Positions 1-64,000 of a DNA stretch of 64,000 bases are shown one piece after another; the stretch's first letter is position 1; every line of letters starts with the position of its first letter. Source of the DNA: Runella sp. SP2 (lineage in GTDB: Bacteria; Bacteroidota; Bacteroidia; Cytophagales; Spirosomataceae). A model generated the notes under the pieces. It saw nothing but the letters and a program-made list of their open reading frames with translations, did not search any database and was not told the origin of the DNA. A program made the position numbers and the translations under genes. The stretch covers positions 1,178,001-1,242,000 of the forward strand of contig NZ_CP031030.1 of NCBI RefSeq assembly GCF_003711225.1, given 5' to 3'.

Positions 1-314
1 TGATTAAAAACCTCAGCGGCGGAAACCAACAGAAGGCGATTTTGGGAAAATGGTTGGCCACGCATCCCAAAATTTTGCTTCTCGACGAGCCCACGCGCGG
101 CATTGACGTACACGCCAAAAGCGAGATTTATAAGTTGATACTTCAGTTGGCGGCGTCGGGATTGGGGATTTTGATGGTTTCCTCTGAACTCCCCGAAATT
201 TTTGCGGTTTCGGACCGCGTTTTAGTGCTGTCAGAAGGAACATTGACTCTGGAAACGTCCATCGAAAACGCCACCGAAGACAAACTTTTAAAAGCAGCCA
301 TTTCGAAGAAATAA
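1..314 (+). CDS. Sugar ABC transporter ATP-binding protein, C-terminal part
   Basis: Only the last ~104 codons are present; the frame is open from base 3 and the start lies upstream of the window. The fragment carries the ABC signature LSGGNQQK (codons from base 12), a Walker [12 protein letters not shown] and a switch region ending in MVSSELPE. The LSGGNQQK and TRGID forms are typical of the second ATPase domain of RbsA/XylG/MglA-type double-domain ATPases, which power import of monosaccharides at the inner membrane. It precedes a RbsC-type permease and a sugar/polyol kinase on the same strand, so it is probably the ATPase of that importer. The substrate cannot be told from this fragment. 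Confidence 0.9.
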
Positions 315-328
315 AGTGTACAGAGTGA

Positions 329-412
329 CCACATAGCTCACCTAGATTTTTCACATAGAAAACAAAGTTTTTTTCTCTATTTTCTATGTGTTTATTCTAT
401 TGAGTTCTATGT
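329..412. repeat. Intergenic repeats of CTATGTG with an 11-bp hairpin
   Basis: The 150-bp gap between ATPase and permease holds CACATAGAAAA (352-362) and its exact reverse complement TTTTCTATGTG (380-390), a perfect 11-bp stem with a 17-nt loop. Further CTATGTG or CACATAG copies lie near 330-337 and 406-412. The position inside an operon suggests an mRNA-stabilising hairpin or a partial terminator; it may also just be a dispersed repeat. Confidence 0.55.
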
Positions 413-490
413 GTTTTAGAATGAATGTCATTAAATCTTACATTTATTCATACACCCAAGAAATAAGTGGAGAGTCACAAAAGAAAAAAT

Positions 491-1474
491 ATGCAAACGA
501 CCCTTGAAACTCAAAAACAGCGTTTATCCAAGCTACAACCCCTGATTGCACTCTTTGTGTTGTGCCTCATCATCGGGTTGTTGTCCGACAAATTTTTTAC
601 AGTTTCTAATTTTTGGAACGTCCTTCGCCAAATCTCCGTCAACATTTGCTTGTCGGTGGGCATGACCCTCGTGGTGCTAATGGCAGGAATTGACCTGTCG
701 GTGGGTTCGGTTTTGGCCTTGTGCGGGGCGATTACAGCGGGTTTGTTTAAAATGGGCATCGAACTGCATTCTCAAAATCTTTACATTGGATTCACACTTT
801 TGGGGGCTTCGTTAGCGGGAGTTCTGACGGGCGCGTTGTTAGGGTTTTTCAACGGTTTTGTCATTACCCGCTTCAAAGTCCCCTCTTTTGTGGCTACGTT
901 GGCCATGTTGACCGTCGCTCGCGGTCTTACCATGCTTTGGACCAAAGGCTTTCCCATCAGTGGCTTGGGCGAGCAGTTTGCCTACATGGGAACGGGCTGG
1001 TTTTTAGGTGTCCCCGTTCCTGTTTGGATCAGCGCGGGGGTGGTGGCGTTGGCGGTTTTTTTATCGGACAAAACCAAGTTAGGACGCTACATCTACGCCA
1101 TCGGCGGCAACGAAAATGCTTCGCTTTTGTCGGGAATTAACATTAATAAAGTCAAAATCATTGTTTATACCATTGCGGGAGGGCTAGCGGCGGTAGGCGG
1201 ACTCATGGTAACTTCGCGCCTCGATTCGGCTCAACCCAACGCAGGAACGGGCTACGAACTGGACTCAATTGCGGCGGTGGTCATTGGCGGCACATCGCTT
1301 TCGGGCGGAAAAGGAAGCATTTGGGGAACGGTGCTGGGCGCTATCATTATCGGTGTGTTGAACAACGGATTGGTGTTGCTCAACGTCTCACCTTTTTGGC
1401 AGCAGGTGGTCAAAGGCTTCGTGATTTTGTTGGCCGTCATTATTGATAAAGCAAATTCCAAAAATGAAAGATAG
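491..1474 (+). CDS. Sugar ABC transporter permease (RbsC family)
   Basis: The protein is 327 aa from the ATG at 491; an in-frame GTG at 467 would add eight residues, but the ATG start gives the usual N-terminus of this family (short polar leader, then the first membrane helix LIALFVLCLIIGLL). It is hydrophobic throughout, with about eight to ten membrane segments. It contains the conserved block VLMAGIDLSVGSVLAL near residue 60 and the late family motif YELDSIAAVVIGGTSLSGGKG. Such permeases form the inner-membrane channel for ribose, xylose, erythritol and similar sugars or polyols. It overlaps the downstream kinase start by 11 bp, indicating translational coupling. Confidence 0.93.
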   Translation: MQTTLETQKQRLSKLQPLIALFVLCLIIGLLSDKFFTVSNFWNVLRQISVNICLSVGMTLVVLMAGIDLSVGSVLALCGAITAGLFKMGIELHSQNLYIGFTLLGASLAGVLTGALLGFFNGFVITRFKVPSFVATLAMLTVARGLTMLWTKGFPISGLGEQFAYMGTGWFLGVPVPVWISAGVVALAVFLSDKTKLGRYIYAIGGNENASLLSGININKVKIIVYTIAGGLAAVGGLMVTSRLDSAQPNAGTGYELDSIAAVVIGGTSLSGGKGSIWGTVLGAIIIGVLNNGLVLLNVSPFWQQVVKGFVILLAVIIDKANSKNER

Positions 1475-2981
1475 TATATTAACTCCCCCATTGGGGGGTG
1501 GGGGGCTTATTCTCTCCATCGACCAAGGCACGAGTAGTACCAAAACGTTGATTTTTGACGCAGCAGGAAACGCCGTTGCACGGGCGTCAGAACCATTAAA
1601 AACGCATTATTTTGGCGAAGGTTTTGCTGAGCAAGACCCCGAAGAAATCTATCAAAACGTGCTCACTTCAGTGCGGAAGTGCGTGGCGGAGTTTATATCA
1701 AAAGGGGGCGAACCGTCTGAGATTCAGTCGGTGGGCATTTCAAACCAACGCGAAACGTTTGTGCTTTGGGATGAAAACGGACAGCCGCTGCATAATGCCG
1801 TGATATGGCAATGTAAACGCTCCGTGCAAGTTTGTGAATCACTGAAAAACAAAGGGTTAGAAGAAGATGTGCGCGCGAAAACGGGGTTGATTATTGACCC
1901 TTATTTTTCGGGAACAAAAGTAATGTGGCTCAACAAAAACGTGGAAATCGTCAAAACCGCTATCATCGAAGGGCGTGCGCATTTTGGAACGGTCGATACG
2001 TGGCTGTTGTTCAAACTCACCCAAGGGCGACAGTTTTTGACGGATTATACCAATGCTTCTCGCACGTTATTTTTTAACTTAGATACCCTTGCGTGGGATG
2101 CCGAGCTGCTGGAAGCATTTGGACTTGCTAACCTCCGTTTGCCCGAAGCTAAACCCTCGGCATTTGCGTTCGGTAGCTCCGATTTTGAAGGACTTTTCGA
2201 CACTCCCGTAGCCATTACCGCCATGATAGGCGACAGCCACGCGGCGGCGTTCGGGGAAGGTTGTTTTTCATCGGGGACGGCCAAAGCTACCTTGGGAACA
2301 GGCTGTTCGATTTTGATGAACGTGGGCAGCGAGCGTAAAAACTCGACCCAAGGAATGATGACGACGGTTTGTTGGAGCGTAGAAGGACGAGTAGATTATG
2401 CCTTAGAAGGCGTTATTGTAACGTGCGGTGCAACCATCGAATGGCTCAAAAACGAACTGGGATTGATACAAGACAGTCGCGAAACTGAGGCCATGGCACG
2501 GGCGGTAGAAAACAACGGCGGGGTGTATCTTGTGCCAGCGTTTAGCGGTTTGGGCGCTCCCCATTGGAACATGAAACGCAAAGCGTCGATTACGGGCTTG
2601 ACGTTTGGGAGTTCCAAAAACCACATCGTTCGGGCGGCGTTGGAGTCGATTCCGTACCAAATTAAGGACATTATTTCGGCGATGGAATCGGATACCGAAG
2701 TTGATTTAAAAGAGTTGATGGTGGACGGAGGAATGACTTCCAACGGTTTTGTGGTTCAATTTTTGGCCGATTTGTTGGCAAAACCCGTCGCTACCATCGG
2801 TCTTGCCGACGTTTCGGCCTTGGGAGCAGCCTATTTGTCGGGCCTTGGGAGTGGGCTTTGGGCGTCGATAGAGGAAATTGCGCAGTTGCACAGCAATAAA
2901 ACGTACCTTGAACCCAATTTTGATAATCTTACCATTGTAGGGGATTATGAAGGTTGGTTGACCAACGTAAAAATGCAATGA
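1464..2981 (+). CDS. FGGY-family carbohydrate kinase, glycerol-kinase-like
   Basis: 505 aa from the ATG at 1464, which overlaps the end of the permease gene. It phosphorylates a polyol or sugar in the cytoplasm. The closest family I recognise is glycerol kinase: SIDQGTSSTKTLIFD (phosphate 1 loop), ISNQRET, IWQCKRS, DPYFSGTK, FGTVDTW, DYTNASRT, LGTGCSILMN and VPAFSGLGAPHW are all GlpK landmarks. Of the GlpK glycerol contacts (E. coli numbering R83, E84, W103, Y135, D245, Q246, F270), the first five are kept, but Q246 is S and F270 is S in a gap-free local alignment. The substrate may therefore differ from glycerol, which fits a sugar-type ABC importer upstream. Residues 5-14 come from a G-rich palindromic stretch. 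The stop overlaps the next start as ATGA. Confidence 0.88.
   Translation: MKDSILTPPLGGGGLILSIDQGTSSTKTLIFDAAGNAVARASEPLKTHYFGEGFAEQDPEEIYQNVLTSVRKCVAEFISKGGEPSEIQSVGISNQRETFVLWDENGQPLHNAVIWQCKRSVQVCESLKNKGLEEDVRAKTGLIIDPYFSGTKVMWLNKNVEIVKTAIIEGRAHFGTVDTWLLFKLTQGRQFLTDYTNASRTLFFNLDTLAWDAELLEAFGLANLRLPEAKPSAFAFGSSDFEGLFDTPVAITAMIGDSHAAAFGEGCFSSGTAKATLGTGCSILMNVGSERKNSTQGMMTTVCWSVEGRVDYALEGVIVTCGATIEWLKNELGLIQDSRETEAMARAVENNGGVYLVPAFSGLGAPHWNMKRKASITGLTFGSSKNHIVRAALESIPYQIKDIISAMESDTEVDLKELMVDGGMTSNGFVVQFLADLLAKPVATIGLADVSALGAAYLSGLGSGLWASIEEIAQLHSNKTYLEPNFDNLTIVGDYEGWLTNVKMQ
1483..1505. repeat. G-rich palindromic element inside the kinase N-terminus
   Basis: CCCCCATTGGGGG (1485-1497) followed by TGGGGGG forms a palindrome and a two-tract G run just after the kinase ATG. 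It encodes T-P-P-L-G-G-G-G, a stretch absent from typical FGGY kinases, whose first strand (LILSIDQGT) starts immediately after it. Confidence 0.6.
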
Positions 2982-4012
2982 AAAAAAGACCTTTAACCGA
3001 ACTCATTTCCGTAGATTGTCACTCGGCAACGCCTAAATATTTACAAGTAGCCAATTCCATTTTGACAGCTATTAGCAAAGGTGAATTGGAAAAGGACGAG
3101 ATTTTGCCTTCAATCAACGAGCTGAGTTTTGAATCGGATATTTCGCGCGATACGGCCGAAAAAGGGTACAAGTACCTCAAAAAAATTGGGATGCTTGACT
3201 CCGTTCCTGGCAAAGGATATTTTGTCAAAAGCACGGTGATTCATCCGCATCCAAAGATTTTTTTGTTGGTCAATAAACTGAACGCGCACAAAAAACTGAT
3301 TTACGATGCCTTGGTGTCGTCGTTGGGAGAGCGCGTTACGATTGATTTTTACATTTATAACAACGACTTCAATTATTTCAAAAAACTCCTCCAAACTAAT
3401 AGCCACGACTACACGCATTACGTCATCATTCCGCACTTTACGGAGGGGGGAGAGAAAGCCCACGAAGTCATCAATGATACCATTCCGCGCGAGAAGGTGA
3501 TTGTTGTAGATAAGCCGATTTCGGGAATAAAGGGGAAGTACGGTTCGGTGTGCCAAAACTTTGAAAAGGATATTTACAACGCCCTCGAACAAGCGTTAGA
3601 AGCCTTGTCGAAGTACCAAAAAATCAACATTATTTTCCCACAAGAATCCCACCATCCCAAAGAAATATTGGAAGGCTTGTCGCTGTTTTGCCATCAGTAT
3701 TCCTTTGATTTTGAGGTAATAAGCGGTATTGTGAATGAGCCGATTCGGGCGGGAGAAGTGTATATCAGTATTACCGAGAACGACCTGATTGTGCTGGTTG
3801 AGAAGGCGTTGGCCTCCAAGCTAAAAGTAGGGCAAGAGGTGGGCATCATTTCTTACAACGAGACCCCCCTCAAGCGCATTATCCTCGACGGAATTACGAC
3901 CATTTCGGCCGATTTTGAGTTGATGGGACAAAAAACCGCTGAGCTGATTCTCAACAATTCCAAGGAATACATTGAGGTGCCGTTTTATCTCACACTCAGG
4001 GCTTCCTTGTGA
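2978..4012 (+). CDS. GntR-family regulator with sugar-binding-protein-like effector domain
   Basis: 344 aa. The ATG at 2978 overlaps the kinase stop (ATGA), so this is the last gene of the transport operon. The N-terminal winged helix spans about residues 10-80: KYLQVANSILTAISKGEL, then LPSINELSFESDISRDTAEKGYKYL, then GMLDSVPGKGYFV. The remainder resembles the LacI/PurR-like periplasmic-binding-protein fold (PKIFLLVNKLN onward, GQEVGIISYNETPL, DGITTISADFELMGQKTAELI). The family pattern is repression released by a sugar ligand; the ligand is probably the transporter's substrate or its phosphorylated product. Confidence 0.85.
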   Translation: MKKRPLTELISVDCHSATPKYLQVANSILTAISKGELEKDEILPSINELSFESDISRDTAEKGYKYLKKIGMLDSVPGKGYFVKSTVIHPHPKIFLLVNKLNAHKKLIYDALVSSLGERVTIDFYIYNNDFNYFKKLLQTNSHDYTHYVIIPHFTEGGEKAHEVINDTIPREKVIVVDKPISGIKGKYGSVCQNFEKDIYNALEQALEALSKYQKINIIFPQESHHPKEILEGLSLFCHQYSFDFEVISGIVNEPIRAGEVYISITENDLIVLVEKALASKLKVGQEVGIISYNETPLKRIILDGITTISADFELMGQKTAELILNNSKEYIEVPFYLTLRASL

Positions 4013-4013
4013 T

Positions 4014-5906
4014 TTACCATTTTTCAATATAGCCCAATTGTTGGTCTTCGTCCTCGTATTCCAACTCGGCATCTTTTTCCCAAATTTCCATTTCGCAGGG
4101 CTTGCAATTAAACCGCAATTTGTATTCCACTTCGCCGTGTTTTAGGGTGAGCGGCTCGGTCAATTTTTCGCCCATGGTCGCCCGTTGGAACCGCGCACAT
4201 TTGCCCAACTCATACTTGACGCAGTACTTGGTGGTCATCACCCGCGATTTGCCTGGATCCCATTGTAATTCAAACGCCTTTTCGATTTCCGTCACGCCAT
4301 GACGTTGGTAAAACTCCCGCGCCATGTGATTGGCCACATTGTACATGAAGTCAAGCTTTTGAACGGGGTAGGGGTGGGTCGTTTTTTCGATTTGAAACGT
4401 TTCGCGGTGGTAATCTCGCACCCGAATCTCGGCCAATTCTTCAAGCACCTCGCGGCGGATTTCGTTGACTTTTGACGTAGGTAAAAACCAGTTTTGGCTA
4501 AACGCTACTTCCATCGTGTCCACTTCAAAAGGCGTATTACCCGTTTTTGCTAAGTTCTTTTTGATGTTCGGAATCACCGATTCTTCCGTTCGCGCTAGTT
4601 CTTTGGCGATGGTGAGCGTCGAGCTGTGTTGGTGTCCGTCTTCGTCGATGGCGAGTAGCTGAAAGCCCTCGGCGGTTTCAGAAAAATACAACGAAACGCC
4701 AATTTTGCGCACCGCACTGTTTTCTTTTTCCACCATTTTATTGAATTCCGCATCCGAATTTCGATAAATGACCGTTCCCACAGGAAGTGGTTTAAAGGTG
4801 TTTGGAATGACGAGGTTATTGAAAATGACGTTGATTTGAACCCCGTCGGCCACGCCTTCTTCGTTGATAAAGTAGAGGCCGTCGCCGTTGTTGAGTTCTT
4901 CAAAATTCTCAATCACGTAGCCCTTTCCTTTGATTTCCAACAGTTTACCAATGTACTGCCCTTGCGATTTCGGGCTTTCCCACGAGCCAATCTTTTCCTT
5001 TCTTTTATTGACAAAATAATCGGTATAACCTCGGTTGAAACTTCGGTCCATTTGCGGTTCAAAGTTGTAGAACGTGCGGCCCGAAGAGGCTTTTTCGTAC
5101 TTGTCGCCGTTTTCGGCCAAAAATGCGTCTAATTTTTGACGCAAAAACGACGTGTTATTTTTTACATAAACGATGTCTTTCAAACGACCTTCGATTTTGA
5201 AGGAAGTGATACCCGCTTCAATCAAATTGGGCAGTTGGTCACTCAAATCCAAGTCTTTGATGGACAACAAATGGCTGTTGGAAATCAACGTTTCTCCCTT
5301 TCCGTCAATGAGTTGGTAGGGTAAGCGGCAGTTTTGGGCGCAAGAACCACGGTTGGCACTTCGCTCGCCATTGGCCACGCTCATGTAGCAGTTGCCGCTG
5401 AACGACACGCACAACGCCCCCGACACAAAGAACTCCAATTCGATGTCGGTAGCCTCGTGGATTTCGCGGATTTGGTCCAAGTTGAGTTCTCTGGCCAATA
5501 CGGCGCGTTTCATGCCTGCATCGGCCAAAAATTTGACGTGCTTGGCGTCGCGGTTGTTGGCCTGCGTACTGGCGTGAATCACGATAGGTGGCAAATCCAT
5601 TTCCAAGATGGCCATGTCTTGGATGATGAGTGCATCCACGCCAATTTTGTACAATTCGTGAATCAGTTTTTGGCAAGTGGCCAGTTCTTCGTCGTACAAA
5701 ATGGTATTGATAACGACAAACACCTTTGCCTTAAAAAGGTGGGCGTAGCGCACCATGTCAGCAATGTCCTCGACCGAGTTGGTGGCGTTGGTTCGGGCTC
5801 CAAACTGCGGTGCGCCAATATATACAGCATCTGCCCCTGCATTGATAGCGGCCATTCCTTGGTACAGGTTTTTGGCAGGAGCAAGAATCTCAACTTTCTT
5901 TTTCAT
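4014..5906 (-). CDS. U32-family protein (collagenase-like; RlhA/YdcP-type RNA hydroxylation factor)
   Basis: 630 aa. It opens with EILAPAKNLYQGMAAINAGADAVYIGAPQFGAR, the TIM-barrel start of peptidase family U32. The family cysteine cluster is visible (SGALCVSFSGNCYMS, then NRGSCAQNCRLPY), and further Cys residues lie near the C-terminus (KYCVKYELGKC, FNCKPCEM). Family members of this length in E. coli (YdcP/RlhA) help hydroxylate 23S rRNA, and shorter relatives act on tRNA; protease activity is doubtful for most. An RNA-modification role is thus likely but inferred. A -7-like box TAATTTTG sits at 5945-5938 (minus strand), and the four-site array 5997-6096 lies about 90 bp upstream of the start. 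It is convergent with the GntR gene, one base apart. Confidence 0.85.
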   Translation of the reverse strand: MKKKVEILAPAKNLYQGMAAINAGADAVYIGAPQFGARTNATNSVEDIADMVRYAHLFKAKVFVVINTILYDEELATCQKLIHELYKIGVDALIIQDMAILEMDLPPIVIHASTQANNRDAKHVKFLADAGMKRAVLARELNLDQIREIHEATDIELEFFVSGALCVSFSGNCYMSVANGERSANRGSCAQNCRLPYQLIDGKGETLISNSHLLSIKDLDLSDQLPNLIEAGITSFKIEGRLKDIVYVKNNTSFLRQKLDAFLAENGDKYEKASSGRTFYNFEPQMDRSFNRGYTDYFVNKRKEKIGSWESPKSQGQYIGKLLEIKGKGYVIENFEELNNGDGLYFINEEGVADGVQINVIFNNLVIPNTFKPLPVGTVIYRNSDAEFNKMVEKENSAVRKIGVSLYFSETAEGFQLLAIDEDGHQHSSTLTIAKELARTEESVIPNIKKNLAKTGNTPFEVDTMEVAFSQNWFLPTSKVNEIRREVLEELAEIRVRDYHRETFQIEKTTHPYPVQKLDFMYNVANHMAREFYQRHGVTEIEKAFELQWDPGKSRVMTTKYCVKYELGKCARFQRATMGEKLTEPLTLKHGEVEYKLRFNCKPCEMEIWEKDAELEYEDEDQQLGYIEKW

Positions 5907-5996
5907 CTCAATATCTATCCGTTGTAAGAATGGAGTGCAAAATTAGGGAATTTTGAGGAGAAGGCCATCGGTGAGTTTGCAGGCACGTTTTGAGTT

Positions 5997-6096
5997 ATAC
6001 TTCGCTCAAACACCATCTAATAAGTACGTTTAAGCGAAATATACAATCTTATATTTCGCTTAAACTATACAAAACAAGTGCGTTTGAGCGAAGTAT
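5997..6096. promoter_or_regulatory. Symmetric array of four GTTTRAGCGAARTAT sites
   Basis: Four 15-bp copies lie at 5997-6011 (reverse), 6028-6042 (forward), 6051-6065 (reverse) and 6082-6096 (forward). The outer pair are exact reverse complements (GTTTGAGCGAAGTAT), and so are the inner pair (GTTTAAGCGAAATAT). Centres are spaced 31, 23 and 31 bp, symmetric about 6046.5. The array lies just upstream of the U32 gene's putative promoter and past the end of the neighbouring gene, so it looks like a multi-site operator; it could also fold as a long cruciform or hairpin. The cognate regulator is unknown. Confidence 0.65.
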
Positions 6097-6112
6097 CCCA
6101 TATTTGTGCCGA

Positions 6113-6766
6113 TTAGTGATTAGCAAACCAAACGATATAGTCCTCCAAAGCCTCTGTTTTTTTACTACTTTCGAGAACTTTCAAGTCGCAGAGGGGCACT
6201 TGCAGCCAACGTTTTTGGTAAATAGCCGAACCAATCAGCCCGTAATGGTCGTCAGCATCCGCAAAACCGTTGATTAAAATTTCTGCTCCGAAGCGAAGGT
6301 TTCGGTTTGAATTGCCGATGTACTGGGCTTTTACGGGTAGCTCGACATTGTTTTCTAAGTATTCGAACCAATGTTCTATGAGGGCGAAGTCATGTTCACA
6401 GGCATCCTCGATAGCTTGAATACGTTTTCCCTGTTCTCCCAAGTCTGCCCAGCTATTTTCAGATTCTAATGCCTGAACAACCTCGTTGCTATCTTGCGGA
6501 TTGTCTCGCGCTTCGACCAACTCCACTTCATCTGCAAGTAGGGTCATTTCTGCAAAATCCAAGCCGTCGCGGATGCTTTCTTCCACAAACTGCTTGGGCA
6601 TAGCGCGGAGGGTCAGGCTGTCCCAAGCGATGGTGACCAAAACTTCAGCGGCGTTAGAAGCGTTTATTTCGATGATGCGCCCCTGCCAGTTTGCGAGGTC
6701 AAATTGCTCGTTTTCAGGGTCTTTGACACCAGATTTTGCTTTTACAGAGTCGTTGATTCTCAGCAT
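6113..6766 (-). CDS. Hypothetical protein with N-terminal SH3-like domain
   Basis: 217 aa from the ATG at 6766; a longer frame reaches 6820, but its extra 18 residues look like untranslated leader. The N-terminal ~75 residues (INDSVKAKSGVKDPENEQ, then WQGRIIEI and AWDSLTLRAMP) resemble the small SH3-like domain found in proteins annotated as putative calcium-binding proteins. The acidic C-terminal half is unlike anything I recognise and ends in a Trp/Phe-rich tail. No signal peptide or membrane segment. It is on the same strand as the U32 gene but separated from it by the operator array. Confidence 0.7.
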   Translation of the reverse strand: MLRINDSVKAKSGVKDPENEQFDLANWQGRIIEINASNAAEVLVTIAWDSLTLRAMPKQFVEESIRDGLDFAEMTLLADEVELVEARDNPQDSNEVVQALESENSWADLGEQGKRIQAIEDACEHDFALIEHWFEYLENNVELPVKAQYIGNSNRNLRFGAEILINGFADADDHYGLIGSAIYQKRWLQVPLCDLKVLESSKKTEALEDYIVWFANH

Positions 6767-6849
6767 ATTGCATGTATATATCTTGAAAAAGGTCTGATAT
6801 AGTAAGTTTATCAGTTGCACATAAATTCCAGTGTATTAGTAGTTTACAT

Positions 6850-7054
6850 CGCTTCGGCGAAGCGTAACCTTTGTAGAGTAGAGAAATCCGTTCATAAAGT
6901 TTGAATCCTTTTGCTTCGGAGAAGCATAACAAAGCAATAGGCTATGCTTCCGCACGGACAACCTCGTCCGAAGCAAAAAATAAAAAAAACTCCTGCTACT
7001 ACTACAAATGTTGCGCCTCTACCGAGGCTACTTTGGATTACTCTAGGAGTTTTG
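6850..7054. repeat. Cluster of hairpins, GCTTCGGNGAAGC family, in a gene-free gap
   Basis: The 312-bp gap 6767-7078 has no convincing gene. It contains CGCTTC-GGC-GAAGCG (6850-6864) and TGCTTC-GGA-GAAGCA (6912-6926), each followed by TAAC, then TGCTTC (6945-6950) pairing with GAAGCA (6970-6975) around an inner CGGAC/GTCCG stem. Next is a nested structure with outer arms AAAACTCCT (6986-6994) and AGGAGTTTT (7045-7053) enclosing GCCTC-TACC-GAGGC (7015-7028). It may be a repeat cluster, a terminator region for the STAND gene, or a structured small RNA. Confidence 0.55.
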
Positions 7055-7078
7055 CTTTACTACTTAATCCTGAGTTAC

Positions 7079-9511
7079 TCAATCCAATGATTTTATATCC
7101 TGTTGCACCACCTCCAAAAACTGCCGAAACTGCCCATACTGAGGGGCATCTCTGACCAACTCACTCCAAAGTTTTTCTGCTTCTTGAAAATAAGCTTTGG
7201 CTTCTTTATTATCTTTTTTGGCCTTGTTAGTTTCCGCCAATTTCGCATACGAAATGGCCAAGCCGTTTTTGAAATTCACATTTTGCGGATAGAATTCGTG
7301 CAGTTCTTCAAACAACTTTGACATTTCTTCAAAAAAAGTCAATGCCTTAGGCAAATTGCCCAAAGCTGTGTGTGTCGAGCCAAGTTTGGAGTATGAAACG
7401 GCCAAGCCGTTTTTAAAATCCACATTTTGCGGATAGGATTCGTGCAGTTTTTTTATTGTCTGATTTGCTTTTTCATCAAAAGTCAAAGCCTTCGGCAAAT
7501 TGCCCAAAGCCCCGTGTGTATCGCCGAGTCTTGCATACGAAATGGCTAAGCTGTTTTTGAAAGACACATTCTGCGGATAGGCGGAATAGAGTTCTTTTGA
7601 TAATTCAATGTCTTTTTCAAAAAAAGACAAAGCCTTGTCCAAATTGCCCAAGCTACTGAGCGTTTCGCCGAGTTTTTCATACGAAATCGCTAAGCCGTTT
7701 TTGAAAGCAATATGCTGGGGATAAGAGGCGTAGAGTTCTTCAAATATTTTTATTTCATCCTCAAAGTACCGCAACGCGATATCCAAATTACCCAAGCTGC
7801 TATGCGTCTCTCCGAGTTTAGAGTACGAAATCGCCAAGCCATTTTTGAAAGACACTTGCTGGGGATAGGCGGAGTAGAGTTCTTTTGCCATACTGGAAGC
7901 ATCTTCAAAAAATCCCAACGCCTTGTCCAAATTGCCCAAGCTGCTGTACATCTCGCCGAATTTTGCATACGAAATTGCCAAGCCGTTTTTGAAATGGGCA
8001 TTATGGGGGTCAGCAGCACACAACGCAGTTTGAATATCAACCATTTTTTGGTAAGATTGCAACATCATGTACAAATTGCCTGTGTCTTTGTGATAATCGC
8101 CGATATTTTGGCATAAAGTAGCTACATCGTCATCAAAAGGCAAGGTATAAATCACCAGAGCGCCTAATCGGGCAAATACAGCAGCCTGTTGGTAGTTGTC
8201 GGTGTGGCGGTTGTCATTGTCCAGTCCTGTTATTAAGGTATTGACTAAAGTTCGGCAGTCATTGAGCAAACGTTCGGCATTTTTACTGCGTGTCACTTCT
8301 TGAATAACAGGGCTGATTTTAAAGGTATTGTCAGTTTTTCGGTATTCAAGCCAACCTTTTTCCTCCAGACTGCTGAGGGGAGTTTCTAAAGCTTCTTCAT
8401 TAGCATTGAGCAAGGCAGCGAGCAGGGTGTAGGCAATATTTTCGGCAGGTAGCACCGCAAAATTGCTCAGTATGTAACACTCCGCGTCGTTCAACGAGGA
8501 TAAATCGTACATGGCAGCGATGATGTCTTTGGGCTCGGCTTCGCGCAGAATGTTGCTGCCATAGACTACCGCTACCGTTTTGTTTTTGAGTGCCAGCAAA
8601 CCCTTTGCCTGTAAATCGTGCAACAAATCCGCCAATGTATATCGTACCGAAAAACGATTGAACACTGCCATATTTTTAGCCAACACTTCCGTCACCAGCG
8701 TATTGTAGCCCACTGCTTTCAAAAGGTCGTGCAGCATTGGCAGGTCGGTATCGGGCAGTGCTGGATAGTAATATTTGAACAACGTCACGGCTTCTGTTTC
8801 AGTCAAAGGCAAGACTTTGTGCACTTTCATATTCGCAACTTGACTCACCCGCGAAGCCAGCAGGATATGGCAGTTGGGGAATTGGTGGAGCGTGGTGTAA
8901 TATTTTTTCAAATCAGTAGCGTTATTGGCATTGTCGAATACCAACAAGCAGGGTGTGTCCAAATTATTGATTGCCTCCGTAATACGGCGAATTTGCGCAT
9001 CAAAATCATCATTTTTCTCAAAATCTACGCCCAAAGCGTTTTTCAGCGTCACCAAAGCCGCCCCAATACCCACATCGGCATAGAGCCAAGCTAAGTGTTT
9101 GTAGCGGTCTGCGTGGGCATACCAATACTTTGCCGCCAACGTGGTTTTGCCAATACCGCCTTCGCCATTCACCAAAACAAGCAGGCGGTTATGGTCTTGG
9201 TATTGGGCTTCAATAGTTTTTAAGTCGTTTTCTCTGCCGATGAATAGGTAGGTGTTGAAGGGTGGGTTGGTGAGCAGGCGGGGGATTTTATTGGTAATTG
9301 CACCAAAGTTTGCCTCGTTAATGTTTTCAATATTATAAATTTTATCAGCCGACTGAATATGTTGAATTTGAAGGCTTTGCATCAATTTTTTTATTTCAGC
9401 CAAATCCTTTTTGACCTCCATCAGTTCACCATTGATGTTGATGGTCAAAGTACTATCTGTTACCGATTGAATGACAATGTTTTGATCGCCTTGAATATGG
9501 CTGGTATTCAT
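7079..9511 (-). CDS. STAND (NB-ARC-like) NTPase with C-terminal TPR repeats
   Basis: 810 aa. Residues 6-29 hold the short motif NIVIQSVTDSTLTININ, followed by a helical stretch and ADKIYNI (55-61). The NTPase module has Walker A GEGGIGKTT (116-124) and Walker B LLVFDN (189-194), with an NB-ARC-like ASRVSQ sensor region. Six 48-residue repeats built on FKNGLAISY and SSLGNLDKAL form a TPR superhelix at the C-terminus. This is the architecture of bacterial NLR-like sensors: N-terminal signalling motif, NTPase switch, C-terminal sensor repeats. It is transcribed away from the patatin gene (57 bp between starts), and its N-terminal motif recurs in the caspase and in the protein at 14938-16260. The trigger is unknown. 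Cytoplasmic. Confidence 0.88.
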   Translation of the reverse strand: MNTSHIQGDQNIVIQSVTDSTLTININGELMEVKKDLAEIKKLMQSLQIQHIQSADKIYNIENINEANFGAITNKIPRLLTNPPFNTYLFIGRENDLKTIEAQYQDHNRLLVLVNGEGGIGKTTLAAKYWYAHADRYKHLAWLYADVGIGAALVTLKNALGVDFEKNDDFDAQIRRITEAINNLDTPCLLVFDNANNATDLKKYYTTLHQFPNCHILLASRVSQVANMKVHKVLPLTETEAVTLFKYYYPALPDTDLPMLHDLLKAVGYNTLVTEVLAKNMAVFNRFSVRYTLADLLHDLQAKGLLALKNKTVAVVYGSNILREAEPKDIIAAMYDLSSLNDAECYILSNFAVLPAENIAYTLLAALLNANEEALETPLSSLEEKGWLEYRKTDNTFKISPVIQEVTRSKNAERLLNDCRTLVNTLITGLDNDNRHTDNYQQAAVFARLGALVIYTLPFDDDVATLCQNIGDYHKDTGNLYMMLQSYQKMVDIQTALCAADPHNAHFKNGLAISYAKFGEMYSSLGNLDKALGFFEDASSMAKELYSAYPQQVSFKNGLAISYSKLGETHSSLGNLDIALRYFEDEIKIFEELYASYPQHIAFKNGLAISYEKLGETLSSLGNLDKALSFFEKDIELSKELYSAYPQNVSFKNSLAISYARLGDTHGALGNLPKALTFDEKANQTIKKLHESYPQNVDFKNGLAVSYSKLGSTHTALGNLPKALTFFEEMSKLFEELHEFYPQNVNFKNGLAISYAKLAETNKAKKDNKEAKAYFQEAEKLWSELVRDAPQYGQFRQFLEVVQQDIKSLD
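7130..7993 (-). repeat. Six 144-bp tandem TPR-coding repeats
   Basis: The sequence AAGCCGTTTTTGAAA or a near variant recurs at 7260, 7404, 7548, 7692, 7836 and 7980, exactly 144 bp apart. Each unit encodes 48 residues. Units are similar but clearly diverged, most strongly in the residues between the conserved FKNGLAISY blocks. Confidence 0.85.
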
Positions 9512-9534
9512 ACTTAAAGTTTCAATTTTGTTGC

Positions 9535-9542
9535 TATCTTTG
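9535..9542 (+). promoter_or_regulatory. Putative -7 box (TATCTTTG) of the patatin-caspase transcript
   Basis: TATCTTTG matches the Bacteroidota -7 consensus TAnnTTTG and lies 26 bp before the patatin ATG. No clear -33 TTTG is seen at the usual distance. The whole divergent intergenic region is only 57 bp, so promoters for both directions must overlap or reach into the genes. Confidence 0.4.
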
Positions 9543-9568
9543 ACTTCAGTGACTAAAAAACCAATAGG

Positions 9569-10624
9569 ATGAAATCTAAACTCAAAATCTTGTCTATTGA
9601 CGGTGGAGGGATAAGAGGCGTTATCCCCTGCACCATTTTAAAGTTTATAGAGAGCCAATTAGGTGGTAACCTCTGCGAAACCTTCGATTTGATAGCGGGT
9701 ACCTCTACTGGCGGTATTATTACGCTTGGTTTAACTACTCAAAAACCAAACGATAGTTACCCATACTATGCCGAAGAAATGCTCGACCTCTACAAAAGTA
9801 ATGGAAATCAGATTTTTGCAAAAAGAGGTAAGGACGTTTTGTCGGTGTTGGGGGCTATTTTTCAAGGACTTCCTGAGGAAATGACAGCCAACCCCTACGA
9901 TAGCGAAAACTTAGAAAAACTACTCGACAAGTATTTTAAGAATGCTACACTTAGTGAGACTAAGACCAATGCACTGATAACGACCTATGACATAACCGAA
10001 GGAAAACCCTTTATTTTTTCAACTCGATTGGCTAAGAACCACGACACCGAACAAACCAAAGAGAATTTTTTGATTCGTGATATAGCTCGTTCCACTTCGG
10101 CGGCACCAACTTATTTTAAGCCTAACCTACTCACGGGCAAAGGCACCGAGGATTTTGCCTTTGTGGATGGTGGCGTTTTTGCCAATAATCCAGCGATTTT
10201 GGCCTACGCCGAAGCCAAAGAATTATGGAAAACAAGGAGTACCTTAGCATTTGATGCCGTAGTGACAGCTACCGACGACGACCTGCCATTTTATATGCTC
10301 TCTATCGGAACAGGCACGCACCGACAACGGTTTTCGGGGCAAGATGCGCAAAAGTGGCGGACTGCCAAATGGCTACAGCCGCTCTTGACGAGTGTGTTTA
10401 TGCAGAGTGTGGCCGAAAGTACGCATTATGCCATGCAACATTTGCTTCCTGATTGGACTGACGGAACACCCAGGTACCAGCGCATAAACATCGAAATACC
10501 CGAAGAAAACACTGCCATGGACGATGCCTCATCCGACAATATTGATACATTGTGCGAGATTGCCGAAAAATATGTAAAAGATAATGAGGCGCAGCTTTTG
10601 AAAATTTGTGAGTTACTACGATAA
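9569..10624 (+). CDS. Patatin-like phospholipase
   Basis: 351 aa. It has all patatin hallmarks: oxyanion loop DGGGIRG (11-17), nucleophile elbow GTSTG with Ser46, and the catalytic Asp200 in DGG. Family members hydrolyse membrane phospholipids, and patatins serve as membrane-destroying effectors in several bacterial immune systems (for example CapV of CBASS). No cyclase gene is nearby, so CBASS is not supported. It is 11 bp upstream of the caspase gene and divergent from the STAND NTPase, which suggests a second effector of the same island. It lacks the shared NIVIQ motif. No signal peptide. Confidence 0.92.
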   Translation: MKSKLKILSIDGGGIRGVIPCTILKFIESQLGGNLCETFDLIAGTSTGGIITLGLTTQKPNDSYPYYAEEMLDLYKSNGNQIFAKRGKDVLSVLGAIFQGLPEEMTANPYDSENLEKLLDKYFKNATLSETKTNALITTYDITEGKPFIFSTRLAKNHDTEQTKENFLIRDIARSTSAAPTYFKPNLLTGKGTEDFAFVDGGVFANNPAILAYAEAKELWKTRSTLAFDAVVTATDDDLPFYMLSIGTGTHRQRFSGQDAQKWRTAKWLQPLLTSVFMQSVAESTHYAMQHLLPDWTDGTPRYQRINIEIPEENTAMDDASSDNIDTLCEIAEKYVKDNEAQLLKICELLR

Positions 10625-10635
10625 TCCATTGAAAG

Positions 10636-11580
10636 ATGAAAAATCATGCACTCCTCATAGGTGTAGGCCAACGCCAAGATGATACCCCCGCTATGGCGGT
10701 GACCGCCGCCGATGCCAAACGAGTAGCCTGCGAACTGTTTAAAAGAGATATTGTTCCGTATGACAATATCCTTACTTTGACAGATAGTAATGCTACAAAA
10801 GTGAAGATTTTGGAGGGTATTGATAGTTTGGTGACCAAGACAAAAACTGACAAAGCCGATCTTGTTTGGGTTTATTTTTCGGGGCATGGGTACAAACAAA
10901 CAAGTCCAGAGGGTACTGATAAACATTTTTTGATTGCCCATGATACCCTTGCTGCCGATGTAGAAAACACGGCCTTGCTGGGAGCTGATTTTATTGATCG
11001 CATTAACAAAATAAAAGCCGAGAAAATACTGTTGCTCTTGGATTGCTGCCATGCAGGCGGTATCTCAAAAAGCAGAAAAAGTAGAATCCCTTTTGACGAA
11101 AAAGCGTTTTTGTCTCATGCCAACCGAGTTGTTATTTCTTCTTCTCATGCTAATAAAGAATCTTTTACCAGCAAACCGCTGAGTGTATTTACTTATGTAT
11201 TAATTAATGGACTAGCAGGAGCCTATTTTGAAGAAAATGACAAAGATGTTACAGTTTTTGATTTGGCTATGTACCTTAGAGAGACTGTTTATCCATTAAC
11301 AAAAAGGCATCAAAGACCTCAACTGAATGTTTTTGAGAACACAGGTACCAAGAACTTTATACTTTGTACCTACCCTAACGGAAAACCACAAAACCCCGTG
11401 TTTGATAGTGCATTTAGACTAACCGATAGCAGTGGCAAAAGCATAGAGTTGGTACCAAAAGAGACTGACAAGGCTTACCGAAAAAAATACAAATGGTTTT
11501 CATCCATCAAAGGAAATGAAAATATTGTAATGCAGGGCGCAAAAAAATCAACCATAATCATTAATATCAATAAAAAGTAA
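10636..11580 (+). CDS. Caspase-like protease (peptidase C14) with C-terminal signalling motif
   Basis: 314 aa. The caspase fold begins at ALLIGVGQ; the catalytic His84 lies in VYFSGHG and Cys138 in LLLLDCCHAGG. The domain ends around residue 245, followed by a polar linker and then, as the last 24 residues (291-314), a stretch containing NIVMQ and STIIININ. This aligns without gaps to residues 6-29 of the STAND protein (12 of 24 identical) and of the protein at 14938-16260 (11 of 24). Effector domain first and motif at the C-terminus is the complement of a receptor with the motif at its N-terminus. The likely role is a suicide or regulatory protease recruited by the STAND sensor. It is transcribed with the patatin gene. 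Confidence 0.9.
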   Translation: MKNHALLIGVGQRQDDTPAMAVTAADAKRVACELFKRDIVPYDNILTLTDSNATKVKILEGIDSLVTKTKTDKADLVWVYFSGHGYKQTSPEGTDKHFLIAHDTLAADVENTALLGADFIDRINKIKAEKILLLLDCCHAGGISKSRKSRIPFDEKAFLSHANRVVISSSHANKESFTSKPLSVFTYVLINGLAGAYFEENDKDVTVFDLAMYLRETVYPLTKRHQRPQLNVFENTGTKNFILCTYPNGKPQNPVFDSAFRLTDSSGKSIELVPKETDKAYRKKYKWFSSIKGNENIVMQGAKKSTIIININKK

Positions 11581-11605
11581 GGCCACCAAATCTAGTTTGG
11601 GGCTA

Positions 11606-13243
11606 TCAAAAAGTGATTTCACAGTTAGGCAATAGCTTTTTTATTTTTTCTTGTTCTGGTTTAGAAAAGTTGTTCTGATTTTTATCCCCAAGATTGCCTA
11701 AATCTAATTTTTTCAAATTTTTAAGCGAAAAGATGACATCGGGTAGAATTGTTAAACCCAAGTTATTTAGACTCAATTCTTCTATATTGGTCATGGTTTT
11801 TAACCTTGGGTTGATGTCAGCTACGGAGAGAGGGTTTCTACCAATGCTTAAATTTTTTATGTTTTTTAAATGCTCTAAACCTTCTAATTTCTGGATTTGA
11901 TTACTTGAAATATTGAAATTTTGTAAAGACTTTAAACTATCTAAGCCTTCTAATTTACAGACATAATTACCTAAAATACCGAAAGCTTGTAAAGACTTTA
12001 AATTGTCTAAGCCTTCTAATTTTTGGATTTGATTTAATGAAATATTGAAAGTTTGTAAAGACTTTAAATTGTCTAAGCCTTCTAATTTCTGGATTTGATT
12101 TAATGAAATATTGAAAGTTTGTAAAGACTTTAAACTGTCTAAACCTTCTAATTTTTGGATTTGATTTAATGAAATATTGAAAGTTTGTAAAGACTTTAAA
12201 TTGTCTAAGCCTTCTAATTTCTGGATTTGATTTAATGAAATATTGAAAGTTTGTAAAGACTTTAAACTGTCTAAACCTTCTAATTTCTGGATTTGATTAC
12301 TTGAAATATCGAAAGTTTGTAAAGACTTTAAATTATCTAAACCTCCCAATGCTATTATCCTATTCAATTCACAGTTAAAATAAACCAAATTTAATAAACT
12401 ATCTAAGTTTTCCAATTGTTCAATTTTGTTTTGGGATAGGTTCAAATACAGCAAATTTACCAAAAACTTTATACCTTCGGGTATCTGCTTTAATTGATTA
12501 CCATTTAGCAATAAGACTTTTAGTTGCGAATGTTGAAATACTAGCGGGTCGATTTCTTCAACGTTTCTATCACTTAAGTCTAACGCAGTTATTCCTGATT
12601 CTAACTGTAACTTAAGTATGTCAGTTGCTAATTTATATTCAGTTCCATTTGTATCAATCAAATAATAATTGCCGAATCTTTTGACTTTTGCAAGTCCCAT
12701 TTGATTAAAAGGCAAAGCTTCCTCATATTTAAAATCAATCTTAATGTTTAAATATTTATCAATAAAACCGTATTTTTTTTTATCTCCATCATAAGCTAAA
12801 CCAAATTTGCCTTTGTAAAAATAGATTTTATCTAAAACGTCTTGGGCTTTTTGTCGTGCGCTGTTGACTTCATTTAGGGCGGTTTCGGTTTCTGTTTTGG
12901 CATTTTCTGTTTCGGTAGCTCGTCGTTGTGCTACTACTTTAGCACTATCAGCCTCTTTTCTAGCTCGAATAGCCGTATTTTTATCTTTTTCTGCCCTTAT
13001 TTTTAAAGCATTGATTGCATCAAAAGCTTTTACAATTTTGCTACGTGCTTCATCTGCCTTTGCAGGGCAGTGTATCATGGCATTAGAAAATGCCTCAATG
13101 ACTGTTTTAAAATCGGCTTTATCACCTTTTTTTAGTTCTGCTTCGCCTCTTTCGATATAGGTTTTATAAAAAGGACAATCCGCTTGCGCTCGTAACACAA
13201 AAGGTAACAAGAGAAAATAGCCATATAAAAATATACTTTTCAT
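11606..13243 (-). CDS. Exported leucine-rich-repeat protein with coiled coil and WG-like segment
   Basis: 545 aa. N-terminal signal peptide (hydrophobic FLYGYFLLLPFVL, then AQA). Residues ~60-145 form a charged coiled coil rich in Ala/Glu/Lys. Residues ~150-205 resemble WG repeats (KYGFIDKYLNIKIDFKYEEA). From ~210 to the end there are about 14 leucine-rich repeats; the central ones are 22 residues long (internalin/SDS22 type) and almost identical. It is the last gene of a three-gene operon, 18 bp after the nSTAND1-like gene. An envelope location is inferred from the signal peptide; a ligand-sensing role is inferred from the LRRs and context. Confidence 0.85.
   Translation of the reverse strand: MKSIFLYGYFLLLPFVLRAQADCPFYKTYIERGEAELKKGDKADFKTVIEAFSNAMIHCPAKADEARSKIVKAFDAINALKIRAEKDKNTAIRARKEADSAKVVAQRRATETENAKTETETALNEVNSARQKAQDVLDKIYFYKGKFGLAYDGDKKKYGFIDKYLNIKIDFKYEEALPFNQMGLAKVKRFGNYYLIDTNGTEYKLATDILKLQLESGITALDLSDRNVEEIDPLVFQHSQLKVLLLNGNQLKQIPEGIKFLVNLLYLNLSQNKIEQLENLDSLLNLVYFNCELNRIIALGGLDNLKSLQTFDISSNQIQKLEGLDSLKSLQTFNISLNQIQKLEGLDNLKSLQTFNISLNQIQKLEGLDSLKSLQTFNISLNQIQKLEGLDNLKSLQTFNISLNQIQKLEGLDNLKSLQAFGILGNYVCKLEGLDSLKSLQNFNISSNQIQKLEGLEHLKNIKNLSIGRNPLSVADINPRLKTMTNIEELSLNNLGLTILPDVIFSLKNLKKLDLGNLGDKNQNNFSKPEQEKIKKLLPNCEITF
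11875..12336 (-). repeat. Seven 66-bp near-identical LRR-coding repeats
   Basis: CTAAGCCTTCTAAT or CTAAACCTTCTAAT recurs at 11875, 11941, 12007, 12073, 12139, 12205 and 12271, exactly 66 bp apart (a diverged unit begins at 12337). Five central units differ by only a few bases, indicating recent expansion. This is coding repetition, not CRISPR. Confidence 0.92.
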
Positions 13244-13261
13244 TGTCTATTGGTTGTTATT

Positions 13262-14935
13262 TTAAAGGTTGTTGAATTGTTCTTGAAAGGTTTGTTGTTG
13301 TTTTTGCAAACTATCCCGTTTCTGCATTTCGTAGTTCAACAAATCATTTCCTGCACTATTGCCTTTAAAAATACTGAGGTTGTTTTCTGCATTTTTGATT
13401 TCATTGTCTAAGCGTTGTATATCAGATTGTAACGATTTTTTTAAAGCTTTGATAGCTTCCTTTTTTTGTTCTTCGGCTTTTTTGTATTGACACCAAGCCA
13501 AAACCAAAAACACAACTGCCACAACCGCCACAGTTCCCGCAATATAACTCCGTAGTTTAGCAATTCGCTGTTGTTTTTCGGCATTTTGCCGCAGTGCTAT
13601 TTCCCGCTCGGCGGTAGCTTGTGCATGGGCTAATTCTTTGGCTTTTTCATTGGCAATATGGTTTTCGCTGTCCTTTATCCGCTCTTCTAAATCCGCAGGA
13701 TAGGCTCGATACGCTTGATAAGGACGTATATAATCCAAGTCATCTTGGGAGAAATACCCTCTTTTTTCTTGATATACTTTATAAATATCGTTGGCTTTCT
13801 CACGCAAACGCATTTCCTCGGTCAGATTTTTGCCAACAAGCGAAGCCAAAATGTCGTGGCTGATTTCGTAATGGGGACGCTCATTGGATTTGAGGGTACG
13901 CACAATACGCCGTTGTTCCAATTCGAGTAGTAGTTGTAGAAGATTGAACTCAGATATAGTAACCGACTTGGTTTGTAAGTCAGTGTAAATATCTTCGGGC
14001 GTAACTTGTAGCTTCGTATGGCGTTCAGAAATCATAGCCGCTAAGACCTCTAACGGTACTCTTTTGCCGTAGCTGCTATCCAAATGGGCTAGTTCTTTTT
14101 GCAAAAAACTGTCCAATACCCCTTCAAGGCTGTCATTTTCTTGGATCAAGCCCGCATGTAGTATAGGTATAGCGGCCTGTGGCTTACTGTTAAACGCTCT
14201 ATTCCATAATTCGCTTAGAAATACTTGAACATGGGCTAATTCTATTTCTTTTTGCTTATCGGGTAGCTTGGCCAACATTTTTTGCGCCAATGCTTGACTG
14301 TCTTCTACTATAAAGAAGGGTTGATATTCTGGTGCCTCTAAAATGGACTCTATAATCGCTTGGACATGAGCACCATTTATTTTTTCGAGTCGAAAGCGCT
14401 GCTGAAAAATGGTCGGAAACAGTGATTCAAATTCATGGAGATGTCCGATAAACTCTTCTCGCATGATAAAAAGAATTCGGCAAGGTATTTTAAAGCGCAC
14501 CAATTGATAGAGACGACTGAAAAACCCTTTTTTCTCGTCTATGCTGCCACTAATCAACAGTTCTTCAAATTGGTCAAAAAGCAAATAGACGGGTTGGTGC
14601 TTTTCATAAAACAATTGCTCAACCGCCTCAGAAAATGCACTTGTTTCAGACAAAGGCATTTTTTCTTTCAGTACCGTATTAATAGCCGCAAAAAACGAAT
14701 CGTTGATATTGTCTCCTTTTCGTATGGTCAAAGCATACCAATCGGCATCAGAAAATTGATTGCGTAAACCACATTCTACCAAACTGGTTTTGCCTGCACC
14801 CGAAGGACCATAAATTAATAAGTGCTTCACGCCACTCAAAGCGTTGTAAAGATTTTCCGTTTCTTTATCTCTCCCAAAGAAAACGTTGAAATCTTCTTTT
14901 TTGTAAGCATCTAAAAATTTGAATGGCGCATTCAT
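13262..14935 (-). CDS. nSTAND1-like ATPase with C-terminal membrane helix and coiled coil
   Basis: 557 aa. N-terminal ATPase: FFGRDKETENLY, Walker A GPSGAGKT (43-50), Walker B VYLLFDQFEE (116-125), typical of the novel STAND (nSTAND1) group often tied to caspases and WD40 or TPR sensors. A winged-helix-like segment (YEISHDILASLV) follows. Residues ~464-483 form one membrane helix (AGTVAVVAVVFLVLAW), then a ~74-residue coiled coil. The canonical sensor repeats are absent; the exported LRR protein encoded next may supply that role. Positive charges flank both sides of the helix, so topology is uncertain. The start is 2 bp after the stop of the upstream gene. Confidence 0.86.
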   Translation of the reverse strand: MNAPFKFLDAYKKEDFNVFFGRDKETENLYNALSGVKHLLIYGPSGAGKTSLVECGLRNQFSDADWYALTIRKGDNINDSFFAAINTVLKEKMPLSETSAFSEAVEQLFYEKHQPVYLLFDQFEELLISGSIDEKKGFFSRLYQLVRFKIPCRILFIMREEFIGHLHEFESLFPTIFQQRFRLEKINGAHVQAIIESILEAPEYQPFFIVEDSQALAQKMLAKLPDKQKEIELAHVQVFLSELWNRAFNSKPQAAIPILHAGLIQENDSLEGVLDSFLQKELAHLDSSYGKRVPLEVLAAMISERHTKLQVTPEDIYTDLQTKSVTISEFNLLQLLLELEQRRIVRTLKSNERPHYEISHDILASLVGKNLTEEMRLREKANDIYKVYQEKRGYFSQDDLDYIRPYQAYRAYPADLEERIKDSENHIANEKAKELAHAQATAEREIALRQNAEKQQRIAKLRSYIAGTVAVVAVVFLVLAWCQYKKAEEQKKEAIKALKKSLQSDIQRLDNEIKNAENNLSIFKGNSAGNDLLNYEMQKRDSLQKQQQTFQEQFNNL

Positions 14936-14937
14936 CC

Positions 14938-16260
14938 CTAAATTAGTGGTTTAAGTAGCAATTCTAAATGTTCGAAGAGTTCATTCCATTTAGGCTGATT
15001 CAGGTTTTCTTTCTTGACAAGGAAACTTTTGTTAGAAGCTATCGTTTTTGGCTCGCCCACAGGCAACTCATTTTTGTATTGTGCAAAATGATAACTTCTG
15101 CCGCTCATTCCGCAAAAATTGAATATTTCAGGCGTTTGTGTCATTTTCGCCGAAAAAACGCTTTGGTCTATGATAAGAGGTGATAAGGAAATATAGTTTT
15201 TGTTGTTATACAGTGTATTGAGACTTGCATCGATATTCGTTCCTTTGAATAACAAAACACTGTGATTGTAGGTGAAAAAATCTTTCACAGAAAATGTCGT
15301 GTAATCTTCTCCGTCCACAGCAGCCCCCTCATAGACACCGTGTAATTCGCCATAATAATGGATAAATTCTTTTGCAGTAGCTCCCAAACGATATTGAATA
15401 TTGATTTCCTTCATAGAAACCAAGCGGTATCGGGCAATAAAAACCAGTTTTCGCAACCAAAATATCAAGGCAGTTCTATACTCTTCTAAGAGTTGTTGGA
15501 GGGAGTTATTTTCTTGTAATTGGTTGTTAATCAATTGTCTGCGTATTTTATCCAAATATAAGGCCACGCCGTATAAATCGTTTTCCGTATCCTGCAACTC
15601 GGTCACAAAATCCGTTATTTCTGTCACAAAGTTGTTAGCTCCTAATGCTTCTGCCCCTAAGAGTAATAATTGTTGATAGTCAAATAAGGCTTGATTTTCA
15701 GGCGGCGTTTTGATGAAATCTGAAAAAATTGGGTTTGTTATGTTAACTGCCTCTTTTTGCTGTAATAGCTGGGCTAATTGAATCATACATAGGTAGTAAA
15801 TAGAGGCTTGATAGGCTTCGGTCATAAACGACAAAGCACGTAATGTGGAGGCTTTGCCAACTTCTGTGCTCATTTTTTGCAAAAAAACTTCTATCAGCCA
15901 ACCATAATGCTCAAAAGTGCGGTTGTTGCGCACAGCTATCTTTTGACTAATCAATTCTTGTTTTAAGCTCAATCCCCAGCCCGACTCCGTCAAAAGATGC
16001 TCTTTCAACTCATTGGGTAAGCCTTGAAAGTTGGTTTGTTTGAGGATAAAGTCAAAATTAGCGTTATTAATCGTGCCAATATTGTAGATTTTATCAGCCG
16101 TTTGAAAATTCTTCTCTGAGAGATTTTTTAACAAATCTAAAAACACATCTAATTTTCGAGCAATCTCTTGAATTTCTCCGCTTACGTTAAGTGTAATCGT
16201 ACTATCCGTTACATTCTGAATGACGATGTTATGATTTCCTTCAATAGTACTGCTGTTCAT
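14938..16260 (-). CDS. Unknown protein with N-terminal NIVIQ signalling motif
   Basis: 440 aa, first gene of the three-gene operon. Residues 6-29 (containing NIVIQNVTDSTITLNV) and ADKIYNI (55-61) match the STAND protein at the same residue numbers over about 70 residues without gaps. The rest is mainly helical to ~300 (leucine- and glutamine-rich), then mixed, with no Walker motifs, protease residues, membrane helix or signal peptide that I can recognise. It may be a regulator or adaptor that pairs with the caspase or STAND protein through the motif, or an uncharacterised effector. I do not recognise the main domain. Confidence 0.78.
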   Translation of the reverse strand: MNSSTIEGNHNIVIQNVTDSTITLNVSGEIQEIARKLDVFLDLLKNLSEKNFQTADKIYNIGTINNANFDFILKQTNFQGLPNELKEHLLTESGWGLSLKQELISQKIAVRNNRTFEHYGWLIEVFLQKMSTEVGKASTLRALSFMTEAYQASIYYLCMIQLAQLLQQKEAVNITNPIFSDFIKTPPENQALFDYQQLLLLGAEALGANNFVTEITDFVTELQDTENDLYGVALYLDKIRRQLINNQLQENNSLQQLLEEYRTALIFWLRKLVFIARYRLVSMKEINIQYRLGATAKEFIHYYGELHGVYEGAAVDGEDYTTFSVKDFFTYNHSVLLFKGTNIDASLNTLYNNKNYISLSPLIIDQSVFSAKMTQTPEIFNFCGMSGRSYHFAQYKNELPVGEPKTIASNKSFLVKKENLNQPKWNELFEHLELLLKPLI

Positions 16261-16673
16261 ATGCGATAAAAGTTACTGCTATAAATTTGAATTTTATTTA
16301 CATTTTATCGACGTTTAACTCAACACGAGTAACAAAAGGTTGTAGAGTAGAGCAAGTAAAATAGTGCCCTGCCAATCCAAGTTCTCGGAGTCCAGGGAGG
16401 AAGGATTTACGCGGTTCTGTTTTTGGGGAGTAGTGTGAGAAGAGTTGTTTCATAGGAGAGACTAGTATCTTTTATGACGCTGGAAACAAATATAACTAGA
16501 AAACTTGTTTGCTTTAAATCTAAGGAGTAAAAGCTTTGAGAAGAATGTTCTATAAAAATGCTTTTTTATCAATTGTACTGATTTTTGGGATTTAGTAAGA
16601 CTTATTGTAATTACAACCAAACCTCATTGTCCTTACTTTTGCGCCATCAACCATCCCCAATCTACGTTTTTTA
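16261..16673. other. Intergenic region, divergent promoters
   Basis: 413 bp without a convincing gene. A plausible promoter for the three-gene operon reads TTTA-N20-TATATTTG on the minus strand (16518-16487), which would give a leader of about 220 nt. A -7-like TACTTTTG (16634-16641) fits the methyltransferase on the plus strand. No tRNA or clear hairpin seen. Confidence 0.4.
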
Positions 16674-17846
16674 ATGGTTTTGCTAGACGAACAACGCCAA
16701 TTTATTCGGGAACACCTGTCTGCGTCGGTGGCGACACTGTTGCTCAAATACGGTAAAAATCGAGAATTTGAAATCCGCCAAATTGAAGCCCGCCAAAAAG
16801 CCAAACAAAAACTGCCCTCGTGGTATGCCGAAGAACGACTCATTTTTCCGCCTGCGGTTTCGGTAGAACAAAGCTCTTCGGAAACAACGGGTCGTTACAA
16901 AGCGGCGTTGGTGTCGGGTACGCTGATGGACGCAACGGGCGGCATGGGGATTGATGTTTCTTTTTTTGCTAAAAACTGTACGTCAGTGCTTTATGTAGAA
17001 CAAAAGCCCGAATTGGTGGAACGGGCAAGGTATAATTTAGACGTACTAGGACTTCAAAACGTGCAGTACTTGCAAGGAAATTCGCTGGAAGTTTTGCCAA
17101 CCCTCGATACCGTTTTTGATTGGATTTATCTCGACCCTGCGCGTCGTTCGGCCGATAACCGCCGCGTGGTGGGGCTGCGCGATTGCGAACCCGACGTGGT
17201 GACGTACCTGCCGCTTCTTTTGCAAAAAGCCAAGCGATTGCTCATCAAAGCTTCGCCGCTGCTCGATCTCAAACAAACTTTATTGGACTTGCCCCAACTG
17301 TCGGTCATTCACGTCGTTTCGGTAGAAAATGAGTGCAAAGAACTGCTTTTTGAACTAGCGTCGGACGCCCAACCCACAGCCAGCCCGATCGTACGGACGA
17401 TTAATTTTAAGTCGGACGACATAGTGCAAACGTTTGATTTTGAGTGGAATAGTGAGCAGAGTTTAGCCGTAACGCTGAGCGACCCGCAGACCTACCTTTA
17501 CGAGCCCAATGCCTCGATACTGAAAGCAGGAGCGTTTAAGTCGGTGGCCAAGGCGTATGGCGTGGAAAAAATAGCGCCTCACAGCCATCTTTATACGTCA
17601 GCGACATTGGTTGAGCATTTTCCTGGGCGAATTTTTCGGGTGGAGGCCGTTGTAAAAGTGGATTCTAAGGCGTTGGCACCGTACCTTACCGATGGAAAAG
17701 CCAACCTGACGGTGCGTAATTTTCCGCTTTCCACCGACGAATTACGTAAAAAGCTTAAACTCAAAGAAGGCGGCCATACGTACATTTTTGCCACGACCCT
17801 GGCCAATGGAGATAAACGACTTTTGGTGTGTAAAAAGCCAATTTAA
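16674..17846 (+). CDS. Class I SAM-dependent methyltransferase with THUMP-like domain
   Basis: 390 aa. After an N-terminal helical region, the SAM-binding motif DATGGMGIDV lies near residue 85, followed by YVEQKPELVERARYNL (motif II) and the motif IV form WIYLDPARR, all typical of Rossmann methyltransferases. The C-terminal part fits the PG_1098-type ferredoxin-like/THUMP-like domains common in Bacteroidota. The family is presumed to methylate RNA, but the target is not known. The catalytic DPAR form resembles N-methyltransferases of nucleic acids. Confidence 0.85.
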   Translation: MVLLDEQRQFIREHLSASVATLLLKYGKNREFEIRQIEARQKAKQKLPSWYAEERLIFPPAVSVEQSSSETTGRYKAALVSGTLMDATGGMGIDVSFFAKNCTSVLYVEQKPELVERARYNLDVLGLQNVQYLQGNSLEVLPTLDTVFDWIYLDPARRSADNRRVVGLRDCEPDVVTYLPLLLQKAKRLLIKASPLLDLKQTLLDLPQLSVIHVVSVENECKELLFELASDAQPTASPIVRTINFKSDDIVQTFDFEWNSEQSLAVTLSDPQTYLYEPNASILKAGAFKSVAKAYGVEKIAPHSHLYTSATLVEHFPGRIFRVEAVVKVDSKALAPYLTDGKANLTVRNFPLSTDELRKKLKLKEGGHTYIFATTLANGDKRLLVCKKPI

Positions 17847-17887
17847 TTTTTACATTTGTTGTGACCTAAACCTTTATTGGCTATTGC

Positions 17888-19231
17888 ATGGAAACCCCTT
17901 CTCCCGAAAAAAGTAACTGGATTCAAGAATTATCTAACCAAAGTTGGAACTTAGAGTTGGTCGTGTCAGGGGCGGCTATTTATTCGACCTCGTTTCTCCC
18001 CGAATTGACCGATACTGCTATTGAAAGCTATTTTGAAAATTACCAGCTGAGTAGCAGCGTTGTCACGCAAGTATTTCCGCTGTTAGCCTACAGTTTTGCC
18101 AAATCCTCCGCCTATTTGCTGATTATAACGTTTGCGGTTCACTTTATACTTCGAGCTTTTTGGATTGCTATTGTAGGGCTTAGGGCGGTGTTTCCGCAGG
18201 GGATTGACTACGAAAACATTCCGAATACGAGTAAAAGTTTGGCAGAAACCTATAAAAAGAAATTTGGAACCTTGGATGGCTTTATCATTCGATTAGACCG
18301 ATTTAGCAGCCAAATTTTCTCCATTGCCTTTGTTTTGGTGCTATTTAGTTTGATGCTCGCCCTGTTATACCTTCTGATTTTTACGGGAACGGTGGGTATC
18401 AAGACGTTTTTTCCTGAGTTTTACAGCAAGGCTAAACCCATTTTTCTTGCTAGTGGTGGTCTCATATTGGTTACTAGCCTTATTCTCGTCCTACTTAGTA
18501 CCAATGAGAAATACAGGGAACATCCAGTGATTGGTAAACTCCTAATGCAATTCGTTGATAAAAGCACGTGGTTGTACATGGGGATGTATAAACCTATTCA
18601 GTACATCAATTTTACGTTTGCTTCAAATCTCCCTCGGAAAAAATACTTTTCCACTCTTATCTGTATTGGGTTCTTATTTTTTGGCCTGACCATTTCTATT
18701 TATTTAGATAAAATGCTGACGCATTACGGCATTACGCACCTAGAATCGCGCAATTTTTACTCTACAGGCACGAGCGAATACAAATTAACATCCAATTACT
18801 ACGATAACCTGCGCCCCGAAAACGAAAGGATAGAAGCCGCAAGTATTCAGTCGGACGTCGTCGAAGGGGCGTTTTTGAAGCTGTATATCAATTATAGCAA
18901 GACATTTGACGCTGATTTAGCAAAGATTTGTAAAGACCCGACGCTGCCTGATACGCTCAGAAAGTCCAAACAAAGGCTGTTGGTGGACAAAAGTAGGCTT
19001 GAGTGTTTTAATCAGTACTTTAAAATAGCCCTCAACGATAGCACCTTCGATTCGGTGGAGTTGTTTTTTGAAGACCAGGGTAATACCAAAGGGCTAAGGA
19101 CGTATTTGAGTACTGAAAAATGTAAAATTGGCCGAAATACGCTTTACATTAAAACGATGAACGTGGACAGCCTGCCCAAAAAAGTGTGGACTGATTACGT
19201 AGAGATGCCTTTTTGGTATGCCAAAGATTAG
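17888..19231 (+). CDS. Hypothetical inner-membrane protein
   Basis: 447 aa. The ATG at 17888 follows the methyltransferase by 41 bp. About four to five membrane helices lie in the N-terminal 270 residues (around AYLLIITFAVHFIL, IFSIAFVLVLFSLML, LASGGLILVTSLILVLL, STLICIGFLFFGLTI), followed by a ~170-residue soluble C-terminal domain, probably on the outer face. No family recognised. It may be co-transcribed with the methyltransferase. Confidence 0.75.
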   Translation: METPSPEKSNWIQELSNQSWNLELVVSGAAIYSTSFLPELTDTAIESYFENYQLSSSVVTQVFPLLAYSFAKSSAYLLIITFAVHFILRAFWIAIVGLRAVFPQGIDYENIPNTSKSLAETYKKKFGTLDGFIIRLDRFSSQIFSIAFVLVLFSLMLALLYLLIFTGTVGIKTFFPEFYSKAKPIFLASGGLILVTSLILVLLSTNEKYREHPVIGKLLMQFVDKSTWLYMGMYKPIQYINFTFASNLPRKKYFSTLICIGFLFFGLTISIYLDKMLTHYGITHLESRNFYSTGTSEYKLTSNYYDNLRPENERIEAASIQSDVVEGAFLKLYINYSKTFDADLAKICKDPTLPDTLRKSKQRLLVDKSRLECFNQYFKIALNDSTFDSVELFFEDQGNTKGLRTYLSTEKCKIGRNTLYIKTMNVDSLPKKVWTDYVEMPFWYAKD

Positions 19232-19250
19232 AGGGGAAATATCCCCTTGG

Positions 19251-20174
19251 CTATTTTTGTTTGCTCTTCCAGCGCTTGAGTTCCTTCTTTGACATTTCCT
19301 GCGTTACAATTGCTTCGGGCCATTCGGAAGTATAAGTGCCGCCGCTCTGCATTACTAACCCCGAAGCGTTGGTGGGCGAATAAAACGACGGAACGACGAA
19401 GTCGTAAGGATATTCAGTTGGGTTGAATGCCCTCGTACGGCTAAGGTAGTACACCGAAAACTGAACTACGACACTTCCCTCGAAAGTATCGTCAGTGACA
19501 ATGCCCAGTGGCTCGCCCGCTTCTACCTCTTGGCCTTCTTTGACCAACATTTTACCTTTTTTGAGTCGATTGTAGCTGGCAAAACTGCCGTCGCCGTGAA
19601 AGACCTCTACCGAATTGGTTTGGCTGGAGAACCAAATTCCGTCGGAATGGGTATCAAAAGCATCTTTTACTTGGCTCACCACTCCGCGACGGGCGGCAAA
19701 AACGGTGTCTCCTTTTTGCATTTGAAAAGCAATGCCGTAGAAATTAGACACTTTTTTATTGGCAATCATTTCCATAATATTTTTCGACAAAAAAGCCTTG
19801 TGCGGCCCCGCCGAAGAAAAAGGCAAAAGGTATAAAAACGGCTTAGGGGCTTTGTTCAGCACTCGTCCTTTTAGGTAAGAATAACCGAAGCGGAACGAAA
19901 TCCCTTGGTTGTTTTGGTTTGGCTTGAGGGTGAATAAGGTGCTGGGGCCAGGTGAAATAGTTTCAATAAAGGGCAACGAACAGCCACAGCTTCCACCCTG
20001 TAAATCAGTAAATTCGACTTTGACTGTATAGTCGCAAACGTTGGTGTTTTTGGCTTGAAAAGTGTATTCGCGTTTGTCGTTGGCGGCGTACGTAACTTCA
20101 ACGGAGCTTTGTGCAAGTGTGAAAAAGGGCGAAAAAAGGGCGGCAAAACCGAGAATCGAAGTGGATAGTTTCAT
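19251..20174 (-). CDS. Degenerate M23 (LytM-like) peptidase family protein
   Basis: 307 aa with a signal peptide (LGFAALFSPFFTLAQ). The C-terminal domain follows the M23 fold: GDTVFAARRGVVSQV, VFHGDGSFASYNRL, LVKEGQEVEAGEPLGIV. The zinc ligands are not conserved: the expected HxGxD is FYGIAF and the expected HxHFE is VVQFSVY. It is therefore probably not an active endopeptidase; such proteins often activate amidases or bind peptidoglycan. The ~100 N-terminal residues form a beta-rich domain with a Cys-x-Cys pair. Convergent with the membrane protein gene. Confidence 0.8.
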   Translation of the reverse strand: MKLSTSILGFAALFSPFFTLAQSSVEVTYAANDKREYTFQAKNTNVCDYTVKVEFTDLQGGSCGCSLPFIETISPGPSTLFTLKPNQNNQGISFRFGYSYLKGRVLNKAPKPFLYLLPFSSAGPHKAFLSKNIMEMIANKKVSNFYGIAFQMQKGDTVFAARRGVVSQVKDAFDTHSDGIWFSSQTNSVEVFHGDGSFASYNRLKKGKMLVKEGQEVEAGEPLGIVTDDTFEGSVVVQFSVYYLSRTRAFNPTEYPYDFVVPSFYSPTNASGLVMQSGGTYTSEWPEAIVTQEMSKKELKRWKSKQK

Positions 20175-20356
20175 AAATACAATAATGAATTGGCTGAAAT
20201 TGATAACGGCAAAGTTAGGTTAAATTGCTGGTCAACCACTTGACATTTGTCAATTTTTTATAAAAGATTATCATTTTTTATGGACAAAGGCTTAGGAGCC
20301 AATTCGTGTCGTAACTTTGCCTTCCTTTTTTTGAAAATTAACTATTCGTCACGCAC

Positions 20357-20890
20357 ATGTTTTTTGAGCGCCTACCCAATAAAGATTATCCAAAAGAGCC
20401 CGAATCGCGGATGGTCATTCGTTTTCAGGACTGTGACCCGCTCCAGCACCTCAACAACGCGAAGTACTTTGATTATTATTTTAACGCCCGTGAAGACCAA
20501 GTAGCTAAGCTCTACGAGTTTAATTTTGGACGATTATTTCGTGAGTTAGGCCAAAGCTGGGTGGTGTATCAGCACCAAATTGCCTACGTGCGGCCTGCCC
20601 TAGTGAGTGAATGGGTGCGTATTACGTCGCGCTTAATTTATTTTAGTGAAGACACCATTGTGACCGAATATTACATGACGGACGACTCGCGGACGCAACT
20701 CAAAAATGTACTTTGGGTAACCTCTAAGTACATCGATGTACGTTCGGGAAAACGCACGGTGCATCCACCTTCGATTATGGATTATTTGGAAGCGACCTGT
20801 TTACCAAACGTCGATTATCACAACTGGAACTTTAACGAACGGATTCGAGAAATTAAACAAAGTCTGAGCGCTGCTTCGACGAAAGTGTAA
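20357..20890 (+). CDS. Acyl-CoA thioesterase, hotdog fold
   Basis: 177 aa. RFQDCDPLQHLNNAKYFDYY near residue 22 is the 4-hydroxybenzoyl-CoA-thioesterase type motif: Asp, then HxNN and YFDY. A short soluble protein of normal length for the family; it hydrolyses acyl-CoA thioesters, chain length unknown. A -7-like box TAACTTTG lies at 20312-20319. The next gene begins 3 bp after its stop, so the two are co-transcribed. Confidence 0.85.
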   Translation: MFFERLPNKDYPKEPESRMVIRFQDCDPLQHLNNAKYFDYYFNAREDQVAKLYEFNFGRLFRELGQSWVVYQHQIAYVRPALVSEWVRITSRLIYFSEDTIVTEYYMTDDSRTQLKNVLWVTSKYIDVRSGKRTVHPPSIMDYLEATCLPNVDYHNWNFNERIREIKQSLSAASTKV

Positions 20891-20893
20891 GGA

Positions 20894-21748
20894 ATGAACT
20901 GGCTGCACAATACAGCATTTATTATTGGCTATTATTTAAAACGGGCTCATTGGCTAAGTTTGGATGTGGTGGCGGGCGCAATGCTTACGCACACCATTGC
21001 GCAGCGTATGCCCGATGGACACGGGAAAGTCTCGTGGGCTTCGACGCTTTTGGTGGGTATCGCAGTGTTTGCTATTTATGTTACAGATCGCTTGCTTGAC
21101 AACCGTAAATCGAGGAAGGTTGATACCCAACGGCACCGATTTCACGCAAAACATGAGCCGATTTTGCTCAAAATTCTAGCTGGATTGGGCGTTGTGGGGC
21201 TTGTTTGCTTGTTTTGGTTACCCAAAGGGATGTTTACCGTTGGGCTGACGTTAGCAGTGTTGGTAGTGGGGTATTTGGTGGTTGTGTTTCGAACAACGCT
21301 AACCGATGGTTTTCAGTTGTTTAAAGAGCCAATTGTTGCTTTAATTTATACCGCAGGTGTCTGGTGGACGGCTTTGTCAGCATCCGCCGAAACACCTTGG
21401 GAAAGTAAAGTTTTTATGGGGCTTTTTGGATTGGTTGCTTTCCAAAATCTGCTTTTATTCTCGTGGTTTGAATCTTTCGACATGGATGAAGGCTATACCT
21501 TGGCCATTGCGTGGGGAACCGAGACTGTCAGTAAAGTTTTGATGTGGATTAGCATTATTGTGTGTGCAGCGGCCACGGTTGTACTCATCACAACTACGTA
21601 CCGCTATTGCGTGAGGGCAGCCGTAACGGTGGCGGTAATGAGCCTCGCCAACGACTACCTAAAAAGAAAATCGCCCTCCGTACTCCCCAACGAACGCTAC
21701 CGTTGGCTCGGAGACGGCGTCTTCTTTTTTACCCTTTGGCTGGTTTAG
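20894..21748 (+). CDS. Multi-pass membrane protein, UbiA-prenyltransferase-like
   Basis: 284 aa with about eight hydrophobic helices. The loop YVTDRLLDNRKS, followed by a basic stretch, resembles the Asp-rich prenyl-diphosphate loop of UbiA-type enzymes, but the second Asp-rich motif is only weakly represented (SFDMDEGY). It might be a divergent prenyltransferase acting in quinone or lipid metabolism; a non-enzymatic membrane protein is also possible. Translationally close to the thioesterase. Confidence 0.6.
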   Translation: MNWLHNTAFIIGYYLKRAHWLSLDVVAGAMLTHTIAQRMPDGHGKVSWASTLLVGIAVFAIYVTDRLLDNRKSRKVDTQRHRFHAKHEPILLKILAGLGVVGLVCLFWLPKGMFTVGLTLAVLVVGYLVVVFRTTLTDGFQLFKEPIVALIYTAGVWWTALSASAETPWESKVFMGLFGLVAFQNLLLFSWFESFDMDEGYTLAIAWGTETVSKVLMWISIIVCAAATVVLITTTYRYCVRAAVTVAVMSLANDYLKRKSPSVLPNERYRWLGDGVFFFTLWLV

Positions 21749-21860
21749 TTTTTAGTTTCGGGTTTGGAGTTTTAGGTTTCCAGTTCTTTGTCATTACGAG
21801 GAAGGAGGAATCTACGTCCCATTTCCTAATTCGCAATTCCTAATTCAAAACTCCCAACCT

Positions 21861-22121
21861 CTATTTCTTCTTCTTAATCGAAGGCTTGATAGTTGCTTTG
21901 GGCTTGGGTTTTTGTTGGCGATTTTCAGGGGTGTATTTTGACAACAAAGGCTCAGCACCGCGTTTGCGGCGGAGGTATTGGAAACCCCACAAAGCAGCTA
22001 AACAAAGCATTAATAACCAGTAACTATCTACAAATTCGGTACGGCGAAATTCCAAAATCCACAACGCAAAGAAGCCTAATGACGTCCATCCCAGCAGGCT
22101 TTCAACTAAAGGAGTTTTCAT
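21861..22121 (-). CDS. Small membrane protein with basic tail
   Basis: 86 aa. Two hydrophobic helices (SLGFFALWILEF and YWLLMLCLAALWGF) are followed by a Lys/Arg/Pro-rich tail ending in KKKK. A cytosolic basic tail is likely. No known family recognised. A separate unit between the UbiA-like gene (convergent) and the DUF4932 lipoprotein gene. Confidence 0.6.
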   Translation of the reverse strand: MKTPLVESLLGWTSLGFFALWILEFRRTEFVDSYWLLMLCLAALWGFQYLRRKRGAEPLLSKYTPENRQQKPKPKATIKPSIKKKK

Positions 22122-22207
22122 GAGTTTGATGTCTCAACAAATTGGTTAGTGTGGCAAAGGTACGAGCTTTGGGCACTGATTGGCGCGTGGCTATTTAAAA
22201 AATCCAT

Positions 22208-23341
22208 TTAGGGTTGTTCTTTGAGCCAAGCAATAACCGCAGGATAAAGGTCGGCAACGGTCTGGTTGGCGGTGCGTTTTTTGTAGGTTTCCAACAAAAA
22301 ACGATTGAATTCCTTGAAGCGATGAAACCCACGGCCATTAATCATAAAATCCTCGACGCGCTGATTGATTTTTTCAAAATCGGCCGCTGGGTAGGAGTCA
22401 TAGGCGTACAGCGTAAAAGCCGCCCATGTCATGTATTCGTTGAAAGTCAAGTACGTGGATTCATAATAGCCTTTGTTGCCATCTTTGGTTTTGTTCCATT
22501 TTTTCCAATCGGGCATGGCCGCCTCAATTTCTTTTATGTATTTGTCAGTGACGGGGTTGACGTAGTTGTGGTCAATTTCAGTAAAAACAATGCGAGACCA
22601 AGAACCTTCTTTTTCAATTTCCGAACGATTGCCAGAAAACTCAATCCCTGGACTTATAAACATGAGCGTTTGACGAAAGCCGTTTTCTTTTAAGTGAAAG
22701 GTAAAATGATGGCCGCCGTCGAGCGGAGAAATATAGATTTTGTAATTATCGTAGCGAGAAGGGAACTGGCTCTCGGCCCATGCCCACATTTTACGAACAG
22801 GCATGTATTTTTCGGCCTTCGCCAACTGGTCTTGGTAGTAACTTTTATGCTGGGCGTAAAACGCTCGGTAATTTGTTTTTTCAATAAAATCCCGAAGAAG
22901 TGCTGGACGGTCTTGCAAGTCCAACAAAATCATCGAAAGCGGACGTTTCAGCGAATAAACCTTACTTTTGACGAGGCGATTGTTGTCATTAAACTCAAGG
23001 GTGAGGGCACTTTTGCGCAATTGGGTATGGTGAAACAAACCTAATTTGCGGAATTTTTTCGCCGCGTGCCGCACCATCGGGTGGTCTTTGTAAGGGCTAA
23101 AATGTTTTTTAACGTCTTGAATGTAAGGGTCTTTTCCTTCCAACACATTTCGATAACCCGTAAGAGCCATGATAATGCAACTAAGCTCGTACGTCTCGGG
23201 CATTTCAATGGTTACTTTTTGTCGGTTTTCAGTCTGATAAGCGGTGGAGAATCGGGCTTTGGGCGCAATGGGGTTGCCACAAGAAGTAAAGAGGAAAGCA
23301 CCGAATGAGAGTATAAAAAAGGCTGTTAGCGTATGTTTCAT
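22208..23341 (-). CDS. DUF4932-family lipoprotein
   Basis: 377 aa. Lipoprotein signal peptide with lipobox FTSC at Cys20. The central segment FTEIDHNYVNPVTDKYI matches the conserved block of the DUF4932 family, which I recall as metallopeptidase-like secreted proteins in Bacteroidota; activity is not established. Expected location is the outer membrane or cell surface. Divergent from recA with a 220-bp gap. Confidence 0.75.
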   Translation of the reverse strand: MKHTLTAFFILSFGAFLFTSCGNPIAPKARFSTAYQTENRQKVTIEMPETYELSCIIMALTGYRNVLEGKDPYIQDVKKHFSPYKDHPMVRHAAKKFRKLGLFHHTQLRKSALTLEFNDNNRLVKSKVYSLKRPLSMILLDLQDRPALLRDFIEKTNYRAFYAQHKSYYQDQLAKAEKYMPVRKMWAWAESQFPSRYDNYKIYISPLDGGHHFTFHLKENGFRQTLMFISPGIEFSGNRSEIEKEGSWSRIVFTEIDHNYVNPVTDKYIKEIEAAMPDWKKWNKTKDGNKGYYESTYLTFNEYMTWAAFTLYAYDSYPAADFEKINQRVEDFMINGRGFHRFKEFNRFLLETYKKRTANQTVADLYPAVIAWLKEQP

Positions 23342-23489
23342 AAGAAAAAGATGGGTTCAAGCTTCAAATATAGCAATTAGGAGATTCGATAAAAATTTAA
23401 CACCAAAATGAACTTTCCCTGTCTTAAAAAACGTTGCGCAAAAGCCCCATAATTAACCTTAAAAACGACCCGTTTTAGTCGCCGTTTTC

Positions 23490-23521
23490 TTTGGAAAACC
23501 TAAACAAAATGCGTACTTTTA
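23490..23521 (+). promoter_or_regulatory. recA promoter (Bacteroidota type)
   Basis: TTTG (23490-23493), 20-bp spacer, TACTTTTA (23514-23521). One mismatch to TTTG-N20-TAnnTTTG, 40 bp before the recA ATG. No LexA-like palindrome recognised. Confidence 0.6.
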
Positions 23522-23561
23522 CATGTAAACAAACCTACTATTTCATATTTTAACATCAACC

Positions 23562-24620
23562 ATGGCAGACAACAAAGAACAGAAATTTAAAGCCCTGCAA
23601 ACAACACTGGAGAAGCTTGACAAAGCCTACGGAAAAGGCACTGTGATGCGTCTCAGTGACAAAAAAGTGATGGATGTCGAGGTAATTTCAACGGGTTCCG
23701 TTGGACTTGACCTTGCCCTAGGAATTGGTGGTTTGCCACGCGGACGGGTCGTAGAAATTTACGGGCCAGAATCGTCAGGTAAAACTACACTTGCCATGCA
23801 GACCATTGCCGAAGCTCAAAAATTGGGCGGTTTGGCGGCTTTTATTGATGCAGAACACGCTTTTGACCGCGTGTATGCGCAAAAATTGGGAATCGACACC
23901 CAAAACTTACTTATTTCACAGCCCGACAATGGTGAACAAGCGCTTGAAATCGCCGAACATTTGATTTCGTCAGGAGCGATTGACATCATCGTGATTGACT
24001 CTGTTGCGGCGCTTGTTCCTAAAGCCGAAATTGAAGGTGAGATGGGCGATAGCAAAATGGGCCTCCAGGCGCGTTTGATGTCGCAAGCCTTGCGTAAACT
24101 AACGGGGGTTATTAACCGTACCAACTGCTGCTGTATTTTTATCAACCAGTTGCGCGATAAAATCGGCGTAATGTTTGGTAGCCCAGAAACAACCACGGGT
24201 GGTAACGCCCTCAAGTACTATTCGTCGATTCGTTTGGATATTCGTCGGATTGGTCAAATCAAAGAAAGTGCCGATAATATCACAGGAAACCGTACCAAAG
24301 TGAAGGTGGTGAAAAACAAATTGGCACCTCCATTCAAAGTGGTTGAATTTGACATTATGTACGGCGAAGGGGTTTCTAAAGTTGGAGAAATCATCGACTT
24401 AGCCGTCGAACTAGAAATCGTGAAAAAATCAGGTTCTTGGTTTAGCTACGATGGCAACCGCCTATCACAAGGCCGCGACGCAGTGAAGCAATTATTGAAA
24501 GATAATCCTGAATTGGCCGATGAACTCGAAGCTAAAATCCGTGCAAAAGTCAACGAAGAAGACGATGCACTTTTGGATAAGCTCGAACCTAACATCGCTG
24601 ACGACGGAACGCCTGATTAA
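23562..24620 (+). CDS. recA: Recombinase RecA
   Basis: 352 aa, normal length. Walker A GPESSGKT (68-75), FIDAEHAFD, Walker [13 protein letters not shown], the DNA-binding loop region [17 protein letters not shown], and [21 protein letters not shown] are all textbook RecA. It forms filaments on single-stranded DNA, drives strand exchange and activates the SOS co-protease. Monocistronic between its own promoter and a strong terminator. Confidence 0.98.
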
Positions 24621-24632
24621 GGCTAATAGCAA

Positions 24633-24668
24633 CCTCCCGAAAGTTTTAAACTTTCGGGAGGTTTTTTT
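24633..24668. terminator. Bidirectional rho-independent terminator
   Basis: CCTCCCGAAAGTTT pairs with AAACTTTCGGGAGG (24633-24661), followed by seven T. It can serve recA and, in reverse, the convergent acyl-CoA dehydrogenase gene. Confidence 0.9.
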
Positions 24669-24672
24669 GAAC

Positions 24673-25812
24673 CTAACTCAATATCTCTCTCGAAATCACC
24701 AGTTTCTGAATTTCACTCGTGCCTTCTCCAATGGTACATAGTTTGCAGTCACGGTAAAATTTCTCCACAGGATAATCTTTGGTAAAGCCATAGCCACCAA
24801 AAATCTGAACCGCTTCGTTAGACACCCTGCACGATACTTCTGAGGCGTAGTATTTGGCCGTAGCGCTCTGGAGCGTTACTTTTTCGTGGCGGTCTTTGCG
24901 GGCAGCGGCGTCATACACGAGTAGTTTGGCGGCTTCAATTTCGGTGTGCATATCCGCAAGTTTGAACGAAATCCCCTGAAACTGCGAAATCGGTTTGCCA
25001 AATTGCTGACGCTCTTTGGAGTACGCCAAGGCCGCCTCAAACGCACCAATGGCCGTGCCAAGACTCAAGGCTGCAATGGAAATTCGTCCACCATCCAAAA
25101 TTTTGAGGGCTTGGACAAAACCTTCTCCAACTTCCCCCAGTACGTTGCTTTCGTGGACGCGGCAGTCTTCAAAAATCAATTCCGTTGTTTCTGAAGCCCG
25201 CATTCCTAACTTGTCTTCTTTACGCCCTGCCGAAAAACCCTTCGTGCCCCGTTCGATGATAAAAGCCGTAGCTCCTCGTTTGTCGCCTGGGGCACCTGTT
25301 CGCGCAATGACGACGGCTACGTTGCCACTTTTTCCGTGGGTAATAAAGTTTTTAGAACCATTTAAGACCCAATAGTCACCGTCTTTCACGGCCACCGTTC
25401 TCATATTTCCTGCGTCCGAACCAGTGTTGGGTTCGGTCAAGCCCCACGCGCCAATCCATTGACCACTAGCAAGTTTGGGTAGATATTGCTGTTTTTGTTC
25501 TTCATTCCCAAACATCAAAATATGGTTGGTACAGAGCGAGTTGTGAGCGGCCATCGAGAGCCCGATGGCAGGATCAACTTTGCTTAATTCTACAATCGCA
25601 GTAACATATTCTTGATAGCCCAATCCCGCTCCACCATAAATTTCGGGTACCAGGATGCCCATGAGCCCTAGTTCGCCAAGTGAATGAAAGAGGTCAACGG
25701 GGAAATGCTGGGTTTCGTCCCACTCCCTAACGTATGGTCGCATGTTGCGTTCTGCAAAATCCCGAACCGATTGGGCAATTAATTCTTGGTTTTCTACAAC
25801 TTCGGACTTCAT
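24673..25812 (-). CDS. Acyl-CoA dehydrogenase
   Basis: 379 aa from the ATG at 25812 (a TTG two codons upstream is possible). FAD enzyme of fatty-acid or branched-chain acyl-CoA oxidation. Family signatures: [32 protein letters not shown], the second signature [20 protein letters not shown], and the C-terminal GEGTSEIQ with the usual catalytic Glu position. Short-chain or isovaleryl-type by length; the exact substrate is not determinable. Cytoplasmic, stand-alone gene. Confidence 0.93.
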
Positions 25813-26189
25813 ATTCAAAAGCGATTAAAGGAATAGTGTTGAATGAAAGAATCTCAATCTAAGATTATTCAATGATTATGCCAAGCAATAATGAGTGAAC
25901 GGTTGAGGGAAGAAAAATAAAAGATTACGCAAACGTTTTCGGAAGCATAAATGAATACTTCAAAACGCGAGTGTTGCAAATTTTTATTTGTTGTTATGAC
26001 AATTTTTAGAGTAATAATTTTTTTGAAAAATCATTAAAAGAACCGCAAAATCAATTGTTACGCTACAAATTTGTGGAAGATTGGAAGGGATTGAAGAATT
26101 TATTCTAATTTTGAAGCTGTTTTGTTGGACTCGAAAAAATACAATTTTGAAGAGCCGCACATGAAAACTAACAACCAAAGCATTTATCT
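25813..26189. other. AT-rich divergent intergenic region
   Basis: 377 bp between two divergent starts with no credible gene. It should contain promoters for both the acyl-CoA dehydrogenase and the UDP-glucose dehydrogenase genes. I could not single out a convincing -33/-7 pair. Confidence 0.4.
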
Positions 26190-27506
26190 ATGAAAATCGC
26201 TGTAGTAGGAACTGGCTATGTAGGACTCGTAACAGGAACTTGTTTTGCAGAGACTGGTGTACAAGTATGTTGTATCGACATTGACGTAAAAAAAGTTGAA
26301 AAGCTGAACAATGGCATTATTCCCATTTACGAACCGGGCTTGGATGTCCTTTTTCATCGAAACGTAGCCGAAGGTCGTTTGAAATTTACCACCGATTTGG
26401 TCGAAGGTATCAAAGGGGCGTCGGTGATTTTCTTGGCCTTGCCAACGCCTCCAGGTGAAGATGGTTCGGCAGATTTGAAATATATTTTGAAAGTAGCCGA
26501 TGATTTGGGTCAAATCATGACCGAATACGCGGTTATCGTCGATAAAAGTACTGTTCCCGTAGGCACAGCCGAAAAAGTAAGCGCCGCCGTGGCGAAAAAC
26601 GCAAAAGTGGAATACGACGTAGTATCAAACCCTGAGTTTTTGCGCGAAGGGGTGGCTGTAGAAGACTTTATGAAGCCCGACCGCGTAGTGATTGGGACCA
26701 AGTCGGAGCGGGCTAAGAAAGTGATGGAGAAGTTGTACGCTCCGTTGGTGCGTCAAGGCAATCCCGTGATTTTTATGGACGAGCGCTCGGCCGAAATGAG
26801 CAAATACGCGGCCAACTCGTTTTTGGCCATGAAGATTACGTTTATGAACGAAATCGCCAACTTGTGTGAATTGGCAGGAGCCGACGTTGACAATGTGCGT
26901 AAAGGAATCGGAACCGACAGCCGCATTGGAAAACGTTTCTTGTTTGCAGGAATTGGTTATGGTGGAAGTTGCTTCCCCAAAGACGTGCAGGCACTTGCCA
27001 AAACGTCGGAAGAATATAAGTACGATTTCAAAGTGTTGAAATCGGTCATGGAAGTAAACCAAGAACAAAAAACGAAACTTATCCCCGTCGTTAAAAAACA
27101 CTTCGACGGAGATTTGAAAGGGAAAACGATTGCCGTTTGGGGACTTTCGTTCAAGCCATATACCGACGATATTCGTGAGGCGCCAGCGTTGGAAAACATT
27201 AATATTCTGTTGCAAGAAGGGGCTAAGGTGATTGCTTACGATCCTGAAGGAATGGAAAATGTGAAAAACTACGTGTTGGGTAACAAAATTAACTATGCAC
27301 ACACGCCATACGCTGCCCTGGACGATGCCGATGCGTTGATGATTTTTACCGAGTGGCCGCAATTCCGCACGCCAGAGTTTGAAAAAATGGCGTTGTTGAT
27401 GAAAAACAAATTGATTTTCGACGGCCGTAACGTTTACGAATTAGATCAAATGAAGGAACTAGGATTTACCTACTACAGCATTGGTCGTGAGGTGGTGAAA
27501 GCCTAA
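26190..27506 (+). CDS. ugd: UDP-glucose 6-dehydrogenase
   Basis: 438 aa. NAD-binding VVGTGYVGLVTG at the N-terminus, then VSNPEFLREG and the catalytic-Cys block GYGGSCFPKDVQAL near residue 260. The C-terminal domain has VWGLSFKPYTDDIREAPA. It oxidises UDP-glucose to UDP-glucuronate. The next gene encodes a UDP-glucuronate decarboxylase, so together they would make UDP-xylose for surface polysaccharide. Confidence 0.95.
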   Translation: MKIAVVGTGYVGLVTGTCFAETGVQVCCIDIDVKKVEKLNNGIIPIYEPGLDVLFHRNVAEGRLKFTTDLVEGIKGASVIFLALPTPPGEDGSADLKYILKVADDLGQIMTEYAVIVDKSTVPVGTAEKVSAAVAKNAKVEYDVVSNPEFLREGVAVEDFMKPDRVVIGTKSERAKKVMEKLYAPLVRQGNPVIFMDERSAEMSKYAANSFLAMKITFMNEIANLCELAGADVDNVRKGIGTDSRIGKRFLFAGIGYGGSCFPKDVQALAKTSEEYKYDFKVLKSVMEVNQEQKTKLIPVVKKHFDGDLKGKTIAVWGLSFKPYTDDIREAPALENINILLQEGAKVIAYDPEGMENVKNYVLGNKINYAHTPYAALDDADALMIFTEWPQFRTPEFEKMALLMKNKLIFDGRNVYELDQMKELGFTYYSIGREVVKA

Positions 27507-27530
27507 TATTTTTTAGATATTAATACAAAA

Positions 27531-27571
27531 ACGAGTGCCGTGATTGAGTCACCCAAGGCACTCGTTTTTTA
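27531..27571 (+). terminator. Terminator after ugd
   Basis: ACGAGTGCC (27531-27539) pairs exactly with GGCACTCGT (27557-27565), followed by six T. Confidence 0.88.
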
Positions 27572-27607
27572 TGCCTTCTGTTCGAGCGTCGCACTTAAAA
27601 AGCTAAG

Positions 27608-27639
27608 TTTTAGAAAGCGAATGGGTTTTCGTACTTTTG
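27608..27639 (+). promoter_or_regulatory. Promoter of the UDP-glucuronate decarboxylase gene
   Basis: TTTT, 20-bp spacer, TACTTTTG (27632-27639), close to the Bacteroidota consensus. With the terminator upstream it implies that this gene is transcribed separately from ugd. Confidence 0.5.
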
Positions 27640-27695
27640 CAACTCGAAAATAATTCACTGATTAACCGAATCAAACATTCTTATATTTTCCCCAA

Positions 27696-28670
27696 ATGAA
27701 AAGAGTTTTAATCACTGGTGCGGCGGGCTTCTTGGGTTCGCATTTGTGCGATAGATTTATCAAAGAAGGCTATTACGTTATTGCAATGGACAATCTTGTG
27801 ACGGGCGACCTTCGCAATATTGAGCACTTGCGTTCTAACCCCAACTTTGAATTTATTCACCACGATATTTCAAAGCACATCGTTATCGACGGCGAATTGC
27901 ACTACATCCTCAATTTTGCCTCGCCAGCTAGCCCCATTGATTATTTGAAAATCCCCATCCAAACCCTCAAAGTAGGTTCGTTGGGTACGCACAACTGCCT
28001 TGGCTTGGCACGTGCAAAAGGTGCGCGCATCTTGGTAGCTTCTACTTCGGAAGTGTATGGTGATCCATTGGTTCACCCACAAAACGAAGACTATTGGGGG
28101 CACGTAAATCCTGTGGGTTACCGTGGCTGCTACGACGAAGCAAAACGTTTTCAGGAAGCAATCACGATGGCGTATCACCGTCACCACGGCGTAGAAACGC
28201 GCATCGTTCGTATCTTCAATACCTACGGCCCACGTATGCGATTGAACGACGGACGGGTATTGCCTGCGTTCATCGGGCAAGCACTTCGCGGTGAAGACCT
28301 TACGGTGTTTGGTGATGGTTCGCAAACGCGCTCTTTCTGCTACGTTGATGACCTCGTTGAAGGAATTTATCGTTTGTTGTTGAGCGATCACGCCATGCCA
28401 GTAAACGTAGGAAACCCCGCCGAAATTACGATTGGTGAATTTGCCGAAGAAATTATCAAATTGACAGGAACTACCCAAAAAGTAATCTACAAACCACTTC
28501 CACAAGACGATCCAAAGCAGCGTCAGCCAGACATTACATTGGCAAAAGAAGTGTTAGGATGGGAGCCAAAAGTATCGCGCGCAGAGGGATTAAAAATTAC
28601 GTACGACTACTTCAAAAATCTTCCTGAAGACCGCTTGTACGAAGAAACGCACCACAGAGAGTTTAACTAA
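27696..28670 (+). CDS. UDP-glucuronate decarboxylase (UDP-xylose synthase), SDR family
   Basis: 324 aa extended SDR. NAD-binding [10 protein letters not shown], then [29 protein letters not shown] and the catalytic GCYDEAKRF (Tyr-x3-Lys), then FNTYGPRM and [16 protein letters not shown]. These blocks match UXS enzymes that turn UDP-glucuronate into UDP-xylose. It follows ugd, the preceding step of the same route. Confidence 0.93.
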
Positions 28671-28687
28671 TAGCAAAATTTTTGTCC

Positions 28688-28727
28688 AGCCTCCCGAACG
28701 TTCTAAAACTTTCGGGAGGCTTTTTTT
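28688..28727. terminator. Bidirectional terminator
   Basis: AGCCTCCCGAA (28688-28698) pairs with TTCGGGAGGCT (28711-28721), then a T run. Its stem is nearly the same sequence as that of the recA terminator. Confidence 0.88.
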
Positions 28728-28729
28728 AT

Positions 28730-29557
28730 CTATTTGGAAACGGGTATTTCACTCACATCCACCCGATTTTTATCTTTGTTCCAAAAAAGTCGGTATTTTT
28801 TTCCTGAATCAATTTTGTATTCTTCCGTGACTTTATCTAGGGTGCTGACGCGCATATACACTTGTGTATCAGCTAGTTTAAACTCAGCCCGTTTTTTGGA
28901 AGGCAAAAAGAAAGCTTGCCAGTTGAGGCGATCACCGCTCACTTCGTAGGCAACTTCACCGTTCAGCTCATTTTGGAGAGAAAACGGAAAACGGTCGTTG
29001 ACAGGGTCTTCGATGACATCGGCCAATGAAACAACTTCTACTTTGATAGAGCCAAGTTTACGCTTGCCAAGGGGTTTGACGGCGATGTAAACTTCGTCGC
29101 CACGGCACCCTTCCAACTTCCCAACGCTATTCTGGGTACTATCAATCTTAAAACAAGGAGAAGTTTCTTTACCGTCGATAAATTGCTGGGCCGATTTGGC
29201 ATCGGTAAAAACGCCAACCGCTACCTTAAAATTAGCATTAGAAGCCAACGAATGTTTGTCAAATGAATAGTCCGCTTTGGTCAAGGTATCAGGATTTACC
29301 AATCGAAGGGTTTCGTACAAACGAGAGGAAGTATTGACTTTTTCGGGTTGAAAAACGCTGATACGATAAAAAGAAGTGGTAGTACCTTTCAGAAGGGATA
29401 CTTTTACGGGGGTATTTTTGGCCAATACTTTATTGACAACGTTGGGAGGAACCAAGTTTACGTAGTCAATAATTACCTCTTGGAGCATTTTCTGCGCCGA
29501 AACCTGAAGGTGAACTAAAACAGAACACAACAGACCAGTAAAGAATATTTTTTTCAT
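28730..29557 (-). CDS. Hypothetical secreted protein
   Basis: 275 aa from the ATG at 29557, which gives a clean signal peptide (MKKIFFTGLLCSVLVHLQVSAQ); a longer frame reaches 29593 but lacks sense as an export signal. Beta-rich, with no recognised domain. Probably periplasmic or surface. Divergent from the PAP2 gene with a 75-bp gap. Confidence 0.72.
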   Translation of the reverse strand: MKKIFFTGLLCSVLVHLQVSAQKMLQEVIIDYVNLVPPNVVNKVLAKNTPVKVSLLKGTTTSFYRISVFQPEKVNTSSRLYETLRLVNPDTLTKADYSFDKHSLASNANFKVAVGVFTDAKSAQQFIDGKETSPCFKIDSTQNSVGKLEGCRGDEVYIAVKPLGKRKLGSIKVEVVSLADVIEDPVNDRFPFSLQNELNGEVAYEVSGDRLNWQAFFLPSKKRAEFKLADTQVYMRVSTLDKVTEEYKIDSGKKYRLFWNKDKNRVDVSEIPVSK

Positions 29558-29632
29558 AAAAACGGCAAGTTTCTGAACCCTTAGACAACGCAAAGATGGG
29601 GAAAATATTTTCTGTACCTCTATCTTTGCGCC

Positions 29633-30247
29633 ATGAACTTTATTCGATTGCTTCGCACAAACTGGCCTTTTGCCCTGACTTACGGTATATTATTGTTAGG
29701 GTTGGGTATTTGTCAGGTTCTTTACCGACAAGGAATTATTTCGCTGGAAATCAATCGCTACAACGGTACCTTTGCCGATACATTCTTTAAATACATTACG
29801 CACCTTGGTGATGGCATTTTTTGCGTTGGGGTAGGAGTAGGGTTATTGTTTCGCGCCCGCAAGAAAGGATTTTTGGTGATTGGAGCCTATGCTATTTCTG
29901 GGATATTGGCACAGCTTATCAAAAATTTTGCATTCCCAAAAGAACCGCGTCCAGTGGAATATTTTAAGGGGATGATGCAGTCGTTACACACGGTGCCAGG
30001 CGTAGAACTGAGTCACTGGAATAGTTTTCCGTCGGGGCATACGACCTCGGCCTTTGCCTTGTTTGCGCTGTTGGCTTTGTGGACGCAAAAACCTTGGTTG
30101 AAACTAGGGTGTTTGGTAATGGCCTGTGTCATAGGTTTTTCAAGAATGTATTTACTTCAACATTTTATGGTCGATGTTTACGTGGGGTCGCTTTTGGGTA
30201 CGCTCACCGCTTGGGGGTTGGCCTTAAAATTCAACGAAATAGCTTAA
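29633..30247 (+). CDS. PAP2-family phosphatase
   Basis: 204 aa membrane protein. The three PAP2 motifs are present: K followed by PRP (KNFAFPKEPRP), SFPSGHTTSAF, and SRMYLLQHFMVDV. About five to six helices. It dephosphorylates a lipid phosphate (undecaprenyl diphosphate, phosphatidic acid or lipid A type) at the membrane. A -7-like TATCTTTG at 29621-29628 is only 4 bp before the ATG, so the mRNA may be leaderless. The next gene, a GT39 transferase that uses lipid-linked sugars, is 33 bp downstream. Confidence 0.9.
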   Translation: MNFIRLLRTNWPFALTYGILLLGLGICQVLYRQGIISLEINRYNGTFADTFFKYITHLGDGIFCVGVGVGLLFRARKKGFLVIGAYAISGILAQLIKNFAFPKEPRPVEYFKGMMQSLHTVPGVELSHWNSFPSGHTTSAFALFALLALWTQKPWLKLGCLVMACVIGFSRMYLLQHFMVDVYVGSLLGTLTAWGLALKFNEIA

Positions 30248-30280
30248 TGTGCTAAAATTAGATTTTAAAAGAAACTACGA

Positions 30281-32002
30281 ATGAAAAATATAAAACTCGA
30301 AAATCCGTGGGTCATCGCATTTCTTGCGGTAGCTTTTTTTGTTCCCTATTTGGGTCAAACCCATTTGTTTGATTGGGATGAAATCAACTTTGCTGAGTCG
30401 GCCCGTGAGATGCTCGTTTCGGGGAATTATTTACGCGTACAAGTTGATTTTCAGCCATTTTGGGAAAAGCCACCGCTGTTTTTTTGGTTGCAGGCTTTGT
30501 CGATGAAGATGTTTGGCATCAATGAGTTTGCCGCCCGTTTTCCCAATGCTGTCGTAGGAGTTTTTACTTTATTAACCTTCTATTTTTTGGGAAAACGCTT
30601 GGTCGATGCTCGCTTTGGGTTTTTGTGGGCGTTGGTTTATTTGGGTTCGGTTACGCCGCATTTGTATTTTAAATCGGGGATTATCGACCCTTGGTTCAAT
30701 TACTTTATGTTTTTGAGCGTGGTTAATTTTTCGTTTCCAGACGCCAAAAATACCGCAAAAAGTTTCTTGTTGGCGGGCATTTTTGCGGGACTCGCCGTTT
30801 GGACGAAAGGACCCGTGGGGGTGGGTGTCCCTACACTCGTTTTGGCGGCGTTGTGGATAATTCAACAAGTTCAGAAGAAAAATAACCAAGCAACAATCGG
30901 GGATTATTCCGTTAAAAACCTGCTGATTTATGCCATTACGGCGGGGGTTTTTACGATTGGGTGGATGTTGGCCATCATTTTGGAAAGCGGTTGGGCGACT
31001 TTTGTCGCATTTTTGCAGTACCTCTATCGCCTCGGTGCGACTTCGGAAGCCGACCACGGACAGCCATTTTATTATCACTTTGTGGTCGTCCTGATTGGTT
31101 GTTTCCCCATTTCGGTGATTGGTCTAAAATACGTAGCAGTAGCTTTTAAACCGTTGATTGCGAGGTGGAAACCGCAGGTAGCTGACAAAATGACGTTGCC
31201 CATGCCTGCGTTTTCATTGCCAATGTTGTGCTTGTTTTGGGTGGTGATGATTGTGTTTTCTATTGTCAAAACCAAAATTGTTCATTACAGTTCGATGGCC
31301 TATTTCCCGCTTTCGTACCTTGCGGCGTTGTGGCTGCATCAGTGGCTCAAAGGTGAAATTGTGTGGCCAAGATGGATGACGGTTATGGTATTGTTGATTG
31401 GGTTTATTTTGTCATTGGTGCTGACTTTAGTGCCGTTGATTGGTATGAACCCAACGGCTTTTATCCCTTATATTGATGACAAATTTGCGGTTGCTAATTT
31501 GCAAGCGCCCGTCGAATGGGCTGGAAATGAGTGGCTTTGGGGCGTGCTTTATTTTGGGGCAATCTGTGTTGCTTTGGTACGTTGGAAAAAACAAAAGCAA
31601 ATGGCCATTCGTATTTTGTTTTTTAGCACATCGCTATTGATGTTTTTTTATACGGCGAACGTCGTTCCAAAAATCGAAGGTTATACTCAACGCACAGTTA
31701 TTGACTTTTATGAAGCCAAAAAAGGCCAAGATGTTTACGTTTGGCCGATTGGAAACCGAAGCTATGCGCAATTTTTTTACTTCAAAAAGCCGATGGGAGT
31801 GCGTCCCGAAGCGAGTGATGAAGAGTGGCTGTTGAATGGCCCAGTGGACAAGCCAACGTTCCTGATTGCGCGTATAGACCGTGCTGACGCCTATCGTGTA
31901 AACCCGAATTTAGAGTTCTTGAAGGAAGAAAACGGTTTTGTGTTTTTCCGAAGAAAACCCGATTACCAAAAAATCGCGGAATCGCTACGAAAAATGGAGT
32001 AA
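30281..32002 (+). CDS. Glycosyltransferase family 39 (ArnT/PMT-like)
   Basis: 573 aa with about 12 membrane helices. The N-terminal periplasmic loop has HLFDWDEINFAESAREM, the acidic GT-C motif, followed by FWEKPPLFFWLQA, the ArnT/PMT-type signature. Such enzymes transfer a sugar from a polyprenyl-phosphate donor to lipid A or protein in the periplasm. Co-oriented with the PAP2 gene, which suggests joint envelope-lipid modification; the acceptor is unknown. Confidence 0.88.
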   Translation: MKNIKLENPWVIAFLAVAFFVPYLGQTHLFDWDEINFAESAREMLVSGNYLRVQVDFQPFWEKPPLFFWLQALSMKMFGINEFAARFPNAVVGVFTLLTFYFLGKRLVDARFGFLWALVYLGSVTPHLYFKSGIIDPWFNYFMFLSVVNFSFPDAKNTAKSFLLAGIFAGLAVWTKGPVGVGVPTLVLAALWIIQQVQKKNNQATIGDYSVKNLLIYAITAGVFTIGWMLAIILESGWATFVAFLQYLYRLGATSEADHGQPFYYHFVVVLIGCFPISVIGLKYVAVAFKPLIARWKPQVADKMTLPMPAFSLPMLCLFWVVMIVFSIVKTKIVHYSSMAYFPLSYLAALWLHQWLKGEIVWPRWMTVMVLLIGFILSLVLTLVPLIGMNPTAFIPYIDDKFAVANLQAPVEWAGNEWLWGVLYFGAICVALVRWKKQKQMAIRILFFSTSLLMFFYTANVVPKIEGYTQRTVIDFYEAKKGQDVYVWPIGNRSYAQFFYFKKPMGVRPEASDEEWLLNGPVDKPTFLIARIDRADAYRVNPNLEFLKEENGFVFFRRKPDYQKIAESLRKME

Positions 32003-32180
32003 TAAGCAAAAGGCAAATTTGCAAATGAGACAAAAGAAAAATAGGCTGAATATCAGTCTATTGTAAACTTAAAAATGGGGGTGACGCCTAATCGTCCATT
32101 GCACGCAAAGCGGAGTATCTTGGAAAAAAAATGAAAAAAAAGTTGGAGAATTAAACTTCAACTTACAAATTTGTGTCAAA

Positions 32181-32198
32181 TTTAACCAAATGGTTAAA
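32181..32198. promoter_or_regulatory. Palindromic operator upstream of the tetR gene
   Basis: TTTAACC-AAAT-GGTTAAA, a perfect 7-bp inverted repeat 14 bp before the TetR start. The same site recurs at 32982-32999 before the efflux operon. Confidence 0.8.
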
Positions 32199-32212
32199 CT
32201 AAATAATCAACC

Positions 32213-32815
32213 ATGCCAGAACTTGATTTAACAACGGAAGAAAAAATTTTGAAAGCGGCGGAGACTATCTTTCTCAGGGATGGCTACGACGGTTCCCGAA
32301 TGCAAGATATAGCGGATGAGGCAGGAATTAACAAAGCATTGCTACATTACTATTTTCGATCGAAGGATAAGTTGTTTGAACACGTTTTTGATTTGAAAAT
32401 AGGTACGTTTTTCCCAAAAGCTGACGGAATTTTTGATTTAGAAATTGACTTTTCAGACAAAATTGGGCTTATAATTGAAGGTTATATTAACTTATTGAGA
32501 GCAAATCCCTACTTGCCTTTGTTTGTTTTGAATACGGTCAATAACCCAGAAAAGTCAGATTTTATCAAAAAACTTCCCATCGGATTGATGCAGAAAATAG
32601 CATTAAACTACTTTGTAGAACTCCAAAAAGGCAAAGTTCGAAGTATCAATCCTATGCAGTTTGTGATTTCTATCATGGGAATGTGTGTATTCCCATTTTT
32701 GGCTCGTCCCATTTTAATGAATGCGTTTGGGGCAGACAAAGAGGCTTTTGATGTACTTATGAAACAGCGAATCGAGGAGTTAAAACTGTACGTAAAGCTA
32801 ATTTTAACTCCGTAA
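32213..32815 (+). CDS. TetR-family transcriptional regulator
   Basis: 200 aa. N-terminal HTH: EEKILKAAETIFLRDGYDGSRMQDIADEAGINKALLHYYFRSKDKLFEHV is the standard TetR DNA-binding domain. The C-terminal ligand domain is unspecific. It precedes a TolC/MFP/ABC operon, the same order as E. coli ybiH (cecR) and ybhGFSR. Matching palindromes before its own gene and before the operon indicate autorepression and repression of the exporter, relieved by an unknown toxic ligand. Confidence 0.92.
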   Translation: MPELDLTTEEKILKAAETIFLRDGYDGSRMQDIADEAGINKALLHYYFRSKDKLFEHVFDLKIGTFFPKADGIFDLEIDFSDKIGLIIEGYINLLRANPYLPLFVLNTVNNPEKSDFIKKLPIGLMQKIALNYFVELQKGKVRSINPMQFVISIMGMCVFPFLARPILMNAFGADKEAFDVLMKQRIEELKLYVKLILTP

Positions 32816-32948
32816 ACGTGCAGAGGGTTGCTCACAACCCGATCCCTCGAAGACAAAGCCCTCCCAAGTTTTAAAACGTGCAGAGGGTTGCTCACAACCT
32901 GACCGCCGAAGACAAAGCCCTTCCAGGTTTCCAAAACTTGGAAGGGCT
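32814..32948. repeat. 60-bp direct repeat carrying the GGGTTGNTCA palindrome, ending in a hairpin
   Basis: Two copies of AAACGTGCAGAGGGTTGCTC begin at 32814 and 32874, and they continue similar through GAAGACAAAGCCCT. Each holds the palindrome GGGTTGCTCACAACC. The second copy runs into a 10-bp stem AGCCCTTCCA/TGGAAGGGCT (32916-32925 with 32939-32948) followed by AAAAAG, a possible terminator of tetR. Confidence 0.75.
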
Positions 32949-32981
32949 AAAAAGTTAGAATTCCTATTTTTTTACACATAC

Positions 32982-32999
32982 TTTAACCAAATAGTTAAA
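32982..32999. promoter_or_regulatory. TetR operator upstream of the efflux operon
   Basis: TTTAACC-AAAT-AGTTAAA, one mismatch from the perfect site at 32181-32198, ending 10 bp before the TolC-like ATG. Binding here would block transcription or translation start of the exporter genes. Confidence 0.78.
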
Positions 33000-33009
33000 C
33001 TGTAAGGTT

Positions 33010-34275
33010 ATGAAACAAAAAGTGCTATTTATTGGGATGTGGTTGGGATTTGTTTCGTTGGGGCATACGCAAAGTGCGTTGACCCTCGATGAATGCTACC
33101 GACAGGCCGAAACCCACAGCCCTCAATCGGGACAAACCCGTTTGATTCAGGAGGCGACTGAGCTTCAATTGAAGTTGCTTAACCGCAACTTTATGCCTCA
33201 ATCTCGCCTCAATGGACAAGCTACTTGGCAGTCGGACGTGACGAGTGTGCCGATAAAGTTGCCTAATTTTGAAATCACGCCACCTCCCAAAGACCAATAT
33301 AAACTGACGTTGGATGTGACACAGACGATTTGGGATGGGGGAACTGTTCAGAAACAAAAGGCGGTGGCTGTTGCGAATCAATTGGCTGACCAACAAAAGG
33401 TAACGGTGGATTTGTACCAACTTCGGGAGCAAGTGAGTGGCCTGTATTTCGGGGCGTTGTTTGCCGAACGCCAATTGAAAAACTTTGATATTTTGGACAA
33501 AGAGCTTCGTGCCAAACTAGCCAAAACAAAAGCTTCGGTTCAAAATGGAATCGCGATTCGTTCCAATATTCTTGCTTTGGAGGCGCGTATTTTGGAAGTA
33601 GAACAAATGGTGTTAGAAACCCAAAAACGGCGAACTGCGTCTTTGGAGGCTCTTTCTCTTTTGACTGGTATTGCGATTGATGCAAACACGTCGCTTCAAC
33701 TGCCAACGGTAGCGACCAATTCATTGGATATGAATCGGCCAGAATTGAAGTGGTTTGATGCCCAAAAACAAACGCTGTCGGTAAGCGAGAAGCTGGTAAA
33801 AGCGAAAAATTTGCCCAAACTATCGGCATTTGCAACGGGCGGATACGGGCGACCTGGGCTGAATTTCCTCTCGACCGAATTTAAAACGTACTTCATTGGA
33901 GGGGTGCAACTGCAAATTCCTTTGTCACATTTATATACCAATAGCCAAGCGATTGAAGTGCAACAATTGCGAGTCAATCAACAACGAATTGAGAAACAAA
34001 AGGAAAATTTTGTGTTGGCTACCCAAGTCAGAATGGCTTCTCAGCGTCAAGAAGTGGGTCGTTTGCAAGCCCTGGTGGAGAGCGACCGTAAATTGATTGA
34101 CATTCGTTCGACGATTCGTAAAGCGGCGGAATCTCAGCTTGAAAATGGCATTATTACGGCCAGCGATTATCTGACAGAATTAGACAACGAAGACAGTGCG
34201 CGTCAAAACTTGATTTTGCACGAAGTTCAACTCCTTCAAGCACAAAACAATTTACGATTATCGGCAGGGAATTAA
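33010..34275 (+). CDS. TolC-family outer-membrane efflux protein
   Basis: 421 aa with signal peptide (LFIGMWLGFVSLGHTQS). OEP-type organisation: long alpha-helical segments with an internal repeat (LTLDECYRQAETHSPQSG at the start, then WDGGTVQKQKAVAVANQLAD, and the second half beginning near residue 240). It forms the outer-membrane exit duct. First gene of the export operon under the 32982 operator. Confidence 0.88.
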   Translation: MKQKVLFIGMWLGFVSLGHTQSALTLDECYRQAETHSPQSGQTRLIQEATELQLKLLNRNFMPQSRLNGQATWQSDVTSVPIKLPNFEITPPPKDQYKLTLDVTQTIWDGGTVQKQKAVAVANQLADQQKVTVDLYQLREQVSGLYFGALFAERQLKNFDILDKELRAKLAKTKASVQNGIAIRSNILALEARILEVEQMVLETQKRRTASLEALSLLTGIAIDANTSLQLPTVATNSLDMNRPELKWFDAQKQTLSVSEKLVKAKNLPKLSAFATGGYGRPGLNFLSTEFKTYFIGGVQLQIPLSHLYTNSQAIEVQQLRVNQQRIEKQKENFVLATQVRMASQRQEVGRLQALVESDRKLIDIRSTIRKAAESQLENGIITASDYLTELDNEDSARQNLILHEVQLLQAQNNLRLSAGN

Positions 34276-34321
34276 TGGCCGACTTAACATTGAACAACCA
34301 AGAATAAGACAATCAGCTATT

Positions 34322-35341
34322 ATGAATACAATATCACAAAAAACATCCCTAAAGAAAGCCCAGCAACGTGGCGTAGGGGCTTTGCTTTTTCTGTCACTTT
34401 TGAGTTTGGGTGCTTGCAACAGCGGCGACCAAGCGTTTGATGCAAGTGGCGTTTTTGAAGCCGACGAAGTCGTGATTTCGTCGGAGTCGATGGGGAAAAT
34501 TCTGAGTTTGGAGGTAGAAGAAGGCATTACCCTCAAGGCAGGCCAGGCGGTTGGGAGTGTTGACTGCAAAAATCTGAGTTTGCAAAAAGCACAAGTGCAA
34601 GCGAGCATGGAGGCACTGAACCAAAAAACCAACGACGCTTCTCCCCAAATTCAAATTTTGAAAGAACAATTGATGACGCAACAACGTCAAATAGCCGCTC
34701 AACGCGAGCAACTTAGGCTATTGGAGCGCGAACACAAACGTTTGGATAATTTGGTAAAAGCCGAAGCTGTACCAAGTAAACAATTGGACGATGTGGACGG
34801 TCAAATTTCGGTGTTGAAAAAACAAATCGAAACGGCCGAAGGGCAAGTGGCGGTGGTTCAGCAGCAAATTAAATCGCAACAGCAGCAAGTGTCGATTCAA
34901 AACCGTGGGGTGTTGAGCGAGCGCAAGCCGTTGGAAGAACGTATCGCGCAGTTTGACGACCAACTTCAGCGGTGTACCATTACCAATCCCATTGACGGAA
35001 CGGTCTTAGTTAAATACACCACTACGAACGAAATGACTGCCACAGGGAAGGCATTGTATAAAATTGCGGACTTGACTTCGCTGACGTTGCGGGCGTATAT
35101 TACGGGCGACCAACTTGGTAAAATAAAGTTGAACCAGCCCGTCAAAGTGTTTGTCGATAATGGTAAAGACAGCTACAAAGAAGTAAGCGGCGTGGTGACT
35201 TGGATTTCGAACAAAGCAGAGTTTACGCCTAAGACCATTCAAACCAAAGACGAACGGGCGAATTTGGTGTACGCCACCAAAATCAAAGTGAAAAACGACG
35301 GTTTCCTCAAAATAGGAATGTACGGCGAAGTGAAACTCTAA
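34322..35341 (+). CDS. HlyD/YbhG-type membrane fusion protein
   Basis: 339 aa. Lipobox-like LGAC (Cys37) after a hydrophobic N-terminus, then the barrel-sandwich hybrid start (GKILSLEVEEGITLKAGQAVGSVDC), a long helical hairpin rich in Gln/Leu (residues ~90-215), and the closing TITNPIDGTVLVKYTTTNE. It bridges the inner-membrane ABC pump to the TolC partner in the periplasm. Confidence 0.88.
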   Translation: MNTISQKTSLKKAQQRGVGALLFLSLLSLGACNSGDQAFDASGVFEADEVVISSESMGKILSLEVEEGITLKAGQAVGSVDCKNLSLQKAQVQASMEALNQKTNDASPQIQILKEQLMTQQRQIAAQREQLRLLEREHKRLDNLVKAEAVPSKQLDDVDGQISVLKKQIETAEGQVAVVQQQIKSQQQQVSIQNRGVLSERKPLEERIAQFDDQLQRCTITNPIDGTVLVKYTTTNEMTATGKALYKIADLTSLTLRAYITGDQLGKIKLNQPVKVFVDNGKDSYKEVSGVVTWISNKAEFTPKTIQTKDERANLVYATKIKVKNDGFLKIGMYGEVKL

Positions 35342-35353
35342 TTCCCAAATTCA

Positions 35354-36271
35354 ATGTCAACCGTTCGAGTAGAAAATATCAAAAAAACGTACGAAAAAGG
35401 GCAGGTACTCGCGCTCGACGATGTCAGTTTTGAGGTAAAATCGGGGGAGTTGTTTGGGCTTATTGGCCCCGACGGTGCAGGCAAAACCTCGCTTTTTCGT
35501 ATCCTGGCGACCCTGTTGGTATCCGATGCAGGTCGGGCAGAGGTGGCAGGGTTGGACGTTGTGAACGATTTGTGGAAAATACGCCAAATCGTGGGGTATA
35601 TGCCAGGGAAATTTTCGCTGTACCAAGACCTGAGCATTGAAGAAAATCTCCATTTTTTTGCGACGGTTTTCAATACTACTGTAGCGCAAAATTACCACTT
35701 GATTGAAGACATTTACGCCCAAATTGAGCCTTTTAAAAACCGCTTGGCAGGGAAGTTGTCGGGGGGGATGAAACAAAAACTTGCCTTGTGCTGTGCGCTG
35801 ATTCACGAACCCAAAGTGATGTTCTTGGACGAACCTACCACGGGCGTTGACCCCGTGTCGAGAAAGGAGTTTTGGGACATGCTCGACCGTCTCAAAGAAC
35901 GCGGAATTACCATTGTCGTTTCAACTCCCTACATGGACGAAGCCAGTCGATGCGATCGAATTGCCTTGATTCAAAAGGGCAAAATTTTGGAACTCGACAC
36001 TCTCGAACAAATCCTTGCGCGGCATACCCAAAACCTTTTTGCGGTGGATACTGACAATCGGTACAATTTGATGAACGACCTGCGCCAGAACACCCAAATC
36101 GTCAGCGCTTTTGCGTTTGGAGAAGAGCAACACGTAACCTTACCGCCTCATTTTCAGGAGAAATACATGTTGGAGTTTTTAAAGGAAAAAGGGCATACGG
36201 GCATCAAAGTACGGAAAATAGCGCCGACAATTGAGGATACATTTATCAAATTGATGCTCGAAAACCAATAG
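35354..36271 (+). CDS. ABC transporter ATP-binding protein (YbhF N-half-like)
   Basis: 305 aa. Walker A GPDGAGKTS, signature LSGGMKQK, Walker B VMFLDEPTTGVDP, H-loop region replaced by STPYMDEA, as is usual in this family. A ~65-residue C-terminal extension follows. E. coli YbhF contains two ATPase domains in one chain; here the two halves are separate genes 5 bp apart. Confidence 0.92.
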   Translation: MSTVRVENIKKTYEKGQVLALDDVSFEVKSGELFGLIGPDGAGKTSLFRILATLLVSDAGRAEVAGLDVVNDLWKIRQIVGYMPGKFSLYQDLSIEENLHFFATVFNTTVAQNYHLIEDIYAQIEPFKNRLAGKLSGGMKQKLALCCALIHEPKVMFLDEPTTGVDPVSRKEFWDMLDRLKERGITIVVSTPYMDEASRCDRIALIQKGKILELDTLEQILARHTQNLFAVDTDNRYNLMNDLRQNTQIVSAFAFGEEQHVTLPPHFQEKYMLEFLKEKGHTGIKVRKIAPTIEDTFIKLMLENQ

Positions 36272-36276
36272 AACCT

Positions 36277-37017
36277 ATGACAAAATCAGTCATTCATACC
36301 GAAGGACTTACCCGAAAATTTGGTGACTTCGTGGCCGTAAACGCCATTACGTTTGACGTGCAAGAAGGTGAAATCTTTGGTTTTTTGGGAGCCAATGGAG
36401 CAGGAAAAACTACTGCCATGCGAATATTGTGCGGATTGCTGGAGCCAACCTCGGGCAAGGCATCGGTAGCAGGCTATGACGTGTATCGGCAAAATGAAGA
36501 AATCAAAAAGCACATTGGGTACATGAGTCAAAAGTTTTCGTTGTACGAAAACCTGACGGTGCGGGAAAACATCCAGTTTTTTGGAGGGATTTACGGACTG
36601 ACGCATAAAGAGCTTCGCGAAAAAACCGAAGTGCTGATTGAGCGACTTGGACTAAACCAAGAGGCCGACAAATTGGTGGGCTCGTTGCCACTGGGATGGA
36701 AACAAAAAATATCGTTTTCGGTGGCCATCTTACACCGACCCAAGGTGGTGTTTTTGGATGAACCCACGGGCGGTGTCGATCCCATCACGCGTCGTCAGTT
36801 TTGGGACATGATTTACGAAGCAGCGCACGACGGCATTACCGTTTTTGTGACGACCCACTACATGGACGAAGCGGAATATTGCGACCGTGTTTCGATCATG
36901 GTTGACGGGACAATCGCAGCCTTAGATACGCCTTCGGGGCTTAAAAAGCAGTTTCAGGCAGAGAGTATGGATGAGGTGTTTTTACAATTAGCGCGCGGCG
37001 CAAAACGAGGAGAATAA
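36277..37017 (+). CDS. ABC transporter ATP-binding protein (YbhF C-half-like)
   Basis: 246 aa. Walker A GANGAGKTT, Walker B VVFLDEPTGGVDP, HYMDEAEYCD. The signature is LPLGWKQK instead of LSGGQ, the same deviation as in the second ATPase domain of YbhF, so it is a family trait and not damage. It would pair with the preceding ATPase as a heterodimer. Confidence 0.92.
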   Translation: MTKSVIHTEGLTRKFGDFVAVNAITFDVQEGEIFGFLGANGAGKTTAMRILCGLLEPTSGKASVAGYDVYRQNEEIKKHIGYMSQKFSLYENLTVRENIQFFGGIYGLTHKELREKTEVLIERLGLNQEADKLVGSLPLGWKQKISFSVAILHRPKVVFLDEPTGGVDPITRRQFWDMIYEAAHDGITVFVTTHYMDEAEYCDRVSIMVDGTIAALDTPSGLKKQFQAESMDEVFLQLARGAKRGE

Positions 37018-37021
37018 CGAC

Positions 37022-38128
37022 ATGAAAACATTTGTAGCTTTTATCCGAAAAGAATTTTGGCACGTACTCCGCGATACCCGCAGCTTAGTAATTCTGTTGG
37101 GACTGCCAGTCGTGATGATGATTTTGTTTGGCTTTGCGCTTTCGAGCGAAGTTAAAAATTCAAACGTGGCCATTTTGGATTATTCCAACGATGATGCCTC
37201 ACGTTTACTCATCGACCGTATTGACCAAAGCCAGTATTTTAGCGTCAAAGAACGCTTGACTTCCGAGGCGCAAATTGAGCGGGTTTTTCGGCGGGGAGAG
37301 GCGCGTTTAGTCATCATTTTTCCTCAAAATTTTCAGGAAGATTTACTGCACACCAATCAGGTGCAGGTACGAATGATTGGCGATGCGTCTGATCCAAATA
37401 CGTCCAACATTGTTATCAATTACGCATCCAGCATTTTTCGCGATTACCAAAACGAGCTTACTCAACAGAAAAAACTGCCGTACACCATCGAAACCGAAAC
37501 GCGGATGCTGTACAACCCGCAGCTTAAAAGCTCGTACAACTTCGTGCCTGGCGTAATGACCCTGATTTTGATGCTGTTAGGGGCTATGATGACTTCGGTG
37601 TCGATTGTCAAAGAAAAAGAAACTGGAACCATGGAAATCCTGCTGGTTTCGCCCATGCGCCCCTTGTTGGTGGTTTTGAGTAAGGCAGTACCTTACCTGT
37701 TTTTGTGCTTTGTTGACGTGATTATCATCTTACTGTTGGCGGTGTTTCTGCTGGATATGCCCATTCGTGGAAGCCTTCCGTTGCTGTTGGCTGAGAGTTT
37801 GTTGTTTATCATCACTACTTTATCCTTGGGCTTATTGGTGTCGGCAGTGGTGGACTCTCAGCAAACTGCCATGTTTTTATCGCTGGTAGGTTTTTTGATG
37901 CCCGCGTTGGTTTTTAGCGGGTTTATGTTTCCGATTGAGAACATGCCGTTGCCGTTGCAAATTGTGAGCAATATTGTTCCGACGAAGTGGTATTACAGCA
38001 TCGTTCGGGCCATTATGGTGAAGGGGTTAGGGTTTTCGTACGTGGCGAAACAGACCCTGATTTTGGCGATTATGACCGTTGTTTATTTGACCGTAGCGAT
38101 ACGTAAGTTTAAAATTCGCTTGGCTTAA
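37022..38128 (+). CDS. ABC-2 type permease (YbhS/YbhR-like)
   Basis: 368 aa. N-terminal helix, ~150-residue periplasmic loop, then five to six C-terminal helices. ABC-2 features: RKEFWHVLRDTRSL at the start and KEKETGTMEILLVSPMRP before the helical bundle. Inner-membrane half of the exporter. The start is 4 bp after the ATPase stop. Confidence 0.92.
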   Translation: MKTFVAFIRKEFWHVLRDTRSLVILLGLPVVMMILFGFALSSEVKNSNVAILDYSNDDASRLLIDRIDQSQYFSVKERLTSEAQIERVFRRGEARLVIIFPQNFQEDLLHTNQVQVRMIGDASDPNTSNIVINYASSIFRDYQNELTQQKKLPYTIETETRMLYNPQLKSSYNFVPGVMTLILMLLGAMMTSVSIVKEKETGTMEILLVSPMRPLLVVLSKAVPYLFLCFVDVIIILLLAVFLLDMPIRGSLPLLLAESLLFIITTLSLGLLVSAVVDSQQTAMFLSLVGFLMPALVFSGFMFPIENMPLPLQIVSNIVPTKWYYSIVRAIMVKGLGFSYVAKQTLILAIMTVVYLTVAIRKFKIRLA

Positions 38129-38139
38129 AAAAAGAAGAA

Positions 38140-39261
38140 ATGCGAAATCTAATTTTTTTGTTACAAAAAGAATTTCGGCAAATATTTCGGAATCCTACCA
38201 TTTTACGGATGATTCTGATCATGCCCATTATGCAGCTGATTGTGATTCCACTGGCGGCTGATTACGAAATCAAACACATTTCTATCAGCGTCGTGGATCA
38301 AGATCATTCTACCTATTCGTCGAAGCTGGTGAATAAAATGACGGCGTCGGGCTACTTTCAACTGGTCGAATATACGCAATCTTACGCCCAAGCGACCAAG
38401 ACCGTAGGGGATGGGAAAACCGATTTGATATTGACAATTCCTGCGCATTTTGAGCGCGATTTGATTAAGTTCAACAAGGCGCAGTTGCACCTAGCGGCGG
38501 ACGCTGTCAATGGGGTACGAGCAGGATTAGGAACTGCTTATGCGGGACAAATGATTGGCGATTTCAACCGCGAAATTCGGGAAGAGTGGATGTTGTTACC
38601 GAAGTTTAATGAAATGCCCCAAATTGAAATTACGTCGGCCAACTGGTACAATCCTCATTTTGATTACCATTTGTTTATGGTGCCAGGTATTTTGGCCATC
38701 TTGGTGACAATGGTGGGAGCCTTCTTAACAGCGTTGAATATCGTAGCCGAAAAAGAAGTAGGAACAATCGAACAAATCAACGTGACCCCCATCAAAAAAC
38801 ACGAGTTTATTTTGGGGAAACTGATTCCTTTTTGGGTGTTGGGTATGGTTTCTATTACGTTAGGAATGATAGTCACCTTTGTGATATTCCGCTTTTTGCC
38901 CGTTGGTTCTTTCTTTACAATTTATGCTTTTTCGGCGGTGTATATGTTTGGCGTGTTAGGTATTGGCTTGTTAATCAGTACCTTTGCCGATACGCAGCAG
39001 CAAGCCACGCTGTTCGCTTTTTTCTGCATGATGGTGTTTATTTTGTTGGGAGGGCTATATACGCCCATAGAAAGTATGCCCGAGTGGGCACAATGGTTGA
39101 CCCGCATCAATCCGCCTGCTTATTTCATCAAAATCATTCGGGCGGTTTATATCAAAGGCAGCGCTTTTTCTGATTTAATTCCCGAATTTTTGGTCATGAT
39201 AGCCTTTGCCGTGGGCTTTAATGCGCTTGCGGTATTTAATTACCGAAAAAGAAGCGCGTAG
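38140..39261 (+). CDS. ABC-2 type permease (YbhR/YbhS-like)
   Basis: 373 aa with the same layout as the preceding gene (LLQKEFRQIFRNPTIL; AEKEVGTIEQINVTPIKK; then the helical bundle). The two permeases presumably form a heterodimer with the two ATPases. Last gene of the export operon. Confidence 0.92.
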   Translation: MRNLIFLLQKEFRQIFRNPTILRMILIMPIMQLIVIPLAADYEIKHISISVVDQDHSTYSSKLVNKMTASGYFQLVEYTQSYAQATKTVGDGKTDLILTIPAHFERDLIKFNKAQLHLAADAVNGVRAGLGTAYAGQMIGDFNREIREEWMLLPKFNEMPQIEITSANWYNPHFDYHLFMVPGILAILVTMVGAFLTALNIVAEKEVGTIEQINVTPIKKHEFILGKLIPFWVLGMVSITLGMIVTFVIFRFLPVGSFFTIYAFSAVYMFGVLGIGLLISTFADTQQQATLFAFFCMMVFILLGGLYTPIESMPEWAQWLTRINPPAYFIKIIRAVYIKGSAFSDLIPEFLVMIAFAVGFNALAVFNYRKRSA

Positions 39262-39276
39262 GTGAACGCATAATAT

Positions 39277-39322
39277 GTTGGGTTTTGAGCAACCCAACGC
39301 ACGTATGTGAGCAACCCAACGC
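39277..39322. repeat. Dispersed palindromic repeat, two copies
   Basis: GTTGGGTTTTGAGCAACCCAAC (39277-39298, split here as GTTGGGTT-TTGA-GCAACCCAAC), each followed by GCA, and a partial copy TGAGCAACCCAACGCA (39307-39322). Same family as the elements near 32.8, 44.3 and 47.2 kb. Confidence 0.7.
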
Positions 39323-39364
39323 AGGTTCATTCGACAGGTTGCATTTTACCCTCGACACTAAAAA

Positions 39365-40150
39365 TTAGTACCAATTGTAGGCATTTCTAGCTCCTCGGTA
39401 CGAGCTAACTTCCATCACCAAAGCCCCCACCCACAAGTCCACTTCGACTTTGATGGGGACTTTGTTGGCGTCGTCCGACACCCAAATCCGAATGGAGTTT
39501 TCGCCTTTAAAAAGCTCATTGTTAGGCATGATAGGTGTGAGCCTTAGGGCTTTTATTTTGCCATATTTGGTTTTTACTACGTCCTTCCCACGGTATTTGA
39601 CTTTGAGTTTATAGACCGAGTTTTCAAAAAACGTAGGTACTTCCACCATTTCGTTGGGGCTAAGTTTTGAGAAATCGAGGGTACGGAGGAAAAAATAACT
39701 ACTAATCGCATCCTGAATGTGATTAGGCACTTCAAATTTTTTGGTGCCGTTTTCGTCGGTCACTACGGCGTCGTCGGTATCGTGGTTAAACACCGTTGTT
39801 TCCACTTTTCGGTAATTGTTTTCTTGAATATTTCGGTAAAATTTCTGAGAAACAATGGCCGACGTATCCATCCACGATTGCCATTCGTCGCGCACTTTAG
39901 CAAACCAACTGAAAGCCCCTAAAGTAGTGCCTACAATATTGATTTTGTAACACGGCCGACCATTCACCTGATAGACATTCGGACTAACGTCAACGACGGC
40001 ATTGGCTGCGTTGAAAATGCCATAATGTACGCGGTATTCGAGGTGTTCACCTACGCCAAAGTTGGTTTGTGGGATACGGCGATAGGAGTCTTTGGTATGA
40101 AAAGAAGAGAAAAAAAACACAGCAAATACCAAGGCGAAGCGTCCGAGCAT
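39365..40150 (-). CDS. DUF3108-family exported protein
   Basis: 261 aa with signal peptide (FALVFAVFFFSSFH). NFGVGEHLEYRVHYGIF and KINIVGTTLGAFSWFAKVRDEWQSWMD are characteristic of DUF3108. Function unknown; probably periplasmic or outer-membrane associated. It may be co-transcribed with the aminopeptidase gene 32 bp upstream. Confidence 0.82.
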   Translation of the reverse strand: MLGRFALVFAVFFFSSFHTKDSYRRIPQTNFGVGEHLEYRVHYGIFNAANAVVDVSPNVYQVNGRPCYKINIVGTTLGAFSWFAKVRDEWQSWMDTSAIVSQKFYRNIQENNYRKVETTVFNHDTDDAVVTDENGTKKFEVPNHIQDAISSYFFLRTLDFSKLSPNEMVEVPTFFENSVYKLKVKYRGKDVVKTKYGKIKALRLTPIMPNNELFKGENSIRIWVSDDANKVPIKVEVDLWVGALVMEVSSYRGARNAYNWY

Positions 40151-40182
40151 ATTGAGTGGATGGTAAGTAAAACAAAAACTCC

Positions 40183-41214
40183 CTAAAACGAGGTTGGGTA
40201 GGTTGCTTTCAAGTAAGCAAGGTACTTTGGAAAATTACCCTTGAATTTATGATTAAACTCGTCTTGAAACTGGTTTTGTTGGGAGTGATACGTCAGGTAT
40301 CCGATAAAAAACGCATTGTTGGGCAATTTCGTGCCTCGCCAAGGGTATTTTTTCCCAACAAGCCCACCCAAAAGTGTATCCGATTGTTGAACAATGTGGC
40401 GGATTTGCCTTGTTTTTAAGGTGTCTTTTTGAGCAGAAGTAAGCGAAGGGTGGAAGGTTTTGTACAAGCTATCAAGCTGTTTTGCCCCCCGTACGATGTG
40501 CTGCGAAATCGCATCGTTATAGCGTTTTCTGAACTCGTATTTTTCTAATTCGGGAGAATTTGCACCGTATTTGGCGGTCAAAAAGCGAATTGCTCCGTAG
40601 TCACCCACAAAACTGGCGAGGTTTTCGTTGAGTTCGAGGTTGTTTTTGACAAACAGCGTACCGTGCGTCATTTCGTGAATGATTAGGTTGGCCAAACTTC
40701 CTTCGCCTCGGTACAGCATCGAAGACAAAATAGGATCTTTGAAAAATCCCAATGTACTCCAAGCTGACACCTCGTTGAGTTGCGTATCAAAACCCTCTGA
40801 AATAAGCAATTGGCGCTCTTTGTCGGCGCGGGTAGTGTCAAAAAAACCTTTGTAAGCAAACGTTCCTATCACTGGAAAATTCCATTCGCGGGGTACAAGG
40901 CGGTATTTTTCAGAAGCGGTTAATACCCACAAAATGGGTTTGCCGTGTTGGTCATAAAACTCGGTATAGCTTCCTGATGAATCTAGTCCTAAGGAATCGA
41001 CGGCAAATTGTTTGATTTCGCCAATGAGCCTGAGGCGTTGCTTGAGCGAGTCAGGAAACGACGGGTTTTTCAGGACTTCCGCCACGGGCTGCGTATTGAA
41101 CAAAATCTGAAGCTGACCTTTGGCTTGCATGTACCCATAACTGACCAACTCTCGGTAATAAAGGCCGAGAATCAACAAAATGCAGAGCAAACCAAGGAGT
41201 ATTTTTTTGAACAT
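40183..41214 (-). CDS. Predicted aminopeptidase (zinc metallopeptidase, Aminopep family)
   Basis: 343 aa with an N-terminal hydrophobic anchor (LLGLLCILLILGLYY). The metal site is visible: LIIHEMTHGTLF (HExxH) followed by NLELNENLASFVGDYGA supplying the third ligand. WSTLGFFKDPILSSML is a family hallmark. Periplasmic or membrane-tethered protease, natural substrate unknown. It begins 6 bp after metX. Confidence 0.85.
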   Translation of the reverse strand: MFKKILLGLLCILLILGLYYRELVSYGYMQAKGQLQILFNTQPVAEVLKNPSFPDSLKQRLRLIGEIKQFAVDSLGLDSSGSYTEFYDQHGKPILWVLTASEKYRLVPREWNFPVIGTFAYKGFFDTTRADKERQLLISEGFDTQLNEVSAWSTLGFFKDPILSSMLYRGEGSLANLIIHEMTHGTLFVKNNLELNENLASFVGDYGAIRFLTAKYGANSPELEKYEFRKRYNDAISQHIVRGAKQLDSLYKTFHPSLTSAQKDTLKTRQIRHIVQQSDTLLGGLVGKKYPWRGTKLPNNAFFIGYLTYHSQQNQFQDEFNHKFKGNFPKYLAYLKATYPTSF

Positions 41215-41220
41215 GAATTT

Positions 41221-42255
41221 CTAAGACGCTACAACCGACCTTTTCTTTTCCCAAGACGTAAGAATCTGTCGGAGCTGTTTGTATTCAATTAAAAAACCAT
41301 CGTGGCCGTACAAAGAGTCAATTTCTTGATACTCGGCTTCGGGGATGTGTTTTGTTAAAAACTTCTGTTCCGACGGCGGGAATAAAATGTCCGAACTAAT
41401 CCCCACCACCAACGTACGAGCTTTCACTTGCGCAAGCGCATGAATGATACTTGGGCGATTGCGGCCAACGTTGTGCAAATCCATCATCCGCGAAAGTGTC
41501 CAGTAAGAGAACGCATTAAAGCGGTTTGCTAGTTTATCTCCTTGGTACTGCTGGTAAGTCGCCGCGCGGAAGTTTTCCGTTTGTTCGTTGCTATCGCGGG
41601 CTTGGGTAAAATCGTAGGTGTCGTAGTTGCGGTAGGAGAGGAGCGCAATCGAGCGGGCCACTTTTATGCCTTCGGCGCCCGCATCGGGGCGAGCTTCCTT
41701 CCAAGTAGGGTCAGCTTTGATGGCCATCCGTTGCGATTCATTGAAGGCAATGCCCCAAGGAGAATGAACGGCGTTGGTGGCAATAAGCACCAAATCGCCG
41801 ATAAGCTCTGGTTGAATGATAGCCCATTCTACAGCTTGTTGTCCACCAAGCGAACCACCCACGAGGGTATGAATATGTGATATTCCCAATTCTTCGCGCA
41901 GTAACTCAAACGCGTGGATGTTGTCCCGAATCGAAATATCAGGGAAGGTACGGTAATAGGGTGTTCCCGTTTGATGATTGATACTCAAGGCATTGGTAGA
42001 GCCATAATGCGAGCCCAGCACGTTGGCACAGACGATAAACCAATCTTTGGGGTCGTAATGAAGGTCATTTCCTACCAGTCCGTCCCACCAATCCGTCGGA
42101 TCGGCGTTTCCTGTGAGTGCATGACAAATCCAAAGAACATTACTGCCGTCGGCGTTGAGGGTGCCGTGGGTGGTATAGGCCAATTGGAACCCAGCGAGTT
42201 CGCCGCCGAGTTCCAATGGAAAAGTGTATGGGTATTTAAACGTATGTACTGCCAA
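41221..42255 (-). CDS. metX: Homoserine O-acetyltransferase
   Basis: 344 aa alpha/beta hydrolase. Nucleophile in LVGGSLGGQQAVEW, Asp in VGISSDILFPPSEQ, His in YGHDGFLIEY, plus VLWICHALTGNADPTDWW. It acetylates homoserine from acetyl-CoA in methionine synthesis. The only plausible start is TTG at 42255-42253: no in-frame ATG fits the N-terminus and a stop lies seven codons upstream. Follows metY by 29 bp on the same transcript. Confidence 0.93.
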   Translation of the reverse strand: MAVHTFKYPYTFPLELGGELAGFQLAYTTHGTLNADGSNVLWICHALTGNADPTDWWDGLVGNDLHYDPKDWFIVCANVLGSHYGSTNALSINHQTGTPYYRTFPDISIRDNIHAFELLREELGISHIHTLVGGSLGGQQAVEWAIIQPELIGDLVLIATNAVHSPWGIAFNESQRMAIKADPTWKEARPDAGAEGIKVARSIALLSYRNYDTYDFTQARDSNEQTENFRAATYQQYQGDKLANRFNAFSYWTLSRMMDLHNVGRNRPSIIHALAQVKARTLVVGISSDILFPPSEQKFLTKHIPEAEYQEIDSLYGHDGFLIEYKQLRQILTSWEKKRSVVAS

Positions 42256-42284
42256 GGTAAATAAGTGCTTTACTTAATTATTGA

Positions 42285-43598
<1,314 letters not shown>

Positions 43599-43739
43599 TT
43601 AGTGGTTATTGGTTGGGAACTGAAAAAACAACATAGCATTTGTCGTGCATCCTAAAAAAGAACACCGACGGGGATTGGAACACAGTAGGGCACGCTGGAA
43701 GCGCACGCATTTTTCTAAGAATCTTAACATGATTGTTTC

Positions 43740-43850
43740 GATTTATATGCCCCGATTGCTCAGGTAGGAATTAGCACCTTATTCCGCGTATGTTGAAACA
43801 GGTTGCCAGAGGTTCATGGAGCCTATTCTCTCCCCTCTTCTTTATAAATC
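43740..43850 (-). promoter_or_regulatory. SAM-I (S-box) riboswitch controlling metY-metX
   Basis: On the minus strand the P1 helix forms from GATTTATA (43850-43843) and TATAAATC (43747-43740), a perfect 8-bp match. Between them are the conserved S-box segments CTCTGGCAACC (43811-43801) and AAGGTGCTAATTCC (43780-43767), with a GAGGGGAGAGAA purine-rich part after P1. About 150 nt separate it from the metY start, room for an expression platform. Known family behaviour: SAM binding reduces expression of downstream methionine genes. Confidence 0.9.
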
Positions 43851-43960
43851 AATCGCTGTGCGAATGAGAAGCAACTGACTTGATGGGGCAATATTACGGC
43901 GGAAGTGCCGAAATCCAAAATAAAATAGTCAAAAAACTGCACCAAACCTTCCAATCCCCC

Positions 43961-43968
43961 TAAATTTG
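43961..43968 (+). promoter_or_regulatory. Putative -7 box of the DUF721 gene
   Basis: TAAATTTG fits TAnnTTTG, 22 bp before the ATG. The rest of the interval 43851-43990 shows no other gene. Confidence 0.4.
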
Positions 43969-43990
43969 TGTTTTAATATGCTACCCTATT

Positions 43991-44311
43991 ATGATTTATC
44001 GCTTCAAAAAAGAAAACGCAGCCAGAAAACCAGGGACTGTTTCGGTGGGAGAGGCCATCGGAAAGATGCTTGAGATGTATCGTTTGAACGCCAAGTTTGA
44101 CGAAACATCGGTCAAAGTTCATTGGGAAAAACTCGTAGGGCCTGAGATTGCGTCCCGTACAAGCGCGATTTATGTCAAAGAAAAGGTGCTGTTTCTACAA
44201 CTTACGTCAGCGCCATTGACGCAAGAGTTGGTGCTGGCGAAGAAAAAATTAATTGAATCGCTGAATCGGGCGTTTGGCTACGAAATTATTACGGATATTG
44301 TGTTTATCTAA
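43991..44311 (+). CDS. DUF721 family protein (DciA-like)
   Basis: 106 aa. VSVGEAIGKMLEMYRLNAKFDETSVKVHWEKLVGPEIASRTSAIYVKEKVLFLQL is the DUF721 core. The family includes DciA, a helicase-loading replication factor, in many bacteria; small Bacteroidota members are annotated only as DUF721. Its last codons are duplicated downstream (44344 onward). Confidence 0.85.
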   Translation: MIYRFKKENAARKPGTVSVGEAIGKMLEMYRLNAKFDETSVKVHWEKLVGPEIASRTSAIYVKEKVLFLQLTSAPLTQELVLAKKKLIESLNRAFGYEIITDIVFI

Positions 44312-44398
44312 TATAAAACAGGGTTGTGAGCAACCCTGCACACATTACGGATATTGTGTTTATCTAAATAAAACAGGGTTGTGAGCAACCCCGTACAC
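44288..44398. repeat. 56-bp tandem duplication of the DUF721 tail plus palindrome
   Basis: Copy 1 (44288-44343) starts in the final codons of the DUF721 gene (ATTACGGATATTGTG...) and ends with GGGTTGTGAGCAACCC. Copy 2 (44344-44398) repeats it with a few changes and one base missing. The second palindrome (44376-44391) ends just before the rhodanese start. Confidence 0.88.
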
Positions 44399-44401
44399 AG
44401 C

Positions 44402-44704
44402 ATGAAGATCTACAATGATATTTCTTTGCAGGAGGTGGAACAATTGGCTGCTGATGCCAACACTATTCTAGTGGATGTGCGTGAGCCTTGGGAATTTGAG
44501 GAGTTTAATATTGGAGGAATAAATATCCCTTTGGCCGAAATTCGTGAACATCATGCAGAACTTCTTCCTTTTGACACAATTGTCGTAGTCTGTACCAACG
44601 GTACTCGTTCAAAAGTAGCCGCTAAAGATTACTGCCGAAGTGATGTTTTCCAAACAAAAAACATTTATCATCTTCAGGGTGGGATTCTTGAAGTGGAGGA
44701 TTAG
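44402..44704 (+). CDS. Rhodanese-like domain protein
   Basis: 100 aa from the ATG at 44402; a GTG at 44381 lies inside the palindromic repeat and is unlikely. A single rhodanese domain: ILVDVREPWEFEEFNIGGINIPL, then active-site loop VVVCTNGTRSK with Cys, ending HLQGGI. Small stand-alone rhodaneses move sulfane sulfur or serve as sulfur carriers; the partner is unknown. Confidence 0.88.
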   Translation: MKIYNDISLQEVEQLAADANTILVDVREPWEFEEFNIGGINIPLAEIREHHAELLPFDTIVVVCTNGTRSKVAAKDYCRSDVFQTKNIYHLQGGILEVED

Positions 44705-44791
44705 TTATTGAACCATAAAAGACATATAAGGCCATGTAAGATTTCTCGCTTACAGCCTTATAATCTCTTATATTTCTTATATGGTTTAAAA

Positions 44792-45589
44792 TTAATTAAC
44801 CTCAAAGACCCCTTCAAATACCTTTACCGCAGGGCCAATCAAGTAAATGTTGTCAAAAGAACCGTCTTCGTGCGCCACAAAAGACACCCGAAGTGGGCCA
44901 CCTTTGGTTTTCACGCTGATGGGTTCGTTCATGCCTAGGTGTTGGTAGGCCATTAAGGCACAGGCCGTTACGCCTGTTCCACAGGAATAAGTTTCGTCTT
45001 CGACACCTCGCTCGTAGGTGCGAACATAAATGGATTGTTCGCCTATTACTTCGGTAAAGTTAACGTTGGTGCCGCCTTTCGGGCCATATACCTCACCGTA
45101 ACGAATGGCTTTGCCGTCGGCGACTATTTCCGTGGCTTCTACGTCTTTGACAAAACGTACAAAATGTGGAGAACCTGTGTTGAGGAAGAAGTCAGCACCA
45201 TCTTTTTCACTGCCTGTCACGTTACTCATATTGAGGAAAATTTCTTCCTCGCAGGCTACGGCTTTATGTTCACCATCGACGGCGATAAACGTGGTGTTTT
45301 CTTCAAAAAGCCCTAAATCTTGCGCAAAACGTACCGTACAGCGCCCACCGTTTCCACACATACTTCCTTCGCGACCATCGGCATTGAAATAGACCATTCG
45401 GAAATCGTAGCCTTCGGCGTTGCGAAGCAGAATGAGACCATCAGCTCCGATGCCAAAGCGACGGTGGCACAAAAACTCAATCAGTGGCTGACTGACAGGA
45501 AATGTTTCGGAGCGGTCGTCAATCATGATGAAGTCGTTGCCCGTTCCTTGGTATTTAACAAAACGAATCGAAAGTGGCGAAGTAATCAT
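44792..45589 (-). CDS. dapF: Diaminopimelate epimerase
   Basis: 265 aa from the ATG at 45589. The frame is open far upstream but that part overlaps rplS and is not protein-like. Landmarks: FVKYQGTGNDFIMID, catalytic Cys in MCGNGGRC, GSPHFVRFV, and second catalytic Cys in YSCGTGVTACALMA. It converts LL- to meso-diaminopimelate for peptidoglycan and lysine. Cytoplasmic. Confidence 0.95.
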   Translation of the reverse strand: MITSPLSIRFVKYQGTGNDFIMIDDRSETFPVSQPLIEFLCHRRFGIGADGLILLRNAEGYDFRMVYFNADGREGSMCGNGGRCTVRFAQDLGLFEENTTFIAVDGEHKAVACEEEIFLNMSNVTGSEKDGADFFLNTGSPHFVRFVKDVEATEIVADGKAIRYGEVYGPKGGTNVNFTEVIGEQSIYVRTYERGVEDETYSCGTGVTACALMAYQHLGMNEPISVKTKGGPLRVSFVAHEDGSFDNIYLIGPAVKVFEGVFEVN

Positions 45590-45621
45590 AGATGGGAGAA
45601 ACGTTTGAAGAAAATGAATAA

Positions 45622-45650
45622 AAAAAGCCGCCTTAAAAGACAGCTTTTTA
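45622..45650 (-). terminator. Terminator after rplS
   Basis: On the minus strand AAAAAGCTGTCTT pairs with AAGGCGGCTTTTTT (with two G-U pairs), followed by T residues. It lies between rplS and dapF. Confidence 0.75.
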
Positions 45651-45674
45651 TGGAGACTCGGGAAGAGGAGAGGC

Positions 45675-46034
45675 TTATTTCTTCTTCTCTCTAACGCGAG
45701 CCGCTTTACCTTGTTTACCACGAAGATAGAACAAACGAGCGCGACGTACTTTACCACGACGTACAAGTTCGATTTTTTCGATGCTTGGTGACAAGATAGG
45801 GATGATACGCTCAACACCTACACCATTTGATATTTTACGTACAGTAAAAGTTTCTCCGCTTCCACCGATGTTGCGGCGTTGGATAACTGTTCCTGCAAAT
45901 ACCTGAATACGCTCTTTTGCACCTTCGATGATTTTAAGGTGAACGTTTACAGTGTCTCCTGCTTGGAAAGCAGGGAAAGCATCGCGACGGCCAGAGAATT
46001 CAGAATCTACTAGCTTGATTAACTCATTAGTCAT
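45675..46034 (-). CDS. rplS: 50S ribosomal protein L19
   Basis: 119 aa. [66 protein letters not shown] is L19 throughout. Basic C-terminal tail. It sits at the 30S-50S interface. Own promoter at 46118-46149 and own terminator. Confidence 0.97.
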
Positions 46035-46117
46035 TGTTGTAATTGAATTGAGGCTGTTGTCAGCGGACGGTTAATTTGGCCGTCATTCACAAAAGCGAGT
46101 TTATCAGAAATTGCCCG

Positions 46118-46149
46118 CAAAAGTACGGATTTTGAAATGAAAACGCAAA
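46118..46149 (-). promoter_or_regulatory. rplS promoter, full consensus
   Basis: Minus strand: TTTG (46149-46146), 20-bp spacer, TACTTTTG (46125-46118). A perfect match to the Bacteroidota TTTG-N20-TAnnTTTG form, 84 bp before the rplS ATG. Confidence 0.75.
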
Positions 46150-46206
46150 TCTTGAAAGTTAAAAATAAAGGGGTTGCTTATCTTTGTTGCTCTAACAAAG
46201 GCAGAC

Positions 46207-47166
46207 ATGACTAAAATTACGGACTACATTCAGCAAGCCAACGGCAAAACATTGTTTTCTATTGAGGTAATTCCACCCGTTAAGGGCAACAATATCAATG
46301 AGTTATTGGGGAATATTGAGCCTTTGATGGATTTTAAACCCCCGTTTATTGACGTAACTTATCACCGCGAAGAATACATCGAAAAACCATTGGCTGATGG
46401 ACGTATTCAGCAAATCGTGACGCGTAAACGCCCAGGTACAATCGGCATTTGTGCATCTATCATGCACCGTTTTGGCGTGGACGCTGTTCCGCATGTATTG
46501 TGTGGCGGTTTTACCAAAGACGAAACCGAGGATTTTTTGATGGATTTACACTATTTGGGTATTGACAATGTACTGGTACTTCGCGGTGACCCTGCCAAAC
46601 CTTATAAAACTTTTAAGCCCAAAACAAACGGTCATGCTTATGCTAGCGAATTGGTGGAACAGGTGGTCAATATGAATAAAGGTCATTATTTGCACGAAGA
46701 GGTAGAACCTTTGGCACCCACCGATTTTTGCATTGGGGTGGCGGCCTATCCTGAAAAGCACTTTGAAGCGGTGGATTTTGACACTGATTTTGACTATTTG
46801 AAGCAAAAAGTTGCTTTAGGAGCAGATTACATCGTAACTCAAATGTTTTTTGACAACAGTAAGTATTTTGACTTTGTCCAAAAATGCCGAGCCGTAGGCA
46901 TAAATGTACCCATCATTCCTGGCCTAAAACCCCTTTCTACCAAAAAACAGCTGGGTATTTTGCCAAAGATTTTTTACTTGCACATGCCCCAAGATTTGGT
47001 GAAAGCCGTTGAAGAATGCGAGAATGATGCGCAAGCTAAACAAGTAGGCATCGAATGGTGTACGCAGCAATGCCGCGAATTGATGGATTTTGGCGTGCCT
47101 GTGCTCCATTTTTATACCATGGGTAAATCGGATAACATTTATAAGATTGCTTCTAATTTGTTCTAA
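46207..47166 (+). CDS. metF: Methylenetetrahydrofolate reductase
   Basis: 319 aa from the ATG at 46207 (an upstream in-frame start would add 11 poor residues). FSIEVIPPVKG at the N-terminus, FIDVTYHREE, GIDNVLVLRGDP, IGVAAYPEKHFEA and DYIVTQMFFDN are MetF signatures. FAD enzyme making 5-methyltetrahydrofolate, the methyl donor for methionine; functionally linked to metX-metY. A -7-like TATCTTTG lies at 46179-46186. Confidence 0.95.
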   Translation: MTKITDYIQQANGKTLFSIEVIPPVKGNNINELLGNIEPLMDFKPPFIDVTYHREEYIEKPLADGRIQQIVTRKRPGTIGICASIMHRFGVDAVPHVLCGGFTKDETEDFLMDLHYLGIDNVLVLRGDPAKPYKTFKPKTNGHAYASELVEQVVNMNKGHYLHEEVEPLAPTDFCIGVAAYPEKHFEAVDFDTDFDYLKQKVALGADYIVTQMFFDNSKYFDFVQKCRAVGINVPIIPGLKPLSTKKQLGILPKIFYLHMPQDLVKAVEECENDAQAKQVGIEWCTQQCRELMDFGVPVLHFYTMGKSDNIYKIASNLF

Positions 47167-47180
47167 AGTGAGCTTGGTGC

Positions 47181-47264
47181 GGGTTGTGAGCAACCCTTAA
47201 CACGGATAGGTCGGGTTGTGAGCAACCCTTGGCACTTTATAGTGCGCCAGGGTACTCATACCCT
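47181..47264. repeat. Palindromic repeats downstream of metF
   Basis: GGGTTGTGAGCAACCC occurs twice (47181-47196, 47213-47228), followed by GCACT-TTAT-AGTGC (47232-47245) and a variant palindrome AGGGTACTCATACCCT (47249-47264). Confidence 0.85.
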
Positions 47265-47289
47265 GACCATTCGTCCTCCCTAGCATCAA

Positions 47290-47321
47290 TAAAAACGGGC
47301 ATCAGAAAACTCTGACGCCCG
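47290..47321. terminator. Bidirectional terminator
   Basis: AACGGGC-ATCAGA pairs with TCTGA-C-GCCCGTT around a short A-rich loop, with A and T runs on either side. It can serve metF and the convergent surface-protein operon. Confidence 0.75.
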
Positions 47322-47362
47322 TTTCGTTCACAAAGTGCTCTTCAAACGTTAAAGTAATAGTA

Positions 47363-49252
47363 CTATTTTTTTCGCCTTACTACGGTTACAGGAATACATA
47401 GCTGCACAGGACAGCAATTGGTGCCAGACTGGATGATGAGTGGGCAGCAGCCGCTCACTGGACAAGTGACGTTGCTTGCGGTGAAAGTATAGGTGCCTTC
47501 TTCCGAGAACAAAACAACGTTTCCGCTGGCTATTTGTGCTCCATTTTTAAACCAGATGACATTGGTGTAAGTCGAAGGAACAGAGACTTCTACCTTTTGA
47601 CCTGAACAAAGCCCAATGGGTACCGTAATACAATCATTGGCGGTGTCGTTGGTGGCGACTGTATCTGGCTGGTCGGCACTTTTAATCAGTGCAAAGTTGA
47701 AATTTACCCCTTCCGCAATGACTTTGGCTTGTATTACTAAGGTTGTACTGTCGCCCGAAGCAAGACTTGGAATTGTCCAGTTTGTGCCAGAGAAGCTGCC
47801 ACTTGTTGGCGTGCCGCTGATGATTTGTAAACCAGTGGTTGTACTGTCTTCGACTACGATGTTGGTAGCGGTGATGTTACCAGTGTTTTTGACGACAATT
47901 CGATACGTAATCGTGTCATTGAGGCTCCGAATTTTGCTCCCTACTAAGACCTTTGAAATAGATAAATCGACAATCCCTGCTCCGATGTTGATTGTTGCGC
48001 AAGCCGTTTTACACAAACTAGGGGTTCCATTGTCACAAACCAGGTAACAAAAAGAATCTTGGCCAGTAAACGTTGCCGAAGTAGGCGTATAAGTAAATGC
48101 CCCGTTGGTTTGGAGCACGACTGTGCCCTGAGTCGGTGCTACGGTTGGCGTGGTAGCGACAGTCAAGGTATTATTGTCGGGGTCAGTGTCGTTGGTGAGG
48201 ACATTGTCGGTCAAAATGACTCCTTGAAGTATCGAATACGTATCATTGTTGGCAACTGGTGGGCGGTTTGTAATGGCATCGCCATAAGCGGCGGGTAAAC
48301 CATCCACAGGGGCCAAAATTCCATCTTTGTCAGGGTCGCAGTTGGCAGTACAGTTTACAATACCGTCTCCGTCGGGGTCTAAAATTGAAGCATTGAGTCC
48401 GCCTTCTGCCAAATCGCTCTGCCCATCGTTGTCCGAATCCAAATCATAGGGGTCTGTACCGCCCGTTCCGTCGGTATTTGGGGGCGTGAGGCCATTGCCC
48501 GCGCTGGCTGGGATACCCGTGATGGCATCGGGTGTACCATCGGCAAAGCCATCACCGTTGACATCGACACCAGCGGCTTCGTTGACATCATTGATGCCGT
48601 CGTTGTCGGAGTCTAAGTCAAGGTAATTGGGAATTCCGTCGCCGTCGCAATCGGTATTTGCGACTCCATTGAATAGTACGGTAGAGCAAACTGCTGCATT
48701 TTCGACCGTATCTAAGATGCCATCGTTGTCATCGTCAAGGTCAGTGCTGTCAGGAATTCCATCCCCGTCGGTGTCAACAGGAGCGCTCGTAACGGCGATA
48801 GAAGTGGTACTATTGTCATTGGCGGGGTTATTACCACTGGTTTGAGGCCCCGAAAACTGAATAGTACCCGTGACAGTGAGCGGCCCTCCAACGTTTACTC
48901 CTTTGTAGCCTAAAACAATTTGTTTGCACTCTCCTGGGGTGATGGATACTGTGTTTTGGAAACGGATTGTACTACCAGATTTGCTTACGATTGACCAGCC
49001 ATCAAAAGAAATTGCGGTGACAAATGTGTCAACGAGTGCGCTAGGTAACGTAATAAGCGGCTGAATTCTATTGAGGGGCGTACTTGTTGTCCCACCATCG
49101 AAATTGCAAATGTCGATGATAATTCGGCCGTTAGTTGAGCCTTGCGACACACTGGCAGGTTGGTTTAAGATATTAATACCCACATCTTGTGCGTTTCCTT
49201 TCACAATGCAAAATAGGCTCAGGACGAAGATAAACGTTTGGAGAGCTTTCAT
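47363..49252 (-). CDS. Secreted mosaic protein: TSP3 calcium repeats, cadherin-like and DUF11 domains
   Basis: 629 aa with signal peptide (ending GNAQ). Residues ~22-150 form a beta domain starting [13 protein letters not shown], shared with the next protein upstream. Residues ~156-310 are Asp-rich thrombospondin type 3 repeats ([19 protein letters not shown]), which bind calcium. Then a cadherin-like segment ([15 protein letters not shown]), a DUF11 domain ([13 protein letters not shown]...[11 protein letters not shown]) and an Ig-like Cys-rich end. It ends VRRKK without a type IX sorting domain I can recognise. Last gene of a three-gene operon, 11 bp after its neighbour. Probable surface or matrix protein. 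Confidence 0.85.
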
Positions 49253-49263
49253 AAAAATTAGGA

Positions 49264-50685
49264 TTAATTAGCAGTTATTGATGTGATGGCAATGTTGTTG
49301 TCAACTTTGATTTCACCTGCAGAACCGTTGATAATAGTCGCCGTAATGTTTTGTGTGGTATTTATTGGAATGCCTGTCTTACGAGTAGCAGTAAAGCCGA
49401 TTACTTTTGAGCCATTTGCGGCAATCGTAATACCCGTTTTAGCGGTTACTGTAATAAAGTTGGCGTTCTCTACAAAATCCCAATCACTGTTACTGTTAGC
49501 AGTAGGTGCTGTTGTATTTGAGGTGCCAGAGGTTGTTGAGTACGTGATGTCGAATCCAGAGATTTTGGCTAATCGGAAAGAGATTGGAGTGCCTGTAATT
49601 TGGACGCGATTGTTGATTTCAAAGAGATTGACAACAAAGTCTTTCTGACTTCCCGCCGTCGTAAATTCGAGCGAACCAATGACGATGGTTGGGTTCAAAT
49701 CAGGGAAGAGGTCGTCGCGTCTAGTGGCTGGTACGGCATCGACAGGGGTTAAAATACCGTCTAAGTCGGGATCTGCATTTCCATCTACTACGCCGTCACC
49801 GTTGGCGTCCAAGGCGGGGTTTGTACCCGATTCGGTAAAGTCAGTTAGGCCGTCGTTGTCACTATCAAGGTCATACGGGTTTGTGCCGCCTGTGCCATCG
49901 GTATTAGGAGGGGTGATTCCTGCTCCAGCAGAGGCTGGAATTCCAGTGACTGGATCGGGCGTACCATCGGCAAATCCGTCGAAATTAGCGTCAGTACCAT
50001 TGGCTTCGTTTACGTCATTGATACCATCATTGTCTGAGTCGAGGTCGAGGCGGTTGGGGATTCCGTCACCGTCGCAATCGACATTGGCGGTTACAATTCC
50101 CGATGCACTTGTACAACTGGCGGCATCTTCCACCGTATCCAAAATACCATCGTTGTCGTCGTCCAAATCATCCACATCAGGTACAAGGTCACCGTCGGTA
50201 TCCACCAAAACCGAAATGGAGGTAGTACTTGTATTGTTGGTTGAAAGGTCACCTACCAATGCCCCCATAGGGAATGAAAGTGTGCCCGTGACAGCCGAAG
50301 GGCCACCTAGGGTTGTGGCAGTATATCCGAGCGATATTTGGCTACATGCTCCTGCCAAGATAGAGGCGCTGTTTGTCAATACAATGGTTCCGCCCGTGTT
50401 TGATTCAATGGTCCAGCCCGTGGTCGTTACGCCCACAATGGTTCCTACAATGGCCGATGGAAAAGCTACGGTTACCCTCACTTTGCCAGCGGTAGCCGCG
50501 GTGGCACCCCCATCGTTGTTACAGACATCGACGGTGACACGGCCTGTTGTGGCGAGTTGTGGCACGTAAGCGGGTTGGTTCAAAATGTTGACGCTGACGT
50601 CTTGGGCGAACGTTGTGAGTGTGGAAAAGCAGACCAGTAGCCCTGCCACTGCCCTTGCAAAGATTGTTTGAGTAAACGTTTTCAT
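49264..50685 (-). CDS. Secreted mosaic protein with TSP3 repeats
   Basis: 473 aa with signal peptide ([10 protein letters not shown]). N-terminal domain [13 protein letters not shown] is paralogous to that of the 47363-49252 protein. The central TSP3 block ([19 protein letters not shown] onward) is shared by all three proteins of the operon. The C-terminal ~150 residues ([13 protein letters not shown] ... [14 protein letters not shown]) are paralogous to the C-terminus of the 50727-53552 protein. It thus combines the start of one neighbour with the end of the other. Confidence 0.85.
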
Positions 50686-50726
50686 TTGATTGAGGAATTG
50701 TGATTATGAATAAAAAGGGGTAAGAA

Positions 50727-53552
50727 TTAATTATTGGTCAAGGTCGTCTGGGCAAGGTTATTATTGATTTTTTCCTCACCAGCAGAACCATGATAGATAG
50801 CGACAGTGATGTGCTGTATGGTATTTGTCGGGATACCTGCTTTGCGTGCGATGTTAAAGCCGACTGCTTTGAAACTGTTTTGGGGAATGGTGATGCCCGT
50901 GTTGGCCGTAATGATGATGAAATCGGCAGTCTCACTAAAGGTCCAATCGCTATTGCTGTTTGGCTTTCCACCACCGACATTTGAATTGCCAGAGGTAGTA
51001 GCGTAGCTAATTGTAAAGGCCGATAATTTGGTGATACGGAACGTCGTGGGTGCGTTTAGGACGTGGGGTTTGTTGTTGATTTCGTTGATATTGACAATAA
51101 AATCCCGATTGGTGAAAAGCGAATTAAACTCTAATCCATCAATTTCTATGGTTGGGTTTAAGTCGGGCAATAGGGCGTCGCCCCAGGTGTTAGGAATGGC
51201 ATCTACTGGGGTGAGAATCCCGTCGCCATCAGGGTCTAAATTGCCGTCAACCACGCCATTATTATCCGCATCGAGTTCTGGACGTAGGCCGCCCTCCGTA
51301 AAATCGGTCAATCCGTCGTTGTCTGAATCCAAGTCATAAGGGTCACTACCGCCTTGTCCATCGGTATTTAGAGGGGTAGTTCCGCTAGGCGCGGCACTGG
51401 CAGGAATCCCCGAAGAATTGACGGCGCCATCTGCTTGGCCATTTCCATCAACATCGACTCCGCCCGCTTCGATAACGTCATTGATTCCGTCGTTATCAGA
51501 GTCTAAATCAAGACTATTGGGAATACCATCGCCGTCGCAGTCAGCATTTGCCACGCCATTGTAAAGAACAGTAGAGCAAGTGGCCGCGTCTTCAACGGTA
51601 TCTAAAATACCATCATTGTCATCGTCAAGGTCAACGTCATCTTTGTAGCCATCGCCATCAGTGTCGGGGGCGCAGCTCGTGATTGTTACCGTAACGGCAT
51701 TACTGGCAGGACTGTAGCAGTCTGTAAGACTGTCGTAAAAATAAGCGTAGTAGATTCCAGCCCCCGCAGTGGTAGGTGTGGCGTAAGCGAGCCCCGTGTG
51801 GGTGTTGTTGGTAAACCAAACGAGTACCGCGCCACTGGGGGTTGGGGTTGTTACTAGCAAATCTAAATTGACAGTAGTGAATGGGCAACTATTCGTGGCG
51901 GCGGTGGTACTTACACTCGGCGCTACAACACCAGCTGTGGTTGCAGCTTTGAGTACCATGTTATAGACGTTGGTTGTGCCGAGGTCCACACCTATGAAGT
52001 TGGAAACGGTAATTTTTATTTCATCAAATGATTTTGTGGTGACAAAACCAATGATTTGTCGGCTTGAACTTAATAACTGCAGTGAAATGAGGTTGCCTCC
52101 GCTTGATTCCTGAAAAACCCCGTCTTTGTAGGTGCTGATGGTAGCTCCATTTAACAAGTTAACCCCAATGAGTGAGGAATTCTCAATGTCGGCACCCGCA
52201 AATGTCCCGATGGGGTAGTCGGTCAGTACATCTTTGACAGAGATTGAGCTGCTACTACCAACACCCACGGCCAAGACGATACTGGCAAAGTTAGAGGTAT
52301 TGGCATCGACTACATTGTTGACATTATTAACGGCACAGCCTGCACACACCAAACCAGCGTTTGAAACATTGACCACTGCTGGGTAACTTGGTGTGACTAA
52401 GTTGGTGACGGTGCTGCAATTGAGGGCAGGCCCTGCACAAAACCGTTGAACAACCGCGTTATAGACCTCTGTGGTATTGACGATTCCGAGTAAGTTGGTG
52501 ACTTCGAGCTGTATTTCATCAAATACTTTGGTGGTAATAAAACCCACGAGCTGTTTGCCTGAGCCACTTAATAAAGTAGAGTTAACAGAGACTAGCGTAG
52601 CACTGTTAGAAGACTCTTGGAGGGTGTTATTCAAATAAGTGCGAATGGTTATGCCTGAAAGGAGGTTGGCATTAATGAGGTTTGAATTGGAAATATTAAA
52701 TCCAGCAAACGTACCTATGGCATAGCTGTTAAGCGTATTTTTAACCGAAATAGAGGCGTTACTTCCGAGGGCTGCCGTGAGAGAAAGGGTCGCGAAGTCG
52801 GAGGTAGATGCACTAATGGCATTATCGGCATTGGTTACGCTACAACCCACGCAAGCTACGCCACTAATACCTGTGCGAGTGGCATTGATATAAACAGGCT
52901 GAGTAGGATTATTTAGTTGCGTTTGGGTGTTACAATCTAGGGCGGGCGCTGCACAAAAGCGCTTGATGACTGGGTGATAGACTTGGGAAGAAAAAAGGAT
53001 GGCTAATAAGGCTTCATATTCAATTCGGATTTCGTCAAAAGACAACGTAGTAACAAAACCTAAGGTAATATTGCCATCAGGGTCTAGCAGTGAAGTGTTG
53101 ATGCCAATGCCTGTATTGGTTGCAATAAATGATTCTCTCGGTGAGCCACCTAACAGGGTTTTGATGGTTACCCTAGCCCCTACCGACGCCTGTAATAACC
53201 CACTGCCGCTTACTTTATATCCAGCAAACGTACCTGCTGGATAGGTGTCGTTTCCGTCTTTGACGCTTATCTCGCCATCACAACCAAGGCCAGTAATACT
53301 TATTGTTGCAAAGTCAGTAGTGCTTGTGTTGGTGAGGTTGCCTTCATTGGAGATAGAGCCTAAACACAGTGGAATTGCTGATGCGACTGAATTAGTTACA
53401 GTGGGTGTAAGACTGTTATAGGTCGCGTTTGTCCATGCCGAAGCTGTATTACACGGTGCATTCGCGATTTGTGCAACCACTATCTGCGAAAAAAGTAGTA
53501 ACACGAAAATCATTAAAACACTTGTGAGGCGTGGTAATAATGACATATTCAT
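50727..53552 (-). CDS. Secreted mosaic protein with three long repeats and TSP3 region
   Basis: 941 aa from the ATG at 53552, which places a signal peptide at the start ([23 protein letters not shown]); a longer frame to 53639 lacks one. Three ~165-residue beta repeats follow, each with a DFA(T/S)I.L... block, SISVK.....YP.GTFAG and a closing RFCA(G/A)PAL. Next come an Ig-like segment, TSP3 calcium repeats and a C-terminal domain shared with the 49264 protein. First gene of the operon, 41 bp before the next. Probable adhesin or matrix component. Confidence 0.85.
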
Positions 53553-54129
53553 ACGTTGAAATGTTAAAGAAGCGTTCAAGTAAAATATATACCAATAGTA
53601 GTGCCTGTTTTGTTGACAAACTGGTAAAGGATGTTCCACGAAGACATATCCTACTTGTTTAAGAAGAGAGAGGGGAATTGAAGAGGGTTTAGGGCGAAAA
53701 TATGGGGCAAAAAATGAGATTTTTTACTGAATGCCCGTATGCAAGCGGATAGATTTGAGTTTTGTGAACAACGAAATGTTCTTGTTGCCAATTGGGGATT
53801 CAATGTGACAAAAAGCCAATCTGTTGATAGTCAGAGGTATATGGAGAGATGTTATTGGAGAGGTAAAATTGAGCCATATGAGCAAAAATCGTACCATTTG
53901 AAGATAGTATGCGAATTAAAATTTCATGTATAAACATATTTATGTAAAAAAAAATACACTTAAAAGGTTTAAAAGTCTTTTTTTCATTCCTAAAAGTTTT
54001 TTTTGCTAAGTTTGTTTTTAGTATATCCTTTAACTTGTTACATTCGCGTACTGCTCTCGACAATAAGGCATACATAAAAGGGTAATGTATGCGCAATCGG
54101 CATAAGTGTATAATAAAAAAGGAATAAGT
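53553..54129. other. AT-rich divergent intergenic region
   Basis: 577 bp with no convincing gene; short open frames here have no protein-like composition. It must carry the promoters of the mosaic surface operon (left) and of the AraC-type pair (right). Confidence 0.45.
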
Positions 54130-54909
54130 ATGAATATAGAGTTTACAGTACTGAAAGAAGAAGATGACTACAAGTTAATAAACCAGAAAAAATGGGTTAT
54201 TGATAGGGATATTCATTATGGAGTTTTTGGTGAATTTTTCTTTTATATAAGCTCAAATCATGATTTTCCAATGTATTTGCAGGATTATTCAATAATGAGC
54301 CCAATTTGCTTTAAATTTTGTGATAAAAACTATGCCAGATGTATTTACTTATTTTTAGACCAAAAGTGGTTGAAAAATGAATTAAAACTTCCAATTGACG
54401 AAGTGGCGTTGGTTGCTCCTTACTTATGTAAAGAATGGAGTAAGGATAAACATATTATTTCTAATAAATTTAACATACTTTGGGAGCAGCTTTCATTATC
54501 TACAAATAATATCTTGTTTTTTAGGGCTTTTATTTATGATTTAATATATCGAGTTATCGACGAAATAGAAAATAGTATCAATGTATGTCAGGAAAATGCC
54601 TATTATAGAAAGGAAAAGCGTAAAATAGAACAAGTAGTAGAAAGTGCTATCCAAAACGTTCATTTGCCGATTCCAAAACTGGAGCAATTTGCCCAAGAGG
54701 TAGGGATGAGTGTTAGCAAATTTAAGGTTTTATTTAAGAAAATATACGGACAAAGCCCTTATCAGTACCTGCTTGAAAATAAGCTAGTTTACGCCCGTAA
54801 AATGTATCAAACGGGAGCATATACGCTATCACAGATTGCATTAAAAATAGGTTACAGCCATATTTCAGGCTTTACGAAGATTTATAAAAAACGCTTCAAT
54901 GAACGCTAA
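54130..54909 (+). CDS. AraC-family transcriptional regulator
   Basis: 259 aa from the ATG at 54130. The N-terminal ~160 residues are of unknown fold. The C-terminal double HTH spans ~170-255: VHLPIPKLEQFAQEVGMSVSKFKVLFKKIYGQSPYQYLLENKLVYARKM, then YTLSQIALKIGYSHISGFTKIYKKRF. Its last codons overlap the next AraC-type gene by 11 bp. Strongly AT-rich codon use compared with the rest of the window. Confidence 0.9.
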   Translation: MNIEFTVLKEEDDYKLINQKKWVIDRDIHYGVFGEFFFYISSNHDFPMYLQDYSIMSPICFKFCDKNYARCIYLFLDQKWLKNELKLPIDEVALVAPYLCKEWSKDKHIISNKFNILWEQLSLSTNNILFFRAFIYDLIYRVIDEIENSINVCQENAYYRKEKRKIEQVVESAIQNVHLPIPKLEQFAQEVGMSVSKFKVLFKKIYGQSPYQYLLENKLVYARKMYQTGAYTLSQIALKIGYSHISGFTKIYKKRFNER

Positions 54910-55480
54910 GAAAAACTCCACCTCGCAAGAACAGTTAACCATTGTTTTAAACATCGAAGATTTTAAACGAATAGAAGGAGATTTAATTGAAAAAAGAATT
55001 CCTTTTTCGATTGGTTATTCCTCTAAGCCTTGTGAAAAACAAGAGGAAGTTACGCTTACGAAAATTGAGAGGGTAGAAGCTCCAAAAAAAGAACAGCCCG
55101 AATATCCTAACATCGTTGTTGACAAATTAGAACAAGTAGTTAATAAGTATATAGGGCCAAACTTTGAATCGGAACTTCCATCTTTAGATAATATTTGCGA
55201 AGAACTTAGTATGAGAGAAAGCACGTTTAAACGAGTGTTTAAACAGTACTATGGTGTCACTCTCCACCAGTATTATATGATGAAAAAAATGGATCATGCT
55301 GCAAACCTTATTCGAAGCGGATATACCATTACATCGGTTTCTAAAATTATTGGGTATGCACACCCTATAAAATTTACCAAGATGTTTCAAAAGCATTTTG
55401 GCGTTTCACCCAAAAAATACCAACAATTTCAAAAAAACTTGTCACTAGAGAAATTAAGAGACTCAGTTAGAGGGGTCTAA
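54899..55480 (+). CDS. Small AraC-family regulator
   Basis: 193 aa; the ATG at 54899 lies inside the preceding gene, suggesting coupled translation. A short N-terminal segment (~75 aa) is followed by an AraC HTH (SLDNICEELSMRESTFKRVFKQYYGVTLHQYYMMKKMDHAANL, then TSVSKIIGYAHPIKFTKMFQKHFGVSP). No sensor domain of normal size, so it may act as a partner of the first AraC protein. The 3' end overlaps the convergent LuxR-type gene by 18 bp. Confidence 0.88.
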   Translation: MNAKKNSTSQEQLTIVLNIEDFKRIEGDLIEKRIPFSIGYSSKPCEKQEEVTLTKIERVEAPKKEQPEYPNIVVDKLEQVVNKYIGPNFESELPSLDNICEELSMRESTFKRVFKQYYGVTLHQYYMMKKMDHAANLIRSGYTITSVSKIIGYAHPIKFTKMFQKHFGVSPKKYQQFQKNLSLEKLRDSVRGV

Positions 55481-56260
55481 AAGACGAGTGATGTGAACCA
55501 AGTTGATAAGTTCTCCAGTATTTTTTAAATAAAATTTCTGCAAAAGATGCCGACGGTGCGTGTCCACCGTGTGTTTACTGATACTTAAGTGTTCGGCGAT
55601 AGTTTTGCTTTCTTCTCCTGAAACGAGATAGCTTATAATCTCGATTTCACGTTTAGAAGGCAATTCTATCTGTTGAAGGTCTTCCACATCGGGCAAGTAT
55701 TCGTACAGCCGCCCGTCAAAGTCTTTCCCCCAAAAACGAATATATCTCCTCTGATAAGAATCGCTCAATGTATTGTTTTCTTGAAGCAATACGAGCAAGC
55801 TTCTAATGCTACCGTCAGGGTCTAGTTCAAGAATTTTGGCCGATTGAGTAATGTGGATGTAACTACCATCTGACTTGCGTAGTTTAAAGTTCAGGAGTAT
55901 GTTAAGGTTATATTTGTCTTCCGTGCTGCATCTTTCTAAAATGTAGAATAAAAGTTTATTACACAGATTGTGAACACCAAGATCTGAGGGGTGTATGAGC
56001 TTTGTGTAGGAAAGAACCCCCTCACCAAAAATCTCTTCTATTTTCCATCCCCACCATTCTTCTACATCGACACCCACATACTGCTGGGTCATTTTTTTTA
56101 CATCTACTACGATAGGTACTGTTCTAACCATCTGAAATATAGATGTTAACAGTGGATTGGATTCAACGTGAAGTCTGTTTGAGTTGCTTTTGTTGAGAAT
56201 ATTTTTTGAGTTCCAAAGAGATAAAACGTCTGAGTGTGCTGAAGTAGTAGGGATGGCCAT
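55463..56260 (-). CDS. PAS-like / LuxR-type HTH regulator
   Basis: 265 aa. Residues ~60-175 resemble a PAS fold (YVGVDVEEWWGWKIEEIFGEGVLSYTKLIHPSD, LNFKLRKSDGSYIHITQSAKILELDPDGSI). The C-terminal LuxR HTH is clear: LPSKREIEIISYLVSGEESKTIAEHLSISKHTVDTHRRHLLQKF. No receiver domain. Divergent from the giant beta-helix gene (356-bp gap), a plausible target; function otherwise unknown. Confidence 0.87.
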   Translation of the reverse strand: MAIPTTSAHSDVLSLWNSKNILNKSNSNRLHVESNPLLTSIFQMVRTVPIVVDVKKMTQQYVGVDVEEWWGWKIEEIFGEGVLSYTKLIHPSDLGVHNLCNKLLFYILERCSTEDKYNLNILLNFKLRKSDGSYIHITQSAKILELDPDGSIRSLLVLLQENNTLSDSYQRRYIRFWGKDFDGRLYEYLPDVEDLQQIELPSKREIEIISYLVSGEESKTIAEHLSISKHTVDTHRRHLLQKFYLKNTGELINLVHITRLLDPSN

Positions 56261-56616
56261 TGATAGTAAAGTGAATTTATTGCGTGTGATAACGTTGGCT
56301 AAATTACAAAAAAAATTGATTTAGTAATATAGTTATTTGAATTTGAAAGTTAGAAATACTTGATGTTGAGTATTATTTATGTAAAAATATAAATGTAGGT
56401 ACATCTATTTCTTTAAATAGTTATACACTATTAGGCATAAATTAAGATTTTTTTGCTAAAAATGCTAAAAAACCATTCAATCAATTACTGGATATTGAGT
56501 ATTGTTACTCCTTCTTTTTAAGTTGAATTTTGACGAATAAAACATAATCAGTCTATGATTTATGTTTTATTAGGTAATTAATCATCATCTTTTCACCATT
56601 TACTATTTTACCCTCT
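56261..56616. other. AT-rich divergent intergenic region
   Basis: 356 bp, very AT-rich, no gene seen. It should hold the promoters of the LuxR-type gene and of the giant surface-protein gene. Confidence 0.45.
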
Positions 56617-59600
56617 ATGGAAAAATACTACGTAAAGGTTAGGCAACAAAGCGTGCTTTATTTGTCTCTTCTTCTATTTCTACTTACTACAACCTCCCTT
56701 CTAGCGGCAGATTTATATGTCTCTCCGTCAGGAAATGATGGAAACTCAGGTAGTATCGGTTTTCCAAAATTAACAATTCAAGCGGCAATTAATGCGGCGA
56801 GTGCTGGAGATGTAATTAATGTTAGTGCAGGCACTTACAATGAGTCATTGGTAGTTGACAAGTCGTTGACGTTACAAGGAGTAAGTACGGATAAGAGTTT
56901 ACAGATTTTGGATGGGACAGGTTTGGGGACGAAAAGTGGAATCGTTCTTAACAACGGTGTTACAAATGTGACTATCAAGAACTTCACGATACAGAAGTTT
57001 ACGGGTGGGAGTGGTAACTCTCATGGGGGTATTTATGGCATTGGGGGTAATAATAACATAACGGTGACGAATGTAGCGTTGTTGGACAATAGCAATGCTT
57101 CAGGGTTTTATGCAAATGGTCCAATTTCGGATGTGTCAATTACGAACTCAGTGGTGAACAATAGTGGCCCAGGAGCCCGAGGTATAGTGATATGGAATGG
57201 CTTCAAGCAGAACATTACAATCTCTAACAACCAGTTGACGAACAACAATTGTTGTGGAATAGAGTTGCAGGACGGGACGGCATCGAATGTGACGATTAAT
57301 AACAACACGATAGATATATCAGGTGGTGATAACGGTATTGGTGTGAGTGGTTTATCAAATCAAACGGGTCCAAATACGATTAACAATAATACGATTACAG
57401 GGGGTGGCCGTTATGGGATAGAGATTAAGAATCCCGCAGGCGGAGTGACTGTATCAGGGAACAATGTTACATTGACTATTCAAAACAGTAATTTGAGTGA
57501 CCGAGCGGGGATAGCAGTTTTTCGGCGGGGTAAGCAGGCGTCGAATGTGGATGTACCTAATGGTGTTACTGTTACGGGTAATACAGTGACGGGCTATCAG
57601 CAAAGCAGTACGAGTGAAGGATTTGGGATTGTGATAGAAGGGACGAATCATGTAGTAACGGGAAATACATTGACTAACAATGAGGTGGGAATATTGCAAC
57701 AACAGAACCCATCGAATTACCCTAATGATGCGGATCAATCAAACCTATCGGATCAATTTTTTGGGCGTGGAAATTCACCGATTACGTGTGGTAACACGAT
57801 AAGTGGTAACAATTTTAGTGGTAACACGACTGATAGTCGCAATGTTGGAGGAATTGGAGCGGGTTTGGTAACGAACACGAATACGAACGAATATTTTTGT
57901 AGTATTCAGCCAGCGATCAATGATGCTGACACCCAAGATGGTCATACTATTACGGTAGCCGCAGGGACGTATAGCGAACAAGTGGTTGTGAATAAGTCGC
58001 TTATTATCAAAGGAGTAGGGGCGGCCAAGCCTGTTATTAATTTTACGGGCTCAGCAACGGGGAAGCCATCATTATTTGATGTTTCTAAACCTAATGTCAC
58101 GATTGAAAATTTTGACATGAAGGTAGATTTAACGAAGTTATCGAGTGCCATTATTGCAAGTGGAGTCAATATTTCTGGTATTACGGTCAAAGACAATAAC
58201 ATTTTAGCTACAGGTTCATCCGCAGCAGCTTCGGTAGGGTCTTATACTGACCGCAATGCAGTTAGTATTAATTATGGTGGTACTACCAATTACAGAATAG
58301 CGTCAGGAGGAGTTAATACAATTGCATTTACAGGCAATACCATTGGTGGAGAAACGGATGCTTTTACTGTAGCGCGATATTTTCGTTCAGGCGTTTCTGT
58401 AGATGAAGGTGGAGGTACTTTCTCAGGTAATACTCTTCAAACGATTAACCACGATGTGTTGGTTAGATTTGGCAGCAATGGAGCTATTAGCATTACTAAC
58501 AATAACTTAAACGGTGGAGGGGTAGAACTTTCAGACCAAAATGCTGCTGCGGGCCCTGTAACCGTTACATCTAATGCGTTCAATGCTACTTTCGCAAATA
58601 CTTCAGCGCCTGGCGCAGCTGTACTGCGCATAAAAAATAATTACAATGGAATCGCACATACTGTTTCTTCTAACACTTTTACCAATTACAATTGGGCGGC
58701 GTCGGTAGAAAACATGAACAATGTTACCTTCAATGGAAATACATTTACAGGGCTCAACGCGAATTCTCGTTCTTTGGTTTTCAACACCAAATCAATTAGC
58801 GGCAACTCGAATGCAATCACCCAAGTTGCCGTTGGCATGACGGCTACAAATAACACCTTCAACGGGCAAGGAACGGCGCTTTTGTTTTTAAACCATGACA
58901 GTGATAATGATTCTTATGGAACTTTCACGCTTGGAACAGTAGGTAATGAGAATACTTTTGCCTCATCACTCGCTACGTTTGTATCGCTTGATGGGCAGTC
59001 TGGGTCAACCAATGGGTCAACTTTTCCGACCTACCCTAGTACTGGGCAGTGGCCTACAACGATGGAGTGTTGGGGTCAAAATTTGAATATTGTCAACAAT
59101 AAATTTGACATTGGTTCAGGGTTACAATTGCCTTTGTCGATGAATTTAGCACAAAGGAATACCCTTGAAGGTAAATTAGATCACAAACCTGATGTTTCGT
59201 GCAAAGGGACGCTTCAATTCTTTTTGCCTGTTCATAATTTAACGCAAAATACCTACTTCTCAACGATACAAGCAGCAATAACGGCAGCATCATCAGGAGA
59301 CGTTATTGAGTGTAGCGAGGCCACTTACAACGAATCATTGGTAGTTGACAAGTCGTTGACGTTACAAGGAGTAAGTACGGATAAGAGTTTACAGATTTTG
59401 GATGGGACAGGTTTGGGGACGAAAAGTGGAATCGTTCTTAACAATGGTGTTACAAATGTGACTATTAAGAACTTCACGATACAGAAGTTTACTGGTGGGA
59501 GTGGGAATTCTCATGGGGGTATTTATGGCATTGGGGGCAACAATAACGTAACGGTGACGAATGTAGCGTTGTTGGATAATAGCAATGCTTCAGGGTTTTA

Positions 59601-62600
59601 TGCAAATGGTCCAATTTCGGATGTGTCAATTACGAACTCAGTGGTGAACAATAGTGGCCCAGGAGCCCGAGGTATAGTGATATGGAATGGCTTCAAGCAG
59701 AACATTACAATCTCTAACAACCAGTTGACGAACAACAATTGTTGTGGAATAGAGTTACAGGACGGGACGGCATCGAATGTGACGATTAATAACAACACGA
59801 TAGATATATCAGGTGGTGATAACGGCATTGGTGTGAGTGGTTTATCAAATCAAACGGGTCCAAATACGATTAACAATAATACGATTACAGGAGGAGGTCG
59901 TTATGGGATAGAGATTAAGAATCCCGCAGGCGGAGTGACTGTATCAGGGAACAATGTTACATTGACTATTCAAAACAGTAATTTGAGTGACCGAGCGGGG
60001 ATAGCAGTTTTTCGGCGGGGTAAGCAGGCGTCGAATGTGGATGTACCTAATGGTGTTACTGTTACGGGTAATACAGTGACGGGCTATCAGCAAAGCAGTA
60101 CGAGTGAAGGATTTGGGATTGTGATAGAAGGGACGAATCATGTAGTAACGGGAAATACATTGACTAACAATGAGGTGGGAATATTGCAACAACAGAACCC
60201 ATCGAATTACCCTAATGATGCGGATCAATCAAACCTATCGGATCAATTTTTTGGGCGTGGAAATTCACCGATTACGTGTGGTAACACGATAAGTGGTAAC
60301 AATTTTAGTGGTAACACGACTGATAGTCGCAATGTTGGAGGAATTGGAGCGGGTTTGGTAACGAACACGAATACGAACGAATATTTTTGTAGTATTCAGC
60401 CAGCGATCAATGATGCTGACACCCAAGATGGTCATACTATTACGGTAGCCGCAGGGACGTATAATGAGAACCTAGACGTCACTAAAGCGTTAACCATCAG
60501 TGGGCCAAATAAATTGATTTCTCCTAATACTGGAAGTCGAGTAACAGAAGCTATCATTACAGGTGGGTTGAATGTAGATAACGCAGCCAGCAAAACGATA
60601 GTAATTGAGGGCTTCCAATTCCAAGGCGTTACAAGTCCATTAAACTATAATGGAAATACGGGAAATACTGTTGTGCTTGATATTACATTCCGTAAGAATT
60701 TAATAAATTCTAATTCTGGTCAATTAGCTGTTTTTACGGGTTCAGGCACAAACACCGCAAATGCCACCATTCAAGATAACCGTTTTTTGAGTATGAGCAG
60801 CAATGCCTTGCAATTAAATGCAGGCAACGGAGGGGTAACGACAGCACAAATAACCGATAATACCATTAATGGGACAGTGAATGCGGGTATGAACTTGGCT
60901 CTTACCAATAGCTTGATTAATGGTAATACAATTAGTAATACAGTCCAACAAGGTATTCAGATTGCAGATGCCTCTGGAAATGTAACAATATCAAATAATG
61001 TAATTACCAATGCAAATACAGGTACAGATGCGAATCGGGGTGGAATCAGGGTACGTGGAACTTCGTTTACAGGCCCTGTAAATATAACTAATAACATTAT
61101 ATCGGGTTCTACCAATGGTATCAGTGTTCCAACTGGGGAGAATATTACAGGGAAAGCGATTTTTGTGACCAATAATAACCTTTCTGGAAATACGTTTGGG
61201 ATTAAAAACTCAGGTACAGGATTACTTAGTGCTACCTGTAACTGGTATGGTGGTACGGGAGCGACTGTTTCGCCACTCATTTCTGGAAGTGTTACTTTTG
61301 AGCCCTTTTTGACTAGTGGTACTGACAATAACGCTGGCGCTATCGGATTTCAGCCAGTGCCTAATAGTTGTACAGGATGTTCAGGAGGAGGTTCGGTAAC
61401 CAACACAAATACAGGAGAAAGCTTCTGTAGTATTCAGGCGGCCATTGATGATGCAGACACTCAAAACGGTCACACGATTACAGTGGGAGCAGGGACTTAT
61501 AAAGAGGACGTTAGTGTTACTAAACAATTAACGATTAACGGAGCAGGTATTGATGTTTCTATCGTTGAAGGCCCGATAGGTGGAGGAGGAGCAACCTTTC
61601 AGATTGCCGCGAATGGTGTTATCATTAATGGTTTTACCATTACTCGCGCAGGTAATAATACGACTGATTGGAACAATGGGGGCTTGAATACAGCGGGAGT
61701 AGCTGTACAAGGACAGACAAGCAAGGTCGAATTGAAGAACTCAAAGCTTGTAGGCAACCGTAACGCCCTCGATGTAAACAATAGTAATGGCAATAACATT
61801 CACAATAACATCATTACGAACAATCGCACAGGGGTAATATTCCGCAACCAAACAGATAATACGCTATTTACCGAAAATGAGGTGACAGATAACTGGACGG
61901 TTGGAATACTATTTTTGGATGCAAGTGGCGGTTCAAACAGCCCAGTTCAAACTGCTCTAAATAGTACTTTTAGCCAAAATAAAATCACAGGAAACTGGTA
62001 CGGAGGTGTAGTTGACCGCCAAACAGGGGGGAGTTTGCCAGCAGCAGGAAGTAATCTAAAGGGTTTTAACTGTAACTGGTACGGGACAACTTCGCCAGTA
62101 ATTTCGACAGCCAACAGCTCAGAGCCGACGTATGCAGATTTGATTCCTGTTGCATTTGGTGGAAGTGCCACAAAGCCTGCGAACGCACCTGACATTGCGG
62201 GGACAGCATCAGCCAATATTCAATATGCACCGTTCTTATCAACAGGTACGGACAACGACGGAGTTACTGTAGGTTTTCAGCCAGTTCCTGGTAGTTGCGT
62301 ACCATGCGTAGGTACTGCCACAATTGGTTCTGCTACTACGATTTGTGAAGGGGGCAATGCGACTATAACCGTCACAGGAACGCCAAACACGAGTGTTACT
62401 TATAGTATCAATGGTAGCGGAAGCTATACGTTAGCATTGAACGGGGCTGGAACGGGTAGTTTCAATACTGGAGCACTTTCGAGTACAACTACCTATACAC
62501 TGGTAAGTGGTACAAATGGTAGCTGTACGTCAGCCCTAACTGGTTCGGTGGTAATTACGGTTAACTTGAACCATTCTATTGCATTGTCATCGGCAGTTGG

Positions 62601-64000
62601 AACTGACGCGCAGGCTTCATGTATTGGAACGGCAATTGTCCCAATCACGTACACGTTGGGAGGGGCTGCGTCTGGAGCATCCGTTACTGGCTTACCTACG
62701 GGGGTTACTTATGCGGTAAATGGGAATGTTCTTACAATCAGTGGAATACCAACTGCAAGTGGTGTATTTTCTTATAACATCGTTACGACAGGGCCTTGTG
62801 TTACAACAAGTACTACTGGAACAATAACAATTAATGTGAAACCACAAATTAAAATTGTTGCGATTGGAACAGAGTTTGTAGAAGGCAACAATGCAACGTT
62901 GTGCGATACAGACGGGAACTCTTCTAACAACACTCTGGCATCGACCATCACTACTAATTGCTTGTCAGGACCTGTACTTTGGCGTACCAAAATAGGCGCT
63001 GGAGCTTGGTCAGATTGGACTGCAACTGCGCCATCGTCACAGCCAAGTGATAATACAGAATACCAGTACCAAGCTTCATGTAATGCGTGTCCATCGACTA
63101 TTACCAACGCGATTTCGATTAAAATCAATTATCGTGCATCAATACCGCAAAATGTGTCAATGGTAGCTGACGGAACAACTATCCCAGCGGGGCAGTCGGC
63201 AACATTGTGTGATCAGGATGGTAATGCGTTGGTATTTAATGCGACTTGTGGAGCAGGTGAGGTGTTACTTTATTCGGTTGATGGAGGAGATTATTCAACA
63301 ACAATTCCTTCTCAGATTGTCGATGGAAACTTCCATAATTACCGCGTTCGTTGCCGTAAATCTGACGGAACACCTTCGTGTATTGAAACTGAGTCGGCGG
63401 TTATGACATTAAAGTTGACAACCATAAGCATTACGCCTACGGTTTCTATTACTCCGCTTAACAGTTGCACAACCTCAGCGACGTTTACAGGAAGCACAAC
63501 TTGCGGTAGTTTCACGACATTGTGGTACAATGCTGAAACCAATCAAGCGTTGCCAAATTTACCAACGACGCCACCGACAACCACTACGTCGTACTATGCT
63601 CGTTGTCGAAATGCTGAGGGTTGTTTGAGTACGCCTAGCAACACCGTTACTTACACAGTGCTACCTGTGAACGTAGCGCCCATCGTGACCGCAAGTGCAG
63701 AATCAGTATGTACAGGAACTTCGGTTACGCTTACTACAAATTGCCCAGCTGGCGCGAGTGTTTTGTGGAATACGTCCGCAACAGATGCCGTGTTGACGGT
63801 GGCATTCAACAACGCAATTACGCAATCCTACTCCGCGCAGTGTATTTTTGGTAATGGATGCCAAACGCCATTTAGTGAGCCTAAAAGTATCCTTTGGAAG
63901 TCTTTTGATATAACGCTAATCAACATTGGCCAAAGCCAATCGGCGGTTAAAGCGGCTAATGATAAATCGTTGTGGAGTAGTCAATTTATTACTAAGGATG
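56617..64000 (+). CDS. Giant secreted parallel beta-helix surface protein, 3' end beyond window
   Basis: The frame is open from the ATG at 56617 to the window end (2461 codons, no stop in a line-by-line reading). Signal peptide: VLYLSLLLFLLTTTSLLAA. Then repeated beta-helix modules of the NosD/PbH1 type; four or more start with a variant of STIQAAI...A..GDVI.V..GTY. Stretches rich in Asn (NNNITVTNV, INNNTI) form helix coils. From about codon 1900 the protein changes to Ig-like beta domains with Cys pairs (TICEGGNATITVTG onward). Probable adhesin, or carbohydrate-binding or matrix protein; a C-terminal type IX sorting domain is likely beyond the window but not seen. Contains a 1142-bp internal duplication. 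Confidence 0.88.
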   Translation, partial: MEKYYVKVRQQSVLYLSLLLFLLTTTSLLAADLYVSPSGNDGNSGSIGFPKLTIQAAINAASAGDVINVSAGTYNESLVVDKSLTLQGVSTDKSLQILDGTGLGTKSGIVLNNGVTNVTIKNFTIQKFTGGSGNSHGGIYGIGGNNNITVTNVALLDNSNASGFYANGPISDVSITNSVVNNSGPGARGIVIWNGFKQNITISNNQLTNNNCCGIELQDGTASNVTINNNTIDISGGDNGIGVSGLSNQTGPNTINNNTITGGGRYGIEIKNPAGGVTVSGNNVTLTIQNSNLSDRAGIAVFRRGKQASNVDVPNGVTVTGNTVTGYQQSSTSEGFGIVIEGTNHVVTGNTLTNNEVGILQQQNPSNYPNDADQSNLSDQFFGRGNSPITCGNTISGNNFSGNTTDSRNVGGIGAGLVTNTNTNEYFCSIQPAINDADTQDGHTITVAAGTYSEQVVVNKSLIIKGVGAAKPVINFTGSATGKPSLFDVSKPNVTIENFDMKVDLTKLSSAIIASGVNISGITVKDNNILATGSSAAASVGSYTDRNAVSINYGGTTNYRIASGGVNTIAFTGNTIGGETDAFTVARYFRSGVSVDEGGGTFSGNTLQTINHDVLVRFGSNGAISITNNNLNGGGVELSDQNAAAGPVTVTSNAFNATFANTSAPGAAVLRIKNNYNGIAHTVSSNTFTNYNWAASVENMNNVTFNGNTFTGLNANSRSLVFNTKSISGNSNAITQVAVGMTATNNTFNGQGTALLFLNHDSDNDSYGTFTLGTVGNENTFASSLATFVSLDGQSGSTNGSTFPTYPSTGQWPTTMECWGQNLNIVNNKFDIGSGLQLPLSMNLAQRNTLEGKLDHKPDVSCKGTLQFFLPVHNLTQNTYFSTIQAAITAASSGDVIECSEATYNESLVVDKSLTLQGVSTDKSLQILDGTGLGTKSGIVLNNGVTNVTIKNFTIQKFTGGSGNSHGGIYGIGGNNNVTVTNVALLDNSNASGFYANGPISDVSITNSVVNNSGPGARGIVIWNGFKQNITISNNQLTNNNCCGIELQDGTASNVTINNNTIDISGGDNGIGVSGLSNQTGPNTINNNTITGGGRYGIEIKNPAGGVTVSGNNVTLTIQNSNLSDRAGIAVFRRGKQASNVDVPNGVTVTGNTVTGYQQSSTSEGFGIVIEGTNHVVTGNTLTNNEVGILQQQNPSNYPNDADQSNLSDQFFGRGNSPITCGNTISGNNFSGNTTDSRNVGGIGAGLVTNTNTNEYFCSIQPAINDADTQDGHTITVAAGTYNENLDVTKALTISGPNKLISPNTGSRVTEAIITGGLNVDNAASKTIVIEGFQFQGVTSPLNYNGNTGNTVVLDITFRKNLINSNSGQLAVFTGSGTNTANATIQDNRFLSMSSNALQLNAGNGGVTTAQITDNTINGTVNAGMNLALTNSLINGNTISNTVQQGIQIADASGNVTISNNVITNANTGTDANRGGIRVRGTSFTGPVNITNNIISGSTNGISVPTGENITGKAIFVTNNNLSGNTFGIKNSGTGLLSATCNWYGGTGATVSPLISGSVTFEPFLTSGTDNNAGAIGFQPVPNSCTGCSGGGSVTNTNTGESFCSIQAAIDDADTQNGHTITVGAGTYKEDVSVTKQLTINGAGIDVSIVEGPIGGGGATFQIAANGVIINGFTITRAGNNTTDWNNGGLNTAGVAVQGQTSKVELKNSKLVGNRNALDVNNSNGNNIHNNIITNNRTGVIFRNQTDNTLFTENEVTDNWTVGILFLDASGGSNSPVQTALNSTFSQNKITGNWYGGVVDRQTGGSLPAAGSNLKGFNCNWYGTTSPVISTANSSEPTYADLIPVAFGGSATKPANAPDIAGTASANIQYAPFLSTGTDNDGVTVGFQPVPGSCVPCVGTATIGSATTICEGGNATITVTGTPNTSVTYSINGSGSYTLALNGAGTGSFNTGALSSTTTYTLVSGTNGSCTSALTGSVVITVNLNHSIALSSAVGTDAQASCIGTAIVPITYTLGGAASGASVTGLPTGVTYAVNGNVLTISGIPTASGVFSYNIVTTGPCVTTSTTGTITINVKPQIKIVAIGTEFVEGNNATLCDTDGNSSNNTLASTITTNCLSGPVLWRTKIGAGAWSDWTATAPSSQPSDNTEYQYQASCNACPSTITNAISIKINYRASIPQNVSMVADGTTIPAGQSATLCDQDGNALVFNATCGAGEVLLYSVDGGDYSTTIPSQIVDGNFHNYRVRCRKSDGTPSCIETESAVMTLKLTTISITPTVSITPLNSCTTSATFTGSTTCGSFTTLWYNAETNQALPNLPTTPPTTTTSYYARCRNAEGCLSTPSNTVTYTVLPVNVAPIVTASAESVCTGTSVTLTTNCPAGASVLWNTSATDAVLTVAFNNAITQSYSAQCIFGNGCQTPFSEPKSILWKSFDITLINIGQSQSAVKAANDKSLWSSQFITKD
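56832..57973 (+). repeat. Internal duplication, copy 1
   Basis: 1142 bp, in frame, repeated at 59322-60463 (offset exactly 2490 bp, 830 codons). Mostly identical; differences lie in the first ~580 bp and nearly all are synonymous. Confidence 0.95.
59322..60463 (+). repeat. Internal duplication, copy 2
   Basis: Second copy of the 56832-57973 segment. From the base matching 57411 to the end I see no difference; upstream there are about a dozen third-position changes and one Ile-to-Val change. Confidence 0.95.

Follow-up and report, generated by a model that had tools for sequence, protein, structure and literature searches.

Gene content of the island

The window, a 64,000-nt stretch of contig NZ_CP031030.1 from Runella sp. 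SP2, contains a group of genes for putative sensors and effectors. P0001 (7079..9511, reverse strand), the proposed sensor A, is an 810-aa protein with an NB-ARC (STAND) NTPase (Pfam NB-ARC 1.5e-9) and TPR repeats (TPR_12 3e-27). Its Walker A lies at residue 116, and the NB-ARC score of 37.9 bits (cut-off 23.5) together with the TPR region gives the combination of STAND NTPase and superstructure repeats that marks an NLR/STAND protein. P0002 (10636..11580, forward strand), the proposed effector, is a caspase (C14) peptidase (Pfam Peptidase_C14 7.3e-14; 52.4 bits, cut-off 21.4) in which His84 and Cys137/138 are present. No close relative of this caspase was found among 222 genomes of the family.

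A gene overlooked in the initial annotation adjoins the caspase gene, ending 11 bp upstream of it. It encodes P0004 (9569..10624, forward strand; Pfam Patatin 2.4e-28), a patatin-like phospholipase with both GxSxG Ser46 and DGG Asp200, which matched a PADLOC phospholipase effector (1.6e-70) and NCBIfam CBASS_lipase (204.9 bits, cut-off 200). No CD-NTase was detected among the six island proteins scanned with Pfam, PADLOC and NCBIfam, and P0004 lacks the motif described below.

An operon on the reverse strand begins with P0003 (14938..16260), the proposed adaptor of sensor B (P0005-P0006), in which the motif is followed by a helix, a second element and a region of ~360 aa. The second gene encodes P0005 (13262..14935), an nSTAND1 NTPase (Pfam nSTAND1 6.7e-33) without the motif and with a hydrophobic segment recognised by eye. 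The third encodes P0006 (11606..13243), a leucine-rich repeat protein (Pfam LRR_4 9.6e-33) with a hydrophobic N-terminus, likewise judged by eye. At locus L087, the LRR and nSTAND1 parts were joined, as read by eye, in a single 959-aa protein. P0003 gave nothing above cut-off in Pfam, no NCBIfam, PADLOC or PHROGs match at the limits used, and no match in plasmids, in phages or in a PDB profile search; its AlphaFold model, made from three sequences, was unusable (pLDDT 31.3). Homologs were found at L050, L052, L087 and L092, and that at L052 had no visible partner. Five P0003-type proteins were invariant at 11 of 20 motif positions versus 5 of 26 linker positions.

A 24-residue motif shared by two receptors and a caspase

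P0001, P0002 and P0003 share an ungapped block of 24 residues, located at residues 6-29 of P0001 (IQGDQNIVIQSVTDSTLTININGE; 9425..9496, reverse strand), residues 6-29 of P0003 (IEGNHNIVIQNVTDSTITLNVSGE; 16174..16245, reverse strand) and the extreme C-terminus of the caspase, residues 291-314 (IKGNENIVMQGAKKSTIIININKK; 11506..11577, forward strand). The gap-free alignment reported in the initial annotation was borne out from the translations, as were its identities, counted by eye at 16/24 for P0001/P0003, 12/24 for P0001/P0002 and 11/24 for P0003/P0002. In two-sequence BLASTP, the corresponding E values were 6e-19, 9e-5 and 1e-4.

A profile was built from the three segments, as had been proposed, and run against the 7.6 Mb genome, where it found six matches at E <= 10. 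The window copies were found at 1.4e-17 (P0001), 2.0e-16 (P0003) and 5.3e-17 (P0002), all <= 2e-16, and the rest lay at 1.05 to 2.05, leaving no fourth site below E = 1. When the caspase tail was compared with each receptor N-terminus, 0 of 400 shuffles reached the observed ungapped score in either pair. A window-free profile of 20 rows, from which the three window rows had been removed, was run on the 272 ORFs of the window with Z scaled to the genome; it returned P0003 at 1.3e-9, P0001 at 8e-6 and the caspase at 1.3e-5, with the next ORF at 98, and this test is not independent because its rows came from searches with window-derived profiles. After two P0003 homologs were also removed, the values were 6.4e-7, 3.2e-4 and 8.7e-6, respectively. 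A profile from seven effector-side rows alone was weak on the window (caspase 0.35, P0003 5.9 and P0001 79). On the own-genome search, the shuffles and the window-free profile, chance or low complexity was rejected as the origin of the motif.

The consensus reads [IV]-x-G-[DN]-x-N-x3-Q-[DGN]-[IV]-x2-S-T-I-x-[IVL], with invariant Gly, Asn and Gln and a nearly invariant Ser. A rough, scale-based estimate of amyloid propensity marked two hot segments per motif, which are not specific. A PDB profile search with the motif gave nothing usable (2 weak matches, best E 0.31).

A second element shared by P0001 and P0003

The likeness between P0001 and P0003 extends over ~70 residues, which the initial annotation had missed. 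The two proteins shared 51% identity across 73 residues, which exceeds the likeness of the caspase to either of them, and their N-termini consist of two conserved stretches flanking a diverged helix. The second stretch occupies residues 53-72 in both P0001 (QSADKIYNIENINEANFGAI; 9296..9355, reverse strand) and P0003 (QTADKIYNIGTINNANFDFI; 16045..16104, reverse strand). Among the 222 family genomes, good matches to this element were confined to P0001, P0003 and two P0003 homologs, and the other seven matches listed had E >= 0.02. The 73-residue block found no match in plasmids. The element was placed C-terminally in two proteins elsewhere (L084 and L107); at L084, comparison of the upstream protein with a NACHT protein gave no shared segment above the chance level (111 of 200 shuffles). 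With 5 of 20 positions invariant, versus 108 of 368 in the rest of P0003, it was not more invariant than its surroundings. A possible likeness to RHIM spacing was also considered. As a separate connector, the second element may be regarded as a lead.

The motif family in other Bacteroidota genomes

Excluding rows above E 1e-3, 24 loci in other Bacteroidota genomes matched the motif. It was present in at least two adjacent genes at 13 of these (L022, L024, L050, L051, L053, L054, L056, L062, L064, L065, L085, L091 and L092), and by profile it was not in two adjacent genes at the remaining 11. The arrangement described in the initial annotation, with the motif at the receptor N-terminus and the effector C-terminus, is well supported, recurring outside the genome at 11 of the 13 adjacent-gene loci, that is, at 11 of 24. 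Both copies were N-terminal at L062, and the partner copy at L091 lay at residues 240-264 of 343. Some partner copies were weak (L056, E 0.19; L065, 0.06 to 0.1; L091 and L092, ~0.002), and the sensor frame of L065 was broken by a stop. Cognate copies were more alike than re-paired ones (p ~0.03, 11 chosen pairs). A named pair in Bernardetia sp. had weaker motif copies (1 of 200 shuffles). Within the genus, the island varies between conserved flanks.

By our reading, 21 of the 24 loci hold a STAND/NACHT, TPR, CHAT, TIR-like, EAD or ParA-like component; Pfam was run on the proteins of 10 loci and the remaining loci were read by eye, and the STAND matches at L094 were below cut-offs. The spread over secreted or structural proteins that the initial annotation had named as refuting was not seen at E <= 1e-3 in four surveys, as we read the loci. 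The motif as a broad surface feature was also considered, and no such protein was recognised at this threshold. In one of the surveys, eight rows fell between E 0.004 and 0.05, of which two were inspected: L050 (G202) was a true partner, and L023 was a tape-measure-like phage protein (E 0.013). A further weak match was a UvrB-like frame (L025 in G072, E 0.015).

The partners were varied. They included a TIR-like protein at L022, a CHAT protein at L091 and an EAD11 protein at L092, as well as proteins with a hydrophobic segment recognised by eye at L050, L062, L064 and L065, those at L064 and L065 carrying two motif copies each. Small partner proteins of one type, possibly Bell-like, were represented by eight aligned sequences, seven of them in paired loci. 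A PDB profile search with these small proteins gave nothing usable (14 weak matches, best E 0.04); of two compared with plasmids, one gave a weak match (E 0.5), which led to Haliscomenobacter L107, and the other none. Fusions were also found, CHAT-motif-P0003 at L087 and EAD11-motif-NB-ARC-TPR at L093, and the motif stood beside EAD11 at L092, at L093 and in Haliscomenobacter hydrossis.

In plasmids, the best-ranked relative of the caspase, from Nostoc sp. UHCC 0926, had a C-terminal segment different from the motif; this segment was similar to N-terminal regions in three proteins encoded nearby.

Comparison with known systems

BASS comprise ten families. A short motif at the NLR N-terminus recurs at the C-terminus of an effector encoded by the adjacent gene, and the effectors include Bell and more rarely CHAT and TIR proteins (PMC7889193). 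At 24 residues, the present motif is within the range of roughly 20 to 40 given for amyloid signalling motifs (PMC8086366). The window shows the same placement, in an NLR N-terminus and an effector C-terminus encoded close together. Its partner is a C14 caspase, and relatives have CHAT, TIR-like and the eight small, possibly Bell-like proteins. Unlike BASS, which were described mainly from Actinobacteria and Cyanobacteria, and from Archaea (PMC7889193, PMC9815663), the present family is hosted by Bacteroidota. The passages on BASS consulted in these papers likewise lack a caspase of the C14 type as partner, a patatin encoded alongside it, two sensor types per effector and the second element. 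The motif profile found no match in a BASS-type pair of Streptomyces sp. NBC_00464.

HET-S/NWD2 and other fungal NLR amyloid signalosomes also place one motif at a receptor N-terminus and an effector C-terminus in neighbouring genes. HET-s carries two motif copies, as do some partners here. Unlike the fungal systems, the present one is bacterial and has caspase, TIR-like, CHAT, EAD11, small Bell-like and membrane proteins as partners; the two are likened by arrangement, not sequence.

The EADs of multicellular prokaryotes occur as the same domain in a sensor and fused to the effector of an adjacent gene (PMC7159879). The motif is likewise found in sensor and adjacent partner and adjoins EAD11 in the three cases above. 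It differs in being about 24 residues long. Among the Pfam families listed for P0001 (the best 25 of 39), P0002 and P0003, there was no EAD model. In the Canu caspase-nuclease, a caspase activates a co-encoded partner in a defence locus (PMC12799240). The window also encodes a bacterial caspase with a second enzyme, which here is a patatin phospholipase, and its activation by cleavage would be a guess.

A probable motif-wired caspase island

The motif is well supported as a homotypic connector between receptor and effector, a role we hold with high confidence. We give a negligible probability to the motif being either a general trait of surface or secreted proteins or a coincidence of low complexity: its composition is rich in Asn, Gln and Ser and weak matches fell in unrelated proteins such as L023 and L025, but no surface or housekeeping protein carrying it was recognised in the 24 loci at E <= 1e-3, and 21 of these hold the components listed above by our reading. 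It is also very improbable, if slightly less so, that P0001 and P0003 are alike through duplication of an N-terminal segment and that the caspase tail is convergent or the leftover of an old fusion without a signalling role. The 51% identity over 73 residues, above what the caspase shares with either, fits such a duplication; however, the helix between the two conserved stretches has diverged, the motif recurs at partner C-termini in other loci, and 0 of 400 shuffles matched the caspase score with either receptor.

A more serious competitor, to which we give a minor share of the probability, is a non-amyloid homotypic connector, a beta-arch or beta-hairpin in a finite ordered oligomer that recruits the caspase by ordinary stoichiometric binding. 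Death folds and EADs form finite ordered oligomers with other folds. The genomic evidence fits this reading and the amyloid one equally; the motif stands beside the domain-type connector EAD11 in L092 and L093, in a Nostoc caspase its place is held by a segment resembling EAD10 (22.3 bits against a cut-off of 24.1), and each receptor has one copy by profile. In our judgement, however, the short length, the invariant Gly, Asn and Gln and the near-invariant Ser are closer to known amyloid signalling motifs, and the two copies on the L064 and L065 partners also speak for such a motif. An amyloid connection with templating like that of BASS and HET-S fits the anatomy of the proteins and is the somewhat favoured alternative.

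Taken as a whole, this gene group probably forms a conflict island of Bacteroidota, serving immunity or cell suicide, whose proteins are connected through a short homotypic motif and in which a sensor would act through an amyloid-like assembly on a caspase. P0001 would sense an invader and oligomerise, gathering several N-terminal motifs that would nucleate a cross-beta (amyloid-like) assembly. This assembly would recruit P0002 via its C-terminal copy, and the clustered caspases would be activated by proximity, so that the cell is killed or arrested, perhaps partly by action on the co-encoded patatin. The same caspase may receive a second input from P0003 together with P0005 and P0006 of its operon, because no other island gene has an effector-side copy; this connection is proposed purely from motif similarity. 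Two sensor types bearing the motif of one caspase, the shared second element, the co-encoded patatin and the variability of the island within the genus appear to be new points. A broader proposal, which we advance tentatively and rate a little below even, is that a hitherto undescribed Bacteroidota amyloid-like motif family lets unrelated NB-ARC-TPR and P0003/nSTAND1/LRR sensors converge on one caspase, that a second motif per sensor can recruit further partners, and that bacterial caspases are generally coupled to their sensors through exchangeable homotypic tails.

Implications

The pairing of sensors with likely killer proteins through the motif suggests a plug-and-socket switch for cell suicide. 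If the reading is true, amyloid-type sensor-to-executioner immune signalling would extend to Bacteroidota, with a caspase-family protease as one of its outputs, and would form a bacterial parallel to the animal higher-order assemblies that switch on caspases. The system would also be compact and tractable in Escherichia coli, where deleting or exchanging a few short segments could show whether the motif alone sets the wiring. Comparison of two Nostoc caspases with the window caspase suggests that the same enzyme with an interchangeable shared tail may be a general rule, which could help predict which sensor drives which effector.

Anatomy of the island and its shared motif

The island occupies 7079-16260 of the window. 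P0001, the proposed sensor, is encoded on the minus strand and is an NB-ARC protein with TPR repeats; the patatin gene P0004 diverges from it at a distance of 57 bp, and the C14 caspase gene P0002 follows 11 bp behind P0004. The second operon, P0003-P0005-P0006 (gaps of 2 bp and 18 bp), converges on P0004/P0002 and encodes a protein without an assigned domain, an nSTAND1 protein and an LRR protein, respectively. Catalytic residues are present in both the caspase and the patatin. P0004 scored 204.9 against the NCBIfam model of the CBASS cGAMP-activated phospholipase (cut-off 200), and a CD-NTase was absent among the six scanned island proteins.

Residues 6-29 of P0001, 6-29 of P0003 and 291-314 of the caspase, its extreme C-terminus, aligned without gaps; translation and alignment reproduced the identities of 16, 12 and 11 of 24 reported in the initial annotation. 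When the caspase tail was compared with the receptor N-termini, the observed score was reached in 0 of 400 shuffles for each of the two pairs. Run against the whole genome (7.6 Mb), a three-row profile gave 6 matches with E values up to 10, namely the three window copies at E <= 2e-16 and three others at E 1.05 to 2.05. A 20-row profile without the window rows, applied to 272 window ORFs with Z scaled to the genome, recovered P0003 (1.3e-9), P0001 (8e-6) and the caspase (1.3e-5), the best other ORF having an E of 98; because its rows were gathered by window-derived profiles, this is a test of consistency rather than an independent one. A profile restricted to the seven effector-side rows gave poor values for the window copies (0.35, 5.9 and 79). 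Among 23 aligned copies, the Gly, Asn and Gln of G-x-x-N-x-x-x-Q were invariant, and Ser was nearly so.

Recurrence of the motif in other genomes

In overlapping samples that each include the own genome, profile searches found matches in 6 of 99 relatives (E <= 0.1), 12 of 222 family genomes (E <= 0.05), 5 of 395 phylum genomes (E <= 1e-3), 7 of 390 order genomes and 3 of 395 class genomes. The family, phylum, order and class surveys yielded 24 loci outside the own genome at E <= 1e-3, all of which were fetched. At 13 of them, the motif occurred in at least two adjacent genes (L022, L024, L050, L051, L053, L054, L056, L062, L064, L065, L085, L091 and L092). The sensor copy was N-terminal and the partner copy C-terminal in 11 of these 13; both copies were N-terminal at L062, and the L091 partner carried its copy at 240-264 of 343. 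Several partner copies were weak (L056, 0.19; L064, 7e-4; L065, 0.06 to 0.1; L091 and L092, E about 0.002), and the L065 sensor frame was interrupted by a stop. The other 11 loci comprised two fusions, joining CHAT, motif and P0003 region (L087) or EAD11, motif, NB-ARC and TPR (L093) in a single protein, one protein in which the motif adjoins CHAT (L090), and eight loci where the motif stands alone or the case is doubtful (L052, L055, L063, L084, L086, L088, L089 and L094). The segments shared at L063 and L088 were not clearly above chance (10/200 and 25/200 shuffles), and L055 has a possible degenerate partner copy (2/200). Weaker copies were also found in the Bernardetia sp. Wsw4-3y2 pair WP_338815454.1/WP_338815453.1 (1/200 shuffles).

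Copies within one locus resembled each other more than re-paired ones did (mean score 45.4 vs 41.6, p 0.031, 11 chosen pairs; p 0.029 and 0.038 with 10 and 9 pairs). The set of pairs excluded L055, L065 and the second L092 partner, as well as L051 and L054, which nearly duplicate loci already used. The support from this test is modest.

On the sensor side, the motif was carried by NB-ARC-TPR proteins (L022 and L024 by Pfam; L051, L053, L054 and L063 by eye), TPR proteins (L056, L064, L065 and L085, by eye), a NACHT protein (L084), P0003 homologs (L050, L052, L087 and L092), neighbours of a ParA-like ATPase (L088, L089 and L091, by eye) and a protein with nSTAND matches below threshold (L094). 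The partners included a TIR-like protein at L022 (TIR_2 28.0 bits, cut-off 28; DUF4062 and NPHP3 matches below cut-offs), a CHAT protein (L091), an EAD11 protein (L092) and proteins in which a hydrophobic segment was seen by eye; among the last group, L064 and L065 had two motif copies. Additionally, small partners of one type (120 to 161 aa, eight aligned) were found, which look Bell-like.

In two genomes (L055 and L062), a hydrophobic-segment protein with the motif or a degenerate copy was paired with a protein of the motif and a similar ~160-aa region; the latter protein at L062 had no NCBIfam match. At 1-1737 of L086, a small Bell-like protein has, behind its motif, a further segment in its tail, LNIGNISSGRDTN, which was matched in the next gene (0/200 shuffles) and resembled segments in the two genes after that. 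This segment is perhaps another shared motif.

The P0003 family and a second element

Across five P0003-type proteins, 11 of the 20 motif positions were invariant, as were 5 of 26 in the linker behind it; the figures for element 2 and for the remaining sequence were 5 of 20 and 108 of 368. A pattern scan of the genome collection confirmed P0003 homologs at two loci (Flectobacillus sp. BAB-3569 and a Cytophagales MAG), a count that does not include L087 and L092, which are more distant homologs. The occurrence in Flectobacillus points to Spirosomataceae as the probable family. Judging from its motif, P0003 could provide a second input to the caspase. At 7480-10359 of L087, nSTAND1-like and LRR parts are fused (by eye, with LRR-type NCBIfam matches); these are the separate P0005 and P0006 in the window.

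Element 2 (A-D-K-I-Y-N-I-x2-I-N-x-A-N-F) was identical at 14 of 20 positions between P0001 and P0003 (residues 53-72), vs 4 of 23 in the preceding helix. It also formed the C-terminus of two other proteins: a 94-aa one whose gene immediately precedes that of the L084 NACHT protein and, after the motif, the EAD11 protein WP_013769095.1 on Haliscomenobacter hydrossis plasmid pHALHY02. These two C-terminal cases make a connector role for element 2 a lead, not a result.

Relation to known signalling motifs

The BASS described so far form ten families and stem chiefly from filamentous Actinobacteria and Cyanobacteria; their partners are Bell proteins or, more rarely, CHAT or TIR proteins (PMC7889193, PMC9815663, PMC8086366, PMC12261475). 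EADs are described in PMC7159879. Among the matches listed, literature searches gave no title that dealt with this motif or with Bacteroidota amyloid signalling motifs, which is not proof of absence. On a Streptomyces sp. NBC_00464 plasmid (L130, 1584-5089), a small Bell-like protein and an overlapping NLR-type TPR gene have a different 30-residue segment in common, a pair that looks like a BASS-type one.

Variability of the locus and caspase tails

All 13 genomes of the genus, counting the own one, have a match to the downstream flank gene (16674-17846); two of the 13 have one to the 235-aa gene upstream. Three relatives (G001, G004 and G008) kept both flanks at about 85-97% nucleotide identity, with ~2 kb of different sequence replacing the island; the locus thus varies within the genus, as defence loci are expected to do. 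G008 retained two stretches, 86 bp (87%) and 87 bp (94%) long, resembling the mid STAND gene (about codons 398-426 and 459-488). These relic-like stretches (4067-4241 of L127), in a genus relative otherwise without the island, suggest that the island was once present and then lost.

A search of 222 family genomes gave no close relative of P0002, the two matches having identities near 30%; of 131 plasmid records, two were examined. The top-ranked plasmid relative, a Nostoc sp. UHCC 0926 caspase (34% identity; L137 4983-5912, plasmid pn3), has a tail resembling the back half only of EAD10 (22.3 bits, cut-off 24.1). This tail also resembles the EAD10 found at the N-terminus of three proteins encoded nearby, of which two have NB-ARC or NACHT. 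The second half of EAD10 may itself be a short beta-type connector. In the second-ranked relative, from Nostoc edaphicum plasmid pNe_1 (L138 1972-4048), the last ~45 residues are similar to the N-terminal part of the iSTAND protein that the following gene encodes, which would make them a third shared tail, perhaps of helical type. These Nostoc resemblances (raw scores 57 to 80) suggest one caspase family joined to sensors through differing shared tails.

Proposed mechanism

The anatomy, its recurrence and the catalytic residues were observed directly, and on them we place the following model. The sensor would oligomerise and its motif would then nucleate a cross-beta structure, which would recruit the caspase and activate it by proximity. 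The outcome would be cell death. Activation of a partner enzyme by a caspase encoded alongside it has been described for Canu (PMC12799240).
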